Shown here: one piece after another, positions 1-64,000 of the stretch
How the letters are laid out: each line of letters begins with the position of its first letter
How positions within the stretch are numbered: the stretch's first letter is position 1
DNA from: Sulfurospirillum multivorans DSM 12446
GTDB lineage: Bacteria > Campylobacterota > Campylobacteria > Campylobacterales > Sulfurospirillaceae
Assembly: GCF_000568815.1 (NCBI RefSeq)
Contig: NZ_CP007201.1
Span: 2,675,654 to 2,739,653 of the forward strand
Direction of reading: 5' to 3'
DNA length: 64,000 nucleotides
Position numbers and translations under genes: made by a program
The notes under the pieces: generated by a model
The model's input: the letters and a program-made list of their open reading frames with translations, nothing else
Databases searched by the model: none
Told to the model about the DNA's origin: nothing

Positions 1-28
1 TTTTACACACATCATGAAGTTGTATCAT
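1..28 (-). CDS. ABC transporter ATPase, N-terminal 9 codons only (runs off the window)
   Basis: On the minus strand an ATG at 26-28 opens a frame reading MIQLHDVCK before the window ends. This resembles the first strand of LolD/MacB-type ATPases. The start overlaps the permease stop as ATGA, the same arrangement seen at the paralogous permease/ATPase junction near 43952-43955. Only nine codons are visible, so the family call rests on position and on that parallel. Confidence 0.5.
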
Positions 29-1212
29 CGCATCACCTCATCCGCATCCAAACTTGAAGCACGCCATGAGGGAATCAAGGTCGCGGCTATGTAAATGGGC
101 ACGCTGAGTAAAAAGAGCAAAATGACCATGGAAAGATTGAAACTAAACGGAAGCACAAAGGTGGGTTTGAGCTCAGAATAGCCCATAAAAAGGTTGCGCA
201 AGAGCGGTGCTTGCAGTGCATACACGTAAAAAAGCGCGCATGAGATGCTCAGTAAAAAAGCGCCCAACGAGAGAATGAAACTCTCATAAAACTTCTCTTT
301 CACAATGTCATCACTGCTCCAACCAATCGCTTTTAAAATGCCGATTTCCCGCTTCTCTTCGGAGCTTAGCCCGCTGGTTTTATCGTAGATGATAATAAAA
401 AAGGCAAACGCACAAACACTAAAAAGGGAGAGAAAAAAACCACTTTTATAATCAAAAATATTTTGGTAACTCACCCTAATGTCATCTTGCGTAATGGCGC
501 GCATATCAGGATAGCGCGTCGTGATTTTCTGCACAATGGTCGCAATCTCTTTGACATTCGCCACTTTCACCACAATGTCAGTCGCTTTGCTCTCCTCCAT
601 GCCAAAAATGGCATAGGCAAGTTTTTTAGGAAGAATGATAAGATCGTTTGACTCCAAAGCAAGATCGGAATGAAAAACCCCAGCGATCGGCACTCTTTTC
701 CACTGACCATCGGGCGTAATAAAGTTAAAAAAGTCGCTGTAGTAGTTCTCGGCTAAGATTTTTTTCACCCCCTCGCCTACGATCATGCTCTCTTTATTGG
801 CGAGCAGTTTCATATCGAAATGTTGGGTCAGACGCGTAAGTGTTGGTGAATACTGTTCCTCATACGCGTCGATGCCCACCACCGAAAAATTCACGCCTGC
901 GGGTTTAAAATAGTAGTAACCCCACACACGTGGTGTCACTGCACTAATACCTTCAATGTCCAAAAGTGCCTCTGCGCGTGTAATAGGCACATCGCTCTGT
1001 TTGCCAGCGATAAAACGTTGCAAGGTGATCTGTGGCAAGGTTTTCAGCGTCGAATTTAGCTCCAATTTGATCGCATCGGCGATCATCAAAACTGAAGCGA
1101 GCAGAAAAATCAGCAGGCTTAAAATCAAAAAGATAAAAAAATTCTTGCTAAAACGCCGCATCAACGAGCGAATCGCGTAATCCAGCAGTAAAAAATTCAT
1201 ATTAAAAATCAC
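25..1212 (-). CDS. FtsX/MacB-like ABC transporter permease
   Basis: Inner-membrane permease of about 395 residues with the FtsX layout: one membrane segment near residues 20-45, a periplasmic domain of about 200 residues, and three further segments near 255-280, 305-335 and 355-385. The cytoplasmic EIGILKAIGWSSDDI stretch before the third segment is typical of this family. A GTG at 1212 has AGGA at normal spacing; an ATG at 1200 is the alternative. The same layout (small anchored protein, permease, ATPase) recurs at 43.3-45.2 kb, so this is a paralogous transporter. The second locus sits beside NosL-type genes; no substrate can be read from the sequence here. Confidence 0.85.
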   Translation of the reverse strand: MIFNMNFLLLDYAIRSLMRRFSKNFFIFLILSLLIFLLASVLMIADAIKLELNSTLKTLPQITLQRFIAGKQSDVPITRAEALLDIEGISAVTPRVWGYYYFKPAGVNFSVVGIDAYEEQYSPTLTRLTQHFDMKLLANKESMIVGEGVKKILAENYYSDFFNFITPDGQWKRVPIAGVFHSDLALESNDLIILPKKLAYAIFGMEESKATDIVVKVANVKEIATIVQKITTRYPDMRAITQDDIRVSYQNIFDYKSGFFLSLFSVCAFAFFIIIYDKTSGLSSEEKREIGILKAIGWSSDDIVKEKFYESFILSLGAFLLSISCALFYVYALQAPLLRNLFMGYSELKPTFVLPFSFNLSMVILLFLLSVPIYIAATLIPSWRASSLDADEVMR

Positions 1213-1513
1213 GTTCTATCCTTGAAGGCTGTGTGTTGGGTGCGAAATGGTAGACAAAAGTGGAAGGGAAATACTCTAACAGTTCGGGCGATTCATTAAA
1301 ATAAGAGAAAACATCGCTGAGACTTCGATGACGAACATAGTGTGCTTCACCGACAAGTGCAAGATCGGGAAGCCCTACCAATGCGCTCAATGCTTCTTTA
1401 CATGTAAGCTTTTCTTGAGTCAGTGCACGCGTGGATGAGAAGTAAAACAGTTGTGCCATTATCGTGACACAAAGCGTCATAAAAAGTGCAAAAAACGTGA
1501 TTCGAGCTGACAT
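1202..1513 (-). CDS. Small membrane-anchored protein next to FtsX permease
   Basis: About 104 residues if started at the second ATG of a double methionine (the frame is open to 1567). It has one hydrophobic segment near residues 5-24 and then a periplasmic tail with one cysteine (LTCKEAL). The stop overlaps the start of the permease. A 62-residue protein with the same layout (N-terminal anchor, short tail) sits in the same position before the permease at 45 kb, so it is probably an accessory subunit of this transporter type. No known domain is recognised. The codons for TCK lie in a copy of the palindrome TTACATGTAA (1398-1407). Confidence 0.6.
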   Translation of the reverse strand: MSARITFFALFMTLCVTIMAQLFYFSSTRALTQEKLTCKEALSALVGLPDLALVGEAHYVRHRSLSDVFSYFNESPELLEYFPSTFVYHFAPNTQPSRIERDF

Positions 1514-1594
1514 CATCTCTCCTGTAACATTCGCGAAGATTGTACCACACGAACGCTCTTTTATCAATAGAGTTTTACACAGCTGAAAAACTCT

Positions 1595-1668
1595 CTACCT
1601 CGCAAGAGGCAAGCTTTAGTGCCATAGCGGCTAGCGTAGGTGTTTGGGCTTTGCCTAAACGCCGTGTA
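1595..1668 (+). repeat. Structured intergenic repeat, copy A
   Basis: One of four related intergenic elements (others near 17505-17600, 25801-25885 and 27238-27302). It folds into three short hairpins: CCTC-gcaa-GAGG, GCC-atagc-GGC, and a terminal hairpin around GGCTTTGCC with stem GTTTGGG/CCTAAAC. It aligns with the reverse complement of the 27.2-kb copy over about 70 bases. It lies between a minus-strand gene and the LysE gene. Confidence 0.7.
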
Positions 1669-1735
1669 AAAATAGAGTTATAAGCCATTTTGGCTTACAA
1701 TACGGCATCTTAAATGCTTTAGCGAAGGACGTTTT

Positions 1736-2359
1736 ATGCAACTTGATATTTGGCTTACGATGCTGGTCGCATCCATTCTCATCAGTGTTTCCCCAGGAGC
1801 AGGTGCGGTGGTTTCTATGAATTATGGACTCAAATACGGGCTCAAACGCTCTTATGCCGCCATTATGGGGCTTCAAATGGGGCTTTTTGTGCAAACCTTT
1901 GTGGTCGTCATTGGACTTGGCTCACTGATTATGAGCTCACTTCTGCTGTTTAACATCATCAAGTGGATTGGTGTGATTTATTTGATCTTTTTAGGGGTGA
2001 TGAAGTTCATTGAAAAACCTCAATTGCCAAGTGATGCCGCCAATATCAAAGCATTTTCAGCGTCCAAAGCGTTTGTTCAAGCCACGCTCATTAACCTCAC
2101 CAACATCAAAGCAACAGTCTTTTTGGTGGCGTTTATCCCCCAATTCCTCAACCCAAATGAGCCGCTTTTAGGGCAATTTGTCATCATCTGTTCCACACTC
2201 ATTGGCGTGGACATCATCGTGATGACAGGCTACAGCTCCCTTGCTTCACGCCTTAAAAACGTCATCAAATCCATTCGCGCAATTCAGATTCAAAACCGCC
2301 TAACAGGCGCTTTTTTACTCGTAGCAGCCTTTTTTATCTCAACCGCAAAAAGGGCTTAA
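1736..2359 (+). CDS. LysE/RhtB family amino-acid exporter
   Basis: A 207-residue integral membrane protein with about six hydrophobic segments. Its N-terminal stretch (SPGAGAVVSMNYGLKYG) matches the conserved SPGPNxxxVxxxGxxxG region of LysE/RhtB exporters, which expel amino acids or derivatives by proton exchange. The usual length is about 205-210, so the gene is complete. GAAGGA precedes the ATG by six bases. The gene stands alone behind repeat copy A and ends four bases into the convergent ArsC-like gene. The substrate cannot be told from sequence. Confidence 0.85.
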   Translation: MQLDIWLTMLVASILISVSPGAGAVVSMNYGLKYGLKRSYAAIMGLQMGLFVQTFVVVIGLGSLIMSSLLLFNIIKWIGVIYLIFLGVMKFIEKPQLPSDAANIKAFSASKAFVQATLINLTNIKATVFLVAFIPQFLNPNEPLLGQFVIICSTLIGVDIIVMTGYSSLASRLKNVIKSIRAIQIQNRLTGAFLLVAAFFISTAKRA

Positions 2360-2697
2360 GCGAACGTCTTGGCGTAAACCTCTTCATCAAATCCCACCAA
2401 AAGCGTTCCATCTTCGCACTCGACGATGGGGCGTTTGAAGAGGAGTTGCTCTCTTAAAAGCCAGCTTTTCTTCGCTTCATCGCTGATCTCTTTGGTCAGG
2501 TTCAACGTCTTAAACTTTGTGCCTTTGGTGTTAAAAAGGATGGAAAGAGGTTTTTTGGATAGCCACTCTTCCAGTTTTGCTTCGCTGATTGCAGTGGTTT
2601 TAAGATCGACAAAACTGTAAGGAACGACCTTCTCTTTAAAAAACGAAATGGCTTTTTTCACACTGCCACATGTGGTAATGCCGTAGACTTTAATCAT
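2356..2697 (-). CDS. ArsC/Spx-family thioredoxin-fold protein
   Basis: A 113-residue protein of the ArsC/Spx/YffB family. The N-terminus reads YGITTCGSVKKA, with the single family cysteine near residue 10 in a TTCGS context, followed by the family FxDLKTT and KKPLSILFNTKGTKFK regions. It lacks the further cysteines of thioredoxin-coupled ArsC, so arsenate reduction is not established; YffB-like proteins in this family are of unclear function. The start overlaps the diguanylate cyclase stop (ATGA), implying translational coupling with it. Confidence 0.8.
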   Translation of the reverse strand: MIKVYGITTCGSVKKAISFFKEKVVPYSFVDLKTTAISEAKLEEWLSKKPLSILFNTKGTKFKTLNLTKEISDEAKKSWLLREQLLFKRPIVECEDGTLLVGFDEEVYAKTFA

Positions 2698-4811
2698 TCT
2701 AACTCCTCATAAAATTCAATGCGGTTGCGCCCTTTTTGTTTGGCAAGGTACATCGCCTTATCGGCTTCGCTAAAAACACGCTCTTTGTTAGATGAATGTT
2801 GGCTAAAAAGCGAAATACCAATGCTTACACTACACTCATGCGTAATGACGCGCAAATCTTCTTCAACATCGAGCACAAGTACATACGGAGCGTTTACATG
2901 TAAACGAATTTTACCTGCAACTTTCAGTGCTTCTGCTTTGGCGACACTCTCCTCTTCCCCCAAATCACGCAGGGCTACCAAAAACTCATCGCCACCAAAA
3001 CGTGCCACTAAGTCTACCTCTCGGACACAGGCACGAATCCTTTTTCCCACTTCGATCAACAACAGATCACCTGCATTGTGACCATAGGTATCGTTGAGCG
3101 GTTTAAAATTATCAAGATCAAGCACCAACAATGCCCCATGTTTTTGCATGCGTTTGGCATGGGCTATCATCGTAGCAAACGTTTCATGAAACATCCTTCG
3201 ATTGGGCAGATGCGTCAAGGAGTCATGGTACGCAAGCTCTTTGATCAGCTCTTCACTCTTTTTGCGCTCTGTAATATCCGTCGAAATGCCACACAAACCG
3301 TAAATGACTCCCTCTTCGTTGTAAAGAGGAATTTTTGTCGAGATACACGTGATCGTTGTGGCGTGATCCTTAAGCACAAACGTATCTTCAGAGGTTCTCT
3401 TATGCCCAAAATGGATCACCTCTTCGTCTATTTTACGAATCATCTACGTTGTTTTGGCATTAAAAAAGAGCTCATCGTTTTGCCCTATGATCTTCTCAGG
3501 GCTCATTCCCAAATGCTCGCAAGCTCTTTTGTTGGCATACGCATAACGATACTGGACATCTTTAATGTAAATAAACGCATCAACGCTGTCTAAAATCGTA
3601 TTGAGTTTGGCTTCACTTTGCATCAACCCTTTGGTGCGTTCTTGGATTTTTTCTTCGAGGGCTACATTATTCGTGCGTATGTAAGCGATCATTTTGATGA
3701 ACTCTTGGGAAAGCGCTTCAATTTCAGCACTGCCTAAAGGGGCGAGATCCACCTCATAGTTACCTTTTTCAACCCGTTGCATGGAGGATTTTAGTTTTTC
3801 AAGAGGAGCGATGATTAAAAAATGCAACGCCCCTGCGACAAAGATTAAAATCACTAAAAAGAGCAGACAAAGTATCGGGAAAATCGAAAAATCCTTGGCG
3901 ATTTCCAGCTCTTTTTCATCAATAAGCGTCAAATTGAACCATTCAACCTCTTGGAGAAAACTCATCCCCAAGAGTTTTTTCGACCCTTCATACTCAACCC
4001 AAAAGGTACGAATGTCATCAGGATGAGCACGAAGATACAGTATCGCATCACGAATGGCATCTTTATCTTCCGCCCTTGTGAAAAACTCCGTAATTTTTTT
4101 ATGCCCACCAGCGTTTGTTTTGAGGTTTTCATCGTATTTCAGATGGGTATCTCGCTCTAATTGAACATCTAAGTGGCGGTTGATAAAAAAGTTTCGCACC
4201 CCCTCTTGCTCAATGCCCACCGATTCTCTCACAAAGCGGGTAAAATCCAGTCCTGTTCCAACAATGCCTAAGAGTTCACCGTTTTCTTTTAAATCATAAT
4301 TGATCCAAATGTACGTCGTACCCAAAAATTCATCGGTATCAACATTGATGCGGTAGGCTTGATTGTCGCTCAAAACATCGTAAAACCATGCGTCATTTTT
4401 TTGGCTTGAGGAGAGTTTGTACTGAAACTGTTTGCCAGCATAACTGTTCTTGGCATCATTGAAGTAGTAATTTTCACTTTTGGTAAACGCTGCAAAATAG
4501 CTTTGGCTCTGAAATTTTAAACGATACGCCTCTAAAACAGCGATGCCATTCGTATGTAACAGCGGGTCTTTATCACGATGTGCCATAGCAAGCAGTGCGG
4601 GCTCTTTGGCCATCTCTTTGATAATCTCAAGCTCATGCACAAGCGGTAAAAGCGTGCGATTTTTATCAAAAAGAATCTGTTTTTTGATAAAACGCTCTGC
4701 CCATTTTTCATTGATCTGCTCTAACACATGCTTAGAATATGACCAAACCGTAAGCGAAAAGAGGATAAACAAAGCAGTCATAAAGATAAAAAGTTTTACT
4801 TTGAGACTCAT
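2694..4811 (-). pseudogene. dCache-HAMP-PAS-GGDEF diguanylate cyclase interrupted by an in-frame TAG
   Basis: One reading frame is split by a single TAG at 3444-3446. The upstream part has an N-terminal membrane segment, a periplasmic dCache-like sensor of about 270 residues, a second membrane segment, HAMP and the first half of a PAS domain. The downstream part starts with ATG immediately after the stop, finishes the PAS domain (GISTDITERK) and carries GGDEF. The active site (FGGDEF) and the inhibitory RxxD (REVD, five residues before GGDEF) are intact. ATG at 4811 is preferred because GAGAGGG precedes it. The TAG may be a true nonsense mutation, an error, or a split gene with restart at the adjacent ATG. 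Confidence 0.8.
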
Positions 4812-4947
4812 TGTCACGCCCTCTCTTTCCTGATGATTTGAATTATAACCATTTTTTGTCACAAATACGAATGACATCTTGATGTTAATTTCAACCTGTA
4901 AGCATCATTACTCTATAATAACAGCACTTTTTTACAAGTTGGAACCC

Positions 4948-5844
4948 ATGAATAATCTCTCTCGCGAAGCACAAGGCTACATCTACGCACTGATGGCATT
5001 TGGTTTTTGGGGCTTAATCCCGATCTATTTTAAACTAATCGCGTCGGTCTCACCTGCGGAGATCTTGGCACACCGTATTATCTGGTCGGTGGTGTTGCTC
5101 TTTGGCATGATCCTTTTTAGTCGTCAATTTAGTGCGTTTACCCTCCTCATTCGAGACCTCCACAAGATCAAATACCTCGTCCTCACAGCCCTGCTTGTCT
5201 CCATCAATTGGCTCGTTTTCATCTGGGCGGTAAGCCATAACATGATCGCAGAATCCAGCCTTGGCTACTACATTAACCCACTGGTCAATTTTGCACTGGG
5301 CATCATTTTTTTCAAAGATCGCCCCTCCTTTTGGCAAAAAGTTGCCATTGGTTTAGCCTTTGGTGCGATTGTGTATCAAGTCGTTACGCTCGGCTCCATC
5401 CCCGTTATTTCACTCGCATTAGCTTTTAGTTTTGGCTTTTACGGGATGATTCGCAAACAGATCAACCTGCCTGCCATGAATGGGCTTTACATCGAAACGC
5501 TCATTTTATTGCCTTTGGCGCTGCTTTATTTTAGCTACCTTGTTGCCACAGACCAAAACGCGTTTGTCTTTCCACCCAATGGCGTTTCATGGCTTTTACT
5601 GCTCGCTGGCATCATCACCGTGCTTCCACTATTGTGGTTTAATGCCGCTGCCACACGCATTTCACTGATCCACATCGGCTTTTTTCAGTACATTAGCCCG
5701 ACCGTTTCCTTTTTGTTAGCTATTTTTGTTTATGATGAAGTTTTACTTCCTGAAAAACTGACGACGTTTGTGCTGATTTGGATTGCGTTAGCCATTTTTA
5801 GCATTGATGGGTATATGAAAAAAAGAGCTTCTAAAGAGGGTTAA
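4948..5844 (+). CDS. rarD: RarD-like EamA-family permease
   Basis: About 298 residues with ten predicted membrane segments in two EamA repeats. The N-terminal GYIYALMAFGFWGLIPIYFK and the following AHRIIWS are typical of RarD ('chloramphenicol-sensitive protein'), a drug/metabolite-superfamily transporter whose substrate is not firmly known. ATG at 4948 is chosen over an upstream in-frame ATG at 4879 because GGA lies just before it and a TATAAT sits at 4914-4919 inside the longer version. Its stop is immediately followed by the response regulator start, so the three plus-strand genes may share a transcript. Confidence 0.85.
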   Translation: MNNLSREAQGYIYALMAFGFWGLIPIYFKLIASVSPAEILAHRIIWSVVLLFGMILFSRQFSAFTLLIRDLHKIKYLVLTALLVSINWLVFIWAVSHNMIAESSLGYYINPLVNFALGIIFFKDRPSFWQKVAIGLAFGAIVYQVVTLGSIPVISLALAFSFGFYGMIRKQINLPAMNGLYIETLILLPLALLYFSYLVATDQNAFVFPPNGVSWLLLLAGIITVLPLLWFNAAATRISLIHIGFFQYISPTVSFLLAIFVYDEVLLPEKLTTFVLIWIALAIFSIDGYMKKRASKEG

Positions 5845-6519
5845 ATGAAAATTTTAGTCGTTGAAGATGATGCCAAAATCGCCTCGTTCCTTAAAAAAGG
5901 ACTCGAAGAGGAGTATTTTTGTGTCGATCAGTGTGACAACGGTGAAGACGCGATCTACTTAGCGCAAATGGGTGCTTACGATGTGATCATTTTAGATATT
6001 ATGCTGCGAGGTGCGCAAGGCGATCAGGTTTGCCAAAAGATTCGCGAAAAGAAACTTACAACGCCTATCATTATGCTCAGTGCCAAAAGTACGATCAGCG
6101 ATAAAGTGAGTCTGCTCAATTTTGGAGCCGATGACTACTTGACCAAACCGTTTAGTTTTGAAGAACTTTTGGCGCGCATTCATGTGCAACTACGCAAACA
6201 TAACGCGAAAGAGTCTGTGCTCAAAGTGGCAGATTTGGAGCTCAATCTTTTGAGTAAAACGGTGATGCGTTCAAGTGAGCACATTGTTTTAACCGCCAAA
6301 GAGTATGCCCTTTTGGAGTATCTGATGCGCCATAAAGGCTCCATCATCGAAGAGCGCGCTTTAGAAGAGCAACTCTTTAGCAGTGACCAATCCATCAACA
6401 GCAATATCATCAATGTTTACATGTACCGCTTACGCACAAAAATCGATAAAAATTTTGAGCTAAAGCTCATTAAAACCCACCGTAATTTAGGATACTCGAT
6501 CCATGAAAACGCCCTTTAA
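5845..6519 (+). CDS. OmpR-family response regulator
   Basis: 224 residues: receiver domain (acidic pair near residues 8-9, phosphoacceptor D51 in IILDIML, K near 101 in LTKPF) and a C-terminal winged-helix domain ending in TKIDKNFELKLIKTHRNLGY. The gene overlaps the histidine kinase by 17 bases and lies just before an eptA-type gene, as pmrA/basR does in other bacteria. It is therefore a candidate regulator of lipid A modification, but that link is by position only. Confidence 0.9.
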   Translation: MKILVVEDDAKIASFLKKGLEEEYFCVDQCDNGEDAIYLAQMGAYDVIILDIMLRGAQGDQVCQKIREKKLTTPIIMLSAKSTISDKVSLLNFGADDYLTKPFSFEELLARIHVQLRKHNAKESVLKVADLELNLLSKTVMRSSEHIVLTAKEYALLEYLMRHKGSIIEERALEEQLFSSDQSINSNIINVYMYRLRTKIDKNFELKLIKTHRNLGYSIHENAL

Positions 6520-7900
6520 AAGCCTTAGATTCCGTCTTTTGGCGGCACTTTTTGTTATCTTATCTGCTCTGTTTTACAGCTTTGGCTATTTGGTCATTTA
6601 TACCCTTGAAACGTCGTATCAAAAAAGCATTGAAGCGACGTTATTTACCGTTTTAAAAGACATTAAACACGATTTTGAGGAAGATCCAAACAAAGAGATA
6701 ACACTAAATGAAGTCAAAGAGGAGTTTGCCATTCCGCTCTTGTATGCGCAAGTGGTCGCGTATGACAGCATGTCAAATGCCCCACAGATCCTCTCGCGCT
6801 CAAGCGATCTTAAAGAGCTGAGCTTGAAAATTGAACCTGGCATCATTCAAGAGATCTTTGAACAACCCGGTGAAATCGCCTTTTCCCTCGCCTTGGAGCC
6901 GAATCTTAGCCCTCATAAAATCTATATTGGAACCATGTTTTTAGCACAAAATGAGTACCAAATGCTCTTTTTGCAATGTGCCATTCCCTACGATAATCTC
7001 ACACCACAGATCCAAGAGATGATTACAACGCTGAGTATCGGGCTTTGCGCTTTGCTCTTAATCGTTCTTGGTTTAGCCTACATGCTCATCTCCAAATCGC
7101 TCTCCAACGTCTCGCATGTCACCAATGCCGCTAAAGCGATGCGAGGAGAGATGGCACATTCCATCATCCCTAAATCGCACATCGCTTATGAGATAGACGA
7201 TCTCATCGAAACGTTTAACACACTTCTTAGCGAACTTCAACACGCGTACGCACAAGTCAAACAGTTTGGACAAAACGCTTCGCATGAGCTCAAAACGCCC
7301 CTCACCATCATCAAAGGCGAAGTCGAAGTCGGGCTTCGTAAAGAGCGAACCATCCCCGAGTATGAGCAAATTTTAGAAAAAGTGGCGAAAGAGGTTGGGG
7401 TTTTGCATGAAGTCATCGAAAAGATTCTCTTTTTATCGAGCAACACCAAAAATGATCTTAAAAAACATTTTCATGAGGTCTATCTGGATGAAGTTTTACT
7501 CGAAGCCATCGAAGAAAAACGTCCTTTGTGTGAACCCAAAGGCATTCACCTCATCGTCGAAACCCTGCAAGCACAAAACCTCAGAGGCAATGCAACCCTT
7601 TTAAAAATCGCCATTGCCAACCTCATCGACAATGCCATCAAATATTCACCCCAAAACGCCACGATTCACATCAGCCTTAACGCGCACGAGCTGAGCATTA
7701 GGGATGAGGGAATGGGCATTAAACAAGAGGCTATTGAGCATGTTTTTGAGCAGTTTTACCGCACCCAAGAGAGCAAAGAGATTGCCTCGGGGAGTGGATT
7801 GGGGCTTGCGATTGTTAAAAATATTATCGATCTGCATGATCTTTCCATCACCCTTGAAAGCAAAGAGCAAAAAGGAACACACGTAAAAATCCTCTTTTAA
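6503..7900 (+). CDS. Sensor histidine kinase
   Basis: 465 residues: membrane segment near 13-35, periplasmic loop of about 140 residues, second membrane segment near 180-200, HAMP, a HisKA box (NASHELKTPLTIIKGE) and an HATPase domain with NLIDNAIKYSP and GSGLGLAIVKNIID. The layout is that of PmrB/QseC-type kinases. It overlaps its response regulator by 17 bases and is followed after 61 bases by the phosphoethanolamine transferase gene. The signal sensed is not evident; the periplasmic loop has no recognisable domain. Confidence 0.9.
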   Translation: MKTPFKSLRFRLLAALFVILSALFYSFGYLVIYTLETSYQKSIEATLFTVLKDIKHDFEEDPNKEITLNEVKEEFAIPLLYAQVVAYDSMSNAPQILSRSSDLKELSLKIEPGIIQEIFEQPGEIAFSLALEPNLSPHKIYIGTMFLAQNEYQMLFLQCAIPYDNLTPQIQEMITTLSIGLCALLLIVLGLAYMLISKSLSNVSHVTNAAKAMRGEMAHSIIPKSHIAYEIDDLIETFNTLLSELQHAYAQVKQFGQNASHELKTPLTIIKGEVEVGLRKERTIPEYEQILEKVAKEVGVLHEVIEKILFLSSNTKNDLKKHFHEVYLDEVLLEAIEEKRPLCEPKGIHLIVETLQAQNLRGNATLLKIAIANLIDNAIKYSPQNATIHISLNAHELSIRDEGMGIKQEAIEHVFEQFYRTQESKEIASGSGLGLAIVKNIIDLHDLSITLESKEQKGTHVKILF

Positions 7901-7961
7901 TTCATCTTCCATTCATGCTCATGCTCTAAAATTTCCTTATCTTTTAAGGTAAGGAAAACCT

Positions 7962-9518
7962 ATGCTTTTCTCTTTTTTCAAATCCCAAAGTCAAAGGGCC
8001 ATTTTTATGACTGCCCTAGGGATTGCGCTGTTCTGCAACATCACGTTTTTTTCAAAACTGTTTCACTATGCTGTGAATGAGCATAACTATTTTCTAGCGT
8101 TGAGCGCACCTTTTATTCTTATGCTGATGCTCATTGCTATCTTAAATACTCTCTTGCTTTTCACCTCTAAAAAGTTCTTTCGCCTAAGTCTTGTTGTGCT
8201 GATTTTTGCTGGTATTTTGGGCAGTTATTTTATTGATTCTTTTGGGGCTATCATCGATGCCAATATGTACACCAATATTTTTCAAACCGATAGCGGTGAA
8301 ATACTCGATCTTTTAACACCCAAGCTTTTGCTCTACATTGGGGCTGCCGCACTCATCTCACTTTGGATCCTCTTTAAAGCGCCTATACGGTTTGAAAGTT
8401 TCACCCAAGAGTTTGCGCAAAAAGCGCTGGTACTGATTGTCTCTCTCCTGATGGTTCTGGGCGTTTATATGAATTTTGGCAAATCCTACAGCTCCTTTTT
8501 TAGAAACCATAATGAGCTTAAAATGTACATAAACCCCTACTACCCCATAGCCTCTTTTGTGAAGTTTGCCTACAGTAAAATCAAACCAAAGCCGGTATTT
8601 AGCACTATTGCTATGGATGCAACGCGCCCTATCCATGAAAAGAAAAAACTGGTTGTATTTATCTTAGGTGAAACAGCACGTGCGCGTAATTTTGCGCTCT
8701 TTGGGTATGATCGCCCGACCAATCCTCTGCTTTCCAAACGGGATGACATCGTCTTTTTAGACAATTTTGCCTCCTGTGGAACGGCAACGGCGATCTCGGT
8801 GCCGTGCATGTTCTCCAAATTTGGTAGAACCAATTGGAGTGAAGAGAAAGAATCGTATGAAAATATCGTGGATGTGCTTGCCAAAACAGGCGTGCGCGTC
8901 ATCTGGAGAGACAACAATTCAGGAGGCGACAAAAAAGTTGCCAAACGCATGAGCGATGTCGTGAACTACGGGGGAAAAGGGTTTGATGATGTCCTGCTTC
9001 GTGACTTTCAAGCCAACATCGATAAGCAGTATAAAGACACGTTTGTGGTCTTGCACCAAGAAGGAAGCCACGGACCGACCTACTTTAAGCGCTATCCTGA
9101 TACGTTTAAAACATTCACTCCAACCTGCGATACGCAAGATTTGGAAAAATGTACGCAAGAGATGATCGTTAATACCTACAATAACACAATTGCGTACACC
9201 GATTACATCATCAATGAGACGATTACGCAGCTCAAAGCCAATGAAGACAAATATGACACCACGCTCATTTATATCTCCGATCACGGCGAGTCTTTGGGTG
9301 AAAATGGCGTCTACTTGCACGGACTTCCCTACATGATCGCTCCTGAAGATCAAAAGCACGTACCAGCACTCTTTTACTTCAGCGACAAAGCCAAGCGTGA
9401 AGCCTTACATGTAAAAGCCGATGAGCGCTTTTCACAGGACAATCTTTTCCACACGCTCTTAACGCTTTTTGAGGTTAAAACCAGCGAATACAAGCCAAAC
9501 CTAGACCTCTTGCGCTAG
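7962..9518 (+). CDS. eptA: Lipid A phosphoethanolamine transferase (EptA/EptC type)
   Basis: 518 residues: five N-terminal membrane segments (about residues 15-165) and a periplasmic sulfatase-fold domain. The nucleophile threonine lies in LGETARARN, and a second metal-binding region is DHGESLGENGVYLHG. The enzyme moves phosphoethanolamine from phosphatidylethanolamine onto lipid A or, in Campylobacter EptC, also onto flagellar and glycan targets. AGGTAAGGA sits before the ATG. Cysteine pairs around SCGTATAISVPC and in TCDTQDLEKC fit the disulfides of the family. The neighbouring two-component system suggests envelope-stress control. Confidence 0.9.
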   Translation: MLFSFFKSQSQRAIFMTALGIALFCNITFFSKLFHYAVNEHNYFLALSAPFILMLMLIAILNTLLLFTSKKFFRLSLVVLIFAGILGSYFIDSFGAIIDANMYTNIFQTDSGEILDLLTPKLLLYIGAAALISLWILFKAPIRFESFTQEFAQKALVLIVSLLMVLGVYMNFGKSYSSFFRNHNELKMYINPYYPIASFVKFAYSKIKPKPVFSTIAMDATRPIHEKKKLVVFILGETARARNFALFGYDRPTNPLLSKRDDIVFLDNFASCGTATAISVPCMFSKFGRTNWSEEKESYENIVDVLAKTGVRVIWRDNNSGGDKKVAKRMSDVVNYGGKGFDDVLLRDFQANIDKQYKDTFVVLHQEGSHGPTYFKRYPDTFKTFTPTCDTQDLEKCTQEMIVNTYNNTIAYTDYIINETITQLKANEDKYDTTLIYISDHGESLGENGVYLHGLPYMIAPEDQKHVPALFYFSDKAKREALHVKADERFSQDNLFHTLLTLFEVKTSEYKPNLDLLR

Positions 9519-9522
9519 GTTT
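9497..9522 (+). terminator. Hairpin at the eptA stop codon
   Basis: AAACCTAG and CTAGGTTT form an 8-bp perfect stem with a 10-base loop, overlapping the eptA stop codon. A T-rich stretch follows a few bases later, after an extended -10-like TGCTATACT at 9524-9532 that may serve the glycosylase gene. Confidence 0.4.
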
Positions 9523-9540
9523 GTGCTATACTTTTTTATC

Positions 9541-9552
9541 TTTACATGTAAA
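9541..9552. repeat. Highly iterated palindrome TTTACATGTAAA (representative copy)
   Basis: The core TTACATGTAA was found 34 times by eye, with first bases near 1398, 2894, 9405, 9542, 13070, 13174, 13786, 16270, 19039, 19193, 21322, 22052, 22687, 24229, 27350, 29385, 37706, 41803, 42635, 43082, 45119, 46113, 47820, 49198, 50750, 52174, 58434, 58825, 59141, 60823, 61046, 62372, 63416 and 63735. One-mismatch copies lie near 18981, 28473 and 56138. Half of the exact copies extend to the 12-mer. Copies lie both between genes and inside them, where they encode LHVK or TCK/TCN. Confidence 0.9.
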
Positions 9553-9563
9553 GTGAAAAAAGC

Positions 9564-10037
9564 ATGCAACACTCTTTTGATCCTGTGTACAACAAACACT
9601 CAAACGTGCTGATTTTAGGCACGTTTCCCTCCGTTAAATCGCGTGAACAGCACTTCTTTTACGGCAACCCTCAAAACCGTTTTTGGAAGGTAATTTCCGC
9701 CATTACCAACGCACCGCTTCCCATCACCATCGAAGAAAAAAAAGCGATGCTCTTAGCTCATGGCATTGCCATTTGGGATGTCATTCAAAGCTGCGATATT
9801 ACAGGCTCCAGTGACAGCAGCATCACAAACGTGGTACCGATGGATTTTGCAAAGATTCTAAGGCACGCTTCCATCAAACAGATTTATGCCAACGGCGCAA
9901 CAGCTGAAAAACTCTACCAAAAGCACTGCGAAGCAACGACAGGAAGAGACATCATCAAACTCCCTTCCACCAGCCCTGCCAATGCCGCATGTTCTTTGGA
10001 AAAGCTGATCGAAGCGTGGAGTGTTATCTACACATAG
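9564..10037 (+). CDS. DNA-deoxyinosine (hypoxanthine) glycosylase, UDG superfamily
   Basis: 157 residues of the uracil-DNA-glycosylase superfamily, closest in motif content to family 6 hypoxanthine-DNA glycosylases. LILGTFPSVKSREQHFFYGN and NPQNRFW form the active-site region and LPSTSPANA the DNA-intercalating region. It would remove deaminated adenine from DNA, starting base-excision repair in the cytoplasm. The length fits the family. It stands alone between eptA and an EAL gene; a copy of the 12-mer palindrome lies 11 bases before its start. Confidence 0.85.
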   Translation: MQHSFDPVYNKHSNVLILGTFPSVKSREQHFFYGNPQNRFWKVISAITNAPLPITIEEKKAMLLAHGIAIWDVIQSCDITGSSDSSITNVVPMDFAKILRHASIKQIYANGATAEKLYQKHCEATTGRDIIKLPSTSPANAACSLEKLIEAWSVIYT

Positions 10038-10078
10038 CGTTGCCTTCTTTTTCATCATGCGCCCTCATAGCGCTGTGT

Positions 10079-10084
10079 TATAAT
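10079..10084 (+). promoter_or_regulatory. Candidate -10 box for the EAL gene
   Basis: TATAAT at 10079-10084 overlaps the ATG at 10083, which cannot then be the start codon if this is the promoter. This favours the GTG at 10113, which has AAGGGGG four bases upstream. No good -35 box is visible. Confidence 0.45.
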
Positions 10085-10112
10085 GTCTCTCATAGACCAA
10101 AAAGGGGGCTTT

Positions 10113-11300
10113 GTGGTTTCACAACTCATTCAAGACAGCGCTATTTACATCTATTTTCAACCGATCGTCTCCATTCGCAGTGCCAAGGTAATCGGTGTTG
10201 AAGCGCTGATGCGCGCGCACGATAAGCACAACGAACCGCTCTCACCTATTTTTGTATTTGACCAAGCCAAAAAAGAGCATCTCTCGTTTGAACTCGACAA
10301 ATACGCGCGAACCAAAGCGCTTGAAACCTTTAAACCACTGCTGGATGCTAACAAAGAGCTTTTGCTCTTTCTCAATTTTGAATCGCACCTGCTCGATAGC
10401 AAAATCAGCTTTGATGACTTCGCCTTCTGCTCACTCGCCAATGATTTTGGTATTCCGCCCTCGCACATCGTCATTGAGATCAAAGAGTATCAGATCGAAG
10501 ACACAGAGCGTCTCAAACAGTTCTGCGACTTCTACAAAGATCGGGGATTTTTAATCGCTCTGGATGATTTTGGTGCGGGCAATGCCAATTTTGATCGCAT
10601 CTCCACCGTACGTCCGCATATCGTTAAAGTCGATCGATCGCTTGTGTTTAATGTGCATCTCAATTTCATTCACAAAGAGATTTTAAAATCCATCGCCAAT
10701 ATGTGCTTTAACATCGGCGCACTCGTACTGGCTGAAGGGGTGGAAGAGGAAGAGGAAATTTTGCGCTCTTTAAAACTCGACATCGATCTTTTTCAAGGGT
10801 TCTGGTTTGCAAGACCCAGTGCAACAATATTTGATAAAGCGCTTGTGGATGAAAAAATTACCCACATTGGAGCAAGACATACTCAAAATGTCAAATCTTC
10901 CATGCAACGCAAAGAGATCTTAATCGAGAGTGCCAAAGCCTACACACACGCGATTATCGAAACAATTACACAAAAACATCAACCTGATCTGTTCGCGTTT
11001 CTAAAAGAGTTTGAGATCATCGAAGCGATCTACTGCATCGATGCCCAAACAGGCATTCAAGAGGGCAATACGATCATCAGCGCGGACACCAACGAGTTTT
11101 TCCAACCCGCACGAAATGGCGACAACCACGCACTTAAAGAGTATTTTTACATCACGAAAGAGTCCAAACGAGGCAATTACCTCAGCCAAAAGTACATCTC
11201 TAGGGCTTCGGGTCGCATGTGCCGCACCTTCGCTCAAAAATTTGCGCATGAAGGCAAAGAGAGCATTTTATGTCTCGATCTTAAAGTGCAAACGCTTTAA
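10113..11300 (+). CDS. EAL-domain protein (candidate c-di-GMP phosphodiesterase)
   Basis: About 395 residues. An EAL domain fills the first 240: VEALMR, the asparagine in NFESHLLD, DDFGAGNAN, the lysine in VKVDRS, and EGVEEEEE are all present, so hydrolysis of c-di-GMP is plausible. The C-terminal 150 residues resemble a PDC/Cache-like sensor fold (IYCIDAQTGIQ, YFYITKESKRG) but with no membrane segment, so it would act in the cytoplasm. GTG at 10113 is preferred for its strong ribosome site. The neighbouring kinases are convergent. Confidence 0.8.
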   Translation: MVSQLIQDSAIYIYFQPIVSIRSAKVIGVEALMRAHDKHNEPLSPIFVFDQAKKEHLSFELDKYARTKALETFKPLLDANKELLLFLNFESHLLDSKISFDDFAFCSLANDFGIPPSHIVIEIKEYQIEDTERLKQFCDFYKDRGFLIALDDFGAGNANFDRISTVRPHIVKVDRSLVFNVHLNFIHKEILKSIANMCFNIGALVLAEGVEEEEEILRSLKLDIDLFQGFWFARPSATIFDKALVDEKITHIGARHTQNVKSSMQRKEILIESAKAYTHAIIETITQKHQPDLFAFLKEFEIIEAIYCIDAQTGIQEGNTIISADTNEFFQPARNGDNHALKEYFYITKESKRGNYLSQKYISRASGRMCRTFAQKFAHEGKESILCLDLKVQTL

Positions 11301-12826
11301 GATCGTGGGAATGCCACAATAAACCTAGCGCCAATCGTGCGCTCTTCGTGGGTGATATTTTCAACTCGGATGCTACCTCCAAAGCTCTCGTTCAAGATCA
11401 TTGAGCAGATGTAAAGCCCGATGCCACTGCCTTGCATCTTCCCTTTGGTGCTAAAATAAGGCTCAAAAATGCGCTCCAATAAGCTCTCCTCAATGCCACC
11501 TGCGTTATCTTCCACACACAAATGCACCCCCTCTTCATTGCTCCATGCCACAAGGCAGATCTGTTTGGGCTCAATTTCCTTGGTGCTAAACGCATCTTTG
11601 GCATTGCTTAAAAGGTTGAGGATGACTTGCTGTAACTCATTGGCTAAGCCATAAACCTCCACCGTTTCATCAATGTTGAAGGAGAGGGCAATGCCTTCAT
11701 TGCGCAGTTGTATGGCGGTAATATTGGTTGCATAGCGCACCGCTTCGTGCAGCTTAAATGCTTTTTTCTCTTTATTTGGTTTGTAAAAATCCATAAAATC
11801 GTTGATGGTACTGCTCATCTGCTCGGTCAGTGACTCAATCGTATCAAACGCGCTGTGAAATTTTTCATCGCTTAAAGCGCCTAAGGCATATTTGCATCTA
11901 AGATCGAACGTTGTGAGATTGAGCACATTGAGCGGTTGGCGCCACTGGTGGGCGATGTGTCCGATGATTTCGCCCATGGCGGCGAGCTTGTGTTGCTGTA
12001 CCAGCATCGCCTCTTGTACTTTTTGCACGCGCCTTGATTCCACCATCTCGGTCACATCAAAAACCGTCATGATTTTATAAGGACCTCCAACGATATGCTC
12101 CAAAAGCCCTTCGGTCGCATAAACGTCGATGCGCTTGCCGCCTTTTCGTACTAACTCCATTTCTCCATCGTGCGCCGCTTCACAGTGAGAGAGAAAAGCA
12201 TTGTGATGAAGCTCTGATTCATCACGTAATGCCTCAGGAACAAGCAGATGAAAATGTCTGCCAATCAACTCTGCATCGTTGTAGCCGTAAAGTTTCGCAA
12301 ACGCAGGATTAAGTGCCACAAAACGCCCCTCTTGGTCTAACAAAGCGATGCCAAGATTGGCGGTTGCGAAGATCTGCTCGTAAAAAGCTTCACTCTCTTT
12401 CTGATCACCCTCTTCGTGAAAAAGGAGGCTATGAGCACACGAAAGATCGGCGTCACGTTCCTCCAAAGCAGGCGTAGCAATAGGCCAAAGGAAGACGATA
12501 TAGCCTTGTTTGCAACCCTCTTCAAGCAGGGGATTGGCTCTGACAGACACATCGATCCATCTGCCATCTTTGGTTAAAAAAACCTCTTCGCCCACATAGG
12601 TTTTATCTTGCAAAAACGCTTTGTAGATGGGGCATTGTAAAAGCCCTTTTTTTTCGTGATGTGCGTGAAAGATAAAATGGCCAATTTTGCCTAAAAGTTC
12701 CTCTTCACTGTAACCTAAAATCGTTTGAGCTGCGGGGTTAAAATGGGTGATTTTGCCATCACTATCAAAGGCGTAAAGCCCTTCACTCATCGAGTCATAA
12801 AACTGTTTTAAAAACTTATGGGACAT
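11297..12826 (-). CDS. Soluble PAS-PAS sensor histidine kinase
   Basis: 509 residues without membrane segments: PAS near 8-115 (FNPAAQTILGYSEEELLG), PAS near 140-260 (FVALNPAFAKLYGYNDAELIG), a HisKA box (IGHIAHQWRQPLNVLNL) and an HATPase domain with NLLSNAKDAF and GSGIGLYI. The HQWRQPL form of the H-box is common in Campylobacterota. It overlaps the upstream kinase gene by 11 bases and is the last gene of a four-gene operon with a receiver protein and a CZB chemoreceptor, suggesting an intracellular redox or metal-sensing pathway. The ligand is unknown. Confidence 0.9.
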   Translation of the reverse strand: MSHKFLKQFYDSMSEGLYAFDSDGKITHFNPAAQTILGYSEEELLGKIGHFIFHAHHEKKGLLQCPIYKAFLQDKTYVGEEVFLTKDGRWIDVSVRANPLLEEGCKQGYIVFLWPIATPALEERDADLSCAHSLLFHEEGDQKESEAFYEQIFATANLGIALLDQEGRFVALNPAFAKLYGYNDAELIGRHFHLLVPEALRDESELHHNAFLSHCEAAHDGEMELVRKGGKRIDVYATEGLLEHIVGGPYKIMTVFDVTEMVESRRVQKVQEAMLVQQHKLAAMGEIIGHIAHQWRQPLNVLNLTTFDLRCKYALGALSDEKFHSAFDTIESLTEQMSSTINDFMDFYKPNKEKKAFKLHEAVRYATNITAIQLRNEGIALSFNIDETVEVYGLANELQQVILNLLSNAKDAFSTKEIEPKQICLVAWSNEEGVHLCVEDNAGGIEESLLERIFEPYFSTKGKMQGSGIGLYICSMILNESFGGSIRVENITHEERTIGARFIVAFPRS

Positions 12827-14507
12827 GGATAGACTCCTTTGCTAAAGGAAGGCGTACCTCAAAAACGGCGCCATCGTTTTCATTGTACGCGATGATTTCA
12901 CCCTCGTGTTGCGTAATGATTTGCTGCGCGATATTGAGCCCAATGCCAATGCCAGAGCTCTCTTTCGTACTCTCAAATGGCTCAAAAATACGCGGTAAAA
13001 TCGCAGCATCAATGCCTCCAGCGTTATCACAAAAACGCACCACAACCGTTTGATCTTCTTTAAAAATCTTTACATGTAAAGTGCGTTTTTCAAACGACTC
13101 GATCTTGACAAGCTCATCTAACGCATTGTTTAAAATGATCACAAACACCTGCTCGATGCGCTGTTTTTGAACGTTACATGTAAAGTGGTATTCACTTTTA
13201 GAAAGGCTTAGATCAAAGATTTTATCATTCATAGAAATAGCAACAATTTGCTTTGAACGGTTGTACGAAAGGGCTAAAGAAGCGCATAAAAGTTCAAACA
13301 GATTGACCTTCTCTTTTTGTTCACGACTCTTTTGCGATGCCTCACGCATCGTCTCGATAATGCTTTCTATTCGCTCAATGCCCTCTTGAATGGATTTGCT
13401 ATCTTTGAGCATCAGATTTTTACGAGAAGAATCCGGCAGCGCCGCCATAATGTCTTCCACCAGCATCTCAAAATTGCCTTTGACATACGTCAGTGGCGTG
13501 TTGATCTCATGCGTAATGCCCGCTGCCATTTGACCAATGGCGCTAAATTTGGCATTGCGTACCATCTCTTCTTGGTAGATTGCTTGAATTTTAAGATTTT
13601 TATCCAGCTCTTCACGAATACGATTTTGCAGGTAGATTTCTTGTTTTTCCGCTTCGGTCATATCGATGAAAACACCCACAAACCCGTCAAAAATACCATT
13701 GCGCATCATCCGTTTTTTTTGGATTTCCAACGTTACTTCTTGGTTGGTAAGGGGTGCGATGGTCGTGGTTTTATAGACGTGAAGGTTACATGTAAGCATC
13801 TCTTGGTCTTTTTTAGAGAGCCTCTTAGCGATCTCGGCAGGGTAGAGATCAAACACCGTTTTGCCCAGAACATCCTCTTTTTTCAAACCAAAATAGGCAC
13901 AATACGCCCGACTGCATCCGATGTAGCGAAAGTGGCGATCTTTAATAAAAACAGGCACAGGAATAATGTCCAAAATCGTTTCGATGTCGCGTAATTGCTT
14001 TTGGTATTTGAGGTTGAGCTTTGCAATGGTATTGCGTGATTTGACGCGTAAATTAATATCTCGAATGCTCCAAATACTGTAGCTTTCTTCTGTATCGACA
14101 AAGCGCCTGCCATAAAGTTCCGCCCAGAAACTTTGACGGTTTTTGGTGCGCAAACGATACTCAAGGCTTGAGATACTTTCAAAATTTCCCTCATGAAGGT
14201 ACTCTCTCCACCATTTCTCATAACGCTTAGGCGTTGTAAAGAGTTTTTTAACGTACAAGCCCAGTATCTCGTCGCGCCCATAGCCCAAAAGCTTGCTAAA
14301 GGTCTCATTCACTTCAATAATACATTGGTGTGCGTCTAAAACCATATAGGTAAGATCGGAATTGTCAAAGAAGAGTTTGGCTTTACTCGCTAAGCGCTCT
14401 AGCTCTTTTTTTTCAGCAATGGCGCACTCTAAAATGCGCCTGTTTTGGCTTTTAAGAACGGTAATTTCTTGCTCAAGATCGCGGATCTTAGAGAGTAAAT
14501 CTTTCAT
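12816..14507 (-). CDS. Soluble PAS-PAS sensor histidine kinase
   Basis: 563 residues: N-terminal coiled coil (1-40), PAS near 45-155, PAS near 170-290 (VPVFIKDRHFRYIGCSRAYC), a linker helix, a HisKA box (GITHEINTPLTYVKG) and an HATPase domain with NNALDELV and GIGIGLNIAQQI. No membrane segments. It follows the receiver gene by eight bases and overlaps the next kinase by 11 bases. Two kinases with one stand-alone receiver imply that both feed the same response regulator, or that one acts as its phosphatase. Two palindrome copies (13070, 13174) lie within the coding region. Confidence 0.9.
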   Translation of the reverse strand: MKDLLSKIRDLEQEITVLKSQNRRILECAIAEKKELERLASKAKLFFDNSDLTYMVLDAHQCIIEVNETFSKLLGYGRDEILGLYVKKLFTTPKRYEKWWREYLHEGNFESISSLEYRLRTKNRQSFWAELYGRRFVDTEESYSIWSIRDINLRVKSRNTIAKLNLKYQKQLRDIETILDIIPVPVFIKDRHFRYIGCSRAYCAYFGLKKEDVLGKTVFDLYPAEIAKRLSKKDQEMLTCNLHVYKTTTIAPLTNQEVTLEIQKKRMMRNGIFDGFVGVFIDMTEAEKQEIYLQNRIREELDKNLKIQAIYQEEMVRNAKFSAIGQMAAGITHEINTPLTYVKGNFEMLVEDIMAALPDSSRKNLMLKDSKSIQEGIERIESIIETMREASQKSREQKEKVNLFELLCASLALSYNRSKQIVAISMNDKIFDLSLSKSEYHFTCNVQKQRIEQVFVIILNNALDELVKIESFEKRTLHVKIFKEDQTVVVRFCDNAGGIDAAILPRIFEPFESTKESSGIGIGLNIAQQIITQHEGEIIAYNENDGAVFEVRLPLAKESIHVP

Positions 14508-14515
14508 ACAAGACG

Positions 14516-14884
14516 CTACTGAACCAGTTCGTAAATCTTCTCTTCTAAGGCTTTCATTGAGGAAAATGGTTTCATAATGTAGTGGGTTGCCCCTTCGCGG
14601 TGCGATTTGAGCACTTTATCAAGCGTGGAGTACGCTGTCATCATGATGATTTTAAGCTCTGGTGCTTTTTCATGCAAACTTTTAAGCACATCCAACCCAT
14701 TCATCTGTGGCATCATAATGTCTAAAAGCACCACATCGTAGCTTTTATCGATGCGAGAAATTGCATTATGCGGGTTGGAAAAGGTCGTGACCGCAAAACC
14801 TTGCGTTCGACTCAAATACTTTTCGATCATATCCAAGATCTCTTGCTCATCATCAATGACCGCTACTTTAATCGTTTTTTTCAT
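14516..14884 (-). CDS. Stand-alone receiver domain (CheY-like)
   Basis: 122 residues, a single receiver domain without an output domain. Acidic residues D11/D12, phosphoacceptor D55 (VVLLDIMMP) and K near 105 (IMKPFSS) are present. It is encoded three bases after the chemoreceptor and eight before the first PAS kinase. It could signal to the flagellar motor like CheY or relay phosphate between the kinases; the sequence does not decide. Confidence 0.9.
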   Translation of the reverse strand: MKKTIKVAVIDDEQEILDMIEKYLSRTQGFAVTTFSNPHNAISRIDKSYDVVLLDIMMPQMNGLDVLKSLHEKAPELKIIMMTAYSTLDKVLKSHREGATHYIMKPFSSMKALEEKIYELVQ

Positions 14885-14887
14885 TCA

Positions 14888-16210
14888 TTATCCCCTCACC
14901 TGTTTGTCAAAAAGATGCTCTTTGGCTTCGAGCATCAACGTTTTTGCTTTTTCATCGACCATCGCGTCCAGTGTCGTAAAAACAGTTCCACTCGCACTTT
15001 CGATCTCTTTGACCATTGCTTCAATTTCAGCTTTTGAACAGATCGCTTTCTCGCCGCCACACTCTTTGGCTAAACGATTGGCTAATTCATGCACTTTTGC
15101 ATGCGGGTTTTCCAGTTTTCCAAACGAAGCTGTTTTGACAAATTCCTCTTTGCCGATTCCCTGTTCATACCAATGCCCCAAACGGCACTCGTGATGTGTG
15201 GTGGCTTTAAAGTCAGTGTGTTCACCAAACAGAAGTGCATAGAGATTGTTTTTATAGATCACATGGTCGATTTTCGCGAGCGATGCGAAGATTTTATCGC
15301 TCAGATGACTCACTTCAAACATCGATCTCGTCGCATTTTTCTCAAAAGAGATGATCTTGATTTTAAGTGCGTCGGTCTGCTCTTTGGTGGTACGCGCAAT
15401 CACGCTCACCTCTTCGGTACTATGCTCAGAGTGCGAAGACTCTTGTTGCATCGTTTGAACGACCATTGCGATCTCTTTGGTCGCTTTTTGCGTACGTTCA
15501 GCTAAGTTTCGCACCTCATCGGCAACGACAGCAAACCCACGCCCATGTTCACCTGCGCGCGCGGCTTCGATGGCGGCATTGAGCGCTAAAAGGTTGGTCT
15601 GATCGGCAATATCTTCGATGAGTTGCACCACACCAGAGATCTCTTTGCTTCGGGTTAAAAGCGACTTTGCATTGCTGAGCACATCACTCATCAATAGACT
15701 TAGTTTATCCATGGCGGTGGAAGAATCATTGGCAAGGTTGAGTCCTTCGCGTGATTCTTGAGAGATTTGAGCTGACTCTGTTTTCATCACTTTTAGGTCA
15801 TCCAAAATTTCAGAAAAGGTCGTTTGAGAGTTTTTAAGCGCTCCTGCAATGGAGTTTTGATGCAGGCTTAAGATGTTGCTGTCTTTGGCGTTGCGAACAT
15901 CGGTTTTGATGATGCTATACGCGACAAGTTCAGGGCTTAAACGTTTGGAAAGAACTGATCCTTGGCAACCATCCATGCTGACATGTTCCATCGATTCGTT
16001 CAAAAGTGAGGCTAATTTAGCAGGCTCTTTGATCGTTATTTTGGCAAGGTCGTTTTGCATCACGATCTTTTTAGCGCTATCAATCACAACGATCATCTCT
16101 TCTTGCGAGAATTGAGAAAGTGCGAGAAGACGCTCATTTTCTGCTTTCAACTGTGCAACTTCATTTCGCAAAATCGCAAGTTCTTCAGGCTCTTTTTTCT
16201 TAAAAAACAT
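14888..16210 (-). CDS. Cytoplasmic methyl-accepting chemotaxis protein with C-terminal CZB domain
   Basis: About 440 residues and no membrane segment. A short N-terminal coiled coil and sensor-like part lead to the signalling tip ([30 protein letters not shown]). The C-terminus is a CZB zinc-binding domain whose core HHECRLGHW matches HxxxCxxLGxW. CZB receptors sense zinc, and through its cysteine oxidants such as hypochlorite, in the cytoplasm. ATG at 16210 is chosen because GGAG lies at good spacing; a GTG four codons earlier is open. It heads an operon with a receiver and two PAS kinases. Confidence 0.9.
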
Positions 16211-16324
16211 TAATGACTCCACTGAAAATTAGTTAAAGTATAGAATATAATTCTAACATTAATATTACGTTACATGTAAATAAAAATGATGCTATTTTAA
16301 CCTTTTTGTCACGCGGTGTTACAT

Positions 16325-16855
16325 TTAATGCAAACTCGTCACAGACGCATAGGCACACTCAATTTTTGACGCAATATCGCCTCCTTTTCTATCCATGAAA
16401 TCTATTTGTATTTTATAGATTAATTCGCCTTGAAGGTGAAACGCAAAGACCAAATAGCCTGCATACTTCTTTGCATCTTTGGTTTTTTTGCCAGGATCTA
16501 AAAGATCATTTTCATACAGTAAAACCGATAGCACAAGATCACTCTTTTCCTCTTCTTCTCCAAAACGTTTGACGATTTTCTCCTGAAGTGCTTCGGTATC
16601 GACATAGTTGAAAAGCTGCGTAGGTGTGTAACGAGATGGCTGGATGGAAAAGAGAAGATGAATGCGCTCCGTTTTCAACTGCTCTTTGAGCGCTTCAACA
16701 CGATCCGTGTGATAAATTTTTTCAAACACAACCACTTCTTGATGGCACGCTATTCGTTGTGCTGTAGCTTTTGGCTTGGTAATCTGCTTGTAGATAGCAG
16801 ATCCCAAAACCAAAACAAGCCCAAAGAGAATTAAATATGTACCTCTTTTAAGCAT
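16325..16855 (-). CDS. Membrane-anchored protein of unknown function
   Basis: 176 residues: one N-terminal hydrophobic segment (about 5-23) that could be an uncleaved signal anchor, then a polar domain facing the periplasm. No family is recognised. A basic, ER-rich middle part and YAGYLVFAFHLQGELIYKIQID near the C-terminus suggest a mixed alpha/beta fold. It lies seven bases after the NifX-like gene on the same strand and may be cotranscribed with it. Confidence 0.6.
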   Translation of the reverse strand: MLKRGTYLILFGLVLVLGSAIYKQITKPKATAQRIACHQEVVVFEKIYHTDRVEALKEQLKTERIHLLFSIQPSRYTPTQLFNYVDTEALQEKIVKRFGEEEEKSDLVLSVLLYENDLLDPGKKTKDAKKYAGYLVFAFHLQGELIYKIQIDFMDRKGGDIASKIECAYASVTSLH

Positions 16856-16861
16856 GAGAAA

Positions 16862-17362
16862 TTACGCGTGGGCATGAAAATGGTTGCACGTATGTGCCAA
16901 CCCTCTTTTAGAGAGAGCATTGTCATTTCCATGTTGATGGTTGTGCGCATGTTTGCCACAACAGTGGTGCTTTTTCCCGTGATGAGAAGCACCCTCTTCC
17001 TCACCGTGCTCGTGCTCTTCACCCAAAAGGTTCATGTAATTCACAACAGTGACCTCTTCAAGCAATCCCTCTTTGAATTTTTGAAGCACCTCTTCAAGCT
17101 CAACACGCCCAGCACCAGCAAAATAGATTTTAATGCCAGCACTTTGCAACGCATGAAATGGTTTCTCACCCAAATGGTTTGCGATGATGCTCTTAATGCC
17201 TAAGCCTTGAAGCCAACGCGCTACTTTCATACCACCTTCGGCTGCATTAGCGTGTGTGGTTATCGTCCCTGCATCATCAATGATAGAGAAAAACTTTGCT
17301 TTTCCAAAAAGAGGTGAAAGTACCCCTTTTTCTTTGTCCGTCTTAACTGCAACTGCGATCAT
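16862..17362 (-). CDS. NifX/NifB-like (dinitrogenase Fe-Mo cofactor family) protein with His-rich tail
   Basis: 166 residues. Residues 1-115 form the NifX/NafY-type domain (MIAVAVKTDKEKG, PLFGKAKFF, GIKSIIANHLGEKPFHALQ, GIKIYFAGAG). The last 50 are extremely histidine-rich with HHCCGKHAHNHQHG, a likely metal-binding tail. Such proteins carry iron-sulfur or metal clusters, and most genomes encode them without nitrogenase; none of the nif genes is in this window. It is divergent from a DUF134 gene, and a 10-bp inverted repeat at 17382-17419 lies right before it. Confidence 0.75.
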   Translation of the reverse strand: MIAVAVKTDKEKGVLSPLFGKAKFFSIIDDAGTITTHANAAEGGMKVARWLQGLGIKSIIANHLGEKPFHALQSAGIKIYFAGAGRVELEEVLQKFKEGLLEEVTVVNYMNLLGEEHEHGEEEGASHHGKKHHCCGKHAHNHQHGNDNALSKRGLAHTCNHFHAHA

Positions 17363-17381
17363 TTTAAACTCCTTATTTGGT

Positions 17382-17419
17382 CATATGTTCAGAATCATAG
17401 CACTTTAAATGAACATATG
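17382..17419. promoter_or_regulatory. Inverted repeat, candidate operator of the NifX-like gene
   Basis: CATATGTTCA and TGAACATATG are perfect inverted 10-mers separated by 18 bases, 20 bases upstream of the NifX-like start codon. The half-site resembles ArsR-type operators (ATATGAACATAT), but no ArsR gene is nearby; the divergent DUF134 protein is another candidate ligand. Confidence 0.6.
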
Positions 17420-17442
17420 TCAAGTATATTTCAAACAATCTA

Positions 17443-17451
17443 TGCTATGAT
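17443..17451 (+). promoter_or_regulatory. Extended -10 promoter element toward the DUF134 gene
   Basis: TGCTATGAT is an extended -10 pattern facing the DUF134 gene. It would give a leader of about 160 bases that contains structured repeat copy B. Confidence 0.4.
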
Positions 17452-17504
17452 ACTTTTACAATTAGACTTTTTGCACAACACATTTTGCAAAAAGAAAAAG
17501 CACC

Positions 17505-17600
17505 AAAGGTGCGTGGGCTCTCTGCCAAAGAGAACCCAGTGTTAACGTAGTCTTTGGAGCTTTGCTTTAAAGACGTGTAAAGCGTTCTGCAAGGACGCTA
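17505..17600 (+). repeat. Structured intergenic repeat, copy B
   Basis: Second member of the repeat family. Its first hairpin is GGGCTCTCT/AGAGAACCC (one mismatch), it lacks the short middle hairpin, and the terminal hairpin pairs TCTTTGG with TTAAAGA around AGCTTTGC. It ends in GACGTGTAA like copy A. It lies in the leader of the DUF134 gene. Confidence 0.6.
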
Positions 17601-17618
17601 TTTAAAAAAAGGAATGCA

Positions 17619-18203
17619 ATGCCTCGCCACAAATGCCGACGTGCTACTTCGTATCAACCGCTGATTACCCGTTTTATGCCCAAAGGTGGCGTACAGGAGG
17701 AGTCTGTTACGTTGATTCCTGAAGAGATAGAAGCACTGTATTTGATGGATTTGTTGGATTTGTATCAAGAAGCTGCTGCGGCTAAGATGGAAGTTTCCCG
17801 TCCAACTTTCGCGCGCATCATCAAAACCGCACGTCAAAAGGTCGCTTTAGCCCTTCTTTGCGGACATCAGTTGCACCTCGAAGTGAAGCGTGATCGTTAT
17901 GTGATTGCGTTTTGTTGCGATGAGAAAGAGCGCTATGAGAACCTTCATCCGAAGGGAAAATACCTCTTTATTTTTACCGTGCAAGATCAAAAAATTGAGC
18001 ACTTTCTCTGCTTGGAAAATCCAGCGCATGAAAAAGAGGTCAAGCCACCGCTCTGCCTCACCCCTCTTTTTCAAAAACACGGCGTGAACTTTTTTCTCAC
18101 TGCAACGTTAGGGCAAGGACTCAAAAATACCCTTGCGAGCGGAGGCATTCAGGTTATCTCCAAAGCGAGCATTTCAGAAGAGGAGATCCCTAAACTTTTT
18201 TGA
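17619..18203 (+). CDS. DUF134 HTH protein fused to a NifX-like domain
   Basis: 194 residues. The N-terminal half is a DUF134 domain: MPRHKCRR, PEEIEALYLMDLLDLYQEAAA and MEVSRPTFARIIKTARQKVA form a sigma-70-region-4-like helix-turn-helix. The C-terminal half has the pattern of the Fe-Mo cofactor-binding domain (TPLFQKHGVNFFL, LGQGLKNTLASGGIQVI). It is divergent from a NifX-like protein, and DUF134 genes are often found beside such proteins, so it is a likely regulator of that pair. It is convergent with uppP, one base apart. Confidence 0.8.
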   Translation: MPRHKCRRATSYQPLITRFMPKGGVQEESVTLIPEEIEALYLMDLLDLYQEAAAAKMEVSRPTFARIIKTARQKVALALLCGHQLHLEVKRDRYVIAFCCDEKERYENLHPKGKYLFIFTVQDQKIEHFLCLENPAHEKEVKPPLCLTPLFQKHGVNFFLTATLGQGLKNTLASGGIQVISKASISEEEIPKLF

Positions 18204-18204
18204 C

Positions 18205-18972
18205 CTAATAAAACGCCAACAACGCGACACCAAAAAGAATGCGGTAGATGCCAAAACTGACAAACGTAAAGGTTTCTAAGAATTTCAAAAAAAGTTTGAT
18301 GGTTGCGTACGCGACGAGGAAAGAGACCACAAATCCCACGGCTAAAACCGCAAAATTTGTATCGGTAAACAGCTCGCTTCGATGCTTCACAAGGTCATAC
18401 GCTGTCGTGGCGCACATCACAGGAAACGCGAGTAAAAACGAAAACTCAGCACTCGCTTTACGTGTCAAACCCACAAGCATCGCACCGATGATGGAAGCTC
18501 CTGCACGCGACGTGCCCGGAATCAGTGCAAAAACCTGCGCGATGCCGATCCAAAGGGCTTGTGTGTAACTCACCTTTTCCACATCATCGATAAAATGCTC
18601 TTTAGGCGTGTAAAACTTCTCCACCACCAAAAAGACGATGCCGCCGATGATGAACATTAGTGCGACGATCTCAACGCTAAACATCGCTTTGACCTGTTTG
18701 GCAAAAATAAATCCCACTAAACCAAGAGGCACAAATGCCACCGCAAGCTTCATCCACAGATCAATTTTTTTAGGAGAAAACTTCTCTTTGTAGTTCAAAA
18801 CCACCGCCAAAATCGCCGCAAACTGGATGATAACCTCATACGCTTTGACCATACTGTCTTGTTTAACACCCAGCCAATCCCCGACGATAATCATATGCCC
18901 CGTTGAAGAAACAGGTAAAAATTCGGTGAAACCCTCGACGATTCCCATAATGATTGATTGAAAAATATCCAC
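18205..18972 (-). CDS. uppP: Undecaprenyl-diphosphate phosphatase
   Basis: About 255 residues with eight membrane segments. Family motifs are present: [20 protein letters not shown] near the N-terminus and the [10 protein letters not shown] phosphatase motif near residue 160. It recycles the lipid carrier for peptidoglycan and surface polysaccharides at the inner membrane, and overexpression gives bacitracin resistance. GTG at 18972 is chosen because TAGGA lies six bases before it; that ribosome site is made by the edge of an imperfect palindrome copy (CTACATGTAA). Confidence 0.92.
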
Positions 18973-19138
18973 AAAAATTCCTACATGTAAAATAAGAATG
19001 GATTGTAACATAAGCCATGTTAGAGTTTTAAAAAACCTTTACATGTAAGATGAAACGGAGAAATTTCCTCCTAATTTGGTAAAAGATATTTTACCTCTTT
19101 TTAATGTTAAGCAGATTACAATACTTTAAACGCTGTTG

Positions 19139-19153
19139 GTCTAAGGCTTAGAC
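19139..19153. promoter_or_regulatory. Short perfect palindrome upstream of the dehydratase-like pair
   Basis: GTCTAAG-G-CTTAGAC is a 7-bp perfect inverted repeat about 85 bases before the start codon. The region also holds two palindrome copies (19039 and 19193). It could be an operator; no regulator gene is adjacent. Confidence 0.4.
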
Positions 19154-19238
19154 ATACATGAAGTAGCACCTCTTTTTTACCTGCTGACCGCTTTACATGT
19201 AAACCCCCACAGCACATATTTTCACACAAGGAAAGACA

Positions 19239-20558
19239 ATGGGTGTTGAACTTCACAAAGAGTTATTGAGTAGTATTGGTGTTGACGTTGAGCGTCATGC
19301 AAAGATGATGGGTATGGGACTTGCAGGCTATCAAGCAGGTTTTATGAGCCAACAAAACCGTCCAAAAGGTATGGCATATTTTGACTGGTTTATGAGCGAA
19401 ATCCAAGCAGAACGCATTGCTGAGATCAACGCACTTAAAGCGCAAAAAAAACCTGCGGTGGGAACCTTTTGTATCTTCGTTCCTGAAGAGATTGTTGTAG
19501 GAGCAGGAGGGGCGTGTTTTGGACTGTGTGGCGGAGCCAATCCTCCCATCGCAGATGCAGAAACCGAACTGCCTCGCAATATCTGCCCTCTCATCAAATC
19601 AGCCTACGGCTTTAAACTTCAACACACCTGTGCGTACACACAATCAGCCGATTTTATCTACGGTGAAACCACCTGTGAAGCGAAGAAAAAGACATGGGAA
19701 CTTTTAGGAAAACATCACCCTGTGCATGTTATGAACATCCCACACATGAAACGTGAACGTGATCTTAAAATGTGGCAAGAGGAGATCAAAGAGTTTAAAG
19801 AGCACATTGAAGAGGTGACGGAGAAAAAACTCAGCCTTGCTGAAATGTTGAATGGTGTCAAACTTATCAACGCGAAACGTGACGCGATGAAACGCCTTGA
19901 TACCCTTCGCGGCATGCACCCAGACATCATGCCTATCAGTGGTAAAGACGCGCTTTTCATCAGCCAAATGAGCTTTTTAGATGACCCGAAACGCTTTACT
20001 GGGAAAGTAAATGAACTCTGCGATGAACTTGATGAACGCATTAAAAACAGAGTGAGTGTTTTCCCTGAAAACACCCCTCGCATCATGGTTTTAGGCACGC
20101 CTATCGCGCCACCAAACTGGAAACTTCACACGGCGGTTGAAGGCTCAGGTGCGTGCATCATCAACGAAGAAGGGTGCATCGGACATCGTTATTTTAAAGA
20201 CAATGTGGACATCGAAGGAGTACAAAGCGAAGACGAGCTTTACGCGCGTTTAATGCAACGCTACTCCAAAATCGACTGTGCCTGTTTCACGCCAAACACA
20301 GGCAGAACCGATAAAATCGTTCAAATGTACAAAGACCGCAAAGCCGATGGTGTCATCTACTACACACTCTCTTTCTGCCACACCTACAATGTCGAGTCAC
20401 ACCTTGTCACCGAAGCGTTAGCGAAAGAAGGCATTCCGTGTCTTGTCATTGAGTCGGATTATTCTCCCGAAGATGCAGGACAGATCAAAACGCGTGTTGA
20501 AGCCTTTTTGGAGAGCATCACGTTTAAACAAAAAGCCGAAGCGTTCGCAAACAAATAA
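19239..20558 (+). CDS. 2-hydroxyacyl-CoA dehydratase family protein (candidate double-cubane cluster protein)
   Basis: 439 residues of the HgdB/BcrB family, made as a single subunit like E. coli YjiM. Candidate cluster cysteines lie in FGLCGG, NICPLI, HTCAY, ETTCEAK, SGACII, EGCIGH and DCACFTP. Dehydratases proper have two subunits plus CoA-ester genes; none is here. Single-subunit homologues paired with an ATPase are the double-cubane cluster proteins, which hold an [8Fe-9S] centre and reduce small molecules such as acetylene at low potential. The stop overlaps the next start (TAATG), so the two are coupled. The function in this organism is unknown. Confidence 0.75.
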   Translation: MGVELHKELLSSIGVDVERHAKMMGMGLAGYQAGFMSQQNRPKGMAYFDWFMSEIQAERIAEINALKAQKKPAVGTFCIFVPEEIVVGAGGACFGLCGGANPPIADAETELPRNICPLIKSAYGFKLQHTCAYTQSADFIYGETTCEAKKKTWELLGKHHPVHVMNIPHMKRERDLKMWQEEIKEFKEHIEEVTEKKLSLAEMLNGVKLINAKRDAMKRLDTLRGMHPDIMPISGKDALFISQMSFLDDPKRFTGKVNELCDELDERIKNRVSVFPENTPRIMVLGTPIAPPNWKLHTAVEGSGACIINEEGCIGHRYFKDNVDIEGVQSEDELYARLMQRYSKIDCACFTPNTGRTDKIVQMYKDRKADGVIYYTLSFCHTYNVESHLVTEALAKEGIPCLVIESDYSPEDAGQIKTRVEAFLESITFKQKAEAFANK

Positions 20559-21316
20559 TGTTTTGGGGCGTAGACATAGGTTCGACCTATACAAAAATCA
20601 TTGGTATCGGAAGAGAGAAGGAGATCACCCATCATGCGGTGATCCCAACCATTTTTAACCAAGATGTCATCGTCGGCGAGTATTTGGCAGACAAAGAGGT
20701 TAAGATGCTCGTCGCCACAGGCTATGGACGGCATATGCTTGGAGATTCGCACGGTGCGCCCGTCATCTCCGAGATCAAAGCCCATGCCAAAGGGGCATAC
20801 TTTTTTCACAACGAAGTCAAAACGGTCATCGACCTAGGCGGACAAGACAGCAAAGTGATCAAAATGGGTGATGATGGCGGATTTACCGACTTTCGCATGA
20901 ACGACAAATGCGCGGCTGGAACGGGAAAATTTCTCGAAATCGCCGCCAATCGTTTAGGGCTTGACATGCAAACCTTCGCCAACGCAGGCTTTGATGCCGA
21001 CAAAGAGCTGACCATTTCAAGCATGTGTGCCGTTTTTGCCGAGTCGGAGGTCATCTCCCTCATCGCCAAAAAAGAGAGTTTGGCAAACATCTGTTGGGGT
21101 GTCCACGAATCCATCGCCTCACGTTTAGCTTCGATGGCTAAAAAGTTCGTCGTCAAAGAAAAGGACTGCATCGTCTTCACAGGCGGTGGCGCACTCAATC
21201 CTTTTTTACACCATATGCTAGAGCTTAAACTTGAACGTACAATCCTCGTCCCAGCGCATCCACAACTCATAGGCGCAGTGGGTGCGGCACTTTCGGGATT
21301 TGAGGTGGTGCAGTAA
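20558..21316 (+). CDS. ATP-dependent activator (HgdC/YjiL type, BcrAD/BadFG family)
   Basis: 252 residues with the ASKHA fold: phosphate-binding GVDIGSTYTK, adenosine-side DLGGQDSKVI and FTGGGALNPF. The two cysteines that bridge a [4Fe-4S] cluster between subunits are visible in NDKCAAGTGK and SSMCAVFAES. These proteins use ATP to push an electron into the partner protein. It is translationally coupled to the dehydratase-like gene, which fits a reductase for its cluster. Confidence 0.85.
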   Translation: MFWGVDIGSTYTKIIGIGREKEITHHAVIPTIFNQDVIVGEYLADKEVKMLVATGYGRHMLGDSHGAPVISEIKAHAKGAYFFHNEVKTVIDLGGQDSKVIKMGDDGGFTDFRMNDKCAAGTGKFLEIAANRLGLDMQTFANAGFDADKELTISSMCAVFAESEVISLIAKKESLANICWGVHESIASRLASMAKKFVVKEKDCIVFTGGGALNPFLHHMLELKLERTILVPAHPQLIGAVGAALSGFEVVQ

Positions 21317-21372
21317 TTTTTTTACATGTAAAGGTTTGGATATAATTTTGTAACTCGCTAAAAAGGTTGTTT

Positions 21373-22044
21373 ATGAATATCAAATCTTTACCTAAAAAAA
21401 TTGGGAATGACTTAAAAGCTGATGCTAATGCGATCTTTCATGCACTCGATATAGCAAGTGACGGTTCTCTTTCTTTAATTAAAGAGTCTATCGTCAAGAG
21501 TTACCAAGGCTTTTTAGACGCTAAATTTAATAACCTCATCTTAGATATGGCGAATAACAATATTAAAACTGATGAGCTACTCAACTTTATTAATTCCTCA
21601 TCTCATTCGGATAGAGAATTTATGAGCAGTCTCATCATTAAAAATCTCCACGCCGATAATTGCATTACTATTTTTATCCTCGCTAAACTTTGGGAAAATA
21701 AAATCAAAAACGGCTCACTCAATTATTATGAATCTTCCCTGTTTACAAATATCAATACATTTACACATGAGGACTTTGAAATTTACTATTATGCTATCCA
21801 ACATATGATTCAGCCTGAAAAAACAAACATGGCACCTTATATTTTAGTACCTTTAGAAAATGAATATTATATTCTTGCCATGAATAAATTTTGTAGTTTT
21901 GGAATCTTACAAACTGCCTATACAGCAGATGGGAGCTACTATAAAGAAGAAAATAAAATTTATATCTTTTTTTTCAAAACACCCTACTCCGATACGCTTT
22001 ATCAAATACTTGACGAGTATTTTAAGAATACTCCACCATCGTAA
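21373..22044 (+). CDS. Hypothetical protein, AT-rich gene
   Basis: About 223 residues without membrane segment or signal peptide. The N-terminal half is helical and polar with asparagine and serine runs (MANNNIKTDELLNFINSSSHSDRE); the C-terminal half is rich in tyrosine and phenylalanine (FEIYYYAIQHM, KIYIFFFKTPYSDTLYQIL). No family is recognised. AAAGG precedes ATG 21373. The codon use is clearly more AT-rich than the neighbours, and the gene sits between a palindrome copy and a toxin-antitoxin pair, which suggests acquisition by transfer. Confidence 0.55.
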   Translation: MNIKSLPKKIGNDLKADANAIFHALDIASDGSLSLIKESIVKSYQGFLDAKFNNLILDMANNNIKTDELLNFINSSSHSDREFMSSLIIKNLHADNCITIFILAKLWENKIKNGSLNYYESSLFTNINTFTHEDFEIYYYAIQHMIQPEKTNMAPYILVPLENEYYILAMNKFCSFGILQTAYTADGSYYKEENKIYIFFFKTPYSDTLYQILDEYFKNTPPS

Positions 22045-22097
22045 ATTATTCTTACATGTAAACCCAAACTCTCAGCCAACTTTCCAAAAGTATTCTT

Positions 22098-22103
22098 TAT
22101 AAT
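22098..22103 (+). promoter_or_regulatory. Candidate -10 box of the toxin-antitoxin operon
   Basis: TATAAT about 30 bases before the antitoxin start. A convincing -35 hexamer is not seen. Confidence 0.4.
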
Positions 22104-22133
22104 ACGCTAAATAGTACTATTAAGGATACTCTT

Positions 22134-22394
22134 ATGATCGTATCAGCCAATGACATTAAAACCAAAGGGGTCACGCTGCTTGACAAACTCTTCGAGAGTG
22201 TAAGCGAAGTGGTCATCAATGTGCGAGGAAAAAACAAGTATGTGGTCATCGACATTGAGCGCTATAAGCAATTGCGAACCTTGGAACTTGACCGTCTTTA
22301 CGAAGAGACGATGCAAGAGATTAAAGAAGGCAAGTACACGACAGATGTTGAGGAGCACCTCAAAGAAGTAAGAGCCATCGCTAATGGCTTATGA
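22134..22394 (+). CDS. Phd/YefM-family antitoxin
   Basis: 86 residues. The N-terminal MIVSANDIKTKGVTLLDKLFE and VVINVRGKNKYVVIDIERYKQL match the Phd/YefM DNA-binding fold, and the C-terminal acidic helix would wrap the toxin. It overlaps the toxin gene by 11 bases and lies first, as is usual for type II modules. It should repress its own promoter together with the toxin. Confidence 0.88.
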   Translation: MIVSANDIKTKGVTLLDKLFESVSEVVINVRGKNKYVVIDIERYKQLRTLELDRLYEETMQEIKEGKYTTDVEEHLKEVRAIANGL

Positions 22395-22659
22395 AATCCG
22401 CTTAAGCGAAAGCTACAAAAAGCGGCTTCGTAAATTTATTCAATCCCATAAAGATATGGCGGTGCGTTATGAAAAAACCCTTCGTATACTCCAAGAAAAC
22501 CCCTATCATCCCTCTTTGCGCTTGCATAAACTCAAAGGAAATTTAAGCGAGTATTACTCTATTTCGATTAACATTGAGTATCGCATTATCATGGATTTTA
22601 TGATTGTAGATGAAGTGATTATCTTGCTCGACATTGGCGCACATGACGAGGTTTACTAA
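22384..22659 (+). CDS. RelE/ParE-family toxin (YoeB/YafQ-like)
   Basis: 91 residues. MAYEIRLSESYKKRLRKFIQ, the HPSLRLHKLKGNLSEYYSISI core and IILLDIGAHDEVY at the end fit the RelE/YafQ fold, whose members cut mRNA at the ribosome. C-terminal H and Y residues in GAHDEVY are candidate catalytic residues. It overlaps the antitoxin gene by 11 bases. Confidence 0.88.
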   Translation: MAYEIRLSESYKKRLRKFIQSHKDMAVRYEKTLRILQENPYHPSLRLHKLKGNLSEYYSISINIEYRIIMDFMIVDEVIILLDIGAHDEVY

Positions 22660-22715
22660 CTTCTCCCAAAAACTAAAAATTAACCTTTACATGTAAAGAT
22701 TTTGCAGTTGGTGAA

Positions 22716-22724
22716 TGCTATAAT
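22716..22724 (+). promoter_or_regulatory. Extended -10 promoter of the first aspartase gene
   Basis: TGCTATAAT is a consensus extended -10 element 41 bases before the GTG start. A 12-mer palindrome copy (22686-22697) lies about 20 bases upstream of it. Confidence 0.55.
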
Positions 22725-22765
22725 GTGCCCACACAACGAGACTTAAAAATGCAAGGAGCTAAAGC

Positions 22766-24196
22766 GTGTCAACCAGAATCGAACATGATCTTATCGGCGA
22801 TAAAGAGATTTCTAATGCGTGTTATTACGGTGTTCAAACAGCGCGTGCTGTGGAAAACTTTCACATTACAGGCGTGACACTTGGGAGCTTTCCAACTTTT
22901 ATTGAGTCCATCGCCAAAGTTAAAAAAGCAGCAGCGCTTGCCAATTTTGAGTTAGAACTTTTAGCAGAGAACAAGAAAAATGCGATCGTGCAAGCGTGCG
23001 AAGCCATTATCGCGGGTAAATTCCATGACCAGTTTGTGGTCGATATGATCCAAGGAGGGGCTGGAACTTCGACCAATATGAACGCAAATGAAGTGATCGC
23101 CAACATTGGTTTGGAGATTTTGGGTCACCAAAAAGGCGAATACAAGTACCTGCATCCCAACAACGACGTCAACCTTTCGCAATCAACCAACGATGCTTAT
23201 CCAACCGCCCTTCGCGTCGCGCTGTATGAAAAACTAGGCGAACTGGGTGAGTCGATGGCAATTATCAAAAGCTCATTTGCCAAAAAAGCGAGTGAGTTCA
23301 AAGATGTTATCAAGATGGGGCGAACACAACTCCAAGACGCGGTTCCTATGACCTTAGAGCAAGAGTTTCGAACTTATGCGGTCATGATCGGCGAGGACAT
23401 CCAACGTGTGCATGAAGCACGACAATTGGTGCGCGAGATCAATATGGGCGCTACCGCGATTGGAACGGGCATCAACGCGCATCCTGATTATGCTAAAACC
23501 GTGGAAGCTAAACTGCAAGAGGTGACGGGGCGTCCGTTTATCACCGCGGGCGATTTGATCGAAGCGACGCAAGATACGGGCGCTTATGTGCAAATCTCAG
23601 GTGTTTTGAAACGTGTTGCGACCAAAATGTCCAAAATCTGCAACGATCTTCGTCTTTTAAGTTCAGGTCCAAGAACGGGTTTTGGCGAGATCAATCTGCC
23701 TGCGATGCAACCAGGAAGCTCCATTATGCCCGGTAAAGTCAACCCCGTTATCCCCGAAGTGGTGAACCAAGTCTGTTTCCAAGTCATCGGCACTGACATC
23801 GCCGTTACGATGGCGTGTGAAGCGGGACAACTGCAACTCAATGTTTTTGAGCCACTGATTGCTTACAATCTTTTCAACTCGGTCAATATGATGAAAAACG
23901 CCTTTGAAGCACTCGCGTACACCTGCGTCGATGGCATCACGGCAAATAAAGAGCACTGCAAAAATTTGGTGCTCAACAGCATCGGCCTTGTCACCGCACT
24001 CAATCCTTATTTAGGCTACGAAAACTCCACCATCGTTGCCAAAGAGGCGTTGGAAACTGGCGGTTCGGTGTATGACATCGTTTTAGCTAAAGGGTTGCTC
24101 GCCAAAGAAGAACTCGATGAGATCATCAAGCCAGAAAACATGATCCAACCCCACAATTTCGGTCTTTCTGAAAAAAGCAAGTTCGTAAAACTCTAA
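22766..24196 (+). CDS. aspA: Aspartate ammonia-lyase, copy 1
   Basis: 476 residues of the aspartase/fumarase superfamily. The flexible active-site loop GSSIMPGKVNPV is intact near residue 320, with NDAYPTALR and MGRTQLQDAVPM as the other signature regions. It converts L-aspartate to fumarate and ammonia in the cytoplasm. The start is GTG. A strong hairpin terminator follows at 24199-24226. A second, similar gene follows in tandem; the first 60 residues differ at 7 positions, so this is an old duplication or separate acquisition. Confidence 0.92.
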   Translation: MSTRIEHDLIGDKEISNACYYGVQTARAVENFHITGVTLGSFPTFIESIAKVKKAAALANFELELLAENKKNAIVQACEAIIAGKFHDQFVVDMIQGGAGTSTNMNANEVIANIGLEILGHQKGEYKYLHPNNDVNLSQSTNDAYPTALRVALYEKLGELGESMAIIKSSFAKKASEFKDVIKMGRTQLQDAVPMTLEQEFRTYAVMIGEDIQRVHEARQLVREINMGATAIGTGINAHPDYAKTVEAKLQEVTGRPFITAGDLIEATQDTGAYVQISGVLKRVATKMSKICNDLRLLSSGPRTGFGEINLPAMQPGSSIMPGKVNPVIPEVVNQVCFQVIGTDIAVTMACEAGQLQLNVFEPLIAYNLFNSVNMMKNAFEALAYTCVDGITANKEHCKNLVLNSIGLVTALNPYLGYENSTIVAKEALETGGSVYDIVLAKGLLAKEELDEIIKPENMIQPHNFGLSEKSKFVKL

Positions 24197-24198
24197 TC

Positions 24199-24226
24199 AA
24201 ATAGGAGCACTTGCTCCTATTTTTTC
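24199..24226 (+). terminator. Rho-independent terminator of aspA copy 1
   Basis: AAATAGGAGC and GCTCCTATTT form a 10-bp perfect stem with a four-base loop (ACTT), followed by TTT and C. It lies three bases after the stop codon. Confidence 0.85.
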
Positions 24227-24377
24227 CTTTACATGTAACCTCTAGTATCACTTAAATTTTATATCTGCATATTAATTTCATTCTTTCAATATTTTTTTAA
24301 AATCTTTTCCAAAAAGTCATTTTCAAGTCTCTTTAGGGGTTTAAACTTCCACTACCTTTAAATCTTAAGGAGACACA

Positions 24378-25784
24378 ATGTCAACTAGAATAGAACACGA
24401 TCTAATCGGCGATAAAGAAATATCGAACGAATGTTATTATGGCGTGCAAACAGCGCGTGCGGCTGAAAACTTCCACATTACAGGTATCACACTTGCAAAA
24501 TTCCCAACGTTTATCACTTCCCTTGCTAAAGTAAAAAAAGCGGCAGCCCTTGCCAACTTTGAACTAGGACTTCTTGCAGAGAACAAAAAAAATGTGATTT
24601 GTGAAGCGTGCGATGAGATCATCGGTGGTCAATACCATGACCAATTTGTTGTAGACATGTTCCAAGGTGGAGCAGGTACATCTACTAATATGAATGCGAA
24701 CGAAGTCATCGCAAACATCGGACTTGAAAAAATGGGTCACAAAAAAGGTGACTACAAATACCTTCACCCAAACAATGACGTCAACTTGTCTCAATCCACC
24801 AATGATGCGTACCCAACCGCACTTCGCGTAGCCCTTTTTGAAAAACTTGGCGAGCTTACTGTTTCGATGAGCATCATCAAAAATTCATTTGCTAAAAAAG
24901 CATTAGAGTTTAAAGACATCATCAAAATGGGTCGTACCCAACTTCAAGATGCCGTTCCTATGACGTTAGAGCAAGAGTTTAGAACCTATGCGGTTATGAT
25001 TGGTGAAGACATTCAACGTGTGATTGAAGCGCAACAATTGATGCGTGAGATGAACCTTGGTGCCACAGCGATTGGTACAGGAATTAATGCGCATCCAAGT
25101 TATGCAAAAACCGTTGAAGGCAAACTTCAAGAAGTCACAGGACGTCCTTTTGTAACCGCAGGTGATCTTGTTGAAGCAACGCAAGATACAGGCGCTTATG
25201 TGCAAATCTCGGGTGTGCTTAAACGTGTTGCAACCAAAATGTCTAAAATTTGTAATGACCTCAGACTTCTAAGCTCAGGACCAAGAACAGGTTTTGGCGA
25301 GATTAACCTCCCAGCTATGCAACCAGGCAGCTCCATTATGCCAGGTAAAGTCAATCCTGTTATGCCTGAAGTGGTAAACCAAGTCTGCTTCCAAGTGATC
25401 GGTACCGACGTTGCAGTAACGATGGCGTGCGAAGGGGGACAACTCCAACTGAACGTTTTTGAGCCTGTTATCGCGTTCAACCTTTTCAACTCTGTCAACA
25501 TGATGAAAAACGCCTTTGAAGCATTGGCTTACACGTGCGTTGATGGCATCACAGCTAATCCTGAGCGATGTAAAGCACTTGTGCTTAACAGTATTGGTCT
25601 CGTCACTGCGCTTAATCCTTTCATCGGTTACGAGAATTCAACATCCGTGGCTAAAGAAGCGCTTGAGACAGGCGGTTCTGTGTATGACATCGTTCTTGCG
25701 CGTGGTCTTTTAGCCAAAGCGGAGCTTGATGACATCATCAAGCCAGAGAACATGATCAAACCTCGTACTTACGAAAAAAAGTAA
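24378..25784 (+). CDS. aspA: Aspartate ammonia-lyase, copy 2
   Basis: 468 residues with the same signature loop GSSIMPGKVNPV and active-site regions as copy 1, about 88% identical over the first 60 residues. AAGGAG precedes the ATG. It lies before dcuA and ansB and looks like the copy tied to C4-dicarboxylate metabolism. Its own promoter region (24240-24377) is AT-rich. Between copies, codons differ at many synonymous sites, and copy 2 uses more A/T-ending codons, which fits stronger expression or a different history. Confidence 0.92.
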   Translation: MSTRIEHDLIGDKEISNECYYGVQTARAAENFHITGITLAKFPTFITSLAKVKKAAALANFELGLLAENKKNVICEACDEIIGGQYHDQFVVDMFQGGAGTSTNMNANEVIANIGLEKMGHKKGDYKYLHPNNDVNLSQSTNDAYPTALRVALFEKLGELTVSMSIIKNSFAKKALEFKDIIKMGRTQLQDAVPMTLEQEFRTYAVMIGEDIQRVIEAQQLMREMNLGATAIGTGINAHPSYAKTVEGKLQEVTGRPFVTAGDLVEATQDTGAYVQISGVLKRVATKMSKICNDLRLLSSGPRTGFGEINLPAMQPGSSIMPGKVNPVMPEVVNQVCFQVIGTDVAVTMACEGGQLQLNVFEPVIAFNLFNSVNMMKNAFEALAYTCVDGITANPERCKALVLNSIGLVTALNPFIGYENSTSVAKEALETGGSVYDIVLARGLLAKAELDDIIKPENMIKPRTYEKK

Positions 25785-25800
25785 TAACAAAAACTGCTCT

Positions 25801-25885
25801 TGCTAAAGCTTCTGCCGACTTGTTCGGCTAGCTTTAGCACCACAGCGGTTAGCGTATTACCAAGAGCTTTGCGCTTGGTGCGTTA
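25801..25885 (+). repeat. Structured intergenic repeat, copy C
   Basis: Third repeat copy, between aspA copy 2 and dcuA. A 9-bp perfect stem GCTAAAGCT/AGCTTTAGC encloses GCCGA/TTCGGC; then comes ACC-acagc-GGT, and the terminal hairpin ACCAAG/CTTGGT around AGCTTTGCG. Compared with copy A the stems change on both sides while pairing is kept. Confidence 0.7.
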
Positions 25886-25907
25886 TGAAAATAAAAAAGG
25901 AGTTCCC

Positions 25908-27209
25908 ATGTTATGGTTAGAAGTCATCGTTGTTCTTGGCGCCATCTTTTTTGGTGCAAGACTGGGTAGTATTGGTATCGGGTATGCGGGCGGTGTAGGC
26001 GTTTTGATTTTAACGCTTGGAATGGGTCTTAAACTAGGCGCGATGCCTATTGATGTTATCCTTATCATCATGTCTGTTATTGCGGCTATTGGCGCGATGC
26101 AAGTGGCAGGTGGACTGGATTATATGGTCAGTATTGCGGAGAAAATTTTACGTAAAAATCCTAAACAGATCACGTTTCTAGCACCTGTTGTCACCTATGT
26201 GATGACATTTTTTGCAGGAACGGGACATACTGCGTTTGCAACACTACCGGTTATTGCAGAAGTGGCTAAAGAGCAAGGCATTCGTCCTTCTCGTCCTTTA
26301 AGCATTGCCGTTGTTGCGTCTCAAATTGCGATCACCGCGTCTCCAATTTCAGCGGCCGTTGTGTTTGTGAGTGGTGCATTAGAGAAACAAGGTATTGGGT
26401 ATTTGGAGCTTTTAGCGGTTTGTATCCCTTCTTCATTTCTTGCATGTATGTGTGCCGCTGTTGTGGCAAACTTCTTGGGAAAAGATCTTAAAGATGATGA
26501 AGTCTACCAAGAGAGATTGGCGAAAGGATTGATTAAAACAAGAGGTACTGCAAAAGTAGAGATCAAACCAGGGGCAAAGCTCTCTGTTGTGATCTTCCTT
26601 GTTGCAATTTTGTGTGTCATCACCTATGCAACGCTGATCAGCGGTAAAGTAGGTTTGATTAAAAACCCTGTGCTTGGTCGTGACGCGGCGATTATGCTCT
26701 TTATGTTTGCAGCGGCTACGTTTATCTCTGCCTTTACACGCATTGATACGGCGCAAGTATTGAACTCTTCCACGTTTAAATCCGGTATGAGCGCATGTAT
26801 TTGTGTACTCGGTGTTGCGTGGCTTGGCGATACCTTTGTTGCAAATCACATCACTGAAATCAAAGCGTTCGCAGGCGATCTTCTCAATGTGTATCCATGG
26901 ATGCTTGCAGTGGTTCTTTTCTTTGCAAGTACCCTGCTCTACTCTCAAGCTGCAACGGCGAAGGCGCTGATTCCAAGTGCCTTATTACTGGGTGTTTCAC
27001 CCCTTACCATCGTAGCTTCATTTGCAGCGGTGAGTGCACTGTTTGTCCTTCCAACCTACCCAACACTGATTGCAGCGGTGGAAATGGACGATACAGGCTC
27101 AACACGCATTGGTAAATTTGTCTTCAACCATCCTTTCATTGTTCCTGGTGTTGTGGCGATTGCACTCTCAGTTGCTTTTGCCTTTGTCATCGGCGGTATG
27201 ATCTTATAA
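25908..27209 (+). CDS. dcuA: Anaerobic C4-dicarboxylate transporter, DcuA/DcuB family
   Basis: 433 residues, about ten membrane segments, N-terminal MLWLEVIVVLGAIFFGARLG and the family TPFAGTGHTAF-like stretch (FFAGTGHTAFATLP). It exchanges fumarate, aspartate or malate for succinate across the inner membrane. AGGAG lies five bases before the ATG; the frame is open further upstream through the repeat, which is not expected to be translated. Placement between aspartase and periplasmic asparaginase supports aspartate uptake coupled to succinate export. A terminator hairpin follows. Confidence 0.9.
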   Translation: MLWLEVIVVLGAIFFGARLGSIGIGYAGGVGVLILTLGMGLKLGAMPIDVILIIMSVIAAIGAMQVAGGLDYMVSIAEKILRKNPKQITFLAPVVTYVMTFFAGTGHTAFATLPVIAEVAKEQGIRPSRPLSIAVVASQIAITASPISAAVVFVSGALEKQGIGYLELLAVCIPSSFLACMCAAVVANFLGKDLKDDEVYQERLAKGLIKTRGTAKVEIKPGAKLSVVIFLVAILCVITYATLISGKVGLIKNPVLGRDAAIMLFMFAAATFISAFTRIDTAQVLNSSTFKSGMSACICVLGVAWLGDTFVANHITEIKAFAGDLLNVYPWMLAVVLFFASTLLYSQAATAKALIPSALLLGVSPLTIVASFAAVSALFVLPTYPTLIAAVEMDDTGSTRIGKFVFNHPFIVPGVVAIALSVAFAFVIGGMIL

Positions 27210-27231
27210 AAGAGTCCTTTCAGACTCTTTT
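27208..27231 (+). terminator. Rho-independent terminator of dcuA
   Basis: AAAAGAGTC and GACTCTTTT form a 9-bp perfect stem with a six-base loop, starting inside the stop codon of dcuA and ending in a T run. Confidence 0.8.
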
Positions 27232-27237
27232 GACACG

Positions 27238-27302
27238 GCTTTGGGGCAAAGCTCCAAAGCCTACGCTCGCCGCTTGGCGCTGAAGCTTGCCTCTTCGAGG
27301 CA
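27238..27302 (-). repeat. Structured intergenic repeat, copy D (inverted)
   Basis: Reverse orientation relative to copies A-C. On the minus strand it has TGCCTC-gaa-GAGGCA, a CGCC/GGCG hairpin and GGCTTTGG/CCAAAGCC around AGCTTTGCC. With copy C it flanks dcuA as an inverted pair about 1.4 kb apart. Confidence 0.75.
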
Positions 27303-27315
27303 GAATATAAAGTAG

Positions 27316-28431
<1,116 letters not shown>

Positions 28432-28438
28432 AAAAACA

Positions 28439-28466
28439 CTCCATCTCTCTTGGCGGGGAGATGGAG
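28439..28466 (+). terminator. Hairpin after ansB
   Basis: CTCCATCTC and GAGATGGAG form a 9-bp perfect stem with a ten-base loop eight bases after the stop codon. There is no T run, so it may be a transcript-stabilising hairpin rather than a factor-independent terminator. Confidence 0.5.
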
Positions 28467-28481
28467 AACCCTTTACATGTA

Positions 28482-28490
28482 TGCTATAAT
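28482..28490 (+). promoter_or_regulatory. Extended -10 promoter before the sensor kinase
   Basis: TGCTATAAT 24 bases before the kinase ATG, matching the extended -10 consensus. An imperfect palindrome copy (TTTACATGTATG) overlaps its left side. Confidence 0.5.
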
Positions 28491-28514
28491 AGATGTAAAA
28501 AAGAGACCATTTCA

Positions 28515-30365
28515 ATGAGAAAATTTGCCCTACTTTTAATGGTTTTTAGCTTCTTTTACGCACCTTCTCTCTTTGCGCATGACAAAAAAATCCTCATCAT
28601 CAACTCGTACCACCGAGGCTTTCAATGGAGCGATGACGTTCTTGTTGGAATGGAGGAGGTTTTTTACAACCATCCTGAAATCACCACAAACATTTTATAC
28701 ATGGATTCTAAGCGCATTAGCTCTGAGGAGTACTACGCAAAACTGCGTGAACTCTACAAACTTCAACTCAAAAATCATCAGTATGACCTTATCGTTGCAG
28801 TTGATAAATTCGCGTATGATTTTATTGTCAAATACTACCATGAACTTTTTACCACGGAGCCTGTTTTGTTTACAGGGTTGGAGCAATTTGAGATCGAAGA
28901 TATTCAAAAAGAGGGACTGGAAGATCGAGTTTATGGCATTTTAGAAAGACGCGCTATTCCTGAGACGATTCCGATGATTGCTAAAATGATGCCCGGTCTT
29001 AAAAAACTTTACATCATCAACGATGCGAGTGCCAATGGCGATGACAGTGAACCCTTCATTCGCCAAGCGATGAGTGAGCACAACAGTGAATTTGAGATCG
29101 AGTATATCCGCTCCGCCACACTCGAAGAGCTTGAAGAGCGCTTTTCCAAACCGAACAAAGAAGAAGCGGTCTTTTTCATCCGCTTTTACAACGACAAATA
29201 CGGCAATCTGTATAAAAACAGTCAAATCGCTTCCATGATCAACAAAAGCGCTTTGCCCATTTTTATCACTGACACACTTTTCATCGGCAAAGGCGCGTTT
29301 GGCGGGAAACTGGTTCCTGTCAAAAGTGTGGGACGGATCACGGGTGATATGGTGATTGATGTGCTCGATAAAAAGCTAGAACCTTTACATGTAAAGACAC
29401 TCATCGAGTACCAATACCAATTTGATGTGCAAAAAATCCAACAGTTTGGACTCTATCCCAACGCCAGTGTTAAAGCGTTTGAGCTCGTAAATGCGCCGCT
29501 AACGTTTTTTGATAAACACCGAAAATTCGTCGATGCGGTCTTTTTGATCTCTCCTTTTTTACTCTTTTTGGTTTTGGGGCTTATTCATAACATCTACATG
29601 CGCATTCGCAGCGAAAAAGAGCTTAAGGCGATTGAACTGCAAAAGAACAAACACCAGCAGTTCATCATCCAACAGTCCAAACTCGCCGAAATTGGCGAAA
29701 TTTTCTCTTCCATTGCGCATCAGTGGAAAAACCCACTGGTTGAGATCGCGACCATCGCGCAAGAGCATGTTTATGGCTCTGACGATCAAGGCGATGAGCA
29801 GAGTAATGAGTATGTTAACGCTATCATGGTGCAAGTGCGTTACATGACTGACACGATTAACGACTTTCAAAAATTCATTATGCCGTCCACGCAACGAACG
29901 GTTTTTGATGTCAGTGAGGCGATTGAGACGATGATGAAAATCATCAGCCATAACATCAAATACAACTACATTGACGTCAGCATCGATGTAAGCCATGCCA
30001 CAAATTTAATGGTCAGCGGCTATAAAAATGAGTTTATGCAAACCCTGCTCAACATCGTCAACAACGCCAAAGATCAAATTAAAGAGGCAAGAGAGACCAA
30101 ACAGATCAAGCGAGGGGTCATCTTCATTCAAATTTACAATCATTCCAAAAAAGTCATTATCGACATCAAAGATAACGGCGGAGGCATCCCCATTGATAAA
30201 CTCCCCAATATTTTTGATGCGTACTACACCACCAAAGAGAGTGGTCATGGGATCGGTCTTTACATGTCAAAGCTCATCATCGAAGATAAAATGGGCGGAA
30301 AAATACGCGTAAGCAACACCGCTGAGGGCGCTTGCTTTTCAATTACATTAGGAAATATATCATGA
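28515..30365 (+). CDS. Sensor histidine kinase with periplasmic ABC-substrate-binding-like domain
   Basis: About 616 residues: cleavable-looking signal segment (FALLLMVFSFFYAPSLFA), a periplasmic domain of about 330 residues of the ABC-type substrate-binding family (ILIINSYHRGFQWSDDV), one membrane segment (FLISPFLLFLVLGLIHNIYM), an H-box (SSIAHQWKNPLVEIATI) and an HATPase domain with NIVNNAKDQI and GHGIGLYM. ATG 28515 is chosen because the longer reading would include the promoter. It overlaps its response regulator as ATGA. Its position after ansB makes amino or dicarboxylic acids possible ligands, but this is only positional. Confidence 0.88.
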   Translation: MRKFALLLMVFSFFYAPSLFAHDKKILIINSYHRGFQWSDDVLVGMEEVFYNHPEITTNILYMDSKRISSEEYYAKLRELYKLQLKNHQYDLIVAVDKFAYDFIVKYYHELFTTEPVLFTGLEQFEIEDIQKEGLEDRVYGILERRAIPETIPMIAKMMPGLKKLYIINDASANGDDSEPFIRQAMSEHNSEFEIEYIRSATLEELEERFSKPNKEEAVFFIRFYNDKYGNLYKNSQIASMINKSALPIFITDTLFIGKGAFGGKLVPVKSVGRITGDMVIDVLDKKLEPLHVKTLIEYQYQFDVQKIQQFGLYPNASVKAFELVNAPLTFFDKHRKFVDAVFLISPFLLFLVLGLIHNIYMRIRSEKELKAIELQKNKHQQFIIQQSKLAEIGEIFSSIAHQWKNPLVEIATIAQEHVYGSDDQGDEQSNEYVNAIMVQVRYMTDTINDFQKFIMPSTQRTVFDVSEAIETMMKIISHNIKYNYIDVSIDVSHATNLMVSGYKNEFMQTLLNIVNNAKDQIKEARETKQIKRGVIFIQIYNHSKKVIIDIKDNGGGIPIDKLPNIFDAYYTTKESGHGIGLYMSKLIIEDKMGGKIRVSNTAEGACFSITLGNIS

Positions 30366-31009
30366 AAATTTTGGTTTTAGAAGACAACGAACGCTTAGCC
30401 AATGTCATCAAAAGTGTCCTCGTTAAAGAGGGCTATCACGTCGATCTTTTTATAGACGGTGAGCAAGCACTCGATGCACTCAACCGAGGTTATCACTGCT
30501 TTATTTTAGACATCAATGTCCCTTCCATCGATGGACTCTCCATCTTGGAGACGATTCGTATCTATCATAAAGAGATTCCTGCCATTATCATGAGTTCCAA
30601 CCATGAGTTGGAAAAGATCCAAGCCTCCTATGAAATCGGCTGTGATGACTACCTCAAAAAGCCTTTTTTCATCTATGAACTCGTCCAAAAAGTGAAAAAA
30701 CTCTGCCACAAGCCTTCTTCTACGCTTTCTTTGTGGATCGGCTACACGTATGACTATGCCAATCACCGTTTGTTTGACCCGAACATGGAAGAGATCAAAC
30801 TCGCCAAAAAAGAAGGATTGTTTTTAGACCTTTTTATCAAAGATCGCCACCGCGTGATCACCTTTAGTGAACTCGAAGAGTATGTCTGGGAGGGCGAAGA
30901 GACAAGTGTTTTAAATATGCGCGCACTTATTAAGCGTTTGCGTAAAAAACTCCCTGAAGGCGCCATAGAGATGATCAAAGAGGTAGGCTACCGCTTAGGT
31001 GAGCTATGA
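30362..31009 (+). CDS. OmpR-family response regulator
   Basis: 215 residues: receiver with D50 in CFILDINVP and K near 100 (YLKKPFF), and a C-terminal winged-helix domain (MRALIKRLRKKLPEGAIEMIKEVGYRLG). The ATG overlaps the kinase stop as ATGA and AGGAAA precedes it. It partners the substrate-binding-domain kinase. It overlaps the convergent transglycosylase gene by six bases. Confidence 0.9.
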   Translation: MKILVLEDNERLANVIKSVLVKEGYHVDLFIDGEQALDALNRGYHCFILDINVPSIDGLSILETIRIYHKEIPAIIMSSNHELEKIQASYEIGCDDYLKKPFFIYELVQKVKKLCHKPSSTLSLWIGYTYDYANHRLFDPNMEEIKLAKKEGLFLDLFIKDRHRVITFSELEEYVWEGEETSVLNMRALIKRLRKKLPEGAIEMIKEVGYRLGEL

Positions 31010-31624
31010 TGGATCGCGGTAATAGAGCTTTGTTTTATCTTTTTTATACGAACTGTAAAGTTTTTGAAACTCTTTAAAGACTTTCGCAGAGTACGGATTG
31101 TCATTGATCTTGCCATTGTACGCGTTAATGGCATCTTTATTGTTTTTGTGTCTCGCAAAACAGGTCGCTAAGATGTAGGCTCCGACTTGAATGTTGATCT
31201 TCGGCTCAAAAAGATCGTACAACGAGATATTGGCTTTATCAAGAAGTGGCTTATGAATCGAGTTGATTTGCATGATGCCCATGTCAAAGCGAGGGTAGTT
31301 ATTGGTATAGAGAAAATGCACCACGTGACTCGCTTCATACTTGTTTTTGCTCTTAATCGCAATCACTTTCGTGTGTTGCTTGCTCTCAATCCCTTTTTGC
31401 TTTAAAAAGGTGTTGAGCCTTTGCGCTTGTGATGGTGTCATTTTACTAGCACTAAACGCCACCACATAGCGGTCAAGATCACTCTCAACTTTAGCGATAG
31501 AGTACAAAAGACGCGGCTCAATGCCATAAATCTGCCCCACTTTGACCCAAATATTTTCACCTTGATTTGCCTGCGCCGCCCACATAAAAAGAGGGAAAAA
31601 TAGGAGCATGAGTATGCGAAACAT
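31004..31624 (-). CDS. Lytic transglycosylase, SLT family
   Basis: About 206 residues with a signal peptide (MFRILMLLFFPLFMWAAQA). The SLT domain has the catalytic glutamate in SIAKVESDL, FDMGIMQIN and a closing INAYNGKINDNPYS. It cleaves peptidoglycan in the periplasm. ATG 31624 is chosen for its signal peptide and the AGGGGG upstream; the frame is open to 31771, overlapping the selC gene, which is not expected to be translated. Confidence 0.85.
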   Translation of the reverse strand: MFRILMLLFFPLFMWAAQANQGENIWVKVGQIYGIEPRLLYSIAKVESDLDRYVVAFSASKMTPSQAQRLNTFLKQKGIESKQHTKVIAIKSKNKYEASHVVHFLYTNNYPRFDMGIMQINSIHKPLLDKANISLYDLFEPKINIQVGAYILATCFARHKNNKDAINAYNGKINDNPYSAKVFKEFQKLYSSYKKDKTKLYYRDPS

Positions 31625-31732
31625 CTGTAATTTCCCCCTTTTTCTTGAATTGACTTCATTATAAATAAAGCAAACTTTATTCTCTATAAAGCTCTTTTTT
31701 ACTTTGACTTGGTTAGAATATTCCTCCTCTTG

Positions 31733-31831
31733 CGGGGGGTATGTGACTCTGGTGTGCACCACGGCCTTCAAAGCCGATTGGGTGGGCGGTTGACCGTCTG
31801 CTGGTAGGTTCGATTCCTACACCCTCTCGCC
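31733..31831 (+). tRNA. selC: Selenocysteine tRNA, anticodon TCA
   Basis: About 98 bases with the tRNA-Sec layout. The anticodon arm CGGC-CTTCAAA-GCCG shows TCA. The long variable arm contains GGCGG-ttga-CCGTC. The T arm is GTAGG-ttcgatt-CCTAC, directly followed by the acceptor strand ACCCTCT that pairs with GGGGGGT at 31734-31740 using two G-T wobbles. The eighth acceptor pair expected for bacterial tRNA-Sec would be C-C, which is odd. CCA is not encoded (GCCG). It implies a selenoprotein, such as formate dehydrogenase, elsewhere in the genome. Confidence 0.85.
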
Positions 31832-31883
31832 GTATTTTAGATAATAATGCCAATGATTTTTTTGGCATTATTATCTAAAATAC
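31832..31883 (+). terminator. Very long perfect hairpin after selC
   Basis: A 22-bp perfect inverted repeat (31832-31853 and 31862-31883) with an eight-base loop (TGATTTTT). It starts at the base after the tRNA 3' end. Such length exceeds ordinary terminators; as it is symmetric it could stop transcription from either side. Confidence 0.85.
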
Positions 31884-32025
31884 AATCTCCTTCTTGATTT
31901 GTAACGCATTTACAACAATTCTTTGGTACCATTTTCATAGTTAAAAACTCGATTGAGAAATCTGTCAAATTCTCATTTTTTCAGATAACTTGATCTCAAC
32001 GTTAGGGAATGATTAAGGATTGACC

Positions 32026-34312
32026 ATGGCAATTATAAAGAAAAATATTTGGTTTATTTTTTATGTCTTTGCACTCTTTTTTCTTGTCCTCTTTGCTACG
32101 TTATCTTACTTAAGCTGGACCAATATTTACAAAGACTATTTGAACACACAAGAGAATATGGTCAAGCTTATCGCTGACTCTACCCGCTCTTTATTTAAAA
32201 CGCAAGAAACGGTTCTTAACATCGTAGGAAACCGTTTTTTAGAAGATGAAAACTATAAGAACAATCCTCATGCCATGATGACCCTGAATGCTACGCTGAT
32301 AGACAACCCTTCGATAGACGCTATTGCGCTTGTAACGCCTAATGGCACGATGACGTTTGTGAGTGGCGGTTATGATGTCACAACATTTCCCAATCTTTTA
32401 GAACAAGAAAGTAGCAGAGACTCTTTTTTAGAAACACTTAAAAGTCATAAGATGGTATTTGGGCGTACTTATTTATTTTAAACCTATCCAACAATGGATC
32501 GTACCGATACGAAAAGCGATTAGAGATAAGAACGACAACATTGTCACGATTATAACAGCAGCACTTAGAATCAAAGATTCATTTGGAAGTGTTAAGACCG
32601 AAGATCAATCCCATAACCATAATATTTTTATTGTTCGAGATGAAGATTTTTATTTTCAATATGTCTCCGATGATGATACAGACAATACATTAGCCTACTC
32701 CGCCCCGATGCAAATGAAAGAGAAAGAAGCGCTTCAAGAAGCCATCATGCAGACGCATCATTTTACGATGGATGAGTTTCGGGAGCATGAGTATTTGGTC
32801 TCTTTTACCAACGCTGATTTAAACGGGAAGCAGTACCTTACCTCACTCAAATATGACAAAACCTACAAACTTTGGATCAGTGTACGCATTCCTTTAAGCA
32901 TTATTCAGCAAGATTTTTTACAAAGATTTGGTGTCTATTTTGCGATTTTTGTCTTTATCAGTGCTATTTTCTTTTTGCTCTTTAGAACCATTGCCAAAGC
33001 AGATGCAAAACGCAATGCTGATCTTGTTTTTCAAGCAACCCACGATCAACTGACAAGCCTTTTCAATCGAAGTTACCTTCAAAAAAACATGAGCGATTGG
33101 CTCTCTAAAGGGCATCCTCCCTTTAGCATCCTTTATATCGATTTGGATCATTTTAAAAATATCAATGACAATTTTGGACATCACTATGGGGATTATCTTT
33201 TAGTGGAGCTTTCAAAACGACTCAAAACCGTAACACCCCAAAACGCGACCATTATCAGGCACGGTGGTGATGAGTTTGTTATTTTTACCGACATCACTAA
33301 TGATGAAACACTTTTAGCGCTAGCAAACATGCTGATCGATACGATCTCCAAACCGTATTACTTCAATCAACTCACGCTGATTGTGGGTGCCAGTATAGGT
33401 ATCTCAAAATACCCCGAGCATGGGGAGTCTCTTGACATTCTTTTACGTGCCGCGGACATTGCCATGTATGAATCTAAAAAAATTCAAAACCATGCTCTAA
33501 TTTTTCAAGGCAGCATGCAAGAAGAGTACCTAAAACATGTCAAAATTGAACATGAACTGAGAAAAGCTATAGCACATAATGAGCTCTTTATGGTCTATCA
33601 GCCTCAAATAGATAATGCTGGCTATATTCATGGCGTCGAAGCGTTAGTAAGGTGGAAAAGTGGCACACTTGGCATAGTTCCACCCGACCAGTTTATACCG
33701 GTGGCAGAGGCGTCTGGACAAATGGTAAAGATCGGGTATTTTATTATTTCGCGTACCCTCAAAGAGATGAAAGAGGTGCAGAGGGCTTTGGGAACAACCT
33801 TTCAAACATCGATTAATATCTCTGTACGTCAATTTATGGAAGCGGAATTTTTTGCACAGCTCTTAAACGCCCTTCGTGACAGTGAAATGAATCAACTTTC
33901 TCTCACCATCGAAATTACCGAAAATCTTTTTATCGAAGATATTGACTACATCGTTCCTCTGTTACATGCGATACAAAAATGTGGCATTCAAATTTCAATG
34001 GATGACTTTGGAACAGGCTACTCGTCGTTAAATATGTTGAGACGATTGCCTATTGATGAGTTAAAAATAGATAAAAGTTTTATCGACACCATCGTCGAAG
34101 ATGAAACCGCTCAAAAAATGGTTCAAAATATTATAGCGATTGGGAAAAATCTCAACATGACCGTTTTAGCTGAAGGGGTTGAAACCAAAGAGCAAAGAGC
34201 TTTGCTAACCACTTTTGGATGTGATCGATTTCAAGGATACTACTTTTCAAAACCCTTGCTCAAAGATGACCTGATCGCTTTTTTTCAAAAGAATCAGAAT
34301 AAACCCACATAA
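32026..34312 (+). pseudogene. dCache-GGDEF-EAL protein with a frameshift near 32470
   Basis: Two overlapping frames make one protein. The first (32026-32481) gives a membrane segment and the first half of a dCache sensor, ending FGRTYLF. The second enters as YFKPIQQWIVPIRKAI, the expected continuation. Removing one T from the TATTTATTTT stretch near 32469-32478 joins them as RTYYFKP. After a second membrane segment come GGDEF (IRHGGDEFVIF) and EAL (HGVEALVRW, EITEN, DDFGTGYSS, EGVET), with all catalytic residues kept. AAGGA precedes ATG 32026. It is either a recent mutation or a sequence error; the intact downstream domains argue for either being recent. Confidence 0.85.
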
Positions 34313-34350
34313 AAATTATTAGCTTCTAAAAACCTCTACACTAGAAAAAA

Positions 34351-34437
34351 TGACCCATTTTCTAAATACTTGGGTAAAATAATAAAAAAATTACCCACGT
34401 TTGTAATACTTGGGTAATTTGCTACAAAAATGACGCA
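34351..34437. promoter_or_regulatory. 40-bp-periodic operator array before fic
   Basis: Five 7-base half-sites start exactly 20 bases apart in alternating orientation: TGACCCA (34351), TGGGTAA (34371), TTACCCA (34391), TGGGTAA (34411) and TGACGCA (34431). This is two and a half copies of a 40-bp repeat. It ends 16 bases before the fic start codon. The pair TTACCC(A/C)-N13-(T/G)GGGTAA recurs before hsdR. Confidence 0.75.
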
Positions 34438-34452
34438 CATCAAAGGGGTTTC

Positions 34453-35532
34453 ATGGCTGATGAGTACATACCCGCACCGCTTCCGCTCACCATAGAGCTA
34501 GAGACAAAAGCAATTCTTAAAAAAGTCATCAGCGCTAACCGTGCCTTAGCCGAACTCAAAGGTGTGGCGAACTCCATCCCCAATCAGCACATCTTGATCA
34601 ATGCCCTCTCGTTGCAAGAAGCCAAAGACTCTTCGGAGATTGAAAATATCATTACCACGCACGATGAATTGTACCGTGCGAGTGTGAGCAGTGTAGCTAT
34701 TTCACAGCAAGCCAAAGAGGTGCAACGCTACCGCGAAGCACTTTATACTGGGTTTTCACTGATTGGGGAGCATCGTTTATTGCTTAAAAAACATATCATC
34801 GAGATTCAAAAAGTGTTAGAGGGCAATGATGCAGGTATGCGCTCACAAAGCGGAACGGTGCTTAAAAATGAACAGAGCGGCGAAGTCGTTTTTATGCCAC
34901 CGCAAAATCCACAAACCATCCATGAGCTGATGGATAATTTGGAGCAGTACATCAACACGCCCAAGCTCGATGACCTTGATGCGCTCATCAAAATGGCGAT
35001 AGTGCATTATCAGTTTGAAGCGATTCACCCTTTTTACGATGGCAACGGACGAACGGGGCGCATCGTCAACATCCTTTTCCTGATGCTCAGTGGACTTTTA
35101 GATATACCCATTTTGTACCTTAGCTCTCACATCATCAAAAACAAGTCGGAGTATTACCGTCTTTTAAGAGCCGTGAGTAGCGAGGGCGCATGGCAAGAGT
35201 GGGTGCTTTATATGCTTGAGGGCGTAGAGCAAACAGCACAAAAGAGCATCGTGCTTATCAATGCTATCAATACAACGATGCAAGAGAGCAAAGAGATTAT
35301 TTTAAAAGCCTTGCCAAAACTCTACTCTAAAGAGTTGTTGGAGTTACTTTTCAAACACCCCTACACCAAAATCAACTTTTTAGTCGAAGAGCTTGGCATC
35401 ACACGCAAAACTGCTACAAACTACCTCAAAGCGTTGGAAGAAATAGGCATATTGGCAAGTGAAAAAAAAGGAAGGGAAGTCTATTTTATTAATAAACGTT
35501 TGTTTGAACTACTTAAAAATAGTAGCATCTAA
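34453..35532 (+). CDS. Fic-domain protein (candidate AMP-transferase), class II
   Basis: 359 residues. The Fic motif HPFYDGNGRTGR (about residue 196) matches HPFx(D/E)GNGRxxR, so transfer of AMP to a target is plausible. The N-terminal helix holds SSEIEN at residues 60-65, matching the (S/T)xxxE(G/N) self-inhibiting motif. A C-terminal winged-helix part (VEELGITRKTATNYLKALEEIG) may bind DNA. AAAGGGG precedes the ATG. It is followed by rhuM after nine bases and hsdR, a gene set usually found inside type I restriction loci. Confidence 0.88.
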   Translation: MADEYIPAPLPLTIELETKAILKKVISANRALAELKGVANSIPNQHILINALSLQEAKDSSEIENIITTHDELYRASVSSVAISQQAKEVQRYREALYTGFSLIGEHRLLLKKHIIEIQKVLEGNDAGMRSQSGTVLKNEQSGEVVFMPPQNPQTIHELMDNLEQYINTPKLDDLDALIKMAIVHYQFEAIHPFYDGNGRTGRIVNILFLMLSGLLDIPILYLSSHIIKNKSEYYRLLRAVSSEGAWQEWVLYMLEGVEQTAQKSIVLINAINTTMQESKEIILKALPKLYSKELLELLFKHPYTKINFLVEELGITRKTATNYLKALEEIGILASEKKGREVYFINKRLFELLKNSSI

Positions 35533-35541
35533 GGAAACTCT

Positions 35542-36474
35542 ATGGAAAAAAACAATCTTATCATTTACAACACCGTCGATGGCAAAACATCGGTATCACT
35601 CTTAGCTAAAGAGAGCACCGCATGGATGAGTCAAAACCAACTTGCGGAGCTTTTTGCGACATCTGTACCCAACATGAGTATGCACATCTCCAACATATTT
35701 AAAGAGGGTGAGCTTGAGCGAAATTCAGTTGTTAAGGATTACTTAACAACTGCCTCTGATGGTAAAAATTACAGTGTCTCTTTTTATGCCCTTGAGATGA
35801 TTTTAGCCATTGGGTTTCGGGTACGGAGCAAGCGAGGAACGCAATTTAGGCAATGGGCAAACAAAAACCTAGCTGAGTATATGGTCAAAGGTTTTGTGAT
35901 GGATGATGAGCGGTTGAAAAATCCAAACGGCAAGCCTGATTATTTTGATGAACTTTTAGAGCGCATTCGTGACATTCGTGCTTCTGAGAAACGGTTTTAC
36001 CAAAAAGTGCGCGATTTGTTTATGCTGAGCAGTGATTATGACAAGAGCGATAAAGCGACACAGCTTTTCTTTGCCGATGCACAAGAGCCCAATATGGCAC
36101 TAACGCGTTTTAAAGGCTCCATCGTTCGTAAACAAGACATTTATATCTCAAAAAATTATTTGAATGCCGATGAGCTTGATAGCCTCAACCGTTTTGTTGT
36201 GGTCTTTTTAAAAACTGCCGAACTTCGTGCAAAAAATCGCCAAGAGATTACGATGGATTTTTGGAGAGAGAACATTGACCGTATCATCGAGTTTAATGAT
36301 AAAAAAGTGCTTCAAGGACATGGTAGTGTGAGCCATCCCAAAATGGTAAAAGTTGCTGATGCGGTTTATGAAACATTTGATGCCAATCGTAAAGTCATCG
36401 AAGCAAAACAAGCAGATGTGGATGATATGGAAGAGCTTAAGCAGATAGAAGCAAAAGTTAAGAAACGAATATAG
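35542..36474 (+). CDS. RhuM-family protein
   Basis: 310 residues of the RhuM family, named from a Salmonella pathogenicity-island gene and common in type I restriction loci; the biochemical role is unknown. The N-terminal half (STAWMSQNQLAELFATSVPNMSMHI) has a helix-turn-helix look, suggesting DNA binding. FRVRSKRGTQFRQWANKNL is the family's best-kept stretch. AAGGAAA precedes the ATG nine bases after fic. It may be the ligand of the nearby TTACCC operators. Confidence 0.85.
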   Translation: MEKNNLIIYNTVDGKTSVSLLAKESTAWMSQNQLAELFATSVPNMSMHISNIFKEGELERNSVVKDYLTTASDGKNYSVSFYALEMILAIGFRVRSKRGTQFRQWANKNLAEYMVKGFVMDDERLKNPNGKPDYFDELLERIRDIRASEKRFYQKVRDLFMLSSDYDKSDKATQLFFADAQEPNMALTRFKGSIVRKQDIYISKNYLNADELDSLNRFVVVFLKTAELRAKNRQEITMDFWRENIDRIIEFNDKKVLQGHGSVSHPKMVKVADAVYETFDANRKVIEAKQADVDDMEELKQIEAKVKKRI

Positions 36475-36491
36475 GTAAAAAACTCGAAAAA

Positions 36492-36518
36492 TTACCCCTA
36501 TTTTGAAGATAGGGGTAA
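36492..36518. promoter_or_regulatory. Operator-like inverted repeat before hsdR
   Basis: TTACCCCTAT and ATAGGGGTAA form a 10-bp perfect inverted repeat with a seven-base centre. The half-sites TTACCCC and GGGGTAA start 20 bases apart, exactly the spacing of the array before fic. It lies 23 bases before the hsdR ATG. Confidence 0.6.
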
Positions 36519-36540
36519 AATCTTGAAAAAAGAAGAGCCG

Positions 36541-39357
36541 ATGAATCAAACCCAGAGTGAAGCCATCTTAGAAGAAAATCTCATTACGCAACTGGTGGGA
36601 CTAGGCTATGAAAAAGTCACCATAAACGATGACAAAGCACTCGAAGCCAATCTTAAAAGCCAACTGGAAAAACGCAACCAAACGACTTTTAGCGAAATGG
36701 AGTTCAAACGCATTCTCAACCATCTTTCCAAAAACTCTATCTTCGATAAAGCCAAAACACTACGCGATAAATTTAACTTAGAAAGAGATGATGGCACGAT
36801 CAAATATGTGGAGTTTTTAGACTCGGAGCGCTGGTGTCAAAACCTGTTTCAAGTCACGAACCAAGTCAGTGTTGAGGGTATGTATAAGACACGGTACGAT
36901 GTCACTTTACTCATCAACGGCTTTCCGTTGGTGCAAATCGAACTCAAACGAAGAGGCTTGGAGCTTAAGCTTAAAGAGGCGTTTAACCAAACCAACCGTT
37001 ACCAACGACACTCGTATGGTTTTAACAGTGCTCTGTTTCAGTACATTCAGATTTTTGTTATCAGCAATGGGGTCAATACCAAATACTACTCCAACAACAA
37101 AAAGCAGACCTTCAAACAGACCTTCTTTTGGGCGGATGTGGACAATAAAAATATCACCAACTTAGAAGAGTTTACCCAAAGCTTTTTAGAACGATGCCAC
37201 ATCTCCAAGATGATCTGCAAGTACATCGTTTTAGCCGAAGCGAAAAAGATACTCATGGTGCTACGACCTTACCAGTTTTACGCTGTTGAAGCCATCATCA
37301 GCCGTGTGAAAGAGACCGACAAAAACGGCTACATCTGGCACACGACAGGCAGTGGAAAAACACTCACTTCGTTTAAAACAGCCCAAATTTTAACGCAAAT
37401 GCCAGAAGTGCATAAAGTCGTTTTTGTAGTCGATAGAAAAGACCTTGACATTCAAACCACTAAAAAGTTTAACTCGTTTTCCAATGGCTCGGTTGATGGC
37501 ACAGACAATACGGGGAAATTGGTCACGCAATTTTGCGATGAGACAAAACTCATCGTCACAACCATCCAAAAGCTTAATAGCGCCATCAGCAAGAAAAACC
37601 ACCTTGAAAAGATGGAAAATCTCAAAGACAAACGCATCGTTTTTATCTTCGATGAATGCCACCGTTCTCAGTTTGGGCAAACGCACAAAAGCATCAACAA
37701 ATTCTTTACATGTAATCAAATGATAGGCTTTACGGGTACGCCCATTTTTGCTGAAAATGCGGTGAGTAATGAACTTGGTAAACGAACGACCAAAGAGCTT
37801 TTTGATGAACGACTGCACAAATATGTCATCACCGATGAGAATGTTTTGAAGTTTTCCATAGAGTATATTGGAAGGTACAGCGAAAAGCACAACAGTGCAA
37901 CCAACATCGACATTGAAGTTGAGAGCATTGACACCAAAGAGTTGCTTGAAAGCGATGAGCGCATTGGGAAAATAACTGATTATATCATCGCGCACCATGA
38001 CCGAAAAACTCACGCAAAAGAATTTACTGCGATGATGTGTGTGAGCAGTGTGGATATGCTCATCAAATACTACGAAACCTTTAAAGCCAAAAAACACAAC
38101 CTCAAAATCGCCACGATTTTCTCTTACAGTGCCAACGAAGAAGACAAAGATGCCAATGGCATTTATGAGATTGATGAAAGCGATGGTGCGTATGTAGATG
38201 AAGCGCACATCAACAAACACAGTCGTGAAAAACTGGATGAATTCATCAAAGATTATAATGCGATGTTTGGCACCAAATACAGCACCAAAGATAGCCAAAA
38301 TTTTTACAACTACTACAACGACATTTCAAAAAAAGTGAAAAACAGAGATATAGACATCTTACTCGTGGTCAATATGTTTTTAACAGGCTTCGATAGCCCA
38401 AGCCTCAATACGATGTATGTCGATAAAAACCTACGATACCACGGGCTCATTCAAGCCTTTTCACGCACAAACAGAACACTCAGTGAAGAAAAATCGCAAG
38501 GAAATATCGTCTGTTTTAGAAACCTCAAAAAAAATACCGACGAAGCCATCGCGCTTTTTTCCAACATCGATGCTAAAGAGATTATCTTGATGAAGCCATA
38601 TGAGGAGTATGTGGCGAAGTTTAACGAGGCATTTGCAGAGCTTTTAAAAATCGCCCCAAGTGTTGCCAGTGTCGATGCACTTGTGGATGAAGAAGAAAAA
38701 TTGGCATTTGTCAAAGCGTTTCGAGCGTTGATGCGCCTCAAAAATATACTGGTTGGATTTAGTGATTTTAAATGGTCGGATGTATCAATGCGCGCACAAG
38801 CGTTTGAGGACTATAAGTCCAAATACCTCGATATGTACGATGCGACGCGCGCGAAAAAAGAGAAAGTCTCCATCCTTGAAGATGTGGATTTTGAATTAGA
38901 GCTTATTGTTACCGATGAGATCAACGTCGCTTATATTTTGAAGTTACTGGGCAAATACAAAAATGCGACCACGGAAGAGCAACAAAAACAAAAAGAAGCC
39001 CTTATCAAGACCATCAGTGGCACGGTTCAACTCAGAAGCAAACGAGAACTCATCGAAAAATTTATCAACGACCATTTGATGCACATAGACGATAATGACG
39101 AAATCGAAAATGCGTTTGAAATCTTTTGGGATGAAGAGAAGCTTAAAGCCTTTGATGCGTTGTGTAAGGATGAAAATCTTGTCAGCGATGAGCTTAAAAA
39201 AGTCATGGAAACGTACATCTACGATGAGCGAATCCCCCTAAAAGACGATGTGGCAAAAACGCTCAACGTCAAACCAAAACTCTTAGAGCGAAAAGTGATT
39301 TTACCGAGAGTTTTGGATAAAATCGTTGCATTTGTTGAGAAGTTTTATACATTTTAA
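36541..39357 (+). CDS. hsdR: Type I restriction enzyme R subunit
   Basis: 938 residues. Nuclease domain near 110-150 with [21 protein letters not shown] (D...ExK). Helicase part: [10 protein letters not shown] (Walker A), DECHRSQ (box II), GFTGTPIF (box III) and FSRTNRTL (box VI). The C-terminal helical domain is present, so the gene looks complete. Type I enzymes need HsdM and HsdS for modification and target recognition; neither is in the window, and the next genes are unrelated. ATG 36541 has AAGAAGAG upstream; a TTG at 36523 is also open. A palindrome copy lies at 37706. Confidence 0.9.
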
Positions 39358-39402
39358 ATAATACTCCTTATCTGATTCACCTGCGTATACTATTTTCTTA
39401 AA

Positions 39403-39431
39403 TTGACACATTTATCAAAAGAAGTTATAAT
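39403..39431 (+). promoter_or_regulatory. Consensus sigma-70 promoter of the Usp gene
   Basis: TTGACA at 39403-39408 and TATAAT at 39426-39431 are both perfect and separated by 17 bases. The start codon lies 63 bases further on. It is the strongest promoter seen by eye in the window and would transcribe the stress protein and the antiporter. Confidence 0.85.
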
Positions 39432-39493
39432 AAGTTATACCCTAAAAAAGTCTATTAAAGGAATTCAATCATTTCTAAAAAGGAGAAAACACC

Positions 39494-40330
39494 ATGGAAA
39501 AATTGACTATGTTAGTCGCTACGGATTTTGCAGAAAGTAGTGCGGCAGTATTAAAAAAAGCAATTGATTTTGCACAGAAAACGCAAGCAACACTCCATGT
39601 TGTGCATGTGGTTGAGAACACTTTTTTTCAGAAAAACCAAAATATCGATTTTATTAAAGAGCATTGTTGGGATAGCATGCTTTCGCACTATCCCTCGTTA
39701 CATAAAGAACATTTTTACTGCTTTGAGGGCAATGTTGAAACAGTGGTTGCCATTGTGGCACAAACCATTGGTGCTAAGATCGTCCTTATTGGCGACAACA
39801 GAGATAAACATCCGCTTGAAGCTATTTTTATTAGCTCTGACACCAAAGCGATTATTCGCGAATCACATACGCCTGTTTTGGTGGCTAAAAACCATGAAAA
39901 TCGCGTGTATAACACAATTCTTATTCCAACCGATCTGTCCAAAGACTCTTGGGCAATGATTCAGCATATGACATATCTTTTCCCTGAATCTTTATTGATC
40001 CTACTGCATCTTTACAGTGTGCCGTTTGAGTTTAGGTTAGGAATGTATGGCTTTAATGAAAGTGAAATCATCAGTTTTCATGAAGAGAGCCGAAAAGCTG
40101 CGGAGACGGAACTGAACACATTTATCCAAGCACTGGATGTTCCTGCGAAAAATATCATTCCCATTGTACGCAAAGACCTTTTAAATTCAGAGCGATTTGA
40201 AGCGAACCATAAAGATTTAAGAGCTGACCTTGTCGCCATTCATACTACTGGAAACATTAGCTTTTTTGCCTTTGATCTTTTGGAAAAATCGCAAAGTGAC
40301 GTTCTCATTTACAAAGTCAATCATGACTAG
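39494..40330 (+). CDS. Tandem universal stress protein
   Basis: 278 residues with two UspA domains (about 4-140 and 143-278). MLVATDFAESSAAVLKKAIDFA opens the first, and TILIPTDLSKDSWAMIQHM opens the second. The glycine-rich ATP loop is poorly kept in both, so nucleotide binding is uncertain. AAAAGGAG precedes the ATG. A perfect sigma-70 promoter lies upstream, and an antiporter gene follows nine bases later, suggesting joint stress or ion homeostasis control. Confidence 0.88.
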   Translation: MEKLTMLVATDFAESSAAVLKKAIDFAQKTQATLHVVHVVENTFFQKNQNIDFIKEHCWDSMLSHYPSLHKEHFYCFEGNVETVVAIVAQTIGAKIVLIGDNRDKHPLEAIFISSDTKAIIRESHTPVLVAKNHENRVYNTILIPTDLSKDSWAMIQHMTYLFPESLLILLHLYSVPFEFRLGMYGFNESEIISFHEESRKAAETELNTFIQALDVPAKNIIPIVRKDLLNSERFEANHKDLRADLVAIHTTGNISFFAFDLLEKSQSDVLIYKVNHD

Positions 40331-40339
40331 GTACGCGCC

Positions 40340-41812
40340 ATGATGATTATTGAAAATTTAGAATTTTACATTGTTCTTGCAGCATCCTTGATGCTTCTGA
40401 GTGTTTTTTCGAGTAAAATTTCAGATAAATTTGGCATTCCTACGCTCTTCATTTTTTTGGGGCTTGGAATGCTTGCAGGCTCCGATGGCATTCTTGGCAT
40501 TCATTTTGACAATCCTAATTTAGCGCAAAGTATCGGCACCCTTGCATTGATTTTTATTCTTTTTGGCGGAGGAATCGACACCTCATGGAAGGCCATTAAA
40601 CCCGTCCTCAAAGAGGGGTTGCTGCTCTCAACCATCGGTGTACTGTTAACCGCACTCCTAACCGCTGTTTGCGCTTATTATCTCTTTGATGTGAGTATGC
40701 TTGAAGCGTTATTGATGGGAGCGATTATCTCTTCAACCGATGCGGCGGCTGTTTTTGCTATTTTACGTGCTAAAGGAATCTCTCTCAAACGCCCGTTAGC
40801 GCCTCTTTTAGAGCTCGAATCGGGAAGTAATGACCCTATGGCTATCTTTTTAACACTCACCATTCTTCAGCTCATTTTCATGCCAGAGGGCACCTCTTTT
40901 TTTGAACTCATCAGCAGTTTTGTGCTCCAATTTCTAATCGGCGGCCTGATGGGCTATCTTTTTGGTATTTTACTGCCTGCGATTTTAAATCGGCTTCATT
41001 TAAGCTACTACGGACTCTACCCCGTCTTTAGCATCGCATGGATTCTTCTTCTTTTTGGGGCAACCGCACTCTTAGGTGGCAATGGCTTTTTAGCTGTCTA
41101 TATCGCAGGAATTGCTGCGAATGCACGTGAGTTTACCCATAAAAAAAATCTTGTGGGCTTTCACGATGGTTTAGCATGGATCATGCAGATTTGGGTTTTT
41201 CTCACCCTTGGCTTACTCGTTTTCCCATCAGAACTTCCCACGATTGCGTGGCAGAGCGTTACTATCGCTTTGTGGTTAACCTTTATCGCACGACCGATAA
41301 GCGTTTTTCTAACATTGGTACGTACCCATTTAAATCTCAATGAAAAACTGTTTATCGCGTGGGTTGGACTCAGAGGTGCGGTTCCCATCGTCTTGGCGAC
41401 CTATCCATTTTTAAAAGGGTTAGAACACTCCTCAATGATTTTTAACACCGTCTTTTTAGTCGTGCTTATTTCACTTTTGATGCAAGGTATGTCACTTCCT
41501 TGGGTAGCGCGATTTTTGGGTGTGGAAGAGAGTGTTCCTGCACCATACACCGCGGAGGTACCTTCTTCGCCACTTTTTTATGCTGCACTCAAACAGCTCT
41601 ATGTGCAAAAAGGTGCAGAAGTCATCGGAAAATCGTTAGCAGAACTGGAACTGCCTTCAGAGTTTTTAATCGTCTTGATCGACAGACAGGGAAAAAGCTT
41701 GAAACCCACAGGTTCCACCTTGTTTCAAGAAAACGATCTTTTGCTCATCTACTGTGATAGTAAAGAGCACTTTGACGCGGTTTCAAAACGCTTTAAATCT
41801 TTTTACATGTAA
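40340..41812 (+). CDS. Cation/proton antiporter, CPA1 NhaP2/CvrA type
   Basis: 490 residues: about 12 membrane segments with STDAAAVFAILR and LELESGSNDPMA, the ion-binding regions of CPA1 antiporters, and a C-terminal RCK_C domain (about 405-490) ending VSKRFKSFYM. NhaP2 proteins exchange potassium (or sodium) for protons, and the RCK_C part would sense ligand. The last codons and stop (TTTTACATGTAA) are themselves a palindrome copy. It follows the Usp gene by nine bases and is probably cotranscribed. Confidence 0.88.
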   Translation: MMIIENLEFYIVLAASLMLLSVFSSKISDKFGIPTLFIFLGLGMLAGSDGILGIHFDNPNLAQSIGTLALIFILFGGGIDTSWKAIKPVLKEGLLLSTIGVLLTALLTAVCAYYLFDVSMLEALLMGAIISSTDAAAVFAILRAKGISLKRPLAPLLELESGSNDPMAIFLTLTILQLIFMPEGTSFFELISSFVLQFLIGGLMGYLFGILLPAILNRLHLSYYGLYPVFSIAWILLLFGATALLGGNGFLAVYIAGIAANAREFTHKKNLVGFHDGLAWIMQIWVFLTLGLLVFPSELPTIAWQSVTIALWLTFIARPISVFLTLVRTHLNLNEKLFIAWVGLRGAVPIVLATYPFLKGLEHSSMIFNTVFLVVLISLLMQGMSLPWVARFLGVEESVPAPYTAEVPSSPLFYAALKQLYVQKGAEVIGKSLAELELPSEFLIVLIDRQGKSLKPTGSTLFQENDLLLIYCDSKEHFDAVSKRFKSFYM

Positions 41813-41821
41813 AACGCTTGC

Positions 41822-42331
41822 TTAGAGCTTATTGCTCATTAAAAGCGCATTGACCATCGGATGCAACAAGGTTTCGCCACGCAGTGCAAAGAGCTGTACT
41901 TCGTTGAAGTAGTAGTCAGATTTGCCGTAAAGGCGGTATTCGTAGGCGCCAAAGCCGTAGCCCATCGGGGTGATTTCGACGCGTGAGTACCATGCGTCTT
42001 TGGCTAAGACGTAGCGCTCGGTATCTTGGGCGTAGACCCACACGACGATCTCTTTTTTGTTTTTTTGACGCTCTAGCCATAAAAGGACATTGCCAACATC
42101 ATTGAAAAAGTAGGTGTCGCCATTGGGTAAAACGGCTTGGGCGGAGTTGAACAGATCGACGATGGGCACGCGACTTTCGATGCAGATGTACTGCTCTAAA
42201 ACGATATCCAAAGGCTCTTTTTGCGTATTGCCATGGCGTACCAACACACGGCTTTCGCTGATGTCCATGGTGACAATAAGCAGGGCTAAAACGCCTAAAA
42301 GAAGCACCGTGGCAAAGGAGGATTTCATCAT
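41822..42331 (-). CDS. NosL-like single-domain anchored protein
   Basis: 169 residues: N-terminal membrane anchor (about 6-22) and a periplasmic domain. DTYFFNDVGNVLLWLERQ, WVYAQDTERYVLAKDAWY and TPMGYGFGAYEY resemble the central and C-terminal parts of NosL, the copper chaperone family of nitrous-oxide reductase. The CPxCGM metal site of the two-domain protein at 45.2-46.1 kb is missing; a lone cysteine lies in EQYICIES. It is the last gene of the long mcc-linked minus-strand cluster and overlaps the polytopic protein by four bases, so a role in metal-centre assembly is likely but unproven. Confidence 0.6.
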   Translation of the reverse strand: MMKSSFATVLLLGVLALLIVTMDISESRVLVRHGNTQKEPLDIVLEQYICIESRVPIVDLFNSAQAVLPNGDTYFFNDVGNVLLWLERQKNKKEIVVWVYAQDTERYVLAKDAWYSRVEITPMGYGFGAYEYRLYGKSDYYFNEVQLFALRGETLLHPMVNALLMSNKL

Positions 42332-43281
42332 AGAAAAACCCCTGTCATGAGGTAGTAGCGCACCACGTAAAAACTACAGATGAGTGCGGTGATGGTGAGG
42401 CAGATGGAAGAGTATTTAAGCAGATAAACGTACGATTTTTGGGTGATTCTCTCGATCAAAAAAGGCATGATGCCAAAAAATATTCCCAAGAAGAGCGATC
42501 CCCAAATGAAGTAACCGATGTAATAATACTCCTTTTGAAGCATGCAGTACGGGCACTTGTGGTTGGGCATTTCATAGACGTAAAGCCCGAAAAAATAGGT
42601 GATCGCGTAGTAGGCAATGAACAAGAAAAGCAGATTACATGTAAAGCTTGCCATCGTCTGTTTGAGCGTGTTGAAAAGTACAATGACACCAAAGAGCGTG
42701 TAAAAAAAGAGCACCAAAAGTGTTTGGGTGTAGCCAAAAGGAAGCTTGGGCGCTTGAAAAACAACGCTGCAACAAAAGACGGGAACGGTGAGCGGAATGT
42801 TGGAAAAGTAGAGAATTTCCAGTACAAATTCACCTAAAACACCGACAAAGAGCAAGGTAAAAAGAAGGTATTTGCGTTTCAAATAGGGGAAGATGATGGA
42901 AGCAAGATCGAGTTTATTGACAATCAGCCAGAGTCCAAATCCAAAAATCAGCAGTAATTTTAAAAGAAGAAGCGCGTTGCCATAATGATTCGCGCCCACA
43001 ACGCCTGCGGAGCACATGGCGCCTGGGACGATGCCCGCTAAGGAATTGAGCGATTGGATAAAAAAGAGGAACAAAATCACTTTACATGTAAGCGTAAAAT
43101 AGAGAATCGTATTGACCAGATAGTTCTTTTTCTCCAGCGCATATTGCAACGGTGTCGTCGCGTCAAAATCCCAATGGCGCACAATGCTTACGATGTTCAC
43201 CTGTGAAATCGCCATCAAAACAATGAGGATCAGCTCAATGAGTAAAAAAACGATGATCTCATTGGAGAGAAAGATACTCAT
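42328..43281 (-). CDS. Polytopic membrane protein with cysteine motifs, unknown function
   Basis: 317 residues, eight or so membrane segments. Conserved-looking cysteines sit near membrane faces: GAMCSAG, VFCCSVVF and HKCPYCMLQKEYYY. The CPYC motif is like a metal or disulfide site. No family name can be given. It overlaps the ATPase gene and the NosL-like gene by four bases each, so it is translated with the ABC transporter and copper-type accessory genes and may move electrons, disulfides or copper for MccA maturation. Confidence 0.6.
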   Translation of the reverse strand: MSIFLSNEIIVFLLIELILIVLMAISQVNIVSIVRHWDFDATTPLQYALEKKNYLVNTILYFTLTCKVILFLFFIQSLNSLAGIVPGAMCSAGVVGANHYGNALLLLKLLLIFGFGLWLIVNKLDLASIIFPYLKRKYLLFTLLFVGVLGEFVLEILYFSNIPLTVPVFCCSVVFQAPKLPFGYTQTLLVLFFYTLFGVIVLFNTLKQTMASFTCNLLFLFIAYYAITYFFGLYVYEMPNHKCPYCMLQKEYYYIGYFIWGSLFLGIFFGIMPFLIERITQKSYVYLLKYSSICLTITALICSFYVVRYYLMTGVFL

Positions 43282-43955
43282 TGCAAAAGCTCACCATCGC
43301 GCATATGTACGCATCGATCGATGCACGAAAGATCATCAAACAGCGTATCGTGCGTGGCAATGACGACTGTTTTATGAAGTAGCTTGAATTTTTTCAAAAT
43401 TTCAATGAAGATTAACGAATTCTCTTTGTCCAAATTGGCGGTTGGCTCATCGGCTAAGATGATCTCAGGCTCCATTACCACGGCTCGTGCGATCGCGCAA
43501 CGTTGTCTCTCGCCACCGCTTAAACTGCCCACCTTTTGATCTTTCTTATGCTCGATGTTGGCAAGTTCCATCGCCAGACTTACTTTTTCGTGGATCGCCT
43601 CTTTGCTAAAGGATGTCAAAGCCAAGGGCGCTAAAATGTTCTGATAAACACTCAAACCCTCTAAAAGGTTGAACGACTGAAAGATGAAGCCTATCTTTTG
43701 GTGACGAAAGGCGGAACTCATGATGTCGGGCAATTTGGCGATGTTTTGCGCATTCACCAAAATCTCGCCCGAACTGGGTTTACTGAGTCCTCCGAGAAGC
43801 GAAAGCAGTGTACTTTTGCCACTGCCACTCACCCCTTTTAAGATCACGATTTGCCCATCTTCGATGCTGAGATTGATATTTTTAAGCGCATAAAAAGCGT
43901 TGGGTTTATTGGGGTTGTAAAGCTTATTGAGGTTTTGAATGACGATTTGACTCAT
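43278..43955 (-). CDS. ABC transporter ATPase, LolD/MacB type
   Basis: About 225 residues: Walker A GVSGSGKSTLL, signature LSGGERQRCAIARA, Walker B IILADEPTANLD and the switch histidine in VIATHD. The type belongs to FtsX-permease transporters that do mechanical work on periplasmic partners rather than importing solutes. ATG 43955 overlaps the permease stop as ATGA; the frame is open to 43997. It sits between the FtsX permease and the cysteine-rich polytopic protein. Confidence 0.9.
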   Translation of the reverse strand: MSQIVIQNLNKLYNPNKPNAFYALKNINLSIEDGQIVILKGVSGSGKSTLLSLLGGLSKPSSGEILVNAQNIAKLPDIMSSAFRHQKIGFIFQSFNLLEGLSVYQNILAPLALTSFSKEAIHEKVSLAMELANIEHKKDQKVGSLSGGERQRCAIARAVVMEPEIILADEPTANLDKENSLIFIEILKKFKLLHKTVVIATHDTLFDDLSCIDRCVHMRDGELLQ

Positions 43956-45070
43956 GATTTCACCGCCTCGCTCATGTCGCTGATCGCGATTTTCCACGCA
44001 GGCAAGATGACAAACGCCAAGAACGGAATGACGCCAAAGAGGAAGATCAAAAAGAGCAGATTGATATCCACCACAGGCGTGAGGGAGATGCTATTTTCAA
44101 GCTCATTGCCTAAAAAAATGTTGCGAAGGTAGGGCGCATTAAAGACAAACACATAAAGGTAAGCCAACGCTACACCCAAAAGGTACGCACTCACAGAAAC
44201 AACGGTGTTTTGAATGAATTTAAGCGCGATGATGTCTTTGATGCAAAAGCCAAGGCTTCGTAAAATTGCGATCTCTTTTTTCTTTTCGCCATACACCAAG
44301 CTAATCTGGTTTTTAAGCAGAATGAAAAACGAAACCAACGCAATCACGTACAAAATCATAAAAATGCCCCCTTTGTAGTAGTACACATGACGCACCGCGC
44401 TCATGGCATCTTCTTGCGTGGTCGCTTTGGCACTGGGGTAAATCTCGACAATTTTAAGCGCAACATTGCCCACTTCATTGGGGTTGGGAACGCTCACATA
44501 GAGCTTTGAGTACTCATCCATCTCCATGCCCAGCACTGCGCGCGCCGTGTTGGGGTTGAGAAAGATCGCATCGTTGGAGAGGATGTTCGTTCCTTTGGGG
44601 GCGATTTTGTTGATTTTGACTTTAATGAGGCGCTCTTCGGTGAGGAAGTGAAACTCATCTTCGTAGTACAATTCCGCCATCGCTTTTTGCACACCCTGAC
44701 CTATCACCATCTCATCTTTTGCCAAGCTAGCATCACCGATGATGTGAAACCACAGACGCTTTTGCGCAAAGTAGTGATAGCCATCGACCACGCCTTCGAC
44801 ACTGCTCACGCCTGTAATTTGAGAAGCGTCATACACATGCCCTTCGTGCATCTGATACGCTCGCCCTGCCCTTGTGTTTTCGACGACAATGGAAGGCTGA
44901 GCGTTGATGCTTTGGATCAAATCGTACTGCAACGAGTCCGAGATAAAAAGCACCGAACTTAAGATAAAGACGATAAACGAGAAGATCAAAAAGCTAAAAA
45001 GATGGTCATTTCGATCTTTAAAAAGCAGTAAAATCGCATACTCGACAAAGTTTTTACGGAACATACACAA
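43952..45070 (-). CDS. FtsX/MacB-like ABC transporter permease
   Basis: 372 residues, same layout as the permease at 25-1212: one N-terminal membrane segment (about 22-45), a periplasmic domain of about 190 residues and three C-terminal segments, with EIAILRSLGFCIKDI before the third. It pairs with the ATPase encoded next (ATGA overlap). The start overlaps the small anchored protein. Linked NosL domains suggest that this transporter serves copper-site assembly of MccA; the family analogy is NosDFY for nitrous-oxide reductase, although NosY is a different permease type. Confidence 0.85.
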   Translation of the reverse strand: MCMFRKNFVEYAILLLFKDRNDHLFSFLIFSFIVFILSSVLFISDSLQYDLIQSINAQPSIVVENTRAGRAYQMHEGHVYDASQITGVSSVEGVVDGYHYFAQKRLWFHIIGDASLAKDEMVIGQGVQKAMAELYYEDEFHFLTEERLIKVKINKIAPKGTNILSNDAIFLNPNTARAVLGMEMDEYSKLYVSVPNPNEVGNVALKIVEIYPSAKATTQEDAMSAVRHVYYYKGGIFMILYVIALVSFFILLKNQISLVYGEKKKEIAILRSLGFCIKDIIALKFIQNTVVSVSAYLLGVALAYLYVFVFNAPYLRNIFLGNELENSISLTPVVDINLLFLIFLFGVIPFLAFVILPAWKIAISDMSEAVKS

Positions 45071-45242
45071 ACCTTTTGTATTCGTGTGTTGGGAAGCTCA
45101 ATGACGGCTTAGCATCTTTTACATGTAACGAGAGTGCGGTGAGCTCTTCGGCTTTTTTTTGAGTAGGAAAACTAAACGCATGCACCACCAATACCAGATA
45201 AAGTATCGAAAAAGAGGCGGCGAGCATGGCTAGGAATTTCAT
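45054..45242 (-). CDS. Small membrane-anchored protein before FtsX permease
   Basis: 62 residues: hydrophobic segment near 4-24 and a short polar tail ending EYKRFVYVP. Start overlaps the NosL gene stop by four bases, and its end overlaps the permease start. It has a counterpart at 1202-1513 before the paralogous permease, so it is a conserved small partner of this transporter type. The codons for LHVK form a palindrome copy at 45119-45128. Confidence 0.65.
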   Translation of the reverse strand: MKFLAMLAASFSILYLVLVVHAFSFPTQKKAEELTALSLHVKDAKPSLSFPTHEYKRFVYVP

Positions 45243-46105
45243 AGACTTTTGACCAACGCTTCGGTGATTTCATCAAAAGCGATCACTTTTTGACCGTTAT
45301 GATCGCGGGAAAATGTTTCTGCCTCTTCTTGCGTTGCAAATGGAATGAGTTCACTGCCCATCGGTCCATAAACATTCGAGCCAATGACATAAAATGCTTT
45401 GGTAGCTTCGAGTTTTGAGAGCTTGTAATAATCACTGACATAAAATTTATCGCTGCTTAATTTTCTGGCATACGCGTATTTCATCATATCTTTGACGCCA
45501 TCAAAATAAAATTTTTTCTCTCCATCGTACAGCGCGACCCATTGCGGGTATTTGGCGACAAACATGCCACAGATGGGGCATTTTGCATCTTTGGGAACCT
45601 CTATTTTTGTAACAGACGCTACGGTTGGAGCTGTGGCTTTTTTCCCAAACTCGTTAGGAAAATCTTCCGCCGCTACGGCAAACGCCGCTTCAAAATTCAT
45701 GATTTTACCACCGTTGTCCGAGACAAAAAGAAGCGCATCTTTTTCATTGCCAAACGCGTAACTGCTCGTGCGTGTCATCGTTCCTCGCACTTTACTTCCC
45801 ACAACATAATAGGCTTTTTTCACATCAATGAGCTCTAGCGTGATCGTGTCCACCACTTTGGCATCCTGTGGAATCACGCCCTGTGTTGATTCGTAGAGGC
45901 AGTGAATGGAGCAATACTGATGGTTCTCGTGCGTATGACTCGTTTTGTAAAACTTGACTAAGTGCATTCCACAGTTGGGACATGCGTACTTCTCTTTGCC
46001 AGATTGTATCAGTGTAGCATTGCCTTCTGGAACGCTTTGGAACATCTGTGCATACGCAGAATTGAGCAAAATAAATAGAATTAAAACCGCCCGTAAAACC
46101 ATCAT
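45239..46105 (-). CDS. mccL: Two-domain NosL-type protein, candidate Cu(I) chaperone of the sulfite reductase (MccL-like)
   Basis: 288 residues with a signal peptide (about 1-19, ending NSAYA). Two NosL domains: the first with CPNCGMHLVKF and a C-x3-C pair (YCSIHCLYE), the second with CPICGMFVAKYPQW. NosL proteins bind Cu(I) and deliver it to nitrous-oxide reductase. A NosL homologue, MccL, has been studied in the Wolinella sulfite-respiration locus. MccA needs a Cu(I) ion next to its active-site heme, so copper delivery is the obvious proposal. The gene symbol is assigned by analogy. A 12-mer palindrome precedes the start. Confidence 0.75.
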   Translation of the reverse strand: MMVLRAVLILFILLNSAYAQMFQSVPEGNATLIQSGKEKYACPNCGMHLVKFYKTSHTHENHQYCSIHCLYESTQGVIPQDAKVVDTITLELIDVKKAYYVVGSKVRGTMTRTSSYAFGNEKDALLFVSDNGGKIMNFEAAFAVAAEDFPNEFGKKATAPTVASVTKIEVPKDAKCPICGMFVAKYPQWVALYDGEKKFYFDGVKDMMKYAYARKLSSDKFYVSDYYKLSKLEATKAFYVIGSNVYGPMGSELIPFATQEEAETFSRDHNGQKVIAFDEITEALVKSL

Positions 46106-46126
46106 TTCTCCTTTACATGTAAACCA

Positions 46127-46960
46127 TTATTTGGTAATTGTCTCTAAAAGCGTGACGTTCTCACAGCCCTCTTTGAGCCCTTTGTCACAACTGCTTTTGA
46201 AAAGCTCTTTGGCTTTGGCATTGTCGGCACCAACACCTTTGCCTTCTGCGTATAAAATGCCAAGGTTGTTGCAGCTCTTCTCAAAGCCACTTTTGCACGC
46301 TTTGTCGTAAAATTGGCTGGATTTTTTATAATCCTGCGCAACCCCTTTACCCACAGCGTACAACAGCCCTAGATTGTCGCATCCAATGGCAAGATCGCCA
46401 TCGCAGGCTTTTTGGTAGTATTCACTCGCTTTTTTATAGTCTTGTGGCACGCCACGTCCCTGTGCTAGAAGAAACCCTAAGTTGTTACAGCCCATTAAGT
46501 CCTCATTTTTGCACGCTTTTTTGTAAAACTCTGCCGCTTTGGCATAGTCTTGACTTACGCCTGCGCCATTCGCATACAAAAGCCCCAAGTTGGTACACCC
46601 TTCATCCTGTGCACAGGATTTTTCGTAAAACTCTTTCGCTTTGGCAAAATCTTGTTTGACACTCAGTCCACCTGCATACGCAACGCCCAAGTTATAGCAT
46701 GCGGACGCAAAGTCAGCAGAACACGCTTTTTCATAGAGCTGAATCGCTTTTGCAGTATCTTTGGCAACATTACCCGTGCCTTCTGAATATAAAACACCCA
46801 AGTTATAACACCCAGAAGCTTTGCCTTCATTGCACGCTTTGTCATAAATCTCAACGAGTTTTTGATGATCGCCACTCTCTTTGGCGTCCATGCCCTCTTT
46901 GATAAAACCAGCGTGTGCCATGACGGCGCAGGCTATTAAAATGAGAAGTTCTTTTTTCAT
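46127..46960 (-). CDS. Secreted Sel1-repeat protein (Hcp-like, cysteine-rich)
   Basis: 277 residues with a signal peptide (MKKELLILIACAVMAHA). About seven Sel1-like repeats of 36 residues follow the pattern YxKACxxGxxxGCxNLGxLYxxGxGV, each with a cysteine pair spaced as in Helicobacter cysteine-rich proteins, where each repeat closes a disulfide. Such solenoids act as periplasmic scaffolds. It lies between ccsA1 and the NosL gene in the mcc cluster, so it may hold maturation factors or MccA together; there is no direct evidence. Confidence 0.85.
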   Translation of the reverse strand: MKKELLILIACAVMAHAGFIKEGMDAKESGDHQKLVEIYDKACNEGKASGCYNLGVLYSEGTGNVAKDTAKAIQLYEKACSADFASACYNLGVAYAGGLSVKQDFAKAKEFYEKSCAQDEGCTNLGLLYANGAGVSQDYAKAAEFYKKACKNEDLMGCNNLGFLLAQGRGVPQDYKKASEYYQKACDGDLAIGCDNLGLLYAVGKGVAQDYKKSSQFYDKACKSGFEKSCNNLGILYAEGKGVGADNAKAKELFKSSCDKGLKEGCENVTLLETITK

Positions 46961-46981
46961 TGTTTTTCCTTTTTCATAAGA

Positions 46982-49675
46982 CTAAATTGTTTTAACATCT
47001 CTACCCTTATACGCCAAGGCACACAGAGCAACTACGCATAATAGTGTGTAATAGACAAAACTAGGAACAGCAGGACTCGCCCCCGTTGCGGCGTACGAGT
47101 GCATGCCTGTGAGGTAAAAATTGACCCCAAAATAGGTCATCATAATGGAACTGTACCCCAAAAGCGATACTATTGAAAAAAGATACACGGAGTTTAGTTT
47201 GGGGATAAAGCGAAGATGCAAAATGAGCGCATAGACGATGATCGAGACAAACGACCATGTCTCTTTTGGGTCCCAACCCCAGTAACGTCCCCACGACTCA
47301 TTTGCCCAGATGCCTCCAAAAAAATTGCCGATGGTAAGCATACAAAGCCCGATAATCAGGCTGATCTCATTGATCGCGACCAAATGCCTGATCTGCTCGT
47401 TCATAAGCGAAGCATTCTTTTTGTTTTTTAGCATCATTAACACCAACGTAATCAACCCAAGCAGTGCGCCCATACCCAAAAAGCCGTAACTTGCCGTAAT
47501 GACCGAAACGTGGATGGTGAGCCAGTACGATTTTAACACTGGCACAAGGTTGGTGATCTGTGGATTGACAAAGCTCATGTGTGCAACAAGCATCACAATC
47601 GCCGCTAAAATCGCAGCAGCAGCTAAAGAGAGAATGGACTTGCGAAAGACCATCACACCTGCAAAACTTGCCGACCAACCGATATACACCATCGACTCGT
47701 ACGAATCACTCCAAGGCGCATGCCCTGAGATGTACCACCTCAGAGCCAAACCAAACGTATGGACGATAAAGGCTGCGATAAAAAGCGATAAAACGACCTT
47801 TTCAAGGCGTGGATAACGTTTACATGTAAAGATGGAAAAGACCGCCAGTGCAAACGCGCCAAAGCCAAGCAAGAAGTAAAACCCAACGAGTTTTTGAAAC
47901 AATCCCATGTGGTTGTACAGCACTTCAGCACGAATACGTGTTTCACTTGGCATGATCTCACCGCTTTGGATGCGTTGATTTTCTTTAAGCAGTGAGAGTG
48001 CTTTGTTGGCATTTTCCCAGTGATTATTGGCTACACCCTCTTGCAGTGCTACAAAGTAATCATTGAGGGTACTTTTGACTTCACGGCTCACCATTGGATT
48101 GCTAAACGCATCATTAGGAGCGATCCATGTGTGCGTTGCATCGTTGGGGATCGGAATAAATTTAAAAAAGACCCCTTTGAGGGTAAGGTACGCGATGTTG
48201 AGCTTTTCATCGAATTTAATTACATCGTTATCAAAGGTATCGCGTTTGGACCCAGCTTTTTGATTGGCAGCACTGACCTGTTTTGCCAATTTATAATAGC
48301 CCTCATCATCAAACATGGAGGCGAAACTCACATATTCGGTTTCAGGTGGTAAACTGAGCACTTTTTTAATGTTTGTATTGGAGAGCTTGATGATGGGAAG
48401 CTCTTGCCAAAGAGCAGCGTTGGAGCTCATACCCAAGATCATCTGCTCAGGGCTCAACCCAAAAAGGGAGCTTTTACCTGCTATTTTATGGACAATTTCA
48501 ACAGCTTCGGTGCTAATGGGCTTGATACGCCCCGCGTAATCTTGCACCAACAGAGCGCTAAATGCGCCATTGGCGTGCTCATACGAGTTTTTACGAAACA
48601 GTTCCAGAGAGTCTGTCGTGTCTGCTTTTAAAGGCAAGCTTGAACTTAAAAGCAGTGGCAAAAGAAGGGCTAAAGCGCTTTTTTGCAAAAAGGCGCGCAG
48701 TTTTAGAAACCTGCTTCCTTTGGTAAAAAAGTTGCCGATAAAGCCAACACAGAGCAGAAAATACCCAAAATAAGTCGGCCATTTGCCTGGATCCTTGTTC
48801 ACTTCCAAAATCGTTCCTTTCTCGTCTGTATCATAGGAAGATTGGAAAAAAGTGTACCCTTTATAGTGCAAAGGATGGTTCATAAAAATGCGGTACGGCA
48901 AGGCTCTCTCTTCTGCTTTGTCCAGAACTTCGATCTCACTGGCGTACGAAGAGGGACTTTTTGAACCTGGGTAGCGCTCTAGTTCAAACTTAATCAGTTT
49001 AAAAGAGAATGGCAATTCAACCACTTTTGAACCCCATGAAAGGGCTATTTCGACATCATCAAAGCGAAGCAAGGTTGGCGGCTCAATCCAGCCAGCGCCG
49101 CCTTCGATTTTCACTGTTTTTAATTTATTATCATACGTTGCTTCCACCATCAATGAACTCAGTTCACCTTTGGAGCCAGCATGGAAGCTTTTGTAGTTTA
49201 CATGTAAAACTTTTCCATCGATCATTTCGCTGTACGAAAAGGCATTGTTACCCAGTTGTGCTAAAGCAAGTGGGTACTCAAAAAGCTCTTTTTCGGTTCT
49301 AATTTGAAAATAAGGCTGAACGCTGAGCATCTCATGTTCGCTCAACCCTTCGCGGATATGAATCACACCCTCATACCCAAAGTAACGCGTCAATGCAGCT
49401 CCTATTAAAATCGCAACGAAGGCGACATGAAGAACAAACGCACCAAACTTTTTCCACATTTTGTTTTTGTAAATAATGCCAAGCAATGAGAGGGTGAGCA
49501 GAAGCATCACCCCTTCGTACCATAAGGCATCATAAACCACGACTTTAGCACTTTGGGTGTCGTAAGCACTCTCGATAAACGTCGCAACGCCTGCACCCAA
49601 ACCCAAAATAAACAACATGAAGAGGATAAACGGATACGAAAAAAAATGTTTTCCTAAAAGGGATATAAACTTCAT
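46982..49675 (-). CDS. ccsA1: Cytochrome c synthase of CcsBA type (dedicated CX15CH heme lyase, CcsA1)
   Basis: 897 residues. The N-terminal half is CcsB/ResB (four membrane segments and a large periplasmic domain); the C-terminal part (about 590-890) is CcsA with the heme-handling WGWDPKETWSF signature near residue 800. Fused CcsBA proteins export heme and attach it to apocytochromes. In Wolinella the isoenzyme beside mcc, CcsA1, is specific for the CX15CH heme site of MccA. Here it directly follows mccD, and mccA has the CX15CH motif, so the same role is expected. Confidence 0.9.
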   Translation of the reverse strand: MKFISLLGKHFFSYPFILFMLFILGLGAGVATFIESAYDTQSAKVVVYDALWYEGVMLLLTLSLLGIIYKNKMWKKFGAFVLHVAFVAILIGAALTRYFGYEGVIHIREGLSEHEMLSVQPYFQIRTEKELFEYPLALAQLGNNAFSYSEMIDGKVLHVNYKSFHAGSKGELSSLMVEATYDNKLKTVKIEGGAGWIEPPTLLRFDDVEIALSWGSKVVELPFSFKLIKFELERYPGSKSPSSYASEIEVLDKAEERALPYRIFMNHPLHYKGYTFFQSSYDTDEKGTILEVNKDPGKWPTYFGYFLLCVGFIGNFFTKGSRFLKLRAFLQKSALALLLPLLLSSSLPLKADTTDSLELFRKNSYEHANGAFSALLVQDYAGRIKPISTEAVEIVHKIAGKSSLFGLSPEQMILGMSSNAALWQELPIIKLSNTNIKKVLSLPPETEYVSFASMFDDEGYYKLAKQVSAANQKAGSKRDTFDNDVIKFDEKLNIAYLTLKGVFFKFIPIPNDATHTWIAPNDAFSNPMVSREVKSTLNDYFVALQEGVANNHWENANKALSLLKENQRIQSGEIMPSETRIRAEVLYNHMGLFQKLVGFYFLLGFGAFALAVFSIFTCKRYPRLEKVVLSLFIAAFIVHTFGLALRWYISGHAPWSDSYESMVYIGWSASFAGVMVFRKSILSLAAAAILAAIVMLVAHMSFVNPQITNLVPVLKSYWLTIHVSVITASYGFLGMGALLGLITLVLMMLKNKKNASLMNEQIRHLVAINEISLIIGLCMLTIGNFFGGIWANESWGRYWGWDPKETWSFVSIIVYALILHLRFIPKLNSVYLFSIVSLLGYSSIMMTYFGVNFYLTGMHSYAATGASPAVPSFVYYTLLCVVALCALAYKGRDVKTI

Positions 49676-49705
49676 GTTAAACCTTTAAAATCAAATTGAT
49701 ACGTC

Positions 49706-50668
49706 TTACACGCCAAACGTTTGTCCTGCGTAAATAATAAACATTCTTAAGCACAAAACGCCTGCCACACTCGCCATTCCAGAGAGGTAAAAAGCCGCAT
49801 GCGAATGCGCCACATGTTTGCCCAACGCAAAGTTAAGCACCAAAGGAAGCCCGAAGCCAACACCCATCACACCAAACCAAAAGAGGTTGGCATAGACACC
49901 ACTTTGAAACGCAACCGTCGTGGTTTGTTGAAACTCATTGCCGACTAAAAGCGAAACAAAGAGCATCGCAATAAGCATAATCTCAACCGCCATAATCGGC
50001 CATTCAATGACGTGCAAAGTTTTCATATCAGACGAATGGGCATCTTCTTTAAAGAACCACGTAGCCACCATACTCGCAGACGCCGTGCCTGCTGAAAGTC
50101 CTGACACGACAAAAAGAGCGGGTAAAATGGCGGTATTTAAAATCGGAAAACGTACCAAAACAGAGATCAAAAAGCCCGTATAGGCACAAATCACCACGGC
50201 AAAGACAACGCTTAAAACCTCGATCAAAGGACGGAATTTTCGTAAAATTCCCATGATAAGCGTGAAATAGCCCAAGAGTTGGCTCTTTTTAGCCAACACC
50301 ACAGAGATCTCTTTTTCAAACAGATACAGACACATAATGAGTGTCAGTGGGATATAGACCGAAATCGCCATAACACCAATCGACATGACCGAAGAGAAAT
50401 TGTAGTGAATCAAAATCTTCCAAAAATAGAGTGGTTTTTCCAAATCACCCACCAAAAAGACCATACCCAAAGCAATCGTCACAAAGGAGACCAAAGAGGC
50501 AGCTTTAAGAAGAGGTGTATCCTCGTGTTGTTTTTTATAAAAACGCACCAATAAAGCAACAATCAAAGCACCACCCGAAATACCCGCAAGCAGCAGATAC
50601 ACCGCGATCGGCCAGCCCCACTCAACACCATGTGAAAACCCGTATGTAAAATTAATGGCTCCATTCAT
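49706..50668 (-). CDS. mccD: NrfD/PsrC-like membrane quinol dehydrogenase subunit MccD
   Basis: 320 residues with eight to nine membrane segments of the NrfD/PsrC family (YGFSHGVEWGWPIAVYLLLAGISGG at the start, shortened here: GWPIAVYLLLAGISGG). These subunits oxidise menaquinol and pass electrons to an iron-sulfur partner. It directly follows mccC and precedes ccsA1, the order reported for Wolinella. The pair MccC/D would couple the quinone pool to periplasmic sulfite reduction. Confidence 0.9.
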   Translation of the reverse strand: MNGAINFTYGFSHGVEWGWPIAVYLLLAGISGGALIVALLVRFYKKQHEDTPLLKAASLVSFVTIALGMVFLVGDLEKPLYFWKILIHYNFSSVMSIGVMAISVYIPLTLIMCLYLFEKEISVVLAKKSQLLGYFTLIMGILRKFRPLIEVLSVVFAVVICAYTGFLISVLVRFPILNTAILPALFVVSGLSAGTASASMVATWFFKEDAHSSDMKTLHVIEWPIMAVEIMLIAMLFVSLLVGNEFQQTTTVAFQSGVYANLFWFGVMGVGFGLPLVLNFALGKHVAHSHAAFYLSGMASVAGVLCLRMFIIYAGQTFGV

Positions 50669-50669
50669 A

Positions 50670-51341
50670 TCACACCCCCACCTTTACAACCGGTATGTAG
50701 CGCAGACTTGGCTTCGTTCCATAGGTTGGTTTCATGCGCACGGAATCTTTTACATGTAAGATCTGATTGATGTACGCATTTTCATCGTTCAAGTCCCCAA
50801 ACACGAGCGCTTTGTATTTACACGACTCCACACACGCGGGCTCTTTGCCTTTGGCTAAATTCGTATTGAGGCAGAAGTTACAGTTTTCAGCCGCTTTGGT
50901 TTTTTTATTGATAAAACGCACATCGTACGGACACGCGACGATGCAGTATTTACAGGCGATGCAATCATCGGGATTCATCGTGACAATGCCCGTTTTAGCA
51001 TCTTTGTGACACGCTTTGCTTGGACACACCGCAACACAAGGGGCATCTTCACACTGCTGACATGAAACACGCACATACTTCTTTTCCATCGGTGTCTCAG
51101 GATCGGTTTTATTTTCAAGATAAAGGCGTACTTGACCTTCAGGCACATCATTGACTTTTCGACACGCTACTTCACAATCGGTACATCCCACACACTTGTT
51201 TTGATCAAAAATCATCCCATAGTGCGGTTTTTTTTCTGCTTTTTCTGCTTCCATTGCAACACTGTAACCCGCAGTGCCCAAGCTCACAGAACCAAGACCT
51301 AAAACTTTTAGAAAAGCTCTTCTTTTCCCGTCATTTTCCAT
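50670..51341 (-). CDS. mccC: Four-cluster iron-sulfur protein MccC (NrfC-like), Tat-exported
   Basis: About 223 residues. A twin-arginine signal (KRRAFLKVLGLGSVSLG) sends the folded protein to the periplasm. Four cysteine groups follow: CVGCTDCEVAC, CQQCEDAPCVAVC, CIACKYCIVAC and a set including CNFC, as in NrfC/PsrB/DmsB proteins with four [4Fe-4S] clusters. It would pass electrons from MccD to MccA. GGAGGAG lies just before ATG 51341; the frame is open to 51374. Genes B, C and D follow one another within a few bases. Confidence 0.9.
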   Translation of the reverse strand: MENDGKRRAFLKVLGLGSVSLGTAGYSVAMEAEKAEKKPHYGMIFDQNKCVGCTDCEVACRKVNDVPEGQVRLYLENKTDPETPMEKKYVRVSCQQCEDAPCVAVCPSKACHKDAKTGIVTMNPDDCIACKYCIVACPYDVRFINKKTKAAENCNFCLNTNLAKGKEPACVESCKYKALVFGDLNDENAYINQILHVKDSVRMKPTYGTKPSLRYIPVVKVGV

Positions 51342-51377
51342 CTTCTCCTCCAATTCGTGTAGATGAATACACAAGAC

Positions 51378-52163
51378 CTACAGTTTCTTTTTCTCGATAC
51401 CGTGGGCTTGTTTTATTTCCTCATCGCTCAGTGGTTTTGCACTATTAGCAAGCTCCCCTGGCTTCAATACTTTCAGTAACTCAACTTCAAAAACCACCGT
51501 TGAACCTGCTGGAATCTCTTGCATATCTGCATTGCCGTAGGCTAGTTCACTCGGAATAACCAACTTGTATTTAGAACCTTCATTCATCAACATCAAACCC
51601 TCTTGCAAGCCATCGACAATGTTGATCATCGAAAGATGAGACGGCTCTTTACGCACATACGTGTCATCAAACACCATGCCATTGACCAAATACGCCTTAT
51701 AGTTCATCATCACGATGCTCTCTTTTTTAGGCTTTTCACCCGCACCTAACGTGAGCACTTCGTATTGGAGTCCTGACTTGGTTGTTTTGACATTTTTGTT
51801 TTTGGCATTCGTTTCAAGGTATTTTTTACCCTCGGCAATATTTTGATCTAAGGCTTGTTTGAATTTTGCTTGGCTCACTTTATTGAGCGTCTCTGCTCGG
51901 TCATTGAGGTACGTAACAATCTCTTCATCTTTGAGCTTTTGCTGTTTTTTCAAAGCATCGATAAACCCATCAATTACCGCATTGACATCCGATTTTGCCC
52001 CCATTTCAGACTGCTCAAAAAGTTGGTTGGAGATATAGCTTCCCGTGGATACACCAATACTGTATGACTCTTTTTGTACTTGTGTTTTTAGCTCACCAGC
52101 AGACGCCCCCGAAACCAAACAAATAAATACAAATAATCCTGTTGTGAGTTGTTTACGCATCAT
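51378..52163 (-). CDS. mccB: FKBP-type peptidyl-prolyl isomerase MccB
   Basis: About 261 residues: signal peptide (RKQLTTGLFVFICLVSGASA), an N-terminal helical dimerisation domain of FkpA/Mip type (about 30-130), and an FKBP domain (TKSGLQYEVLTLGAGEKP ... ELAYGNADMQEIPAGSTVVFEVEL). It helps fold periplasmic proteins, presumably the multiheme MccA. ATG 52163 is preferred: AAAGG, the right arm of a 12-mer palindrome copy (52173-52184), is then seven bases upstream. Confidence 0.9.
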   Translation of the reverse strand: MMRKQLTTGLFVFICLVSGASAGELKTQVQKESYSIGVSTGSYISNQLFEQSEMGAKSDVNAVIDGFIDALKKQQKLKDEEIVTYLNDRAETLNKVSQAKFKQALDQNIAEGKKYLETNAKNKNVKTTKSGLQYEVLTLGAGEKPKKESIVMMNYKAYLVNGMVFDDTYVRKEPSHLSMINIVDGLQEGLMLMNEGSKYKLVIPSELAYGNADMQEIPAGSTVVFEVELLKVLKPGELANSAKPLSDEEIKQAHGIEKKKL

Positions 52164-52241
52164 CTTCATACCTTTACATGTAAAATGAAGTGGGCTATGA
52201 AATGCATAGCCCACTTTAACGTCGCACATTAAGTGCAACAC

Positions 52242-54311
52242 CTATTTGAGATTTTTATTCACCACGCGTTGTGCTTCGTTGATATACTCAACCGCCGCAT
52301 CAAGTCGTTGTTTGGTGTACTTAAATCCGTGCATACCCCATGAACCATCTTTTTCAAGAAGGTCTACGGTATCTTGCGCTTTTTCGATCAACTCATAGAC
52401 TCTGGTTTTATCCGATGCAGGAAGTTTTTTGACTTCGAGCATGGCGTAAAGACCTTGGATGCCGATTTTTACCTGTGTAAATTTCTCTTTCACAGGTGTT
52501 TGCCAGCCCATAACCTCATCGTACGCTTGTTTTTGATCTTTAAAGTGAAGTGTCTCTTTCAGTTCTGATAGTACAGGACTGTGACACCCTTTTGCCTCAA
52601 CTTGATCTTTGTCAGCCCATGTTGTACGTGCACATGACCACATCAAGTCTACAAAGTTACGGCCCTCTTCATTACGATCAAAATGCCAATCTTTCGCATC
52701 TCTTGGACCCGTTGCGGCAGAACCTGCAACCAAAGATTTACGTTTTGGATCCACATCAATTTTCCAGATATGAGACCTTCGTTGCGTATCAAATCCCGCT
52801 TGATCTTGGAATTGGATGGCATAGAAGTTTTCACAACTCATCATAAATGGCATGTGACATGTTGCACAACTGTTTTTGCTATGCGTATCCGATTTAGACT
52901 GGATATACGCTTGCTCTTTGTGACAATCTTTACACTCTTTTTTGAGTTTTGGTTTGGTATAAAGGGAGCTTAAATAACCTTGGTTAGGGTTATAGTTCAT
53001 ACTTTTAATCTCTTTTTCGCCCGTTACAGGACCTGTGACATCGTGTGGATCATGGCAGGTTGCACAACGCATCCCTTTATCATAGTGTGCTGTAAAGTAG
53101 GTTTGAGCACCCTCCGTTCCACATCCAGGTCCCATAGATTTGAATTTTGAACTGAGTGCAAGGTCTGGCTTACCGATATTCGCTGGGTTTTTAGCCAAAT
53201 CAGGACTGTAATCAAATCGTTGGTGACAGCGTTCACAATTTGAGATCAAAAGACCCGAACCACCTTCTAAGTGACCGCCTGCGCCATGACACTCTTCACA
53301 GGAGACGCCTTTAGAGATGGTGTGTTTTTGAAGCTCTTTCGCATTACCAAGTGCTGAGAAGAACTCGTTTTGGTTTTTAAAATCAAACCTCCAAGGGTGG
53401 CATACTTCACAATACGAAGTCGATGCTTGGAACGCCATTGATTTTTTGTATTTGGCCGCATACGACGCTAAGCCTCTTACATAACCACCATTTTCGCCAT
53501 ACTCTTCTAAGGTTACAGGAAAATCTGGGACCCATTTTTTGATTTTCTTTGCAACTTCAGGGGTAAGGTTAAGCGCCCATGTTCTTTGCCATTGGTTTGC
53601 ACCCGCGACAATTTGACCTGTACCATTTTTAAGAAGACCGCCTTCAACATGGTACGTTCCACGAAGCAACCACGCATCGAAGAAACCTAACTTTGTTCTA
53701 ACATGACCTACGGTACAATAGATGATATCAGGGGTAATTCCTTTAGGGAGAATTGACGCTGTATCTTTGTCAAACACAGGATCGGTCAAGTTGTTGTTAA
53801 ACTCTGGATGTTCTCCTGGGAACCTGATTGTGGTGGCGTGTCGCGACCTGCTCCAAGTCTCATATTGCGCAGGGTGACACTCACCGCATTTCTCTGGCCC
53901 AATGAATTTATTGGGGTATTGAAGCATTGAACCACGTGCGACTCTGTACATCATAGAGCTAATGCCTTCGCCGTCACTTCGTTTAGAAGCTTTGGACATT
54001 GCTTTACCATGACCCTCAGCCACCCACTCATGTCCACGATCACCTACAGACATTTTACCAACCGTTTTTCCACCGTATTTGGTAAAAATAGGATGGTTTT
54101 TAAAGAGCCAATCATACATAACCTGCTCTTCGACAATATAGTCTTGCAACGAGATAACGCCTCTGCTTTCCTTTGTCCCTTTAGGATTAGCAATGACATC
54201 TCTTGCTTCCTTAGTCATTTGCATCCCCTCCATTCCTTCGGCGTTTAGACCAACGGAAAAGAGATTGATGCACATGAATAAACCAAGTAACACTTTGTCC
54301 CAATTTTTCAT
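52242..54311 (-). CDS. mccA: Octaheme cytochrome c sulfite reductase MccA
   Basis: 689 residues with signal peptide (1-24). Seven CXXCH sites start at residues 142, 301, 338, 359, 416, 460 and 482, and one CX15CH site runs from C560 to C576-H577, the hallmark of MccA. Two more cysteines, C397 (GPGCGTEG) and C493 (MMSCENF), fall at the places of the Cu(I) ligands of the Wolinella enzyme (C399 and C495 there), an offset of two. The enzyme reduces sulfite to sulfide with six electrons in the periplasm. GGAGGA precedes the ATG. It is transcribed together with mccB-D, behind mccRS. Confidence 0.96.
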   Translation of the reverse strand: MKNWDKVLLGLFMCINLFSVGLNAEGMEGMQMTKEARDVIANPKGTKESRGVISLQDYIVEEQVMYDWLFKNHPIFTKYGGKTVGKMSVGDRGHEWVAEGHGKAMSKASKRSDGEGISSMMYRVARGSMLQYPNKFIGPEKCGECHPAQYETWSRSRHATTIRFPGEHPEFNNNLTDPVFDKDTASILPKGITPDIIYCTVGHVRTKLGFFDAWLLRGTYHVEGGLLKNGTGQIVAGANQWQRTWALNLTPEVAKKIKKWVPDFPVTLEEYGENGGYVRGLASYAAKYKKSMAFQASTSYCEVCHPWRFDFKNQNEFFSALGNAKELQKHTISKGVSCEECHGAGGHLEGGSGLLISNCERCHQRFDYSPDLAKNPANIGKPDLALSSKFKSMGPGCGTEGAQTYFTAHYDKGMRCATCHDPHDVTGPVTGEKEIKSMNYNPNQGYLSSLYTKPKLKKECKDCHKEQAYIQSKSDTHSKNSCATCHMPFMMSCENFYAIQFQDQAGFDTQRRSHIWKIDVDPKRKSLVAGSAATGPRDAKDWHFDRNEEGRNFVDLMWSCARTTWADKDQVEAKGCHSPVLSELKETLHFKDQKQAYDEVMGWQTPVKEKFTQVKIGIQGLYAMLEVKKLPASDKTRVYELIEKAQDTVDLLEKDGSWGMHGFKYTKQRLDAAVEYINEAQRVVNKNLK

Positions 54312-54477
54312 GTTTCCTCCTTTGAAAAATTGAATCTCTCATCACCTTTACCTTTTCATAACCATGAAAAAATGTCAATGAATTCAAGATCAACCAGCAC
54401 GAATGCCTCATTGGAAATACTATCAGGAAAAAAGGGGAGAAAAGGGGGAAGTATTAAATTTGTGTTAAATATAAAAA
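54312..54477 (-). promoter_or_regulatory. Intergenic region upstream of mccA
   Basis: A 166-base gap between mccS and mccA, the likely site of the mcc promoter. A TTGACA is present about 70 bases before the mccA start, but no -10 box lies at 16-18 bases, which would fit an activator-dependent promoter. No clear direct repeat for MccR was recognised. Confidence 0.4.
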
Positions 54478-55893
54478 CTAAAAGATAATTGTAAACATAA
54501 CGCCGTCATCAACATTTTCAACACGCAGTGTGGCACCATTTTTTTCGATGATCATCTGACTCATGTAAAGCCCAAGCCCACTGCTGGATTCTTTGGTCGT
54601 AAAGTAAGGGTCAAAGATTTTCTCAATGATCGCATCTTCAATGCATCCTGCATTGTTTTGAAGCGTGATGACAGGAATACCATTGTCTAAAAAAGCGGTA
54701 ATTTTAATGGTTCGCTCTTTGATTTCACGCGCCAAAAACGCCTCTTTGGCATTATTCATGATATTAATGAGCACTTGGACAATCTCATTGGCATGCCCCA
54801 AGCGTGTAAAATTGTTCTGAATGTCGATCTGCACAGCAATGGCATACTTTTCCAACGAAGCACTGAGGAGCTTTTGGGCTCGGTAAATCACCTCTTGCGC
54901 ACTAAACTCTTTGTTGGCAGTGTCAGGCACAAAAAAGTTTTTAAAATCATCAATCGTGCTTGACATAAAGCAAAGCTGCTCATTCGCCTCTTTGATCTTT
55001 TGCGTCAGCTTCTCTTTGGTGAGTTTGTCTTTGTCGCTGTGCAGTTCAAGATTGATCAAAATGGTTCCCACTTGTGCGAGGGGTTGGCGCCACTGGTGCG
55101 AGATATTGCCGATCATTTCCCCCATCGAAGCGAGGCGGTTTTGGCTCATCATCAGCATATTGGTCTTCTCTTTGAGACGCTGTTCATTGCGGTAAATTTT
55201 ATAAAGAAATAAGATAAAAACAATAAAAACAATAAACATGACCGTTCCACCCACCACAAACTCTTTCACATGGTAGGTCAAAATGCTGTAGACGGGGATT
55301 TTTAAAGAGAGCATCGCGATCACATCGCCTACTTTACTCTCAAAGGTTGGAATATGGTGGTACTGCTCGATCATCGCCTTAGGTGCGCTGTTGGTCGTGT
55401 GGCACTGCAAACAAGACTCTTGAGAGTTATGAATCGGAAGGCTCACGTAAAAATAGCGTGTTCCCTTCTCATTAACGATGCTAGAGTACTCTTTACTTTT
55501 ACCCTCTTTGAAAGTCTCTAAAATCTCATTTTCAAACGCATTGCCCTCGTGCTCAGGGTTGAGCGGATCGGTTGCGACCAGTTTATAGTCATAATTGATG
55601 TTCTTTTTCTCTTTTTGAATGTTGTAAATTTCACGGGTGATGTATGAAGAAGAGAGCAGTCTTGGATCGAAAAAATCTTCCACCAACAGCTTTTTCTCTT
55701 TTAACTCTTCAATCAAGGGGCGTTGCACCAACGAGACGTAATCGCGAATCGCGTTCATCGTATCCAAAACAAAAAAAGCCTCTTGTCTGGCATCTTTCAT
55801 CGCAAGTTCGCGGTAAAAATTGAAAAATAGCAACGTGATGATCGCGTAAAGCACCACAAAAAGCGCTACGATGACTTTGAAACTATATTTCAC
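54478..55893 (-). CDS. mccS: Sensor histidine kinase MccS with periplasmic heme c-type motif
   Basis: 471 residues, GTG start overlapping the restored mccR end by 11 bases. Membrane segment near 7-25, a periplasmic DUF3365-like domain (about 30-205) with one CXXCH motif (CLQCH, residues 161-165), second membrane segment near 210-232, an H-box (IGNISHQWRQPLAQV) and an HATPase domain (NIMNNAKEAF, SSGLGLYM). DUF3365 domains can bind heme, so the kinase may sense redox state or bind sulfite through a heme. It is encoded directly before mccA, as the regulator pair in the Wolinella locus. Confidence 0.88.
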   Translation of the reverse strand: MKYSFKVIVALFVVLYAIITLLFFNFYRELAMKDARQEAFFVLDTMNAIRDYVSLVQRPLIEELKEKKLLVEDFFDPRLLSSSYITREIYNIQKEKKNINYDYKLVATDPLNPEHEGNAFENEILETFKEGKSKEYSSIVNEKGTRYFYVSLPIHNSQESCLQCHTTNSAPKAMIEQYHHIPTFESKVGDVIAMLSLKIPVYSILTYHVKEFVVGGTVMFIVFIVFILFLYKIYRNEQRLKEKTNMLMMSQNRLASMGEMIGNISHQWRQPLAQVGTILINLELHSDKDKLTKEKLTQKIKEANEQLCFMSSTIDDFKNFFVPDTANKEFSAQEVIYRAQKLLSASLEKYAIAVQIDIQNNFTRLGHANEIVQVLINIMNNAKEAFLAREIKERTIKITAFLDNGIPVITLQNNAGCIEDAIIEKIFDPYFTTKESSSGLGLYMSQMIIEKNGATLRVENVDDGVMFTIIF

Positions 55894-56571
55894 ACACGTA
55901 CCCCACGCCGTAAAGATTTTTGATGAAATTGTTGTCGATTTTTTTACGCAGCTCTTTCACGATCGACTTGAGTGCCTCTTTGCTCGGCTGTTCAAATTCC
56001 CACATATAATCAAACAATTGCTCATACGTCACCATTTGGTTGAGGCGTTTGAGAAAGTACTCTAAAAGCCTGCTCTCACTTTTGGAGAGGTGGACGAGTT
56101 CATCTTTGTGAAAGACCGTTTTTTACAAAAGTCGTATTTACATGTAGGATTGATTTGAAACATCGGCGTGTGCCCAATAAGCTCCAACGCCACGTCTTCC
56201 AAGGCTTTAATAAGTGCATCTTTATCGTAAGGCTTGACCAAATAACGTGTGATCTTAAGCTCCACAGCCCTCCAGAGATACTCTTGCTCGGTGTGCGCCG
56301 AAAGAAGGATGATAGGGATTTTTTTATCAAATTCGCGGATTTTTTTCACCACTTCCAACCCATCCATGTGAGGAATGGAGATGTCAAGCATGATGACATC
56401 GTACAGATTGCTTTTGGCTTCATCAAGCGCTTCAATGCCATCTCGAACTCCAACCACTTTGCCAAAAAAGAGCTCCAAAGATTCAACAATGTTGTTCAAA
56501 ATGCAGGCTTCATCTTCCACACAAAGCACTTTTTTATTCGAAAGAACATCTAAAAGATTGCAGTCACTCAT
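55883..56571 (-). pseudogene. mccR: Response regulator MccR with a frameshift in a T run (56119-56124)
   Basis: The receiver is intact (D63 in IMLDISIP, K near 113 in LVKPYDK). At residue ~148 the frame runs into an unrelated tail and stops at 56062. Adding one base to the run of six T (six A in the gene) restores FCKKTVFHKDELVHLSKSE and then a full OmpR-type winged helix ending KNLYGVGYVCEI at 55883. Without it the protein has no DNA-binding domain and mcc could not be activated. A homopolymer error is the most likely cause; a real mutation or phase variation is possible. Confidence 0.85.
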
Positions 56572-56629
56572 CGTTTTTTAACCCTACTTCATTCAATTTA
56601 ACGTTTACAGCAGAATAGGATAACGCATC

Positions 56630-56669
56630 GAAGCTTATAAAATTATTTTCTAAGTAATTTATAAGCTTC
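56630..56669 (-). terminator. Inverted repeat between the chemoreceptor and mccR
   Basis: GAAGCTTATAAA and TTTATAAGCTTC form a 12-bp perfect stem with a 16-base centre that can pair further with one bulge. It lies 24 bases after the chemoreceptor stop on the minus strand. No T run follows, so termination or a regulatory role for mccR are both possible. Confidence 0.5.
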
Positions 56670-56692
56670 TTGAACGAGGGAGATTTTTGCGA

Positions 56693-58321
56693 TTAAGTTC
56701 TAAATTGATTTAACCCTTTGTTTAACTCTTCAGTCAATCGAAACAGATGCTCTGACGCTTCAGCGATCTCTTCGACACTGCGTGCATTTTTCGTACTGAT
56801 CTCGTTTATATTATCCATCTGTGACACAACCGTGGCAATGCTTTCATTGATGTTTTGCGAACTTTTCATCGAGTGTTCCGTAGCTTCAACAGCCTTGTGC
56901 ATGACCGTTGTTACATCCACAATAGAATGGCTCACATCTTCAGCATTGTGCGTCATCTCTTTGAAAGATTCTGAATTTTTGTTCATCTCATCGGAGCTTT
57001 GATTGATGGACTGCACGACAATGTTGATCGTCGCATTGATGTCAACCAGCGCTTTTTGCGTACGTTCCGCTAGGTTTCTCACCTCATCCGCAACAACGGC
57101 AAATCCTCGCCCATGTTCCCCCGCGCGTGCCGCTTCAATCGCTGCATTGAGCGCTAAAAGATTGGTTTGGTCAGCGATGTCAGCGATAATCGTTAAAACG
57201 CTTTTGACTTGCTCGGTATCTTGGCTTAGCGCATTGAGTTTTTGCGCCAAATTCATCTCTTTTTCGCTGTTGGTGACAATGGTATCTGCCAGCGCTAAGA
57301 CGATTTTTTTTGCCTCTTCCAATTTGGTATTTGCCATCTCGATTTCAGCCCCAACCCCTTGTGTCGCGGTATAATTCTCTTTCACAATGGCATGAATATG
57401 ATTGGTGGTGCTCACTGCTTTTTGAATCGTTGCCACCTCTTCTTCCACTCTTTTTCCGATTTCAACCGCCGTCGTACTCAACTGCTCAGAAACCGCTACA
57501 TTTTCACTGCTCGATGTTTTTCCCATTGAAATGAGTTTTTGCAACACTTCGATAAACGCATCAAAATTGCGCGATACTGAGCCAATCTCATCGTTGGCTT
57601 TAATGTTGATACGCTTGGTCAGATCGCCATTGCCTCGTGCCAAATCTTCGGTGACATTTTGAAGCGCCAAAATAGCCCCCAAAATAGAACGTGCCAAGAT
57701 AAACCCACCACCCAAGACAAATAAAATCATAAAAAGAGTCACACCTACAATAGCGCTATTGCTTGTATTGGCAGACTCTTTTGCCTTTGCCGCCGCCTCT
57801 TTCGCCTCATTTAAAACAGATTCATACATTTTTTCAAGGGTTTGGCTCATCGTATCGCCTGCCGTATCGAGTGCGTCATCTAAGGCACTAAAGTCTGATG
57901 CCGTATCTGCACCTTTAAGCCCTTTGTCAATGGCGCTGACCAGATCTTTTGTCACCAATGTTTCCAAAACGCCACTCTCCTTCGCAAGCTTCGATGCCAA
58001 TGCCTTCTCTTCAGATGTATCACTCAGCGTTTCAATTGATGATTGCAAACGTTTCATCTCGCTAAACGTTGTTTTCATCTCACTTTGGCGCTCTTTAGAG
58101 ATTCCCTCTTTTTGATCGATGATAATATCCATTGCTAAAAGTGTTGCTTGTGTGACATGATGTTGATAGCGCTGGATGTCCATTAATTGGTTATTGCGCA
58201 ACTGCGCAAGGTCGCTGTGTTCAATTAAACTCCCAATCGTCCTGCTAGCAAAAATATTACTCCCAATCACGATAACAAGAAGCACACTTGCTCCAACAAT
58301 TAACTTTTTCCTGATTGTCAT
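56693..58321 (-). CDS. Methyl-accepting chemotaxis protein, transmembrane
   Basis: 542 residues: membrane segment near 8-30, a four-helix-bundle periplasmic sensor (about 32-190), second membrane segment near 193-213, HAMP and a signalling domain with [19 protein letters not shown] and [11 protein letters not shown]. The ligand is unknown; the sensor shows the pattern of small-molecule four-helix bundles. It lies upstream of mccR on the same strand, with an inverted repeat between, so energy or sulfite taxis is a positional guess. Confidence 0.9.
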
Positions 58322-58524
58322 ACATCTTCTCCTGAGTAAAATCGTCTCAAATTTGAATGGAAGTCGAGATTTAAATAGGATCTATTATAACAATTTATTT
58401 TCGTTTTTATGAAAAGCGTTTTCATTTTTATCGTTACATGTAAACATTTAGACCACGTTTATGCAACGCCAATATAACAATCACGTTTTATAATGTCTTT
58501 AACATTACTACGAAGGAGTCGAAA

Positions 58525-58749
58525 ATGACATCTGCAACCTTAAGCTGTTCCCAAGAGACATGTAAACAAAAACGCTACCACCTTGAACGCCTCTCCTACA
58601 AAGCACTATCGACACAACTTGAAAAATGCGAAACCTGTGAAAATGGCCTCTTTAAAACCAACCTCGTCGCAGCACGAACCCACCAAATCATAGCACTCTA
58701 CTGGGCACAAATCCACAATACCTTTACAGGCAAAGCCGTCGCACAATAA
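58525..58749 (+). CDS. Small cysteine-containing protein, unknown
   Basis: 74 residues, no membrane segment. Two cysteine pairs, CSQETC near the N-terminus and CETC near residue 36, could bind metal. GAAGGAG precedes the ATG and a TATAAT lies at 58489-58494, so the gene is probably real. A hairpin (58748-58765) closes it. No family is recognised. Confidence 0.6.
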   Translation: MTSATLSCSQETCKQKRYHLERLSYKALSTQLEKCETCENGLFKTNLVAARTHQIIALYWAQIHNTFTGKAVAQ

Positions 58750-58765
58750 GGGAATTATTTCCCTT
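58748..58765 (+). terminator. Short terminator hairpin after the small cysteine protein
   Basis: AAGGGAA and TTCCCTT form a 7-bp perfect stem with a four-base loop directly at the stop codon; a pyrimidine-rich stretch follows. Confidence 0.6.
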
Positions 58766-58852
58766 CCCTCTCTTTTATTTTTGCTACAATACAAACAATC
58801 ACATAAACTTCTATGCCTTTAGTTTTACATGTAAAGATGAGAGGAAAAGCCA

Positions 58853-60277
58853 ATGGAAATTATGATTAGCCTTTTGTTGATCGTTCTTATTTGGTTGTTG
58901 ATGAGTGTTTATCTTATCGTGACGCTTTATATTGTGATTAACGTTGTAAAGTGTGTGAAAGCACTTTTTACCACGATGCCAAGACGTGGGTATAAACAGA
59001 GATTTGTTTCTAAGCTTTCACTCAATATTCGTACATTTTTACCAAAGCGGCGCTTTATACAGCTCATCATCGTTATGGCACTCATTAACATCGGGCTTTA
59101 TGGTATGTCTCGCAACAGTTGGATTGATAATGAAGAGGCTTTACATGTAAAAGCAAAACACTATCTTGTAGCCGGCGATGTCCTCTCTCGTCAGCTTGAA
59201 GTTGTGTATGCCATCATTCATCCCGATAGTTACAAAATACGTCCGCTTGTTTGGCTTTTGCAAGGTATTTATGCGCTAGGAGAACAATATCTCCCCAGCG
59301 ATGATAGTGAAAAAGCAATGTGGTATTACCGCTTTTTTATCTACCCCTATGCAAGTAAGGATATCTTGCCGTACTCTAACCTTGCGGTAAAAGAGTATTT
59401 TCGCCCTTATATGCCTCATTTTTTAGGACATATTTTTGTTGAATTTCCTCCTCTTGGACCAATGTTTTTTTATGACAATGGAATTCAAAATGATAAGCTA
59501 GTAGATAAAGACTACAGAGAACCACAAATACGTTTTTTAACAAAGAGTTTTGAAATACTAGAAGAACTCTCTACCAAACCTATTCATGATCCAAACATGT
59601 ACCGAGCTTATCTTCAAGCCTACCCAGGATTTGCATTTTTCTACTCACTTAAACAAGGGTACTACTACAACGGCTTTCAAAACCGACAAGCGCTGTATAA
59701 AGAGCCGTGGTTTGTCGAGCAAGATCGTAAGCAGTTAGCATGGTATTTAGATTTTGAGAAAAAATTTACCGATGAAAAAGTGCAAAAACTCTACGGGAAG
59801 AGACTTGCAAAAAATAAAGTGCTTCTTTACTGTGCGCTTTTAAGTATGACGGAGGATTTTATAGAGATTACCCATATTAATCACACGTTTTCATGTGAGG
59901 GTGAACCTATGCAGACCTATGTACGGGTACGTAATCTGTTAGTGGGTGAAAATGCCAATAAAGCACCTTTATTACGCTCTTCAAAATACAAAGAACTTAG
60001 ACAGCTCAATGCTTCTCAAAAAGAGAAAGGCGGTGTGTTGTTTGAACTCAGTAATCAAGAGATAGATACACTCTATTTTTCGTATATTAGCGGATATGGT
60101 GGTATGTATAAACATATCGGTACTAAAGTTTGTAATTATAGTATTTATGGAAATTCACATGACGGTGCTGACAACATAACTTATGTGGAAAAAAATGCAG
60201 AAAAATTTGTTGCAAACAGATATCAAGAATTCCTAGAAAAAATTAATAAAACAACCAAAACAGGAGAGAAACAATGA
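58853..60277 (+). CDS. Large membrane protein of unknown function
   Basis: 474 residues. Two N-terminal membrane segments (about 5-33 and 68-86) then a polar domain of about 380 residues rich in tyrosine and tryptophan (AMWYYRFFIYPYASKD, GMYKHIGTKVCNYSIYG). No family is recognised. GAGGAAA precedes the ATG, with a palindrome copy (58824-58835) just upstream and another inside (59140-59151). Its stop overlaps the next small gene (ATGA). It sits before HicAB in a variable-looking stretch. Confidence 0.6.
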   Translation: MEIMISLLLIVLIWLLMSVYLIVTLYIVINVVKCVKALFTTMPRRGYKQRFVSKLSLNIRTFLPKRRFIQLIIVMALINIGLYGMSRNSWIDNEEALHVKAKHYLVAGDVLSRQLEVVYAIIHPDSYKIRPLVWLLQGIYALGEQYLPSDDSEKAMWYYRFFIYPYASKDILPYSNLAVKEYFRPYMPHFLGHIFVEFPPLGPMFFYDNGIQNDKLVDKDYREPQIRFLTKSFEILEELSTKPIHDPNMYRAYLQAYPGFAFFYSLKQGYYYNGFQNRQALYKEPWFVEQDRKQLAWYLDFEKKFTDEKVQKLYGKRLAKNKVLLYCALLSMTEDFIEITHINHTFSCEGEPMQTYVRVRNLLVGENANKAPLLRSSKYKELRQLNASQKEKGGVLFELSNQEIDTLYFSYISGYGGMYKHIGTKVCNYSIYGNSHDGADNITYVEKNAEKFVANRYQEFLEKINKTTKTGEKQ

Positions 60278-60366
60278 GTCAAACTATCGAAGAGATCATT
60301 TTAGAAAAAGAGCAAGAGTTGGGGCTAAACCAAGAACAATTAGAAGCCCAGCCTCGCCCTTATTGA
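60274..60366 (+). CDS. 30-residue acidic peptide, translationally coupled
   Basis: MSQTIEEIILEKEQELGLNQ begins a 30-residue helical, glutamate-rich peptide. The ATG overlaps the stop of the membrane protein gene (ATGA) and AGGAGA lies six bases upstream, both signs of a true small gene. No homologue is known to me; it may be a small partner of the membrane protein. Confidence 0.5.
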   Translation: MSQTIEEIILEKEQELGLNQEQLEAQPRPY

Positions 60367-60406
60367 TTCCCTTGATTTTTGTAACTAAAAAATAGTATCA
60401 TTTCGC

Positions 60407-60661
60407 ATGAGTAAAAAAGATAAACTTTGGGCTAAATTTATGGAAGTCCCACCCAAAAAGAACTTAACTTGGAATGAACTCTCCGCATTGATGTTAGCGC
60501 TTGGTTTTGAAGCATTACAGGGTGATGGCTCACGAGTGAAGTTTTATCATAAAGCTAAAGACATAATGATCAATCTTCATAAACCCCATCCTGGCAATTT
60601 ACTCAAAACGTATCTTGTAAAACAGATACAAGACAAACTAAAGGAGGCATTTGATGGCTAA
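60407..60661 (+). CDS. hicA: HicA-family toxin
   Basis: 84 residues. MALGFEALQGDGSRVKFYHK and INLHKPHPGNLLKTYLVKQI match the HicA double-stranded RNA-binding-like fold. The usual catalytic GSH is replaced by GSR, as in a subgroup where HxPHPGN is kept; the downstream histidines remain. HicA toxins cleave mRNA. It overlaps the antitoxin gene by 11 bases. Confidence 0.85.
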   Translation: MSKKDKLWAKFMEVPPKKNLTWNELSALMLALGFEALQGDGSRVKFYHKAKDIMINLHKPHPGNLLKTYLVKQIQDKLKEAFDG

Positions 60662-60998
60662 TGTATTGACCTATCAAAACTATACTGGCTCAGTAGAATA
60701 CAGTCATGAAGACCGATGTTTCTTTGGAAAAATCGAATTTATTAATGACTTGATCACCTTTGAAGCGACGAGTGTTGATGAGCTCGAAACCAATTTTCAA
60801 GAAGCGGTTGAGAGTTATATGCTTACATGTAAAGAGCTAGGCAAAGAGCCACAAAAGCAATTTAACGGCGTGTTCAACATTCGCCCAGGCGTTGAACTGC
60901 ATATGGCGGCTGCGCGTAAAGCGATGGAAGTGGGGATGTCTTTGAACGCTTATATCAAAAGTCTTATCGCTAAAGATACCCATCTTTCTATCAATTAG
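60651..60998 (+). CDS. hicB: HicB-family antitoxin
   Basis: 115 residues: partially degraded RNase H-like N-terminus (YTGSVEYSHEDRCFFGKIEF) and a C-terminal ribbon-helix-helix (LHMAAARKAMEVGMSLNAYI) that would bind the operator. AAAGGAGG precedes the ATG. A palindrome copy at 60823 encodes LTCKEL. It neutralises HicA and represses the operon. Confidence 0.9.
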   Translation: MMANVLTYQNYTGSVEYSHEDRCFFGKIEFINDLITFEATSVDELETNFQEAVESYMLTCKELGKEPQKQFNGVFNIRPGVELHMAAARKAMEVGMSLNAYIKSLIAKDTHLSIN

Positions 60999-61058
60999 TC
61001 ATCACAAGCATTTGATGGCTAATCCTTCTACACCCCAAAAAATTTTTACATGTAAACC

Positions 61059-62360
61059 CTAATCCGCACCATTTTCCTGCTTCTCTGCCCCGCTTCGGAT
61101 GATGTCTGCGCCGTATTTATCGCGTAGTTTGGTGAGCTTTTCGGACAAGCGTTTTGACTTTTCGTCAGACTCTGCATACAAAAGCGAAAAGGTTTTGGTT
61201 TGCATGGGTGTGATAAAGTTTGAAAGTGCAAGTCCAAGGTGGAGCACGCCATAATGCGGATGGGTGTCGAGCGATGCGACCATCTGCACAACCCATTCGC
61301 GGTACATTCCTTCGCTAAACGAGCGATCGAGCGTTTGTGAGCTTTTCGATGAAATGCCATTTTCATAGCGCAAATAGAGATAATAGGTCGTTGGATGCAG
61401 ATCAAGCTTGGCGATCGTGTAGGAGAGGTGGCGTGAGAGGATGATCGCACGGCGCAACACCTCTTCTCGGTTATGAATCACATGAAAATTGCGCGAAATG
61501 CCGATGGAACGGCGATCGCGTTTGGTAACAACGGGTTCGTTATCGGCTCCACTGATGCGCGCAATGAGATCTTTGCCGATGGTTCCCCATGTTAAGACGA
61601 GTTTAGCGTGCTCCAAAACCTCGCCCAAGGTGGCGATGCCGTAACTCTCAAACTTTTTTTGAAGCACGCGCCCGATGCCAGGAAACGTGGCGATGGGCAT
61701 CAAAGAGACAAACGAAGCGATCTCATTTTTAGGCACCAACGTCAAACCGTAGGGTTTTCTAAAATCCGTCGCAAGCTTTGCGATCCACTTGGAACTCGAC
61801 GCGCCAATCGAGATGGGCAGATCAAATTTTTCTAAAATCTCTTGTTGCAACGACGCCATAAAAGCATGCGTCTGCTCCTCTTTGACCCACCCTTTGAGAT
61901 CGCCCCAAAACTCATCGATACTGTACTGCTCTAGAATGGGAATTTTCGTCTCCAAAAAAGCGCGAAGTTTGGTGGAGAGCAGTTGGTAAAAAAGATGGTC
62001 GCTGGGAATAATGAGCAGTTTTGGACACATCGCCAGCGCGTCATGAAGGGATGTTCCTGTTTTGATGCCGTATTTTTTGGCTTCGTAACTCTTTGCGATC
62101 ACGATGCCATGCACCCTGCTTTTTTCGTCCAAAAATTCACGCTTCCATGCGTTTTGATCAAAGCCATGAAACGCTTTTTTATGCTGCATCAATCCATTAA
62201 AACCACCCACCGATTCAGTCATGACACTTTCGCTGTCGTGCGTGCTGAAAATTTTACTATCGCCACTTTTGCACACCACAACAGGTTTGCCCATAAGTTC
62301 AGGGATTCTCGTACGCTCAGCAGAGACAAAAAAACAGTCCAAATCCAGATGAATAATCAC
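61059..62360 (-). CDS. dinB: Y-family DNA polymerase (DinB / Pol IV type)
   Basis: 433 residues. Catalytic acidic residues in HLDLDCFFVS and YSIDEF are intact; the helix-hairpin-helix (FPGIGRVLQKKF) and little-finger domain follow. It copies damaged DNA with low fidelity. Between KPVVV and IAKSYEAKKYGIK there is an extra segment of about 50 residues (includes GGFNGLMQHKKAFHGFD) compared with E. coli DinB, where these two motifs are close. No umuD-like gene is near. A 12-mer palindrome lies directly before the start and after the stop. Confidence 0.88.
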   Translation of the reverse strand: MIIHLDLDCFFVSAERTRIPELMGKPVVVCKSGDSKIFSTHDSESVMTESVGGFNGLMQHKKAFHGFDQNAWKREFLDEKSRVHGIVIAKSYEAKKYGIKTGTSLHDALAMCPKLLIIPSDHLFYQLLSTKLRAFLETKIPILEQYSIDEFWGDLKGWVKEEQTHAFMASLQQEILEKFDLPISIGASSSKWIAKLATDFRKPYGLTLVPKNEIASFVSLMPIATFPGIGRVLQKKFESYGIATLGEVLEHAKLVLTWGTIGKDLIARISGADNEPVVTKRDRRSIGISRNFHVIHNREEVLRRAIILSRHLSYTIAKLDLHPTTYYLYLRYENGISSKSSQTLDRSFSEGMYREWVVQMVASLDTHPHYGVLHLGLALSNFITPMQTKTFSLLYAESDEKSKRLSEKLTKLRDKYGADIIRSGAEKQENGAD

Positions 62361-62688
62361 GCAAAACCTTTTTACATGTAAAGATAAAAAGAGTATAACG
62401 CCATTTTTTGCAAAGGTTTCAAACTATTTCACCTTGAAATATCACGGTTGTTTTTCTATTTACTTTAGGTTAACACCGCGTTTAATCTATTCGCCTATAC
62501 TTTCTTTACCAAGACAATTACCTCCTTTTTGTGTATCACTCAATCACTTTAAAAGATGCACTCAGATTGCCCGGTCTGAGTGCAATTCTTTGCCCTTCCC
62601 CCTTTTTTTCAGCGCTTCAACCTTTGTAATCAAAATAAGTCTTACTTTTAAGTAGAATACGATACTTTAAATCAACGAAACGGCACTT
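62361..62688. other. 328-base intergenic region
   Basis: No gene is seen. It holds a 12-mer palindrome copy (62371-62382), AT-rich sequence with long pyrimidine stretches, and a perfect 10-bp hairpin at about 62557-62584. The hairpin lies 105 bases before the DedA gene and could close a small RNA starting to its left, but no promoter pair was convincing. Confidence 0.5.
62557..62584 (+). terminator. Perfect GC-containing hairpin in the dinB-dedA gap
   Basis: TGCACTCAGA and TCTGAGTGCA form a 10-bp perfect stem with an eight-base loop (TTGCCCGG), followed by ATTCTTTG. It resembles a terminator with a weak T tail, with no protein-coding gene to its left on the plus strand. Confidence 0.55.
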
Positions 62689-63261
62689 ATGGAAGAATTT
62701 TTACTATCAAGCATGCGAGAGTATGGGTATATCATCCTTTTTTTCTGGAGTATTTTAGAGGGTGAAAGTGGTTTGGTGATGGCAGGACTTTTAAGCCACA
62801 CAGGCGATATGAACCTCTTTTTAGCGATTTTTATCGCAGGATTGGGTGGTTTTGCGGGCGATCAGCTCTATTTTTACATCGGACGGTTTAACAAAAGTTA
62901 TGTGCATCGCACGCTTAAACAGCAACGACGCAAATTTGCCTTAGCGCATCTGTTGCTTAAAAAATATGGCTGGCCCATCATTTTTGTGCAACGCTACTTG
63001 TACGGACTTCGCACCATCATTCCCATTGCCATCGGACTCACAGGCTACAGCGCTCAAAAATACGCCTTCATCAACCTCATTGCAGCATGGTGTTGGGCAG
63101 CGTTGATCATCCTTCCCGTGTGGTATTTTGGCGATGTCATTTTGGGTCTCATTACGTGGGCGAAAGCGCACTGGTACTTTGCACTTCCTTTTGTTTTTAT
63201 CGTCGTTGGAACACTTTTTTTCTACTTCAAAAACCTCACACACAAAACGCTTCGTGCTTAA
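62689..63261 (+). CDS. DedA-family membrane protein
   Basis: 190 residues, about five membrane segments, with the family features EGESGLVMAGLLSHTG, FAGDQLYFYIGR and RYLYGLRTIIPIAIGL. DedA/DUF747-type proteins of the VTT superfamily move lipid carriers across the inner membrane and affect membrane energetics; the exact substrate of this one is unknown. It overlaps the convergent zinc-ribbon gene by four bases. Confidence 0.88.
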   Translation: MEEFLLSSMREYGYIILFFWSILEGESGLVMAGLLSHTGDMNLFLAIFIAGLGGFAGDQLYFYIGRFNKSYVHRTLKQQRRKFALAHLLLKKYGWPIIFVQRYLYGLRTIIPIAIGLTGYSAQKYAFINLIAAWCWAALIILPVWYFGDVILGLITWAKAHWYFALPFVFIVVGTLFFYFKNLTHKTLRA

Positions 63262-63608
63262 ACCACTTTTTTCAAAAAGGCACTTCCACATTTTGGGCAG
63301 TTGCCATCCCACTCAAGCAGATGCGCACTATGGCACTTGTGACAGAAAGGTTTTTGCAACATTTTGGGCAAAAACGCAGAGGCGTTGTGCTTACGTCCTT
63401 TTGAGACAAAATGCTTTACATGTAACCATAACACTTTAACCGTTTGAAAAAAAAGGCGTTTGGGGTGGGGCTTCTCTTGGAGATGACGACAGTCAAGACA
63501 GACCATCCATTTTTTTTGTAGTCGCATGTGACGGGATATTCGAGCCAGAGAGATGTGTTCTGTTTCATAACTACAAAGCGGGCATAAGAGATAGTATTTT
63601 GCTTCCAT
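63258..63608 (-). CDS. Zinc-ribbon protein, unknown function
   Basis: About 116 residues with three cysteine-pair motifs: CPLC near the N-terminus, CLDC near 34 and a C-terminal CHKC...CPKCG ribbon. ATG 63608 is chosen because AAGGAG lies at good spacing; the frame is open to 63656. The family is not recognised; it could be a small RNA or protein adaptor. A palindrome copy at 63416 encodes LHVK. Confidence 0.65.
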   Translation of the reverse strand: MEAKYYLLCPLCSYETEHISLARISRHMRLQKKWMVCLDCRHLQEKPHPKRLFFQTVKVLWLHVKHFVSKGRKHNASAFLPKMLQKPFCHKCHSAHLLEWDGNCPKCGSAFLKKVV

Positions 63609-63703
63609 AAAGTCTCCTTCACAAGCCATCCCTGCTTCTACTAAGAAGTGTAGCACAAAAAGGTTAAAGGATTTTAAATTTTCAAAGAGGGCATTGACTC
63701 AAA

Positions 63704-63730
63704 ATGAGGCACCCATATAAGGTACCTCAT
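63704..63730 (-). terminator. Terminator hairpin after the TonB-dependent receptor
   Basis: ATGAGGTACC and GGTGCCTCAT (minus strand) pair with one mismatch around a seven-base loop and are followed by TTTTG. It lies 18 bases after the receptor stop, with a palindrome copy between. Confidence 0.6.
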
Positions 63731-63747
63731 CTCTTTACATGTAACGC

Positions 63748-64000
63748 TTAAAACGTGTAGCGAAGGTTCGCATAGAGGTAACGACCTGGCTCATTGATCA
63801 GCATTACGTCCCCGTCCGTTCCAGTTAATAAACTGAGGTCTTTATACGTATTGGAGACGGCGTAGGTTTTGTCGAAGAGATTGTCAACGCCAAGGGTAAC
63901 ATCAAAGTGTTTGGTCACTTTGTAGTTGTATTTGACATTTAAGATGGCATACCCTCCAAGGATTTGCTCTCCGTTGTCGCTATCGACGTTATCCCAACGT
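63748..64000 (-). CDS. TonB-dependent outer-membrane receptor, C-terminal end
   Basis: About 83 residues of the C-terminus are present; the start lies outside the window. FDVTLGVDNLFDKTYAVS and the last strand GRYLYANLRYTF with a terminal phenylalanine are the hallmarks of TonB-dependent receptor barrels. Substrate cannot be judged from the fragment. Confidence 0.9.
   Translation of the reverse strand, partial: RWDNVDSDNGEQILGGYAILNVKYNYKVTKHFDVTLGVDNLFDKTYAVSNTYKDLSLLTGTDGDVMLINEPGRYLYANLRYTF

What the first reader, a model, noticed from the sequence alone, without database searches (positions are those of the whole stretch)
34351..34437. Operator array of five half-sites with exact 20-bp spacing before fic
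Seen: TGACCCA, TGGGTAA, TTACCCA, TGGGTAA and TGACGCA start at 34351, 34371, 34391, 34411 and 34431, alternating in orientation, i.e. two helix turns apart. The sequence repeats with a 40-bp period, including AATACT before each TGGGTAA. Such arrays bind cooperative repressors and keep toxic modules silent.
Basis: seen in the sequence. Interest (0 to 1): 0.7.

Follow-up and report, generated by a model that had tools for sequence, protein, structure and literature searches.

The report
Fic toxin's own DNA operator array
The evenly spaced DNA repeats in front of this Fic (AMP-transferring toxin) gene are, by strong comparative evidence, binding sites for the Fic protein's own DNA-binding tail; the same layout, with sequence matched to each protein's DNA-reading helix, accompanies Fic genes of this type across distant bacteria including E. 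coli, and probably lets the toxin gene control itself.

Summary
In detail: five alternating half-sites, exactly 20 bp apart, at 34351-34437, ending 15 bp before fic. It is not chance. 66 of 87 orthologous fic genes carry an alternating array with 20/21-bp steps directly before or after fic, against 1 of 74 control windows in the same loci; other spacings give 0-6. Half-site sequence differs between lineages (ATGGGTAAA, ATGTTAAAA, ATGTATAGA, ATGTAAAGA, ATGTCGAAA, ATGCACAAG) and follows residue 319 of Fic, the second residue of the recognition helix of its C-terminal winged helix. Of 359 columns, 319 has the highest mutual information with the half-site core. In independent protein pairs it differs in 84% when cores differ and 19% when they agree (next-best column: 79% and 44%). 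RhuM is absent beside most arrays. So Fic itself most likely binds the array, and autorepression is the likely function. A distantly related HTH-bearing Fic (CccR) is a proven autorepressor with a different operator; DNA binding by SoFic was called undemonstrated in 2023. E. coli strains with SoFic-type fic also carry the array. I found no description of array or code in the held literature. Function is inferred, not tested.

The parts
34351..34357 (-). half-site 1, TGACCCA (reverse orientation)
34371..34377 (+). half-site 2, TGGGTAA
34391..34397 (-). half-site 3, TTACCCA (reverse orientation)
34411..34417 (+). half-site 4, TGGGTAA
34431..34437 (-). half-site 5, TGACGCA (reverse orientation), just before the ribosome-binding site
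34345..34440 (.). whole operator array; homology between Sulfurospirillum fic cassettes begins near its left end
34453..35532 (+). fic: SoFic-type class II Fic protein, 359 aa, predicted array binder
35278..35502 (+). C-terminal winged helix of Fic (SoFic-like_C, residues 276-350)
35404..35442 (+). recognition helix, residues 318-330; specificity residue K319 at 35407-35409
36492..36518 (.). possible second operator pair before hsdR, TTACCCC-N13-GGGGTAA with the same 20-bp step; also reads as a terminator-like hairpin on the - strand
35542..36474 (+). rhuM, downstream gene likely co-transcribed; not the array binder
36523..39357 (+). hsdR of a type I restriction system, downstream

Best explanation
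The array is the operator of the adjacent fic gene's own product. Fic dimers dock the recognition helices of their C-terminal winged helices into half-sites placed two helical turns apart on one face of the DNA, and neighbouring dimers can fill the evenly spaced array. Because the array covers the promoter region up to the ribosome-binding site, occupancy represses fic, and here probably the co-directional rhuM and hsdR, by negative feedback, keeping a toxic AMP-transferase scarce. Where fic sits inside an operon the array lies just behind fic, where it most likely controls the next gene. Shown here by comparative sequence analysis: array, spacing, conservation, and the link between half-site and Fic helix. 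Inferred: binding itself, cooperativity, repression, and what relieves it.
For: Array near 66/87 fic orthologues vs 1/74 distant windows; other spacings 0-6/87; sharp 20/21-bp peak. Half-site core covaries with recognition-helix residue 319, first of 359 columns, also in 43 vs 43 disjoint pairs (84% vs 19%), including near-identical proteins that switch both together (L032/L042). Pattern recurs in loci from other genomes and in E. coli. Recognition helix starts at 318 in the model. Array downstream of fic in all 20 loci where a same-strand gene ends within 60 bp of fic; forward-strand bias of -10-like elements in downstream arrays (p=7e-5); promoter-like element inside the E. coli array. Precedent: CccR, a Fic with C-terminal HTH, represses its own promoter as a dimer with helices 70.2 A apart, about 20-21 bp (PMC9755527).
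Against: No binding or expression data. No clear sigma-70 match on the + strand in the window array itself. Some downstream arrays face convergent genes, where a promoter role is not obvious. Four of 20 later loci in known residue contexts do not fit the code, and one large clade uses a two-residue context not seen before. CccR's published operator is a single pair with 26 bp between boxes, not an array.
Confidence: 0.8

Rival explanations
1. The array is mainly an assembly platform that controls the enzyme rather than the gene: DNA-bound Fic is held as an inactive or de-AMPylating dimer, and loss of the sites during phage infection frees active Fic; repression is secondary.
For: CbFic2: DNA of 20 bp or more drives dimerisation and stimulates de-AMPylation, and the authors raise this reading for CccR (PMC10628234). 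Arrays behind fic facing convergent genes are hard to read as simple operators.
Against: Placement depends on operon position and promoter-like elements lie within arrays, as expected for operators. CccR toxicity was little changed by a dimer mutation that lost repression.
Confidence: 0.15
2. RhuM or another local regulator, not Fic, binds the array.
For: RhuM lies next to fic in the window.
Against: rhuM is absent beside most arrays, including close Sulfurospirillum relatives; half-site sequence follows a Fic residue.
Confidence: 0.03
3. The repeats form RNA hairpins (attenuator or processing sites) rather than protein-binding DNA.
For: Inverted half-sites can pair and change together.
Against: Hairpins need no fixed phase, yet steps of 18, 19, 22 and 23 bp are rare; RNA pairing does not explain covariation with a DNA-recognition helix.
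Confidence: 0.01

Closest known systems
CccR of Yersinia pseudotuberculosis, Fic with C-terminal HTH (PMC9755527)
   Same: Fic enzyme with a C-terminal HTH that binds inverted repeats in its own promoter as a dimer and represses itself; helices 70.2 A apart, about 20-21 bp
   Different: Low sequence similarity to SoFic; published operator is one pair AGATAATCAT-N26-ATGATAATCT, not an evenly spaced array; a secreted T6SS effector
SoFic / Sofic (Shewanella SO_4266; E. coli Sofic anti-phage system, PMC12249575)
   Same: Same family by sequence and structure (Z 40.1 to 3zcn); same array type upstream of SoFic-type fic in E. coli
   Different: DNA binding was stated as not demonstrated for SoFic (PMC10628234); published control is autoinhibition and the small protein AS1, not an operator
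CbFic2 of Coxiella burnetii (PMC10628234)
   Same: Class II Fic with C-terminal winged helix; binds DNA and dimerises on it
   Different: No specific binding sequence known; studied as a histone-modifying effector
Autoregulated antitoxins and WYL defence regulators (AbiEi, PMC7319586; PMC9122601)
   Same: Regulators of toxic or defence loci that bind inverted repeats in local promoters
   Different: There an antitoxin or a dedicated regulator binds; here the toxic enzyme itself carries the DNA-binding domain

Membership tests
SoFic-type class II Fic proteins | Fic_N, Fic core and SoFic-like_C domains in order | tested here: met
   Pfam scores well above cut-offs; PADLOC SoFic E 1.5e-122
SoFic-type class II Fic proteins | Catalytic motif HxFx(D/E)GNGRxxR and N-terminal inhibitory motif (S/T)xxxE(G/N) | tested here: met
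   HPFYDGNGRTGR and SSEIEN, nearly all invariant in 32 orthologues
SoFic-type class II Fic proteins | SoFic fold | tested here: met
   Model matches 3zcn, Z 40.1, rmsd 2.1 over 350 residues
SoFic-type class II Fic proteins | AMPylation activity and anti-phage protection | not testable with these tools
   needs biochemistry and phage assays
Self-repressing Fic-HTH regulator (CccR-like mode of action) | Inverted half-sites in its own promoter | tested here: met
Self-repressing Fic-HTH regulator (CccR-like mode of action) | Half-sites read by the protein's own HTH | tested here: met
   indirect: covariation with recognition-helix residue 319
Self-repressing Fic-HTH regulator (CccR-like mode of action) | CccR operator layout (10-bp boxes separated by 26 bp) | tested here: not met
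   here 20/21-bp steps in arrays of three or more sites, so not filed as a CccR-type operator; it works like one
Self-repressing Fic-HTH regulator (CccR-like mode of action) | Repression of its own transcription | not testable with these tools
   needs a reporter assay

The most novel reading that the evidence does not exclude
The array is a DNA counterpart of an antitoxin: Fic assembles on 20/21-bp half-sites next to its gene into a DNA-held, de-AMPylating form, both silencing its promoter and holding the toxin inactive, and phage attack on transcription or on the chromosome releases it. Helix-to-site pairings keep each Fic on its own array.
Probability: 0.17. Interest if true: 0.88.

Novelty: new variant of a known kind. 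Interest (0 to 1): 0.72.

Why it matters
The DNA sequence bound by the winged helix of SoFic-type Fic proteins was an open question (PMC10628234 calls for work on a specific binding sequence). This gives predicted sites for dozens of loci in several phyla and for SoFic-type fic of E. coli, an anti-phage system already in laboratory use, plus a residue-to-base code that predicts site-switching mutants. It suggests that an AMPylating toxin is also its own transcription factor, a simple way to keep an abortive-infection enzyme silent, and it makes the link between DNA binding and AMPylation directly testable.

Tried and rejected
RhuM as binder: rejected, mostly absent beside arrays. Chance AT-rich repeat: rejected. 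RNA hairpins: rejected on fixed phase and helix covariation. Second arrays elsewhere in the same loci: 9 extra pairs against a mean of 4.6 (range 1-8) with letter-shuffled cores, so mostly one array per locus; L029 and L045 have one on each side. Type I R-M genes as the array's constant partner: no, neighbours are diverse. The one-residue rule 'Q319 gives TTA' failed for a large clade with K317-R318-Q319, whose half-site is GTGTCGATA. L154, L170, L176 and L146 did not fit the code. Higher conservation of half-sites than spacers among four close relatives was not significant (p=0.07). The plasmid search was not pursued. Newer SoFic structures (PDB 9tb0, 9tc4, 9tch, 9tcl) are not among the rows of the fold search, so I could not read their titles or tell whether a DNA complex is among them.

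Full report
What is there. The intergenic stretch between a GGDEF/EAL gene (ends 34312) and fic (34453-35532) holds five alternating half-sites exactly 20 bp apart, at 34351, 34371, 34391, 34411 and 34431. The two-copy 40-bp repeat is found independently. The central pair TTACCCA-N13-TGGGTAA occurs once in the 3.18-Mb genome without mismatch, and the only one-mismatch match is the adjacent pair. Downstream on the same strand lie rhuM (35542-36474) and a type I restriction hsdR (to 39357). Four Sulfurospirillum copies share the array although the DNA left of the first site is unrelated between them, so the array belongs to the fic cassette; 33 of 35 half-site and 41 of 52 spacer columns are invariant (the difference alone is not significant, p=0.07).

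The protein. Fic is a class II, SoFic-type enzyme: Fic_N, Fic core with HPFYDGNGRTGR, inhibitory motif SSEIEN, and a C-terminal SoFic-like_C winged helix. Its model (mean pLDDT 83.7) matches Shewanella SoFic 3zcn over 350 residues, Z 40.1, rmsd 2.1. The recognition helix is residues 318-330, starting R318-K319.

Conservation of the architecture. I fetched 80 relatives and further family members and scanned about 350 bp on both sides of fic for alternating half-sites without assuming any sequence. Three-site arrays peak at periods 20 and 21 bp (upstream 23 and 10 loci, downstream 19 and 15; every other period between 10 and 35 gives at most 4). With 19-22-bp steps, 66 of 87 loci score 4 or more, against 1 of 74 pairs of distant windows in the same loci; six other step sets give 0 to 6 of 87. 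Inward pairs are mostly 20 bp and outward pairs mostly 21 bp apart, about two helical turns each. L048 has eight identical sites at exactly 21 bp.

Which protein binds. rhuM is absent beside most arrays. The half-site sequence differs between lineages and follows the Fic recognition helix: RKTA with ATGGGTAAA, RQTA with ATGTTAAAA, RLTA/RITA with ATGTATAGA, SRPTA/SRITA with ATGTAAAGA, HRE/HRD with ATGTCGAAA or ATACCGACA, HRN with ATGCACAAG. Over all 359 columns, 319 ranks first in mutual information with the half-site core, followed by 317 and 322 of the same helix region. To reduce the effect of shared ancestry I used disjoint closest pairs, with distance from residues 1-275 only: column 319 differs in 84% of 43 pairs with different cores and 19% of 43 pairs with the same core (difference 0.65; next-best column 0.35). 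Proteins about 90% identical in that region switch residue and half-site together (L032/L042, L092/L019, L018/L036, L033/L043). In loci from other genomes, collected after the pattern was seen, arrays recur; by my own count, 16 of 20 loci with array score 3 or more in residue contexts already met agree. A large clade with K317-R318-Q319 uses GTGTCGATA, a context absent from the first set. The code is therefore at least two residues wide.

Generality. E. coli strains carrying a SoFic-type fic (L186, L187; recognition helix IAKRQTAS in L186) have a long array upstream, read by eye as mostly 20-bp steps with some 10-bp steps, whose last site abuts the start codon; a 10/12 sigma-70 match lies inside the L186 array (such matches are expected by chance at about 1.6 in that stretch). 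A second Fic subfamily with its own C-terminal HTH (L095-L099, L105; about 33% identical) also has a 19-21-bp alternating array at its stop codon. Other remote Fic proteins scored 3.5 or lower; L104, which has a DeoR-like HTH, scored 1.5, so an HTH alone does not predict an array.

Position and function. In all 20 loci where a same-strand gene ends within 60 bp of fic, the array is downstream of fic. In downstream arrays, -10-like elements in inward spacers are on the forward strand far more often than the reverse (fractions 0.23 and 0.04 of 115; p=7e-5; spacers of one array are not independent). Neighbours are diverse, with type I R-M genes frequent. This fits an operator at whatever promoter adjoins fic. 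A minority of downstream arrays face convergent genes and stay unexplained.

Relation to known work. CccR shows that a Fic protein with a C-terminal HTH can repress its own promoter as a dimer (PMC9755527). Its DNA-binding helices are 70.2 A apart, about the length of 20-21 bp of B-DNA; its published operator, however, is a single pair of boxes with 26 bp between them. For SoFic, DNA binding was stated to be undemonstrated, and for CbFic2 a specific site was unknown and DNA-driven dimerisation was proposed to favour de-AMPylation (PMC10628234). The Sofic paper describes toxicity, autoinhibition and the small protein AS1 (PMC12249575). Seven searches on Fic, SoFic and DNA binding and one on fic, rhuM and hsdR found no account of the array or the code; most subscription papers and preprints are not covered, and recent SoFic PDB entries could not be read.

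Verdict. Observation confirmed; interpretation supported and sharpened. That Fic's winged helix is the binder I hold at about 0.93; autorepression as main function at about 0.75-0.8. Binding, repression and release are not tested.

Noticed in passing
window 36541-39357: This hsdR has no hsdM or hsdS beside it. The genome's only N6_Mtase (HsdM-type) hit lies about 1.8 Mb away (C1:911155-912054), close to its own second hsdR (C1:907052), so the window's hsdR looks like an orphan.
   Followed up: partly
window 35542-36518; L094: In genome G034 (L094) fic (94% identical) is followed directly by hsdR, so rhuM plus the palindrome at 36492-36518 looks like an insertion between fic and hsdR in the window.
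   Followed up: partly
window 36492-36518: The perfect palindrome TTACCCCTAT-N7-ATAGGGGTAA has the array's 20-bp step but also reads as an intrinsic terminator on the - strand; its role is undecided.
   Followed up: partly
L095-L099, L105: A second Fic subfamily, about 33% identical and with its own C-terminal HTH, has its own alternating array at 19-21-bp steps at the fic stop codon.
   Followed up: partly
L006/L089 (Sulfurospirillum sp. SCADC; G019:C5): The fic orthologue is interrupted (a stop inside, reading in two pieces) while its array is intact.
   Followed up: no
L187 1662-3962 (E. coli S10): A frameshifted SoFic-type fic with an intact upstream array is followed by a second Fic-family gene, near mobH and an integrase.
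   Followed up: no
L027, L033, L062, L078, L079, L083 (downstream arrays): In some loci the array behind fic faces a convergent gene, where a simple promoter-operator role is not obvious (ORF calls are mechanical).
   Followed up: no
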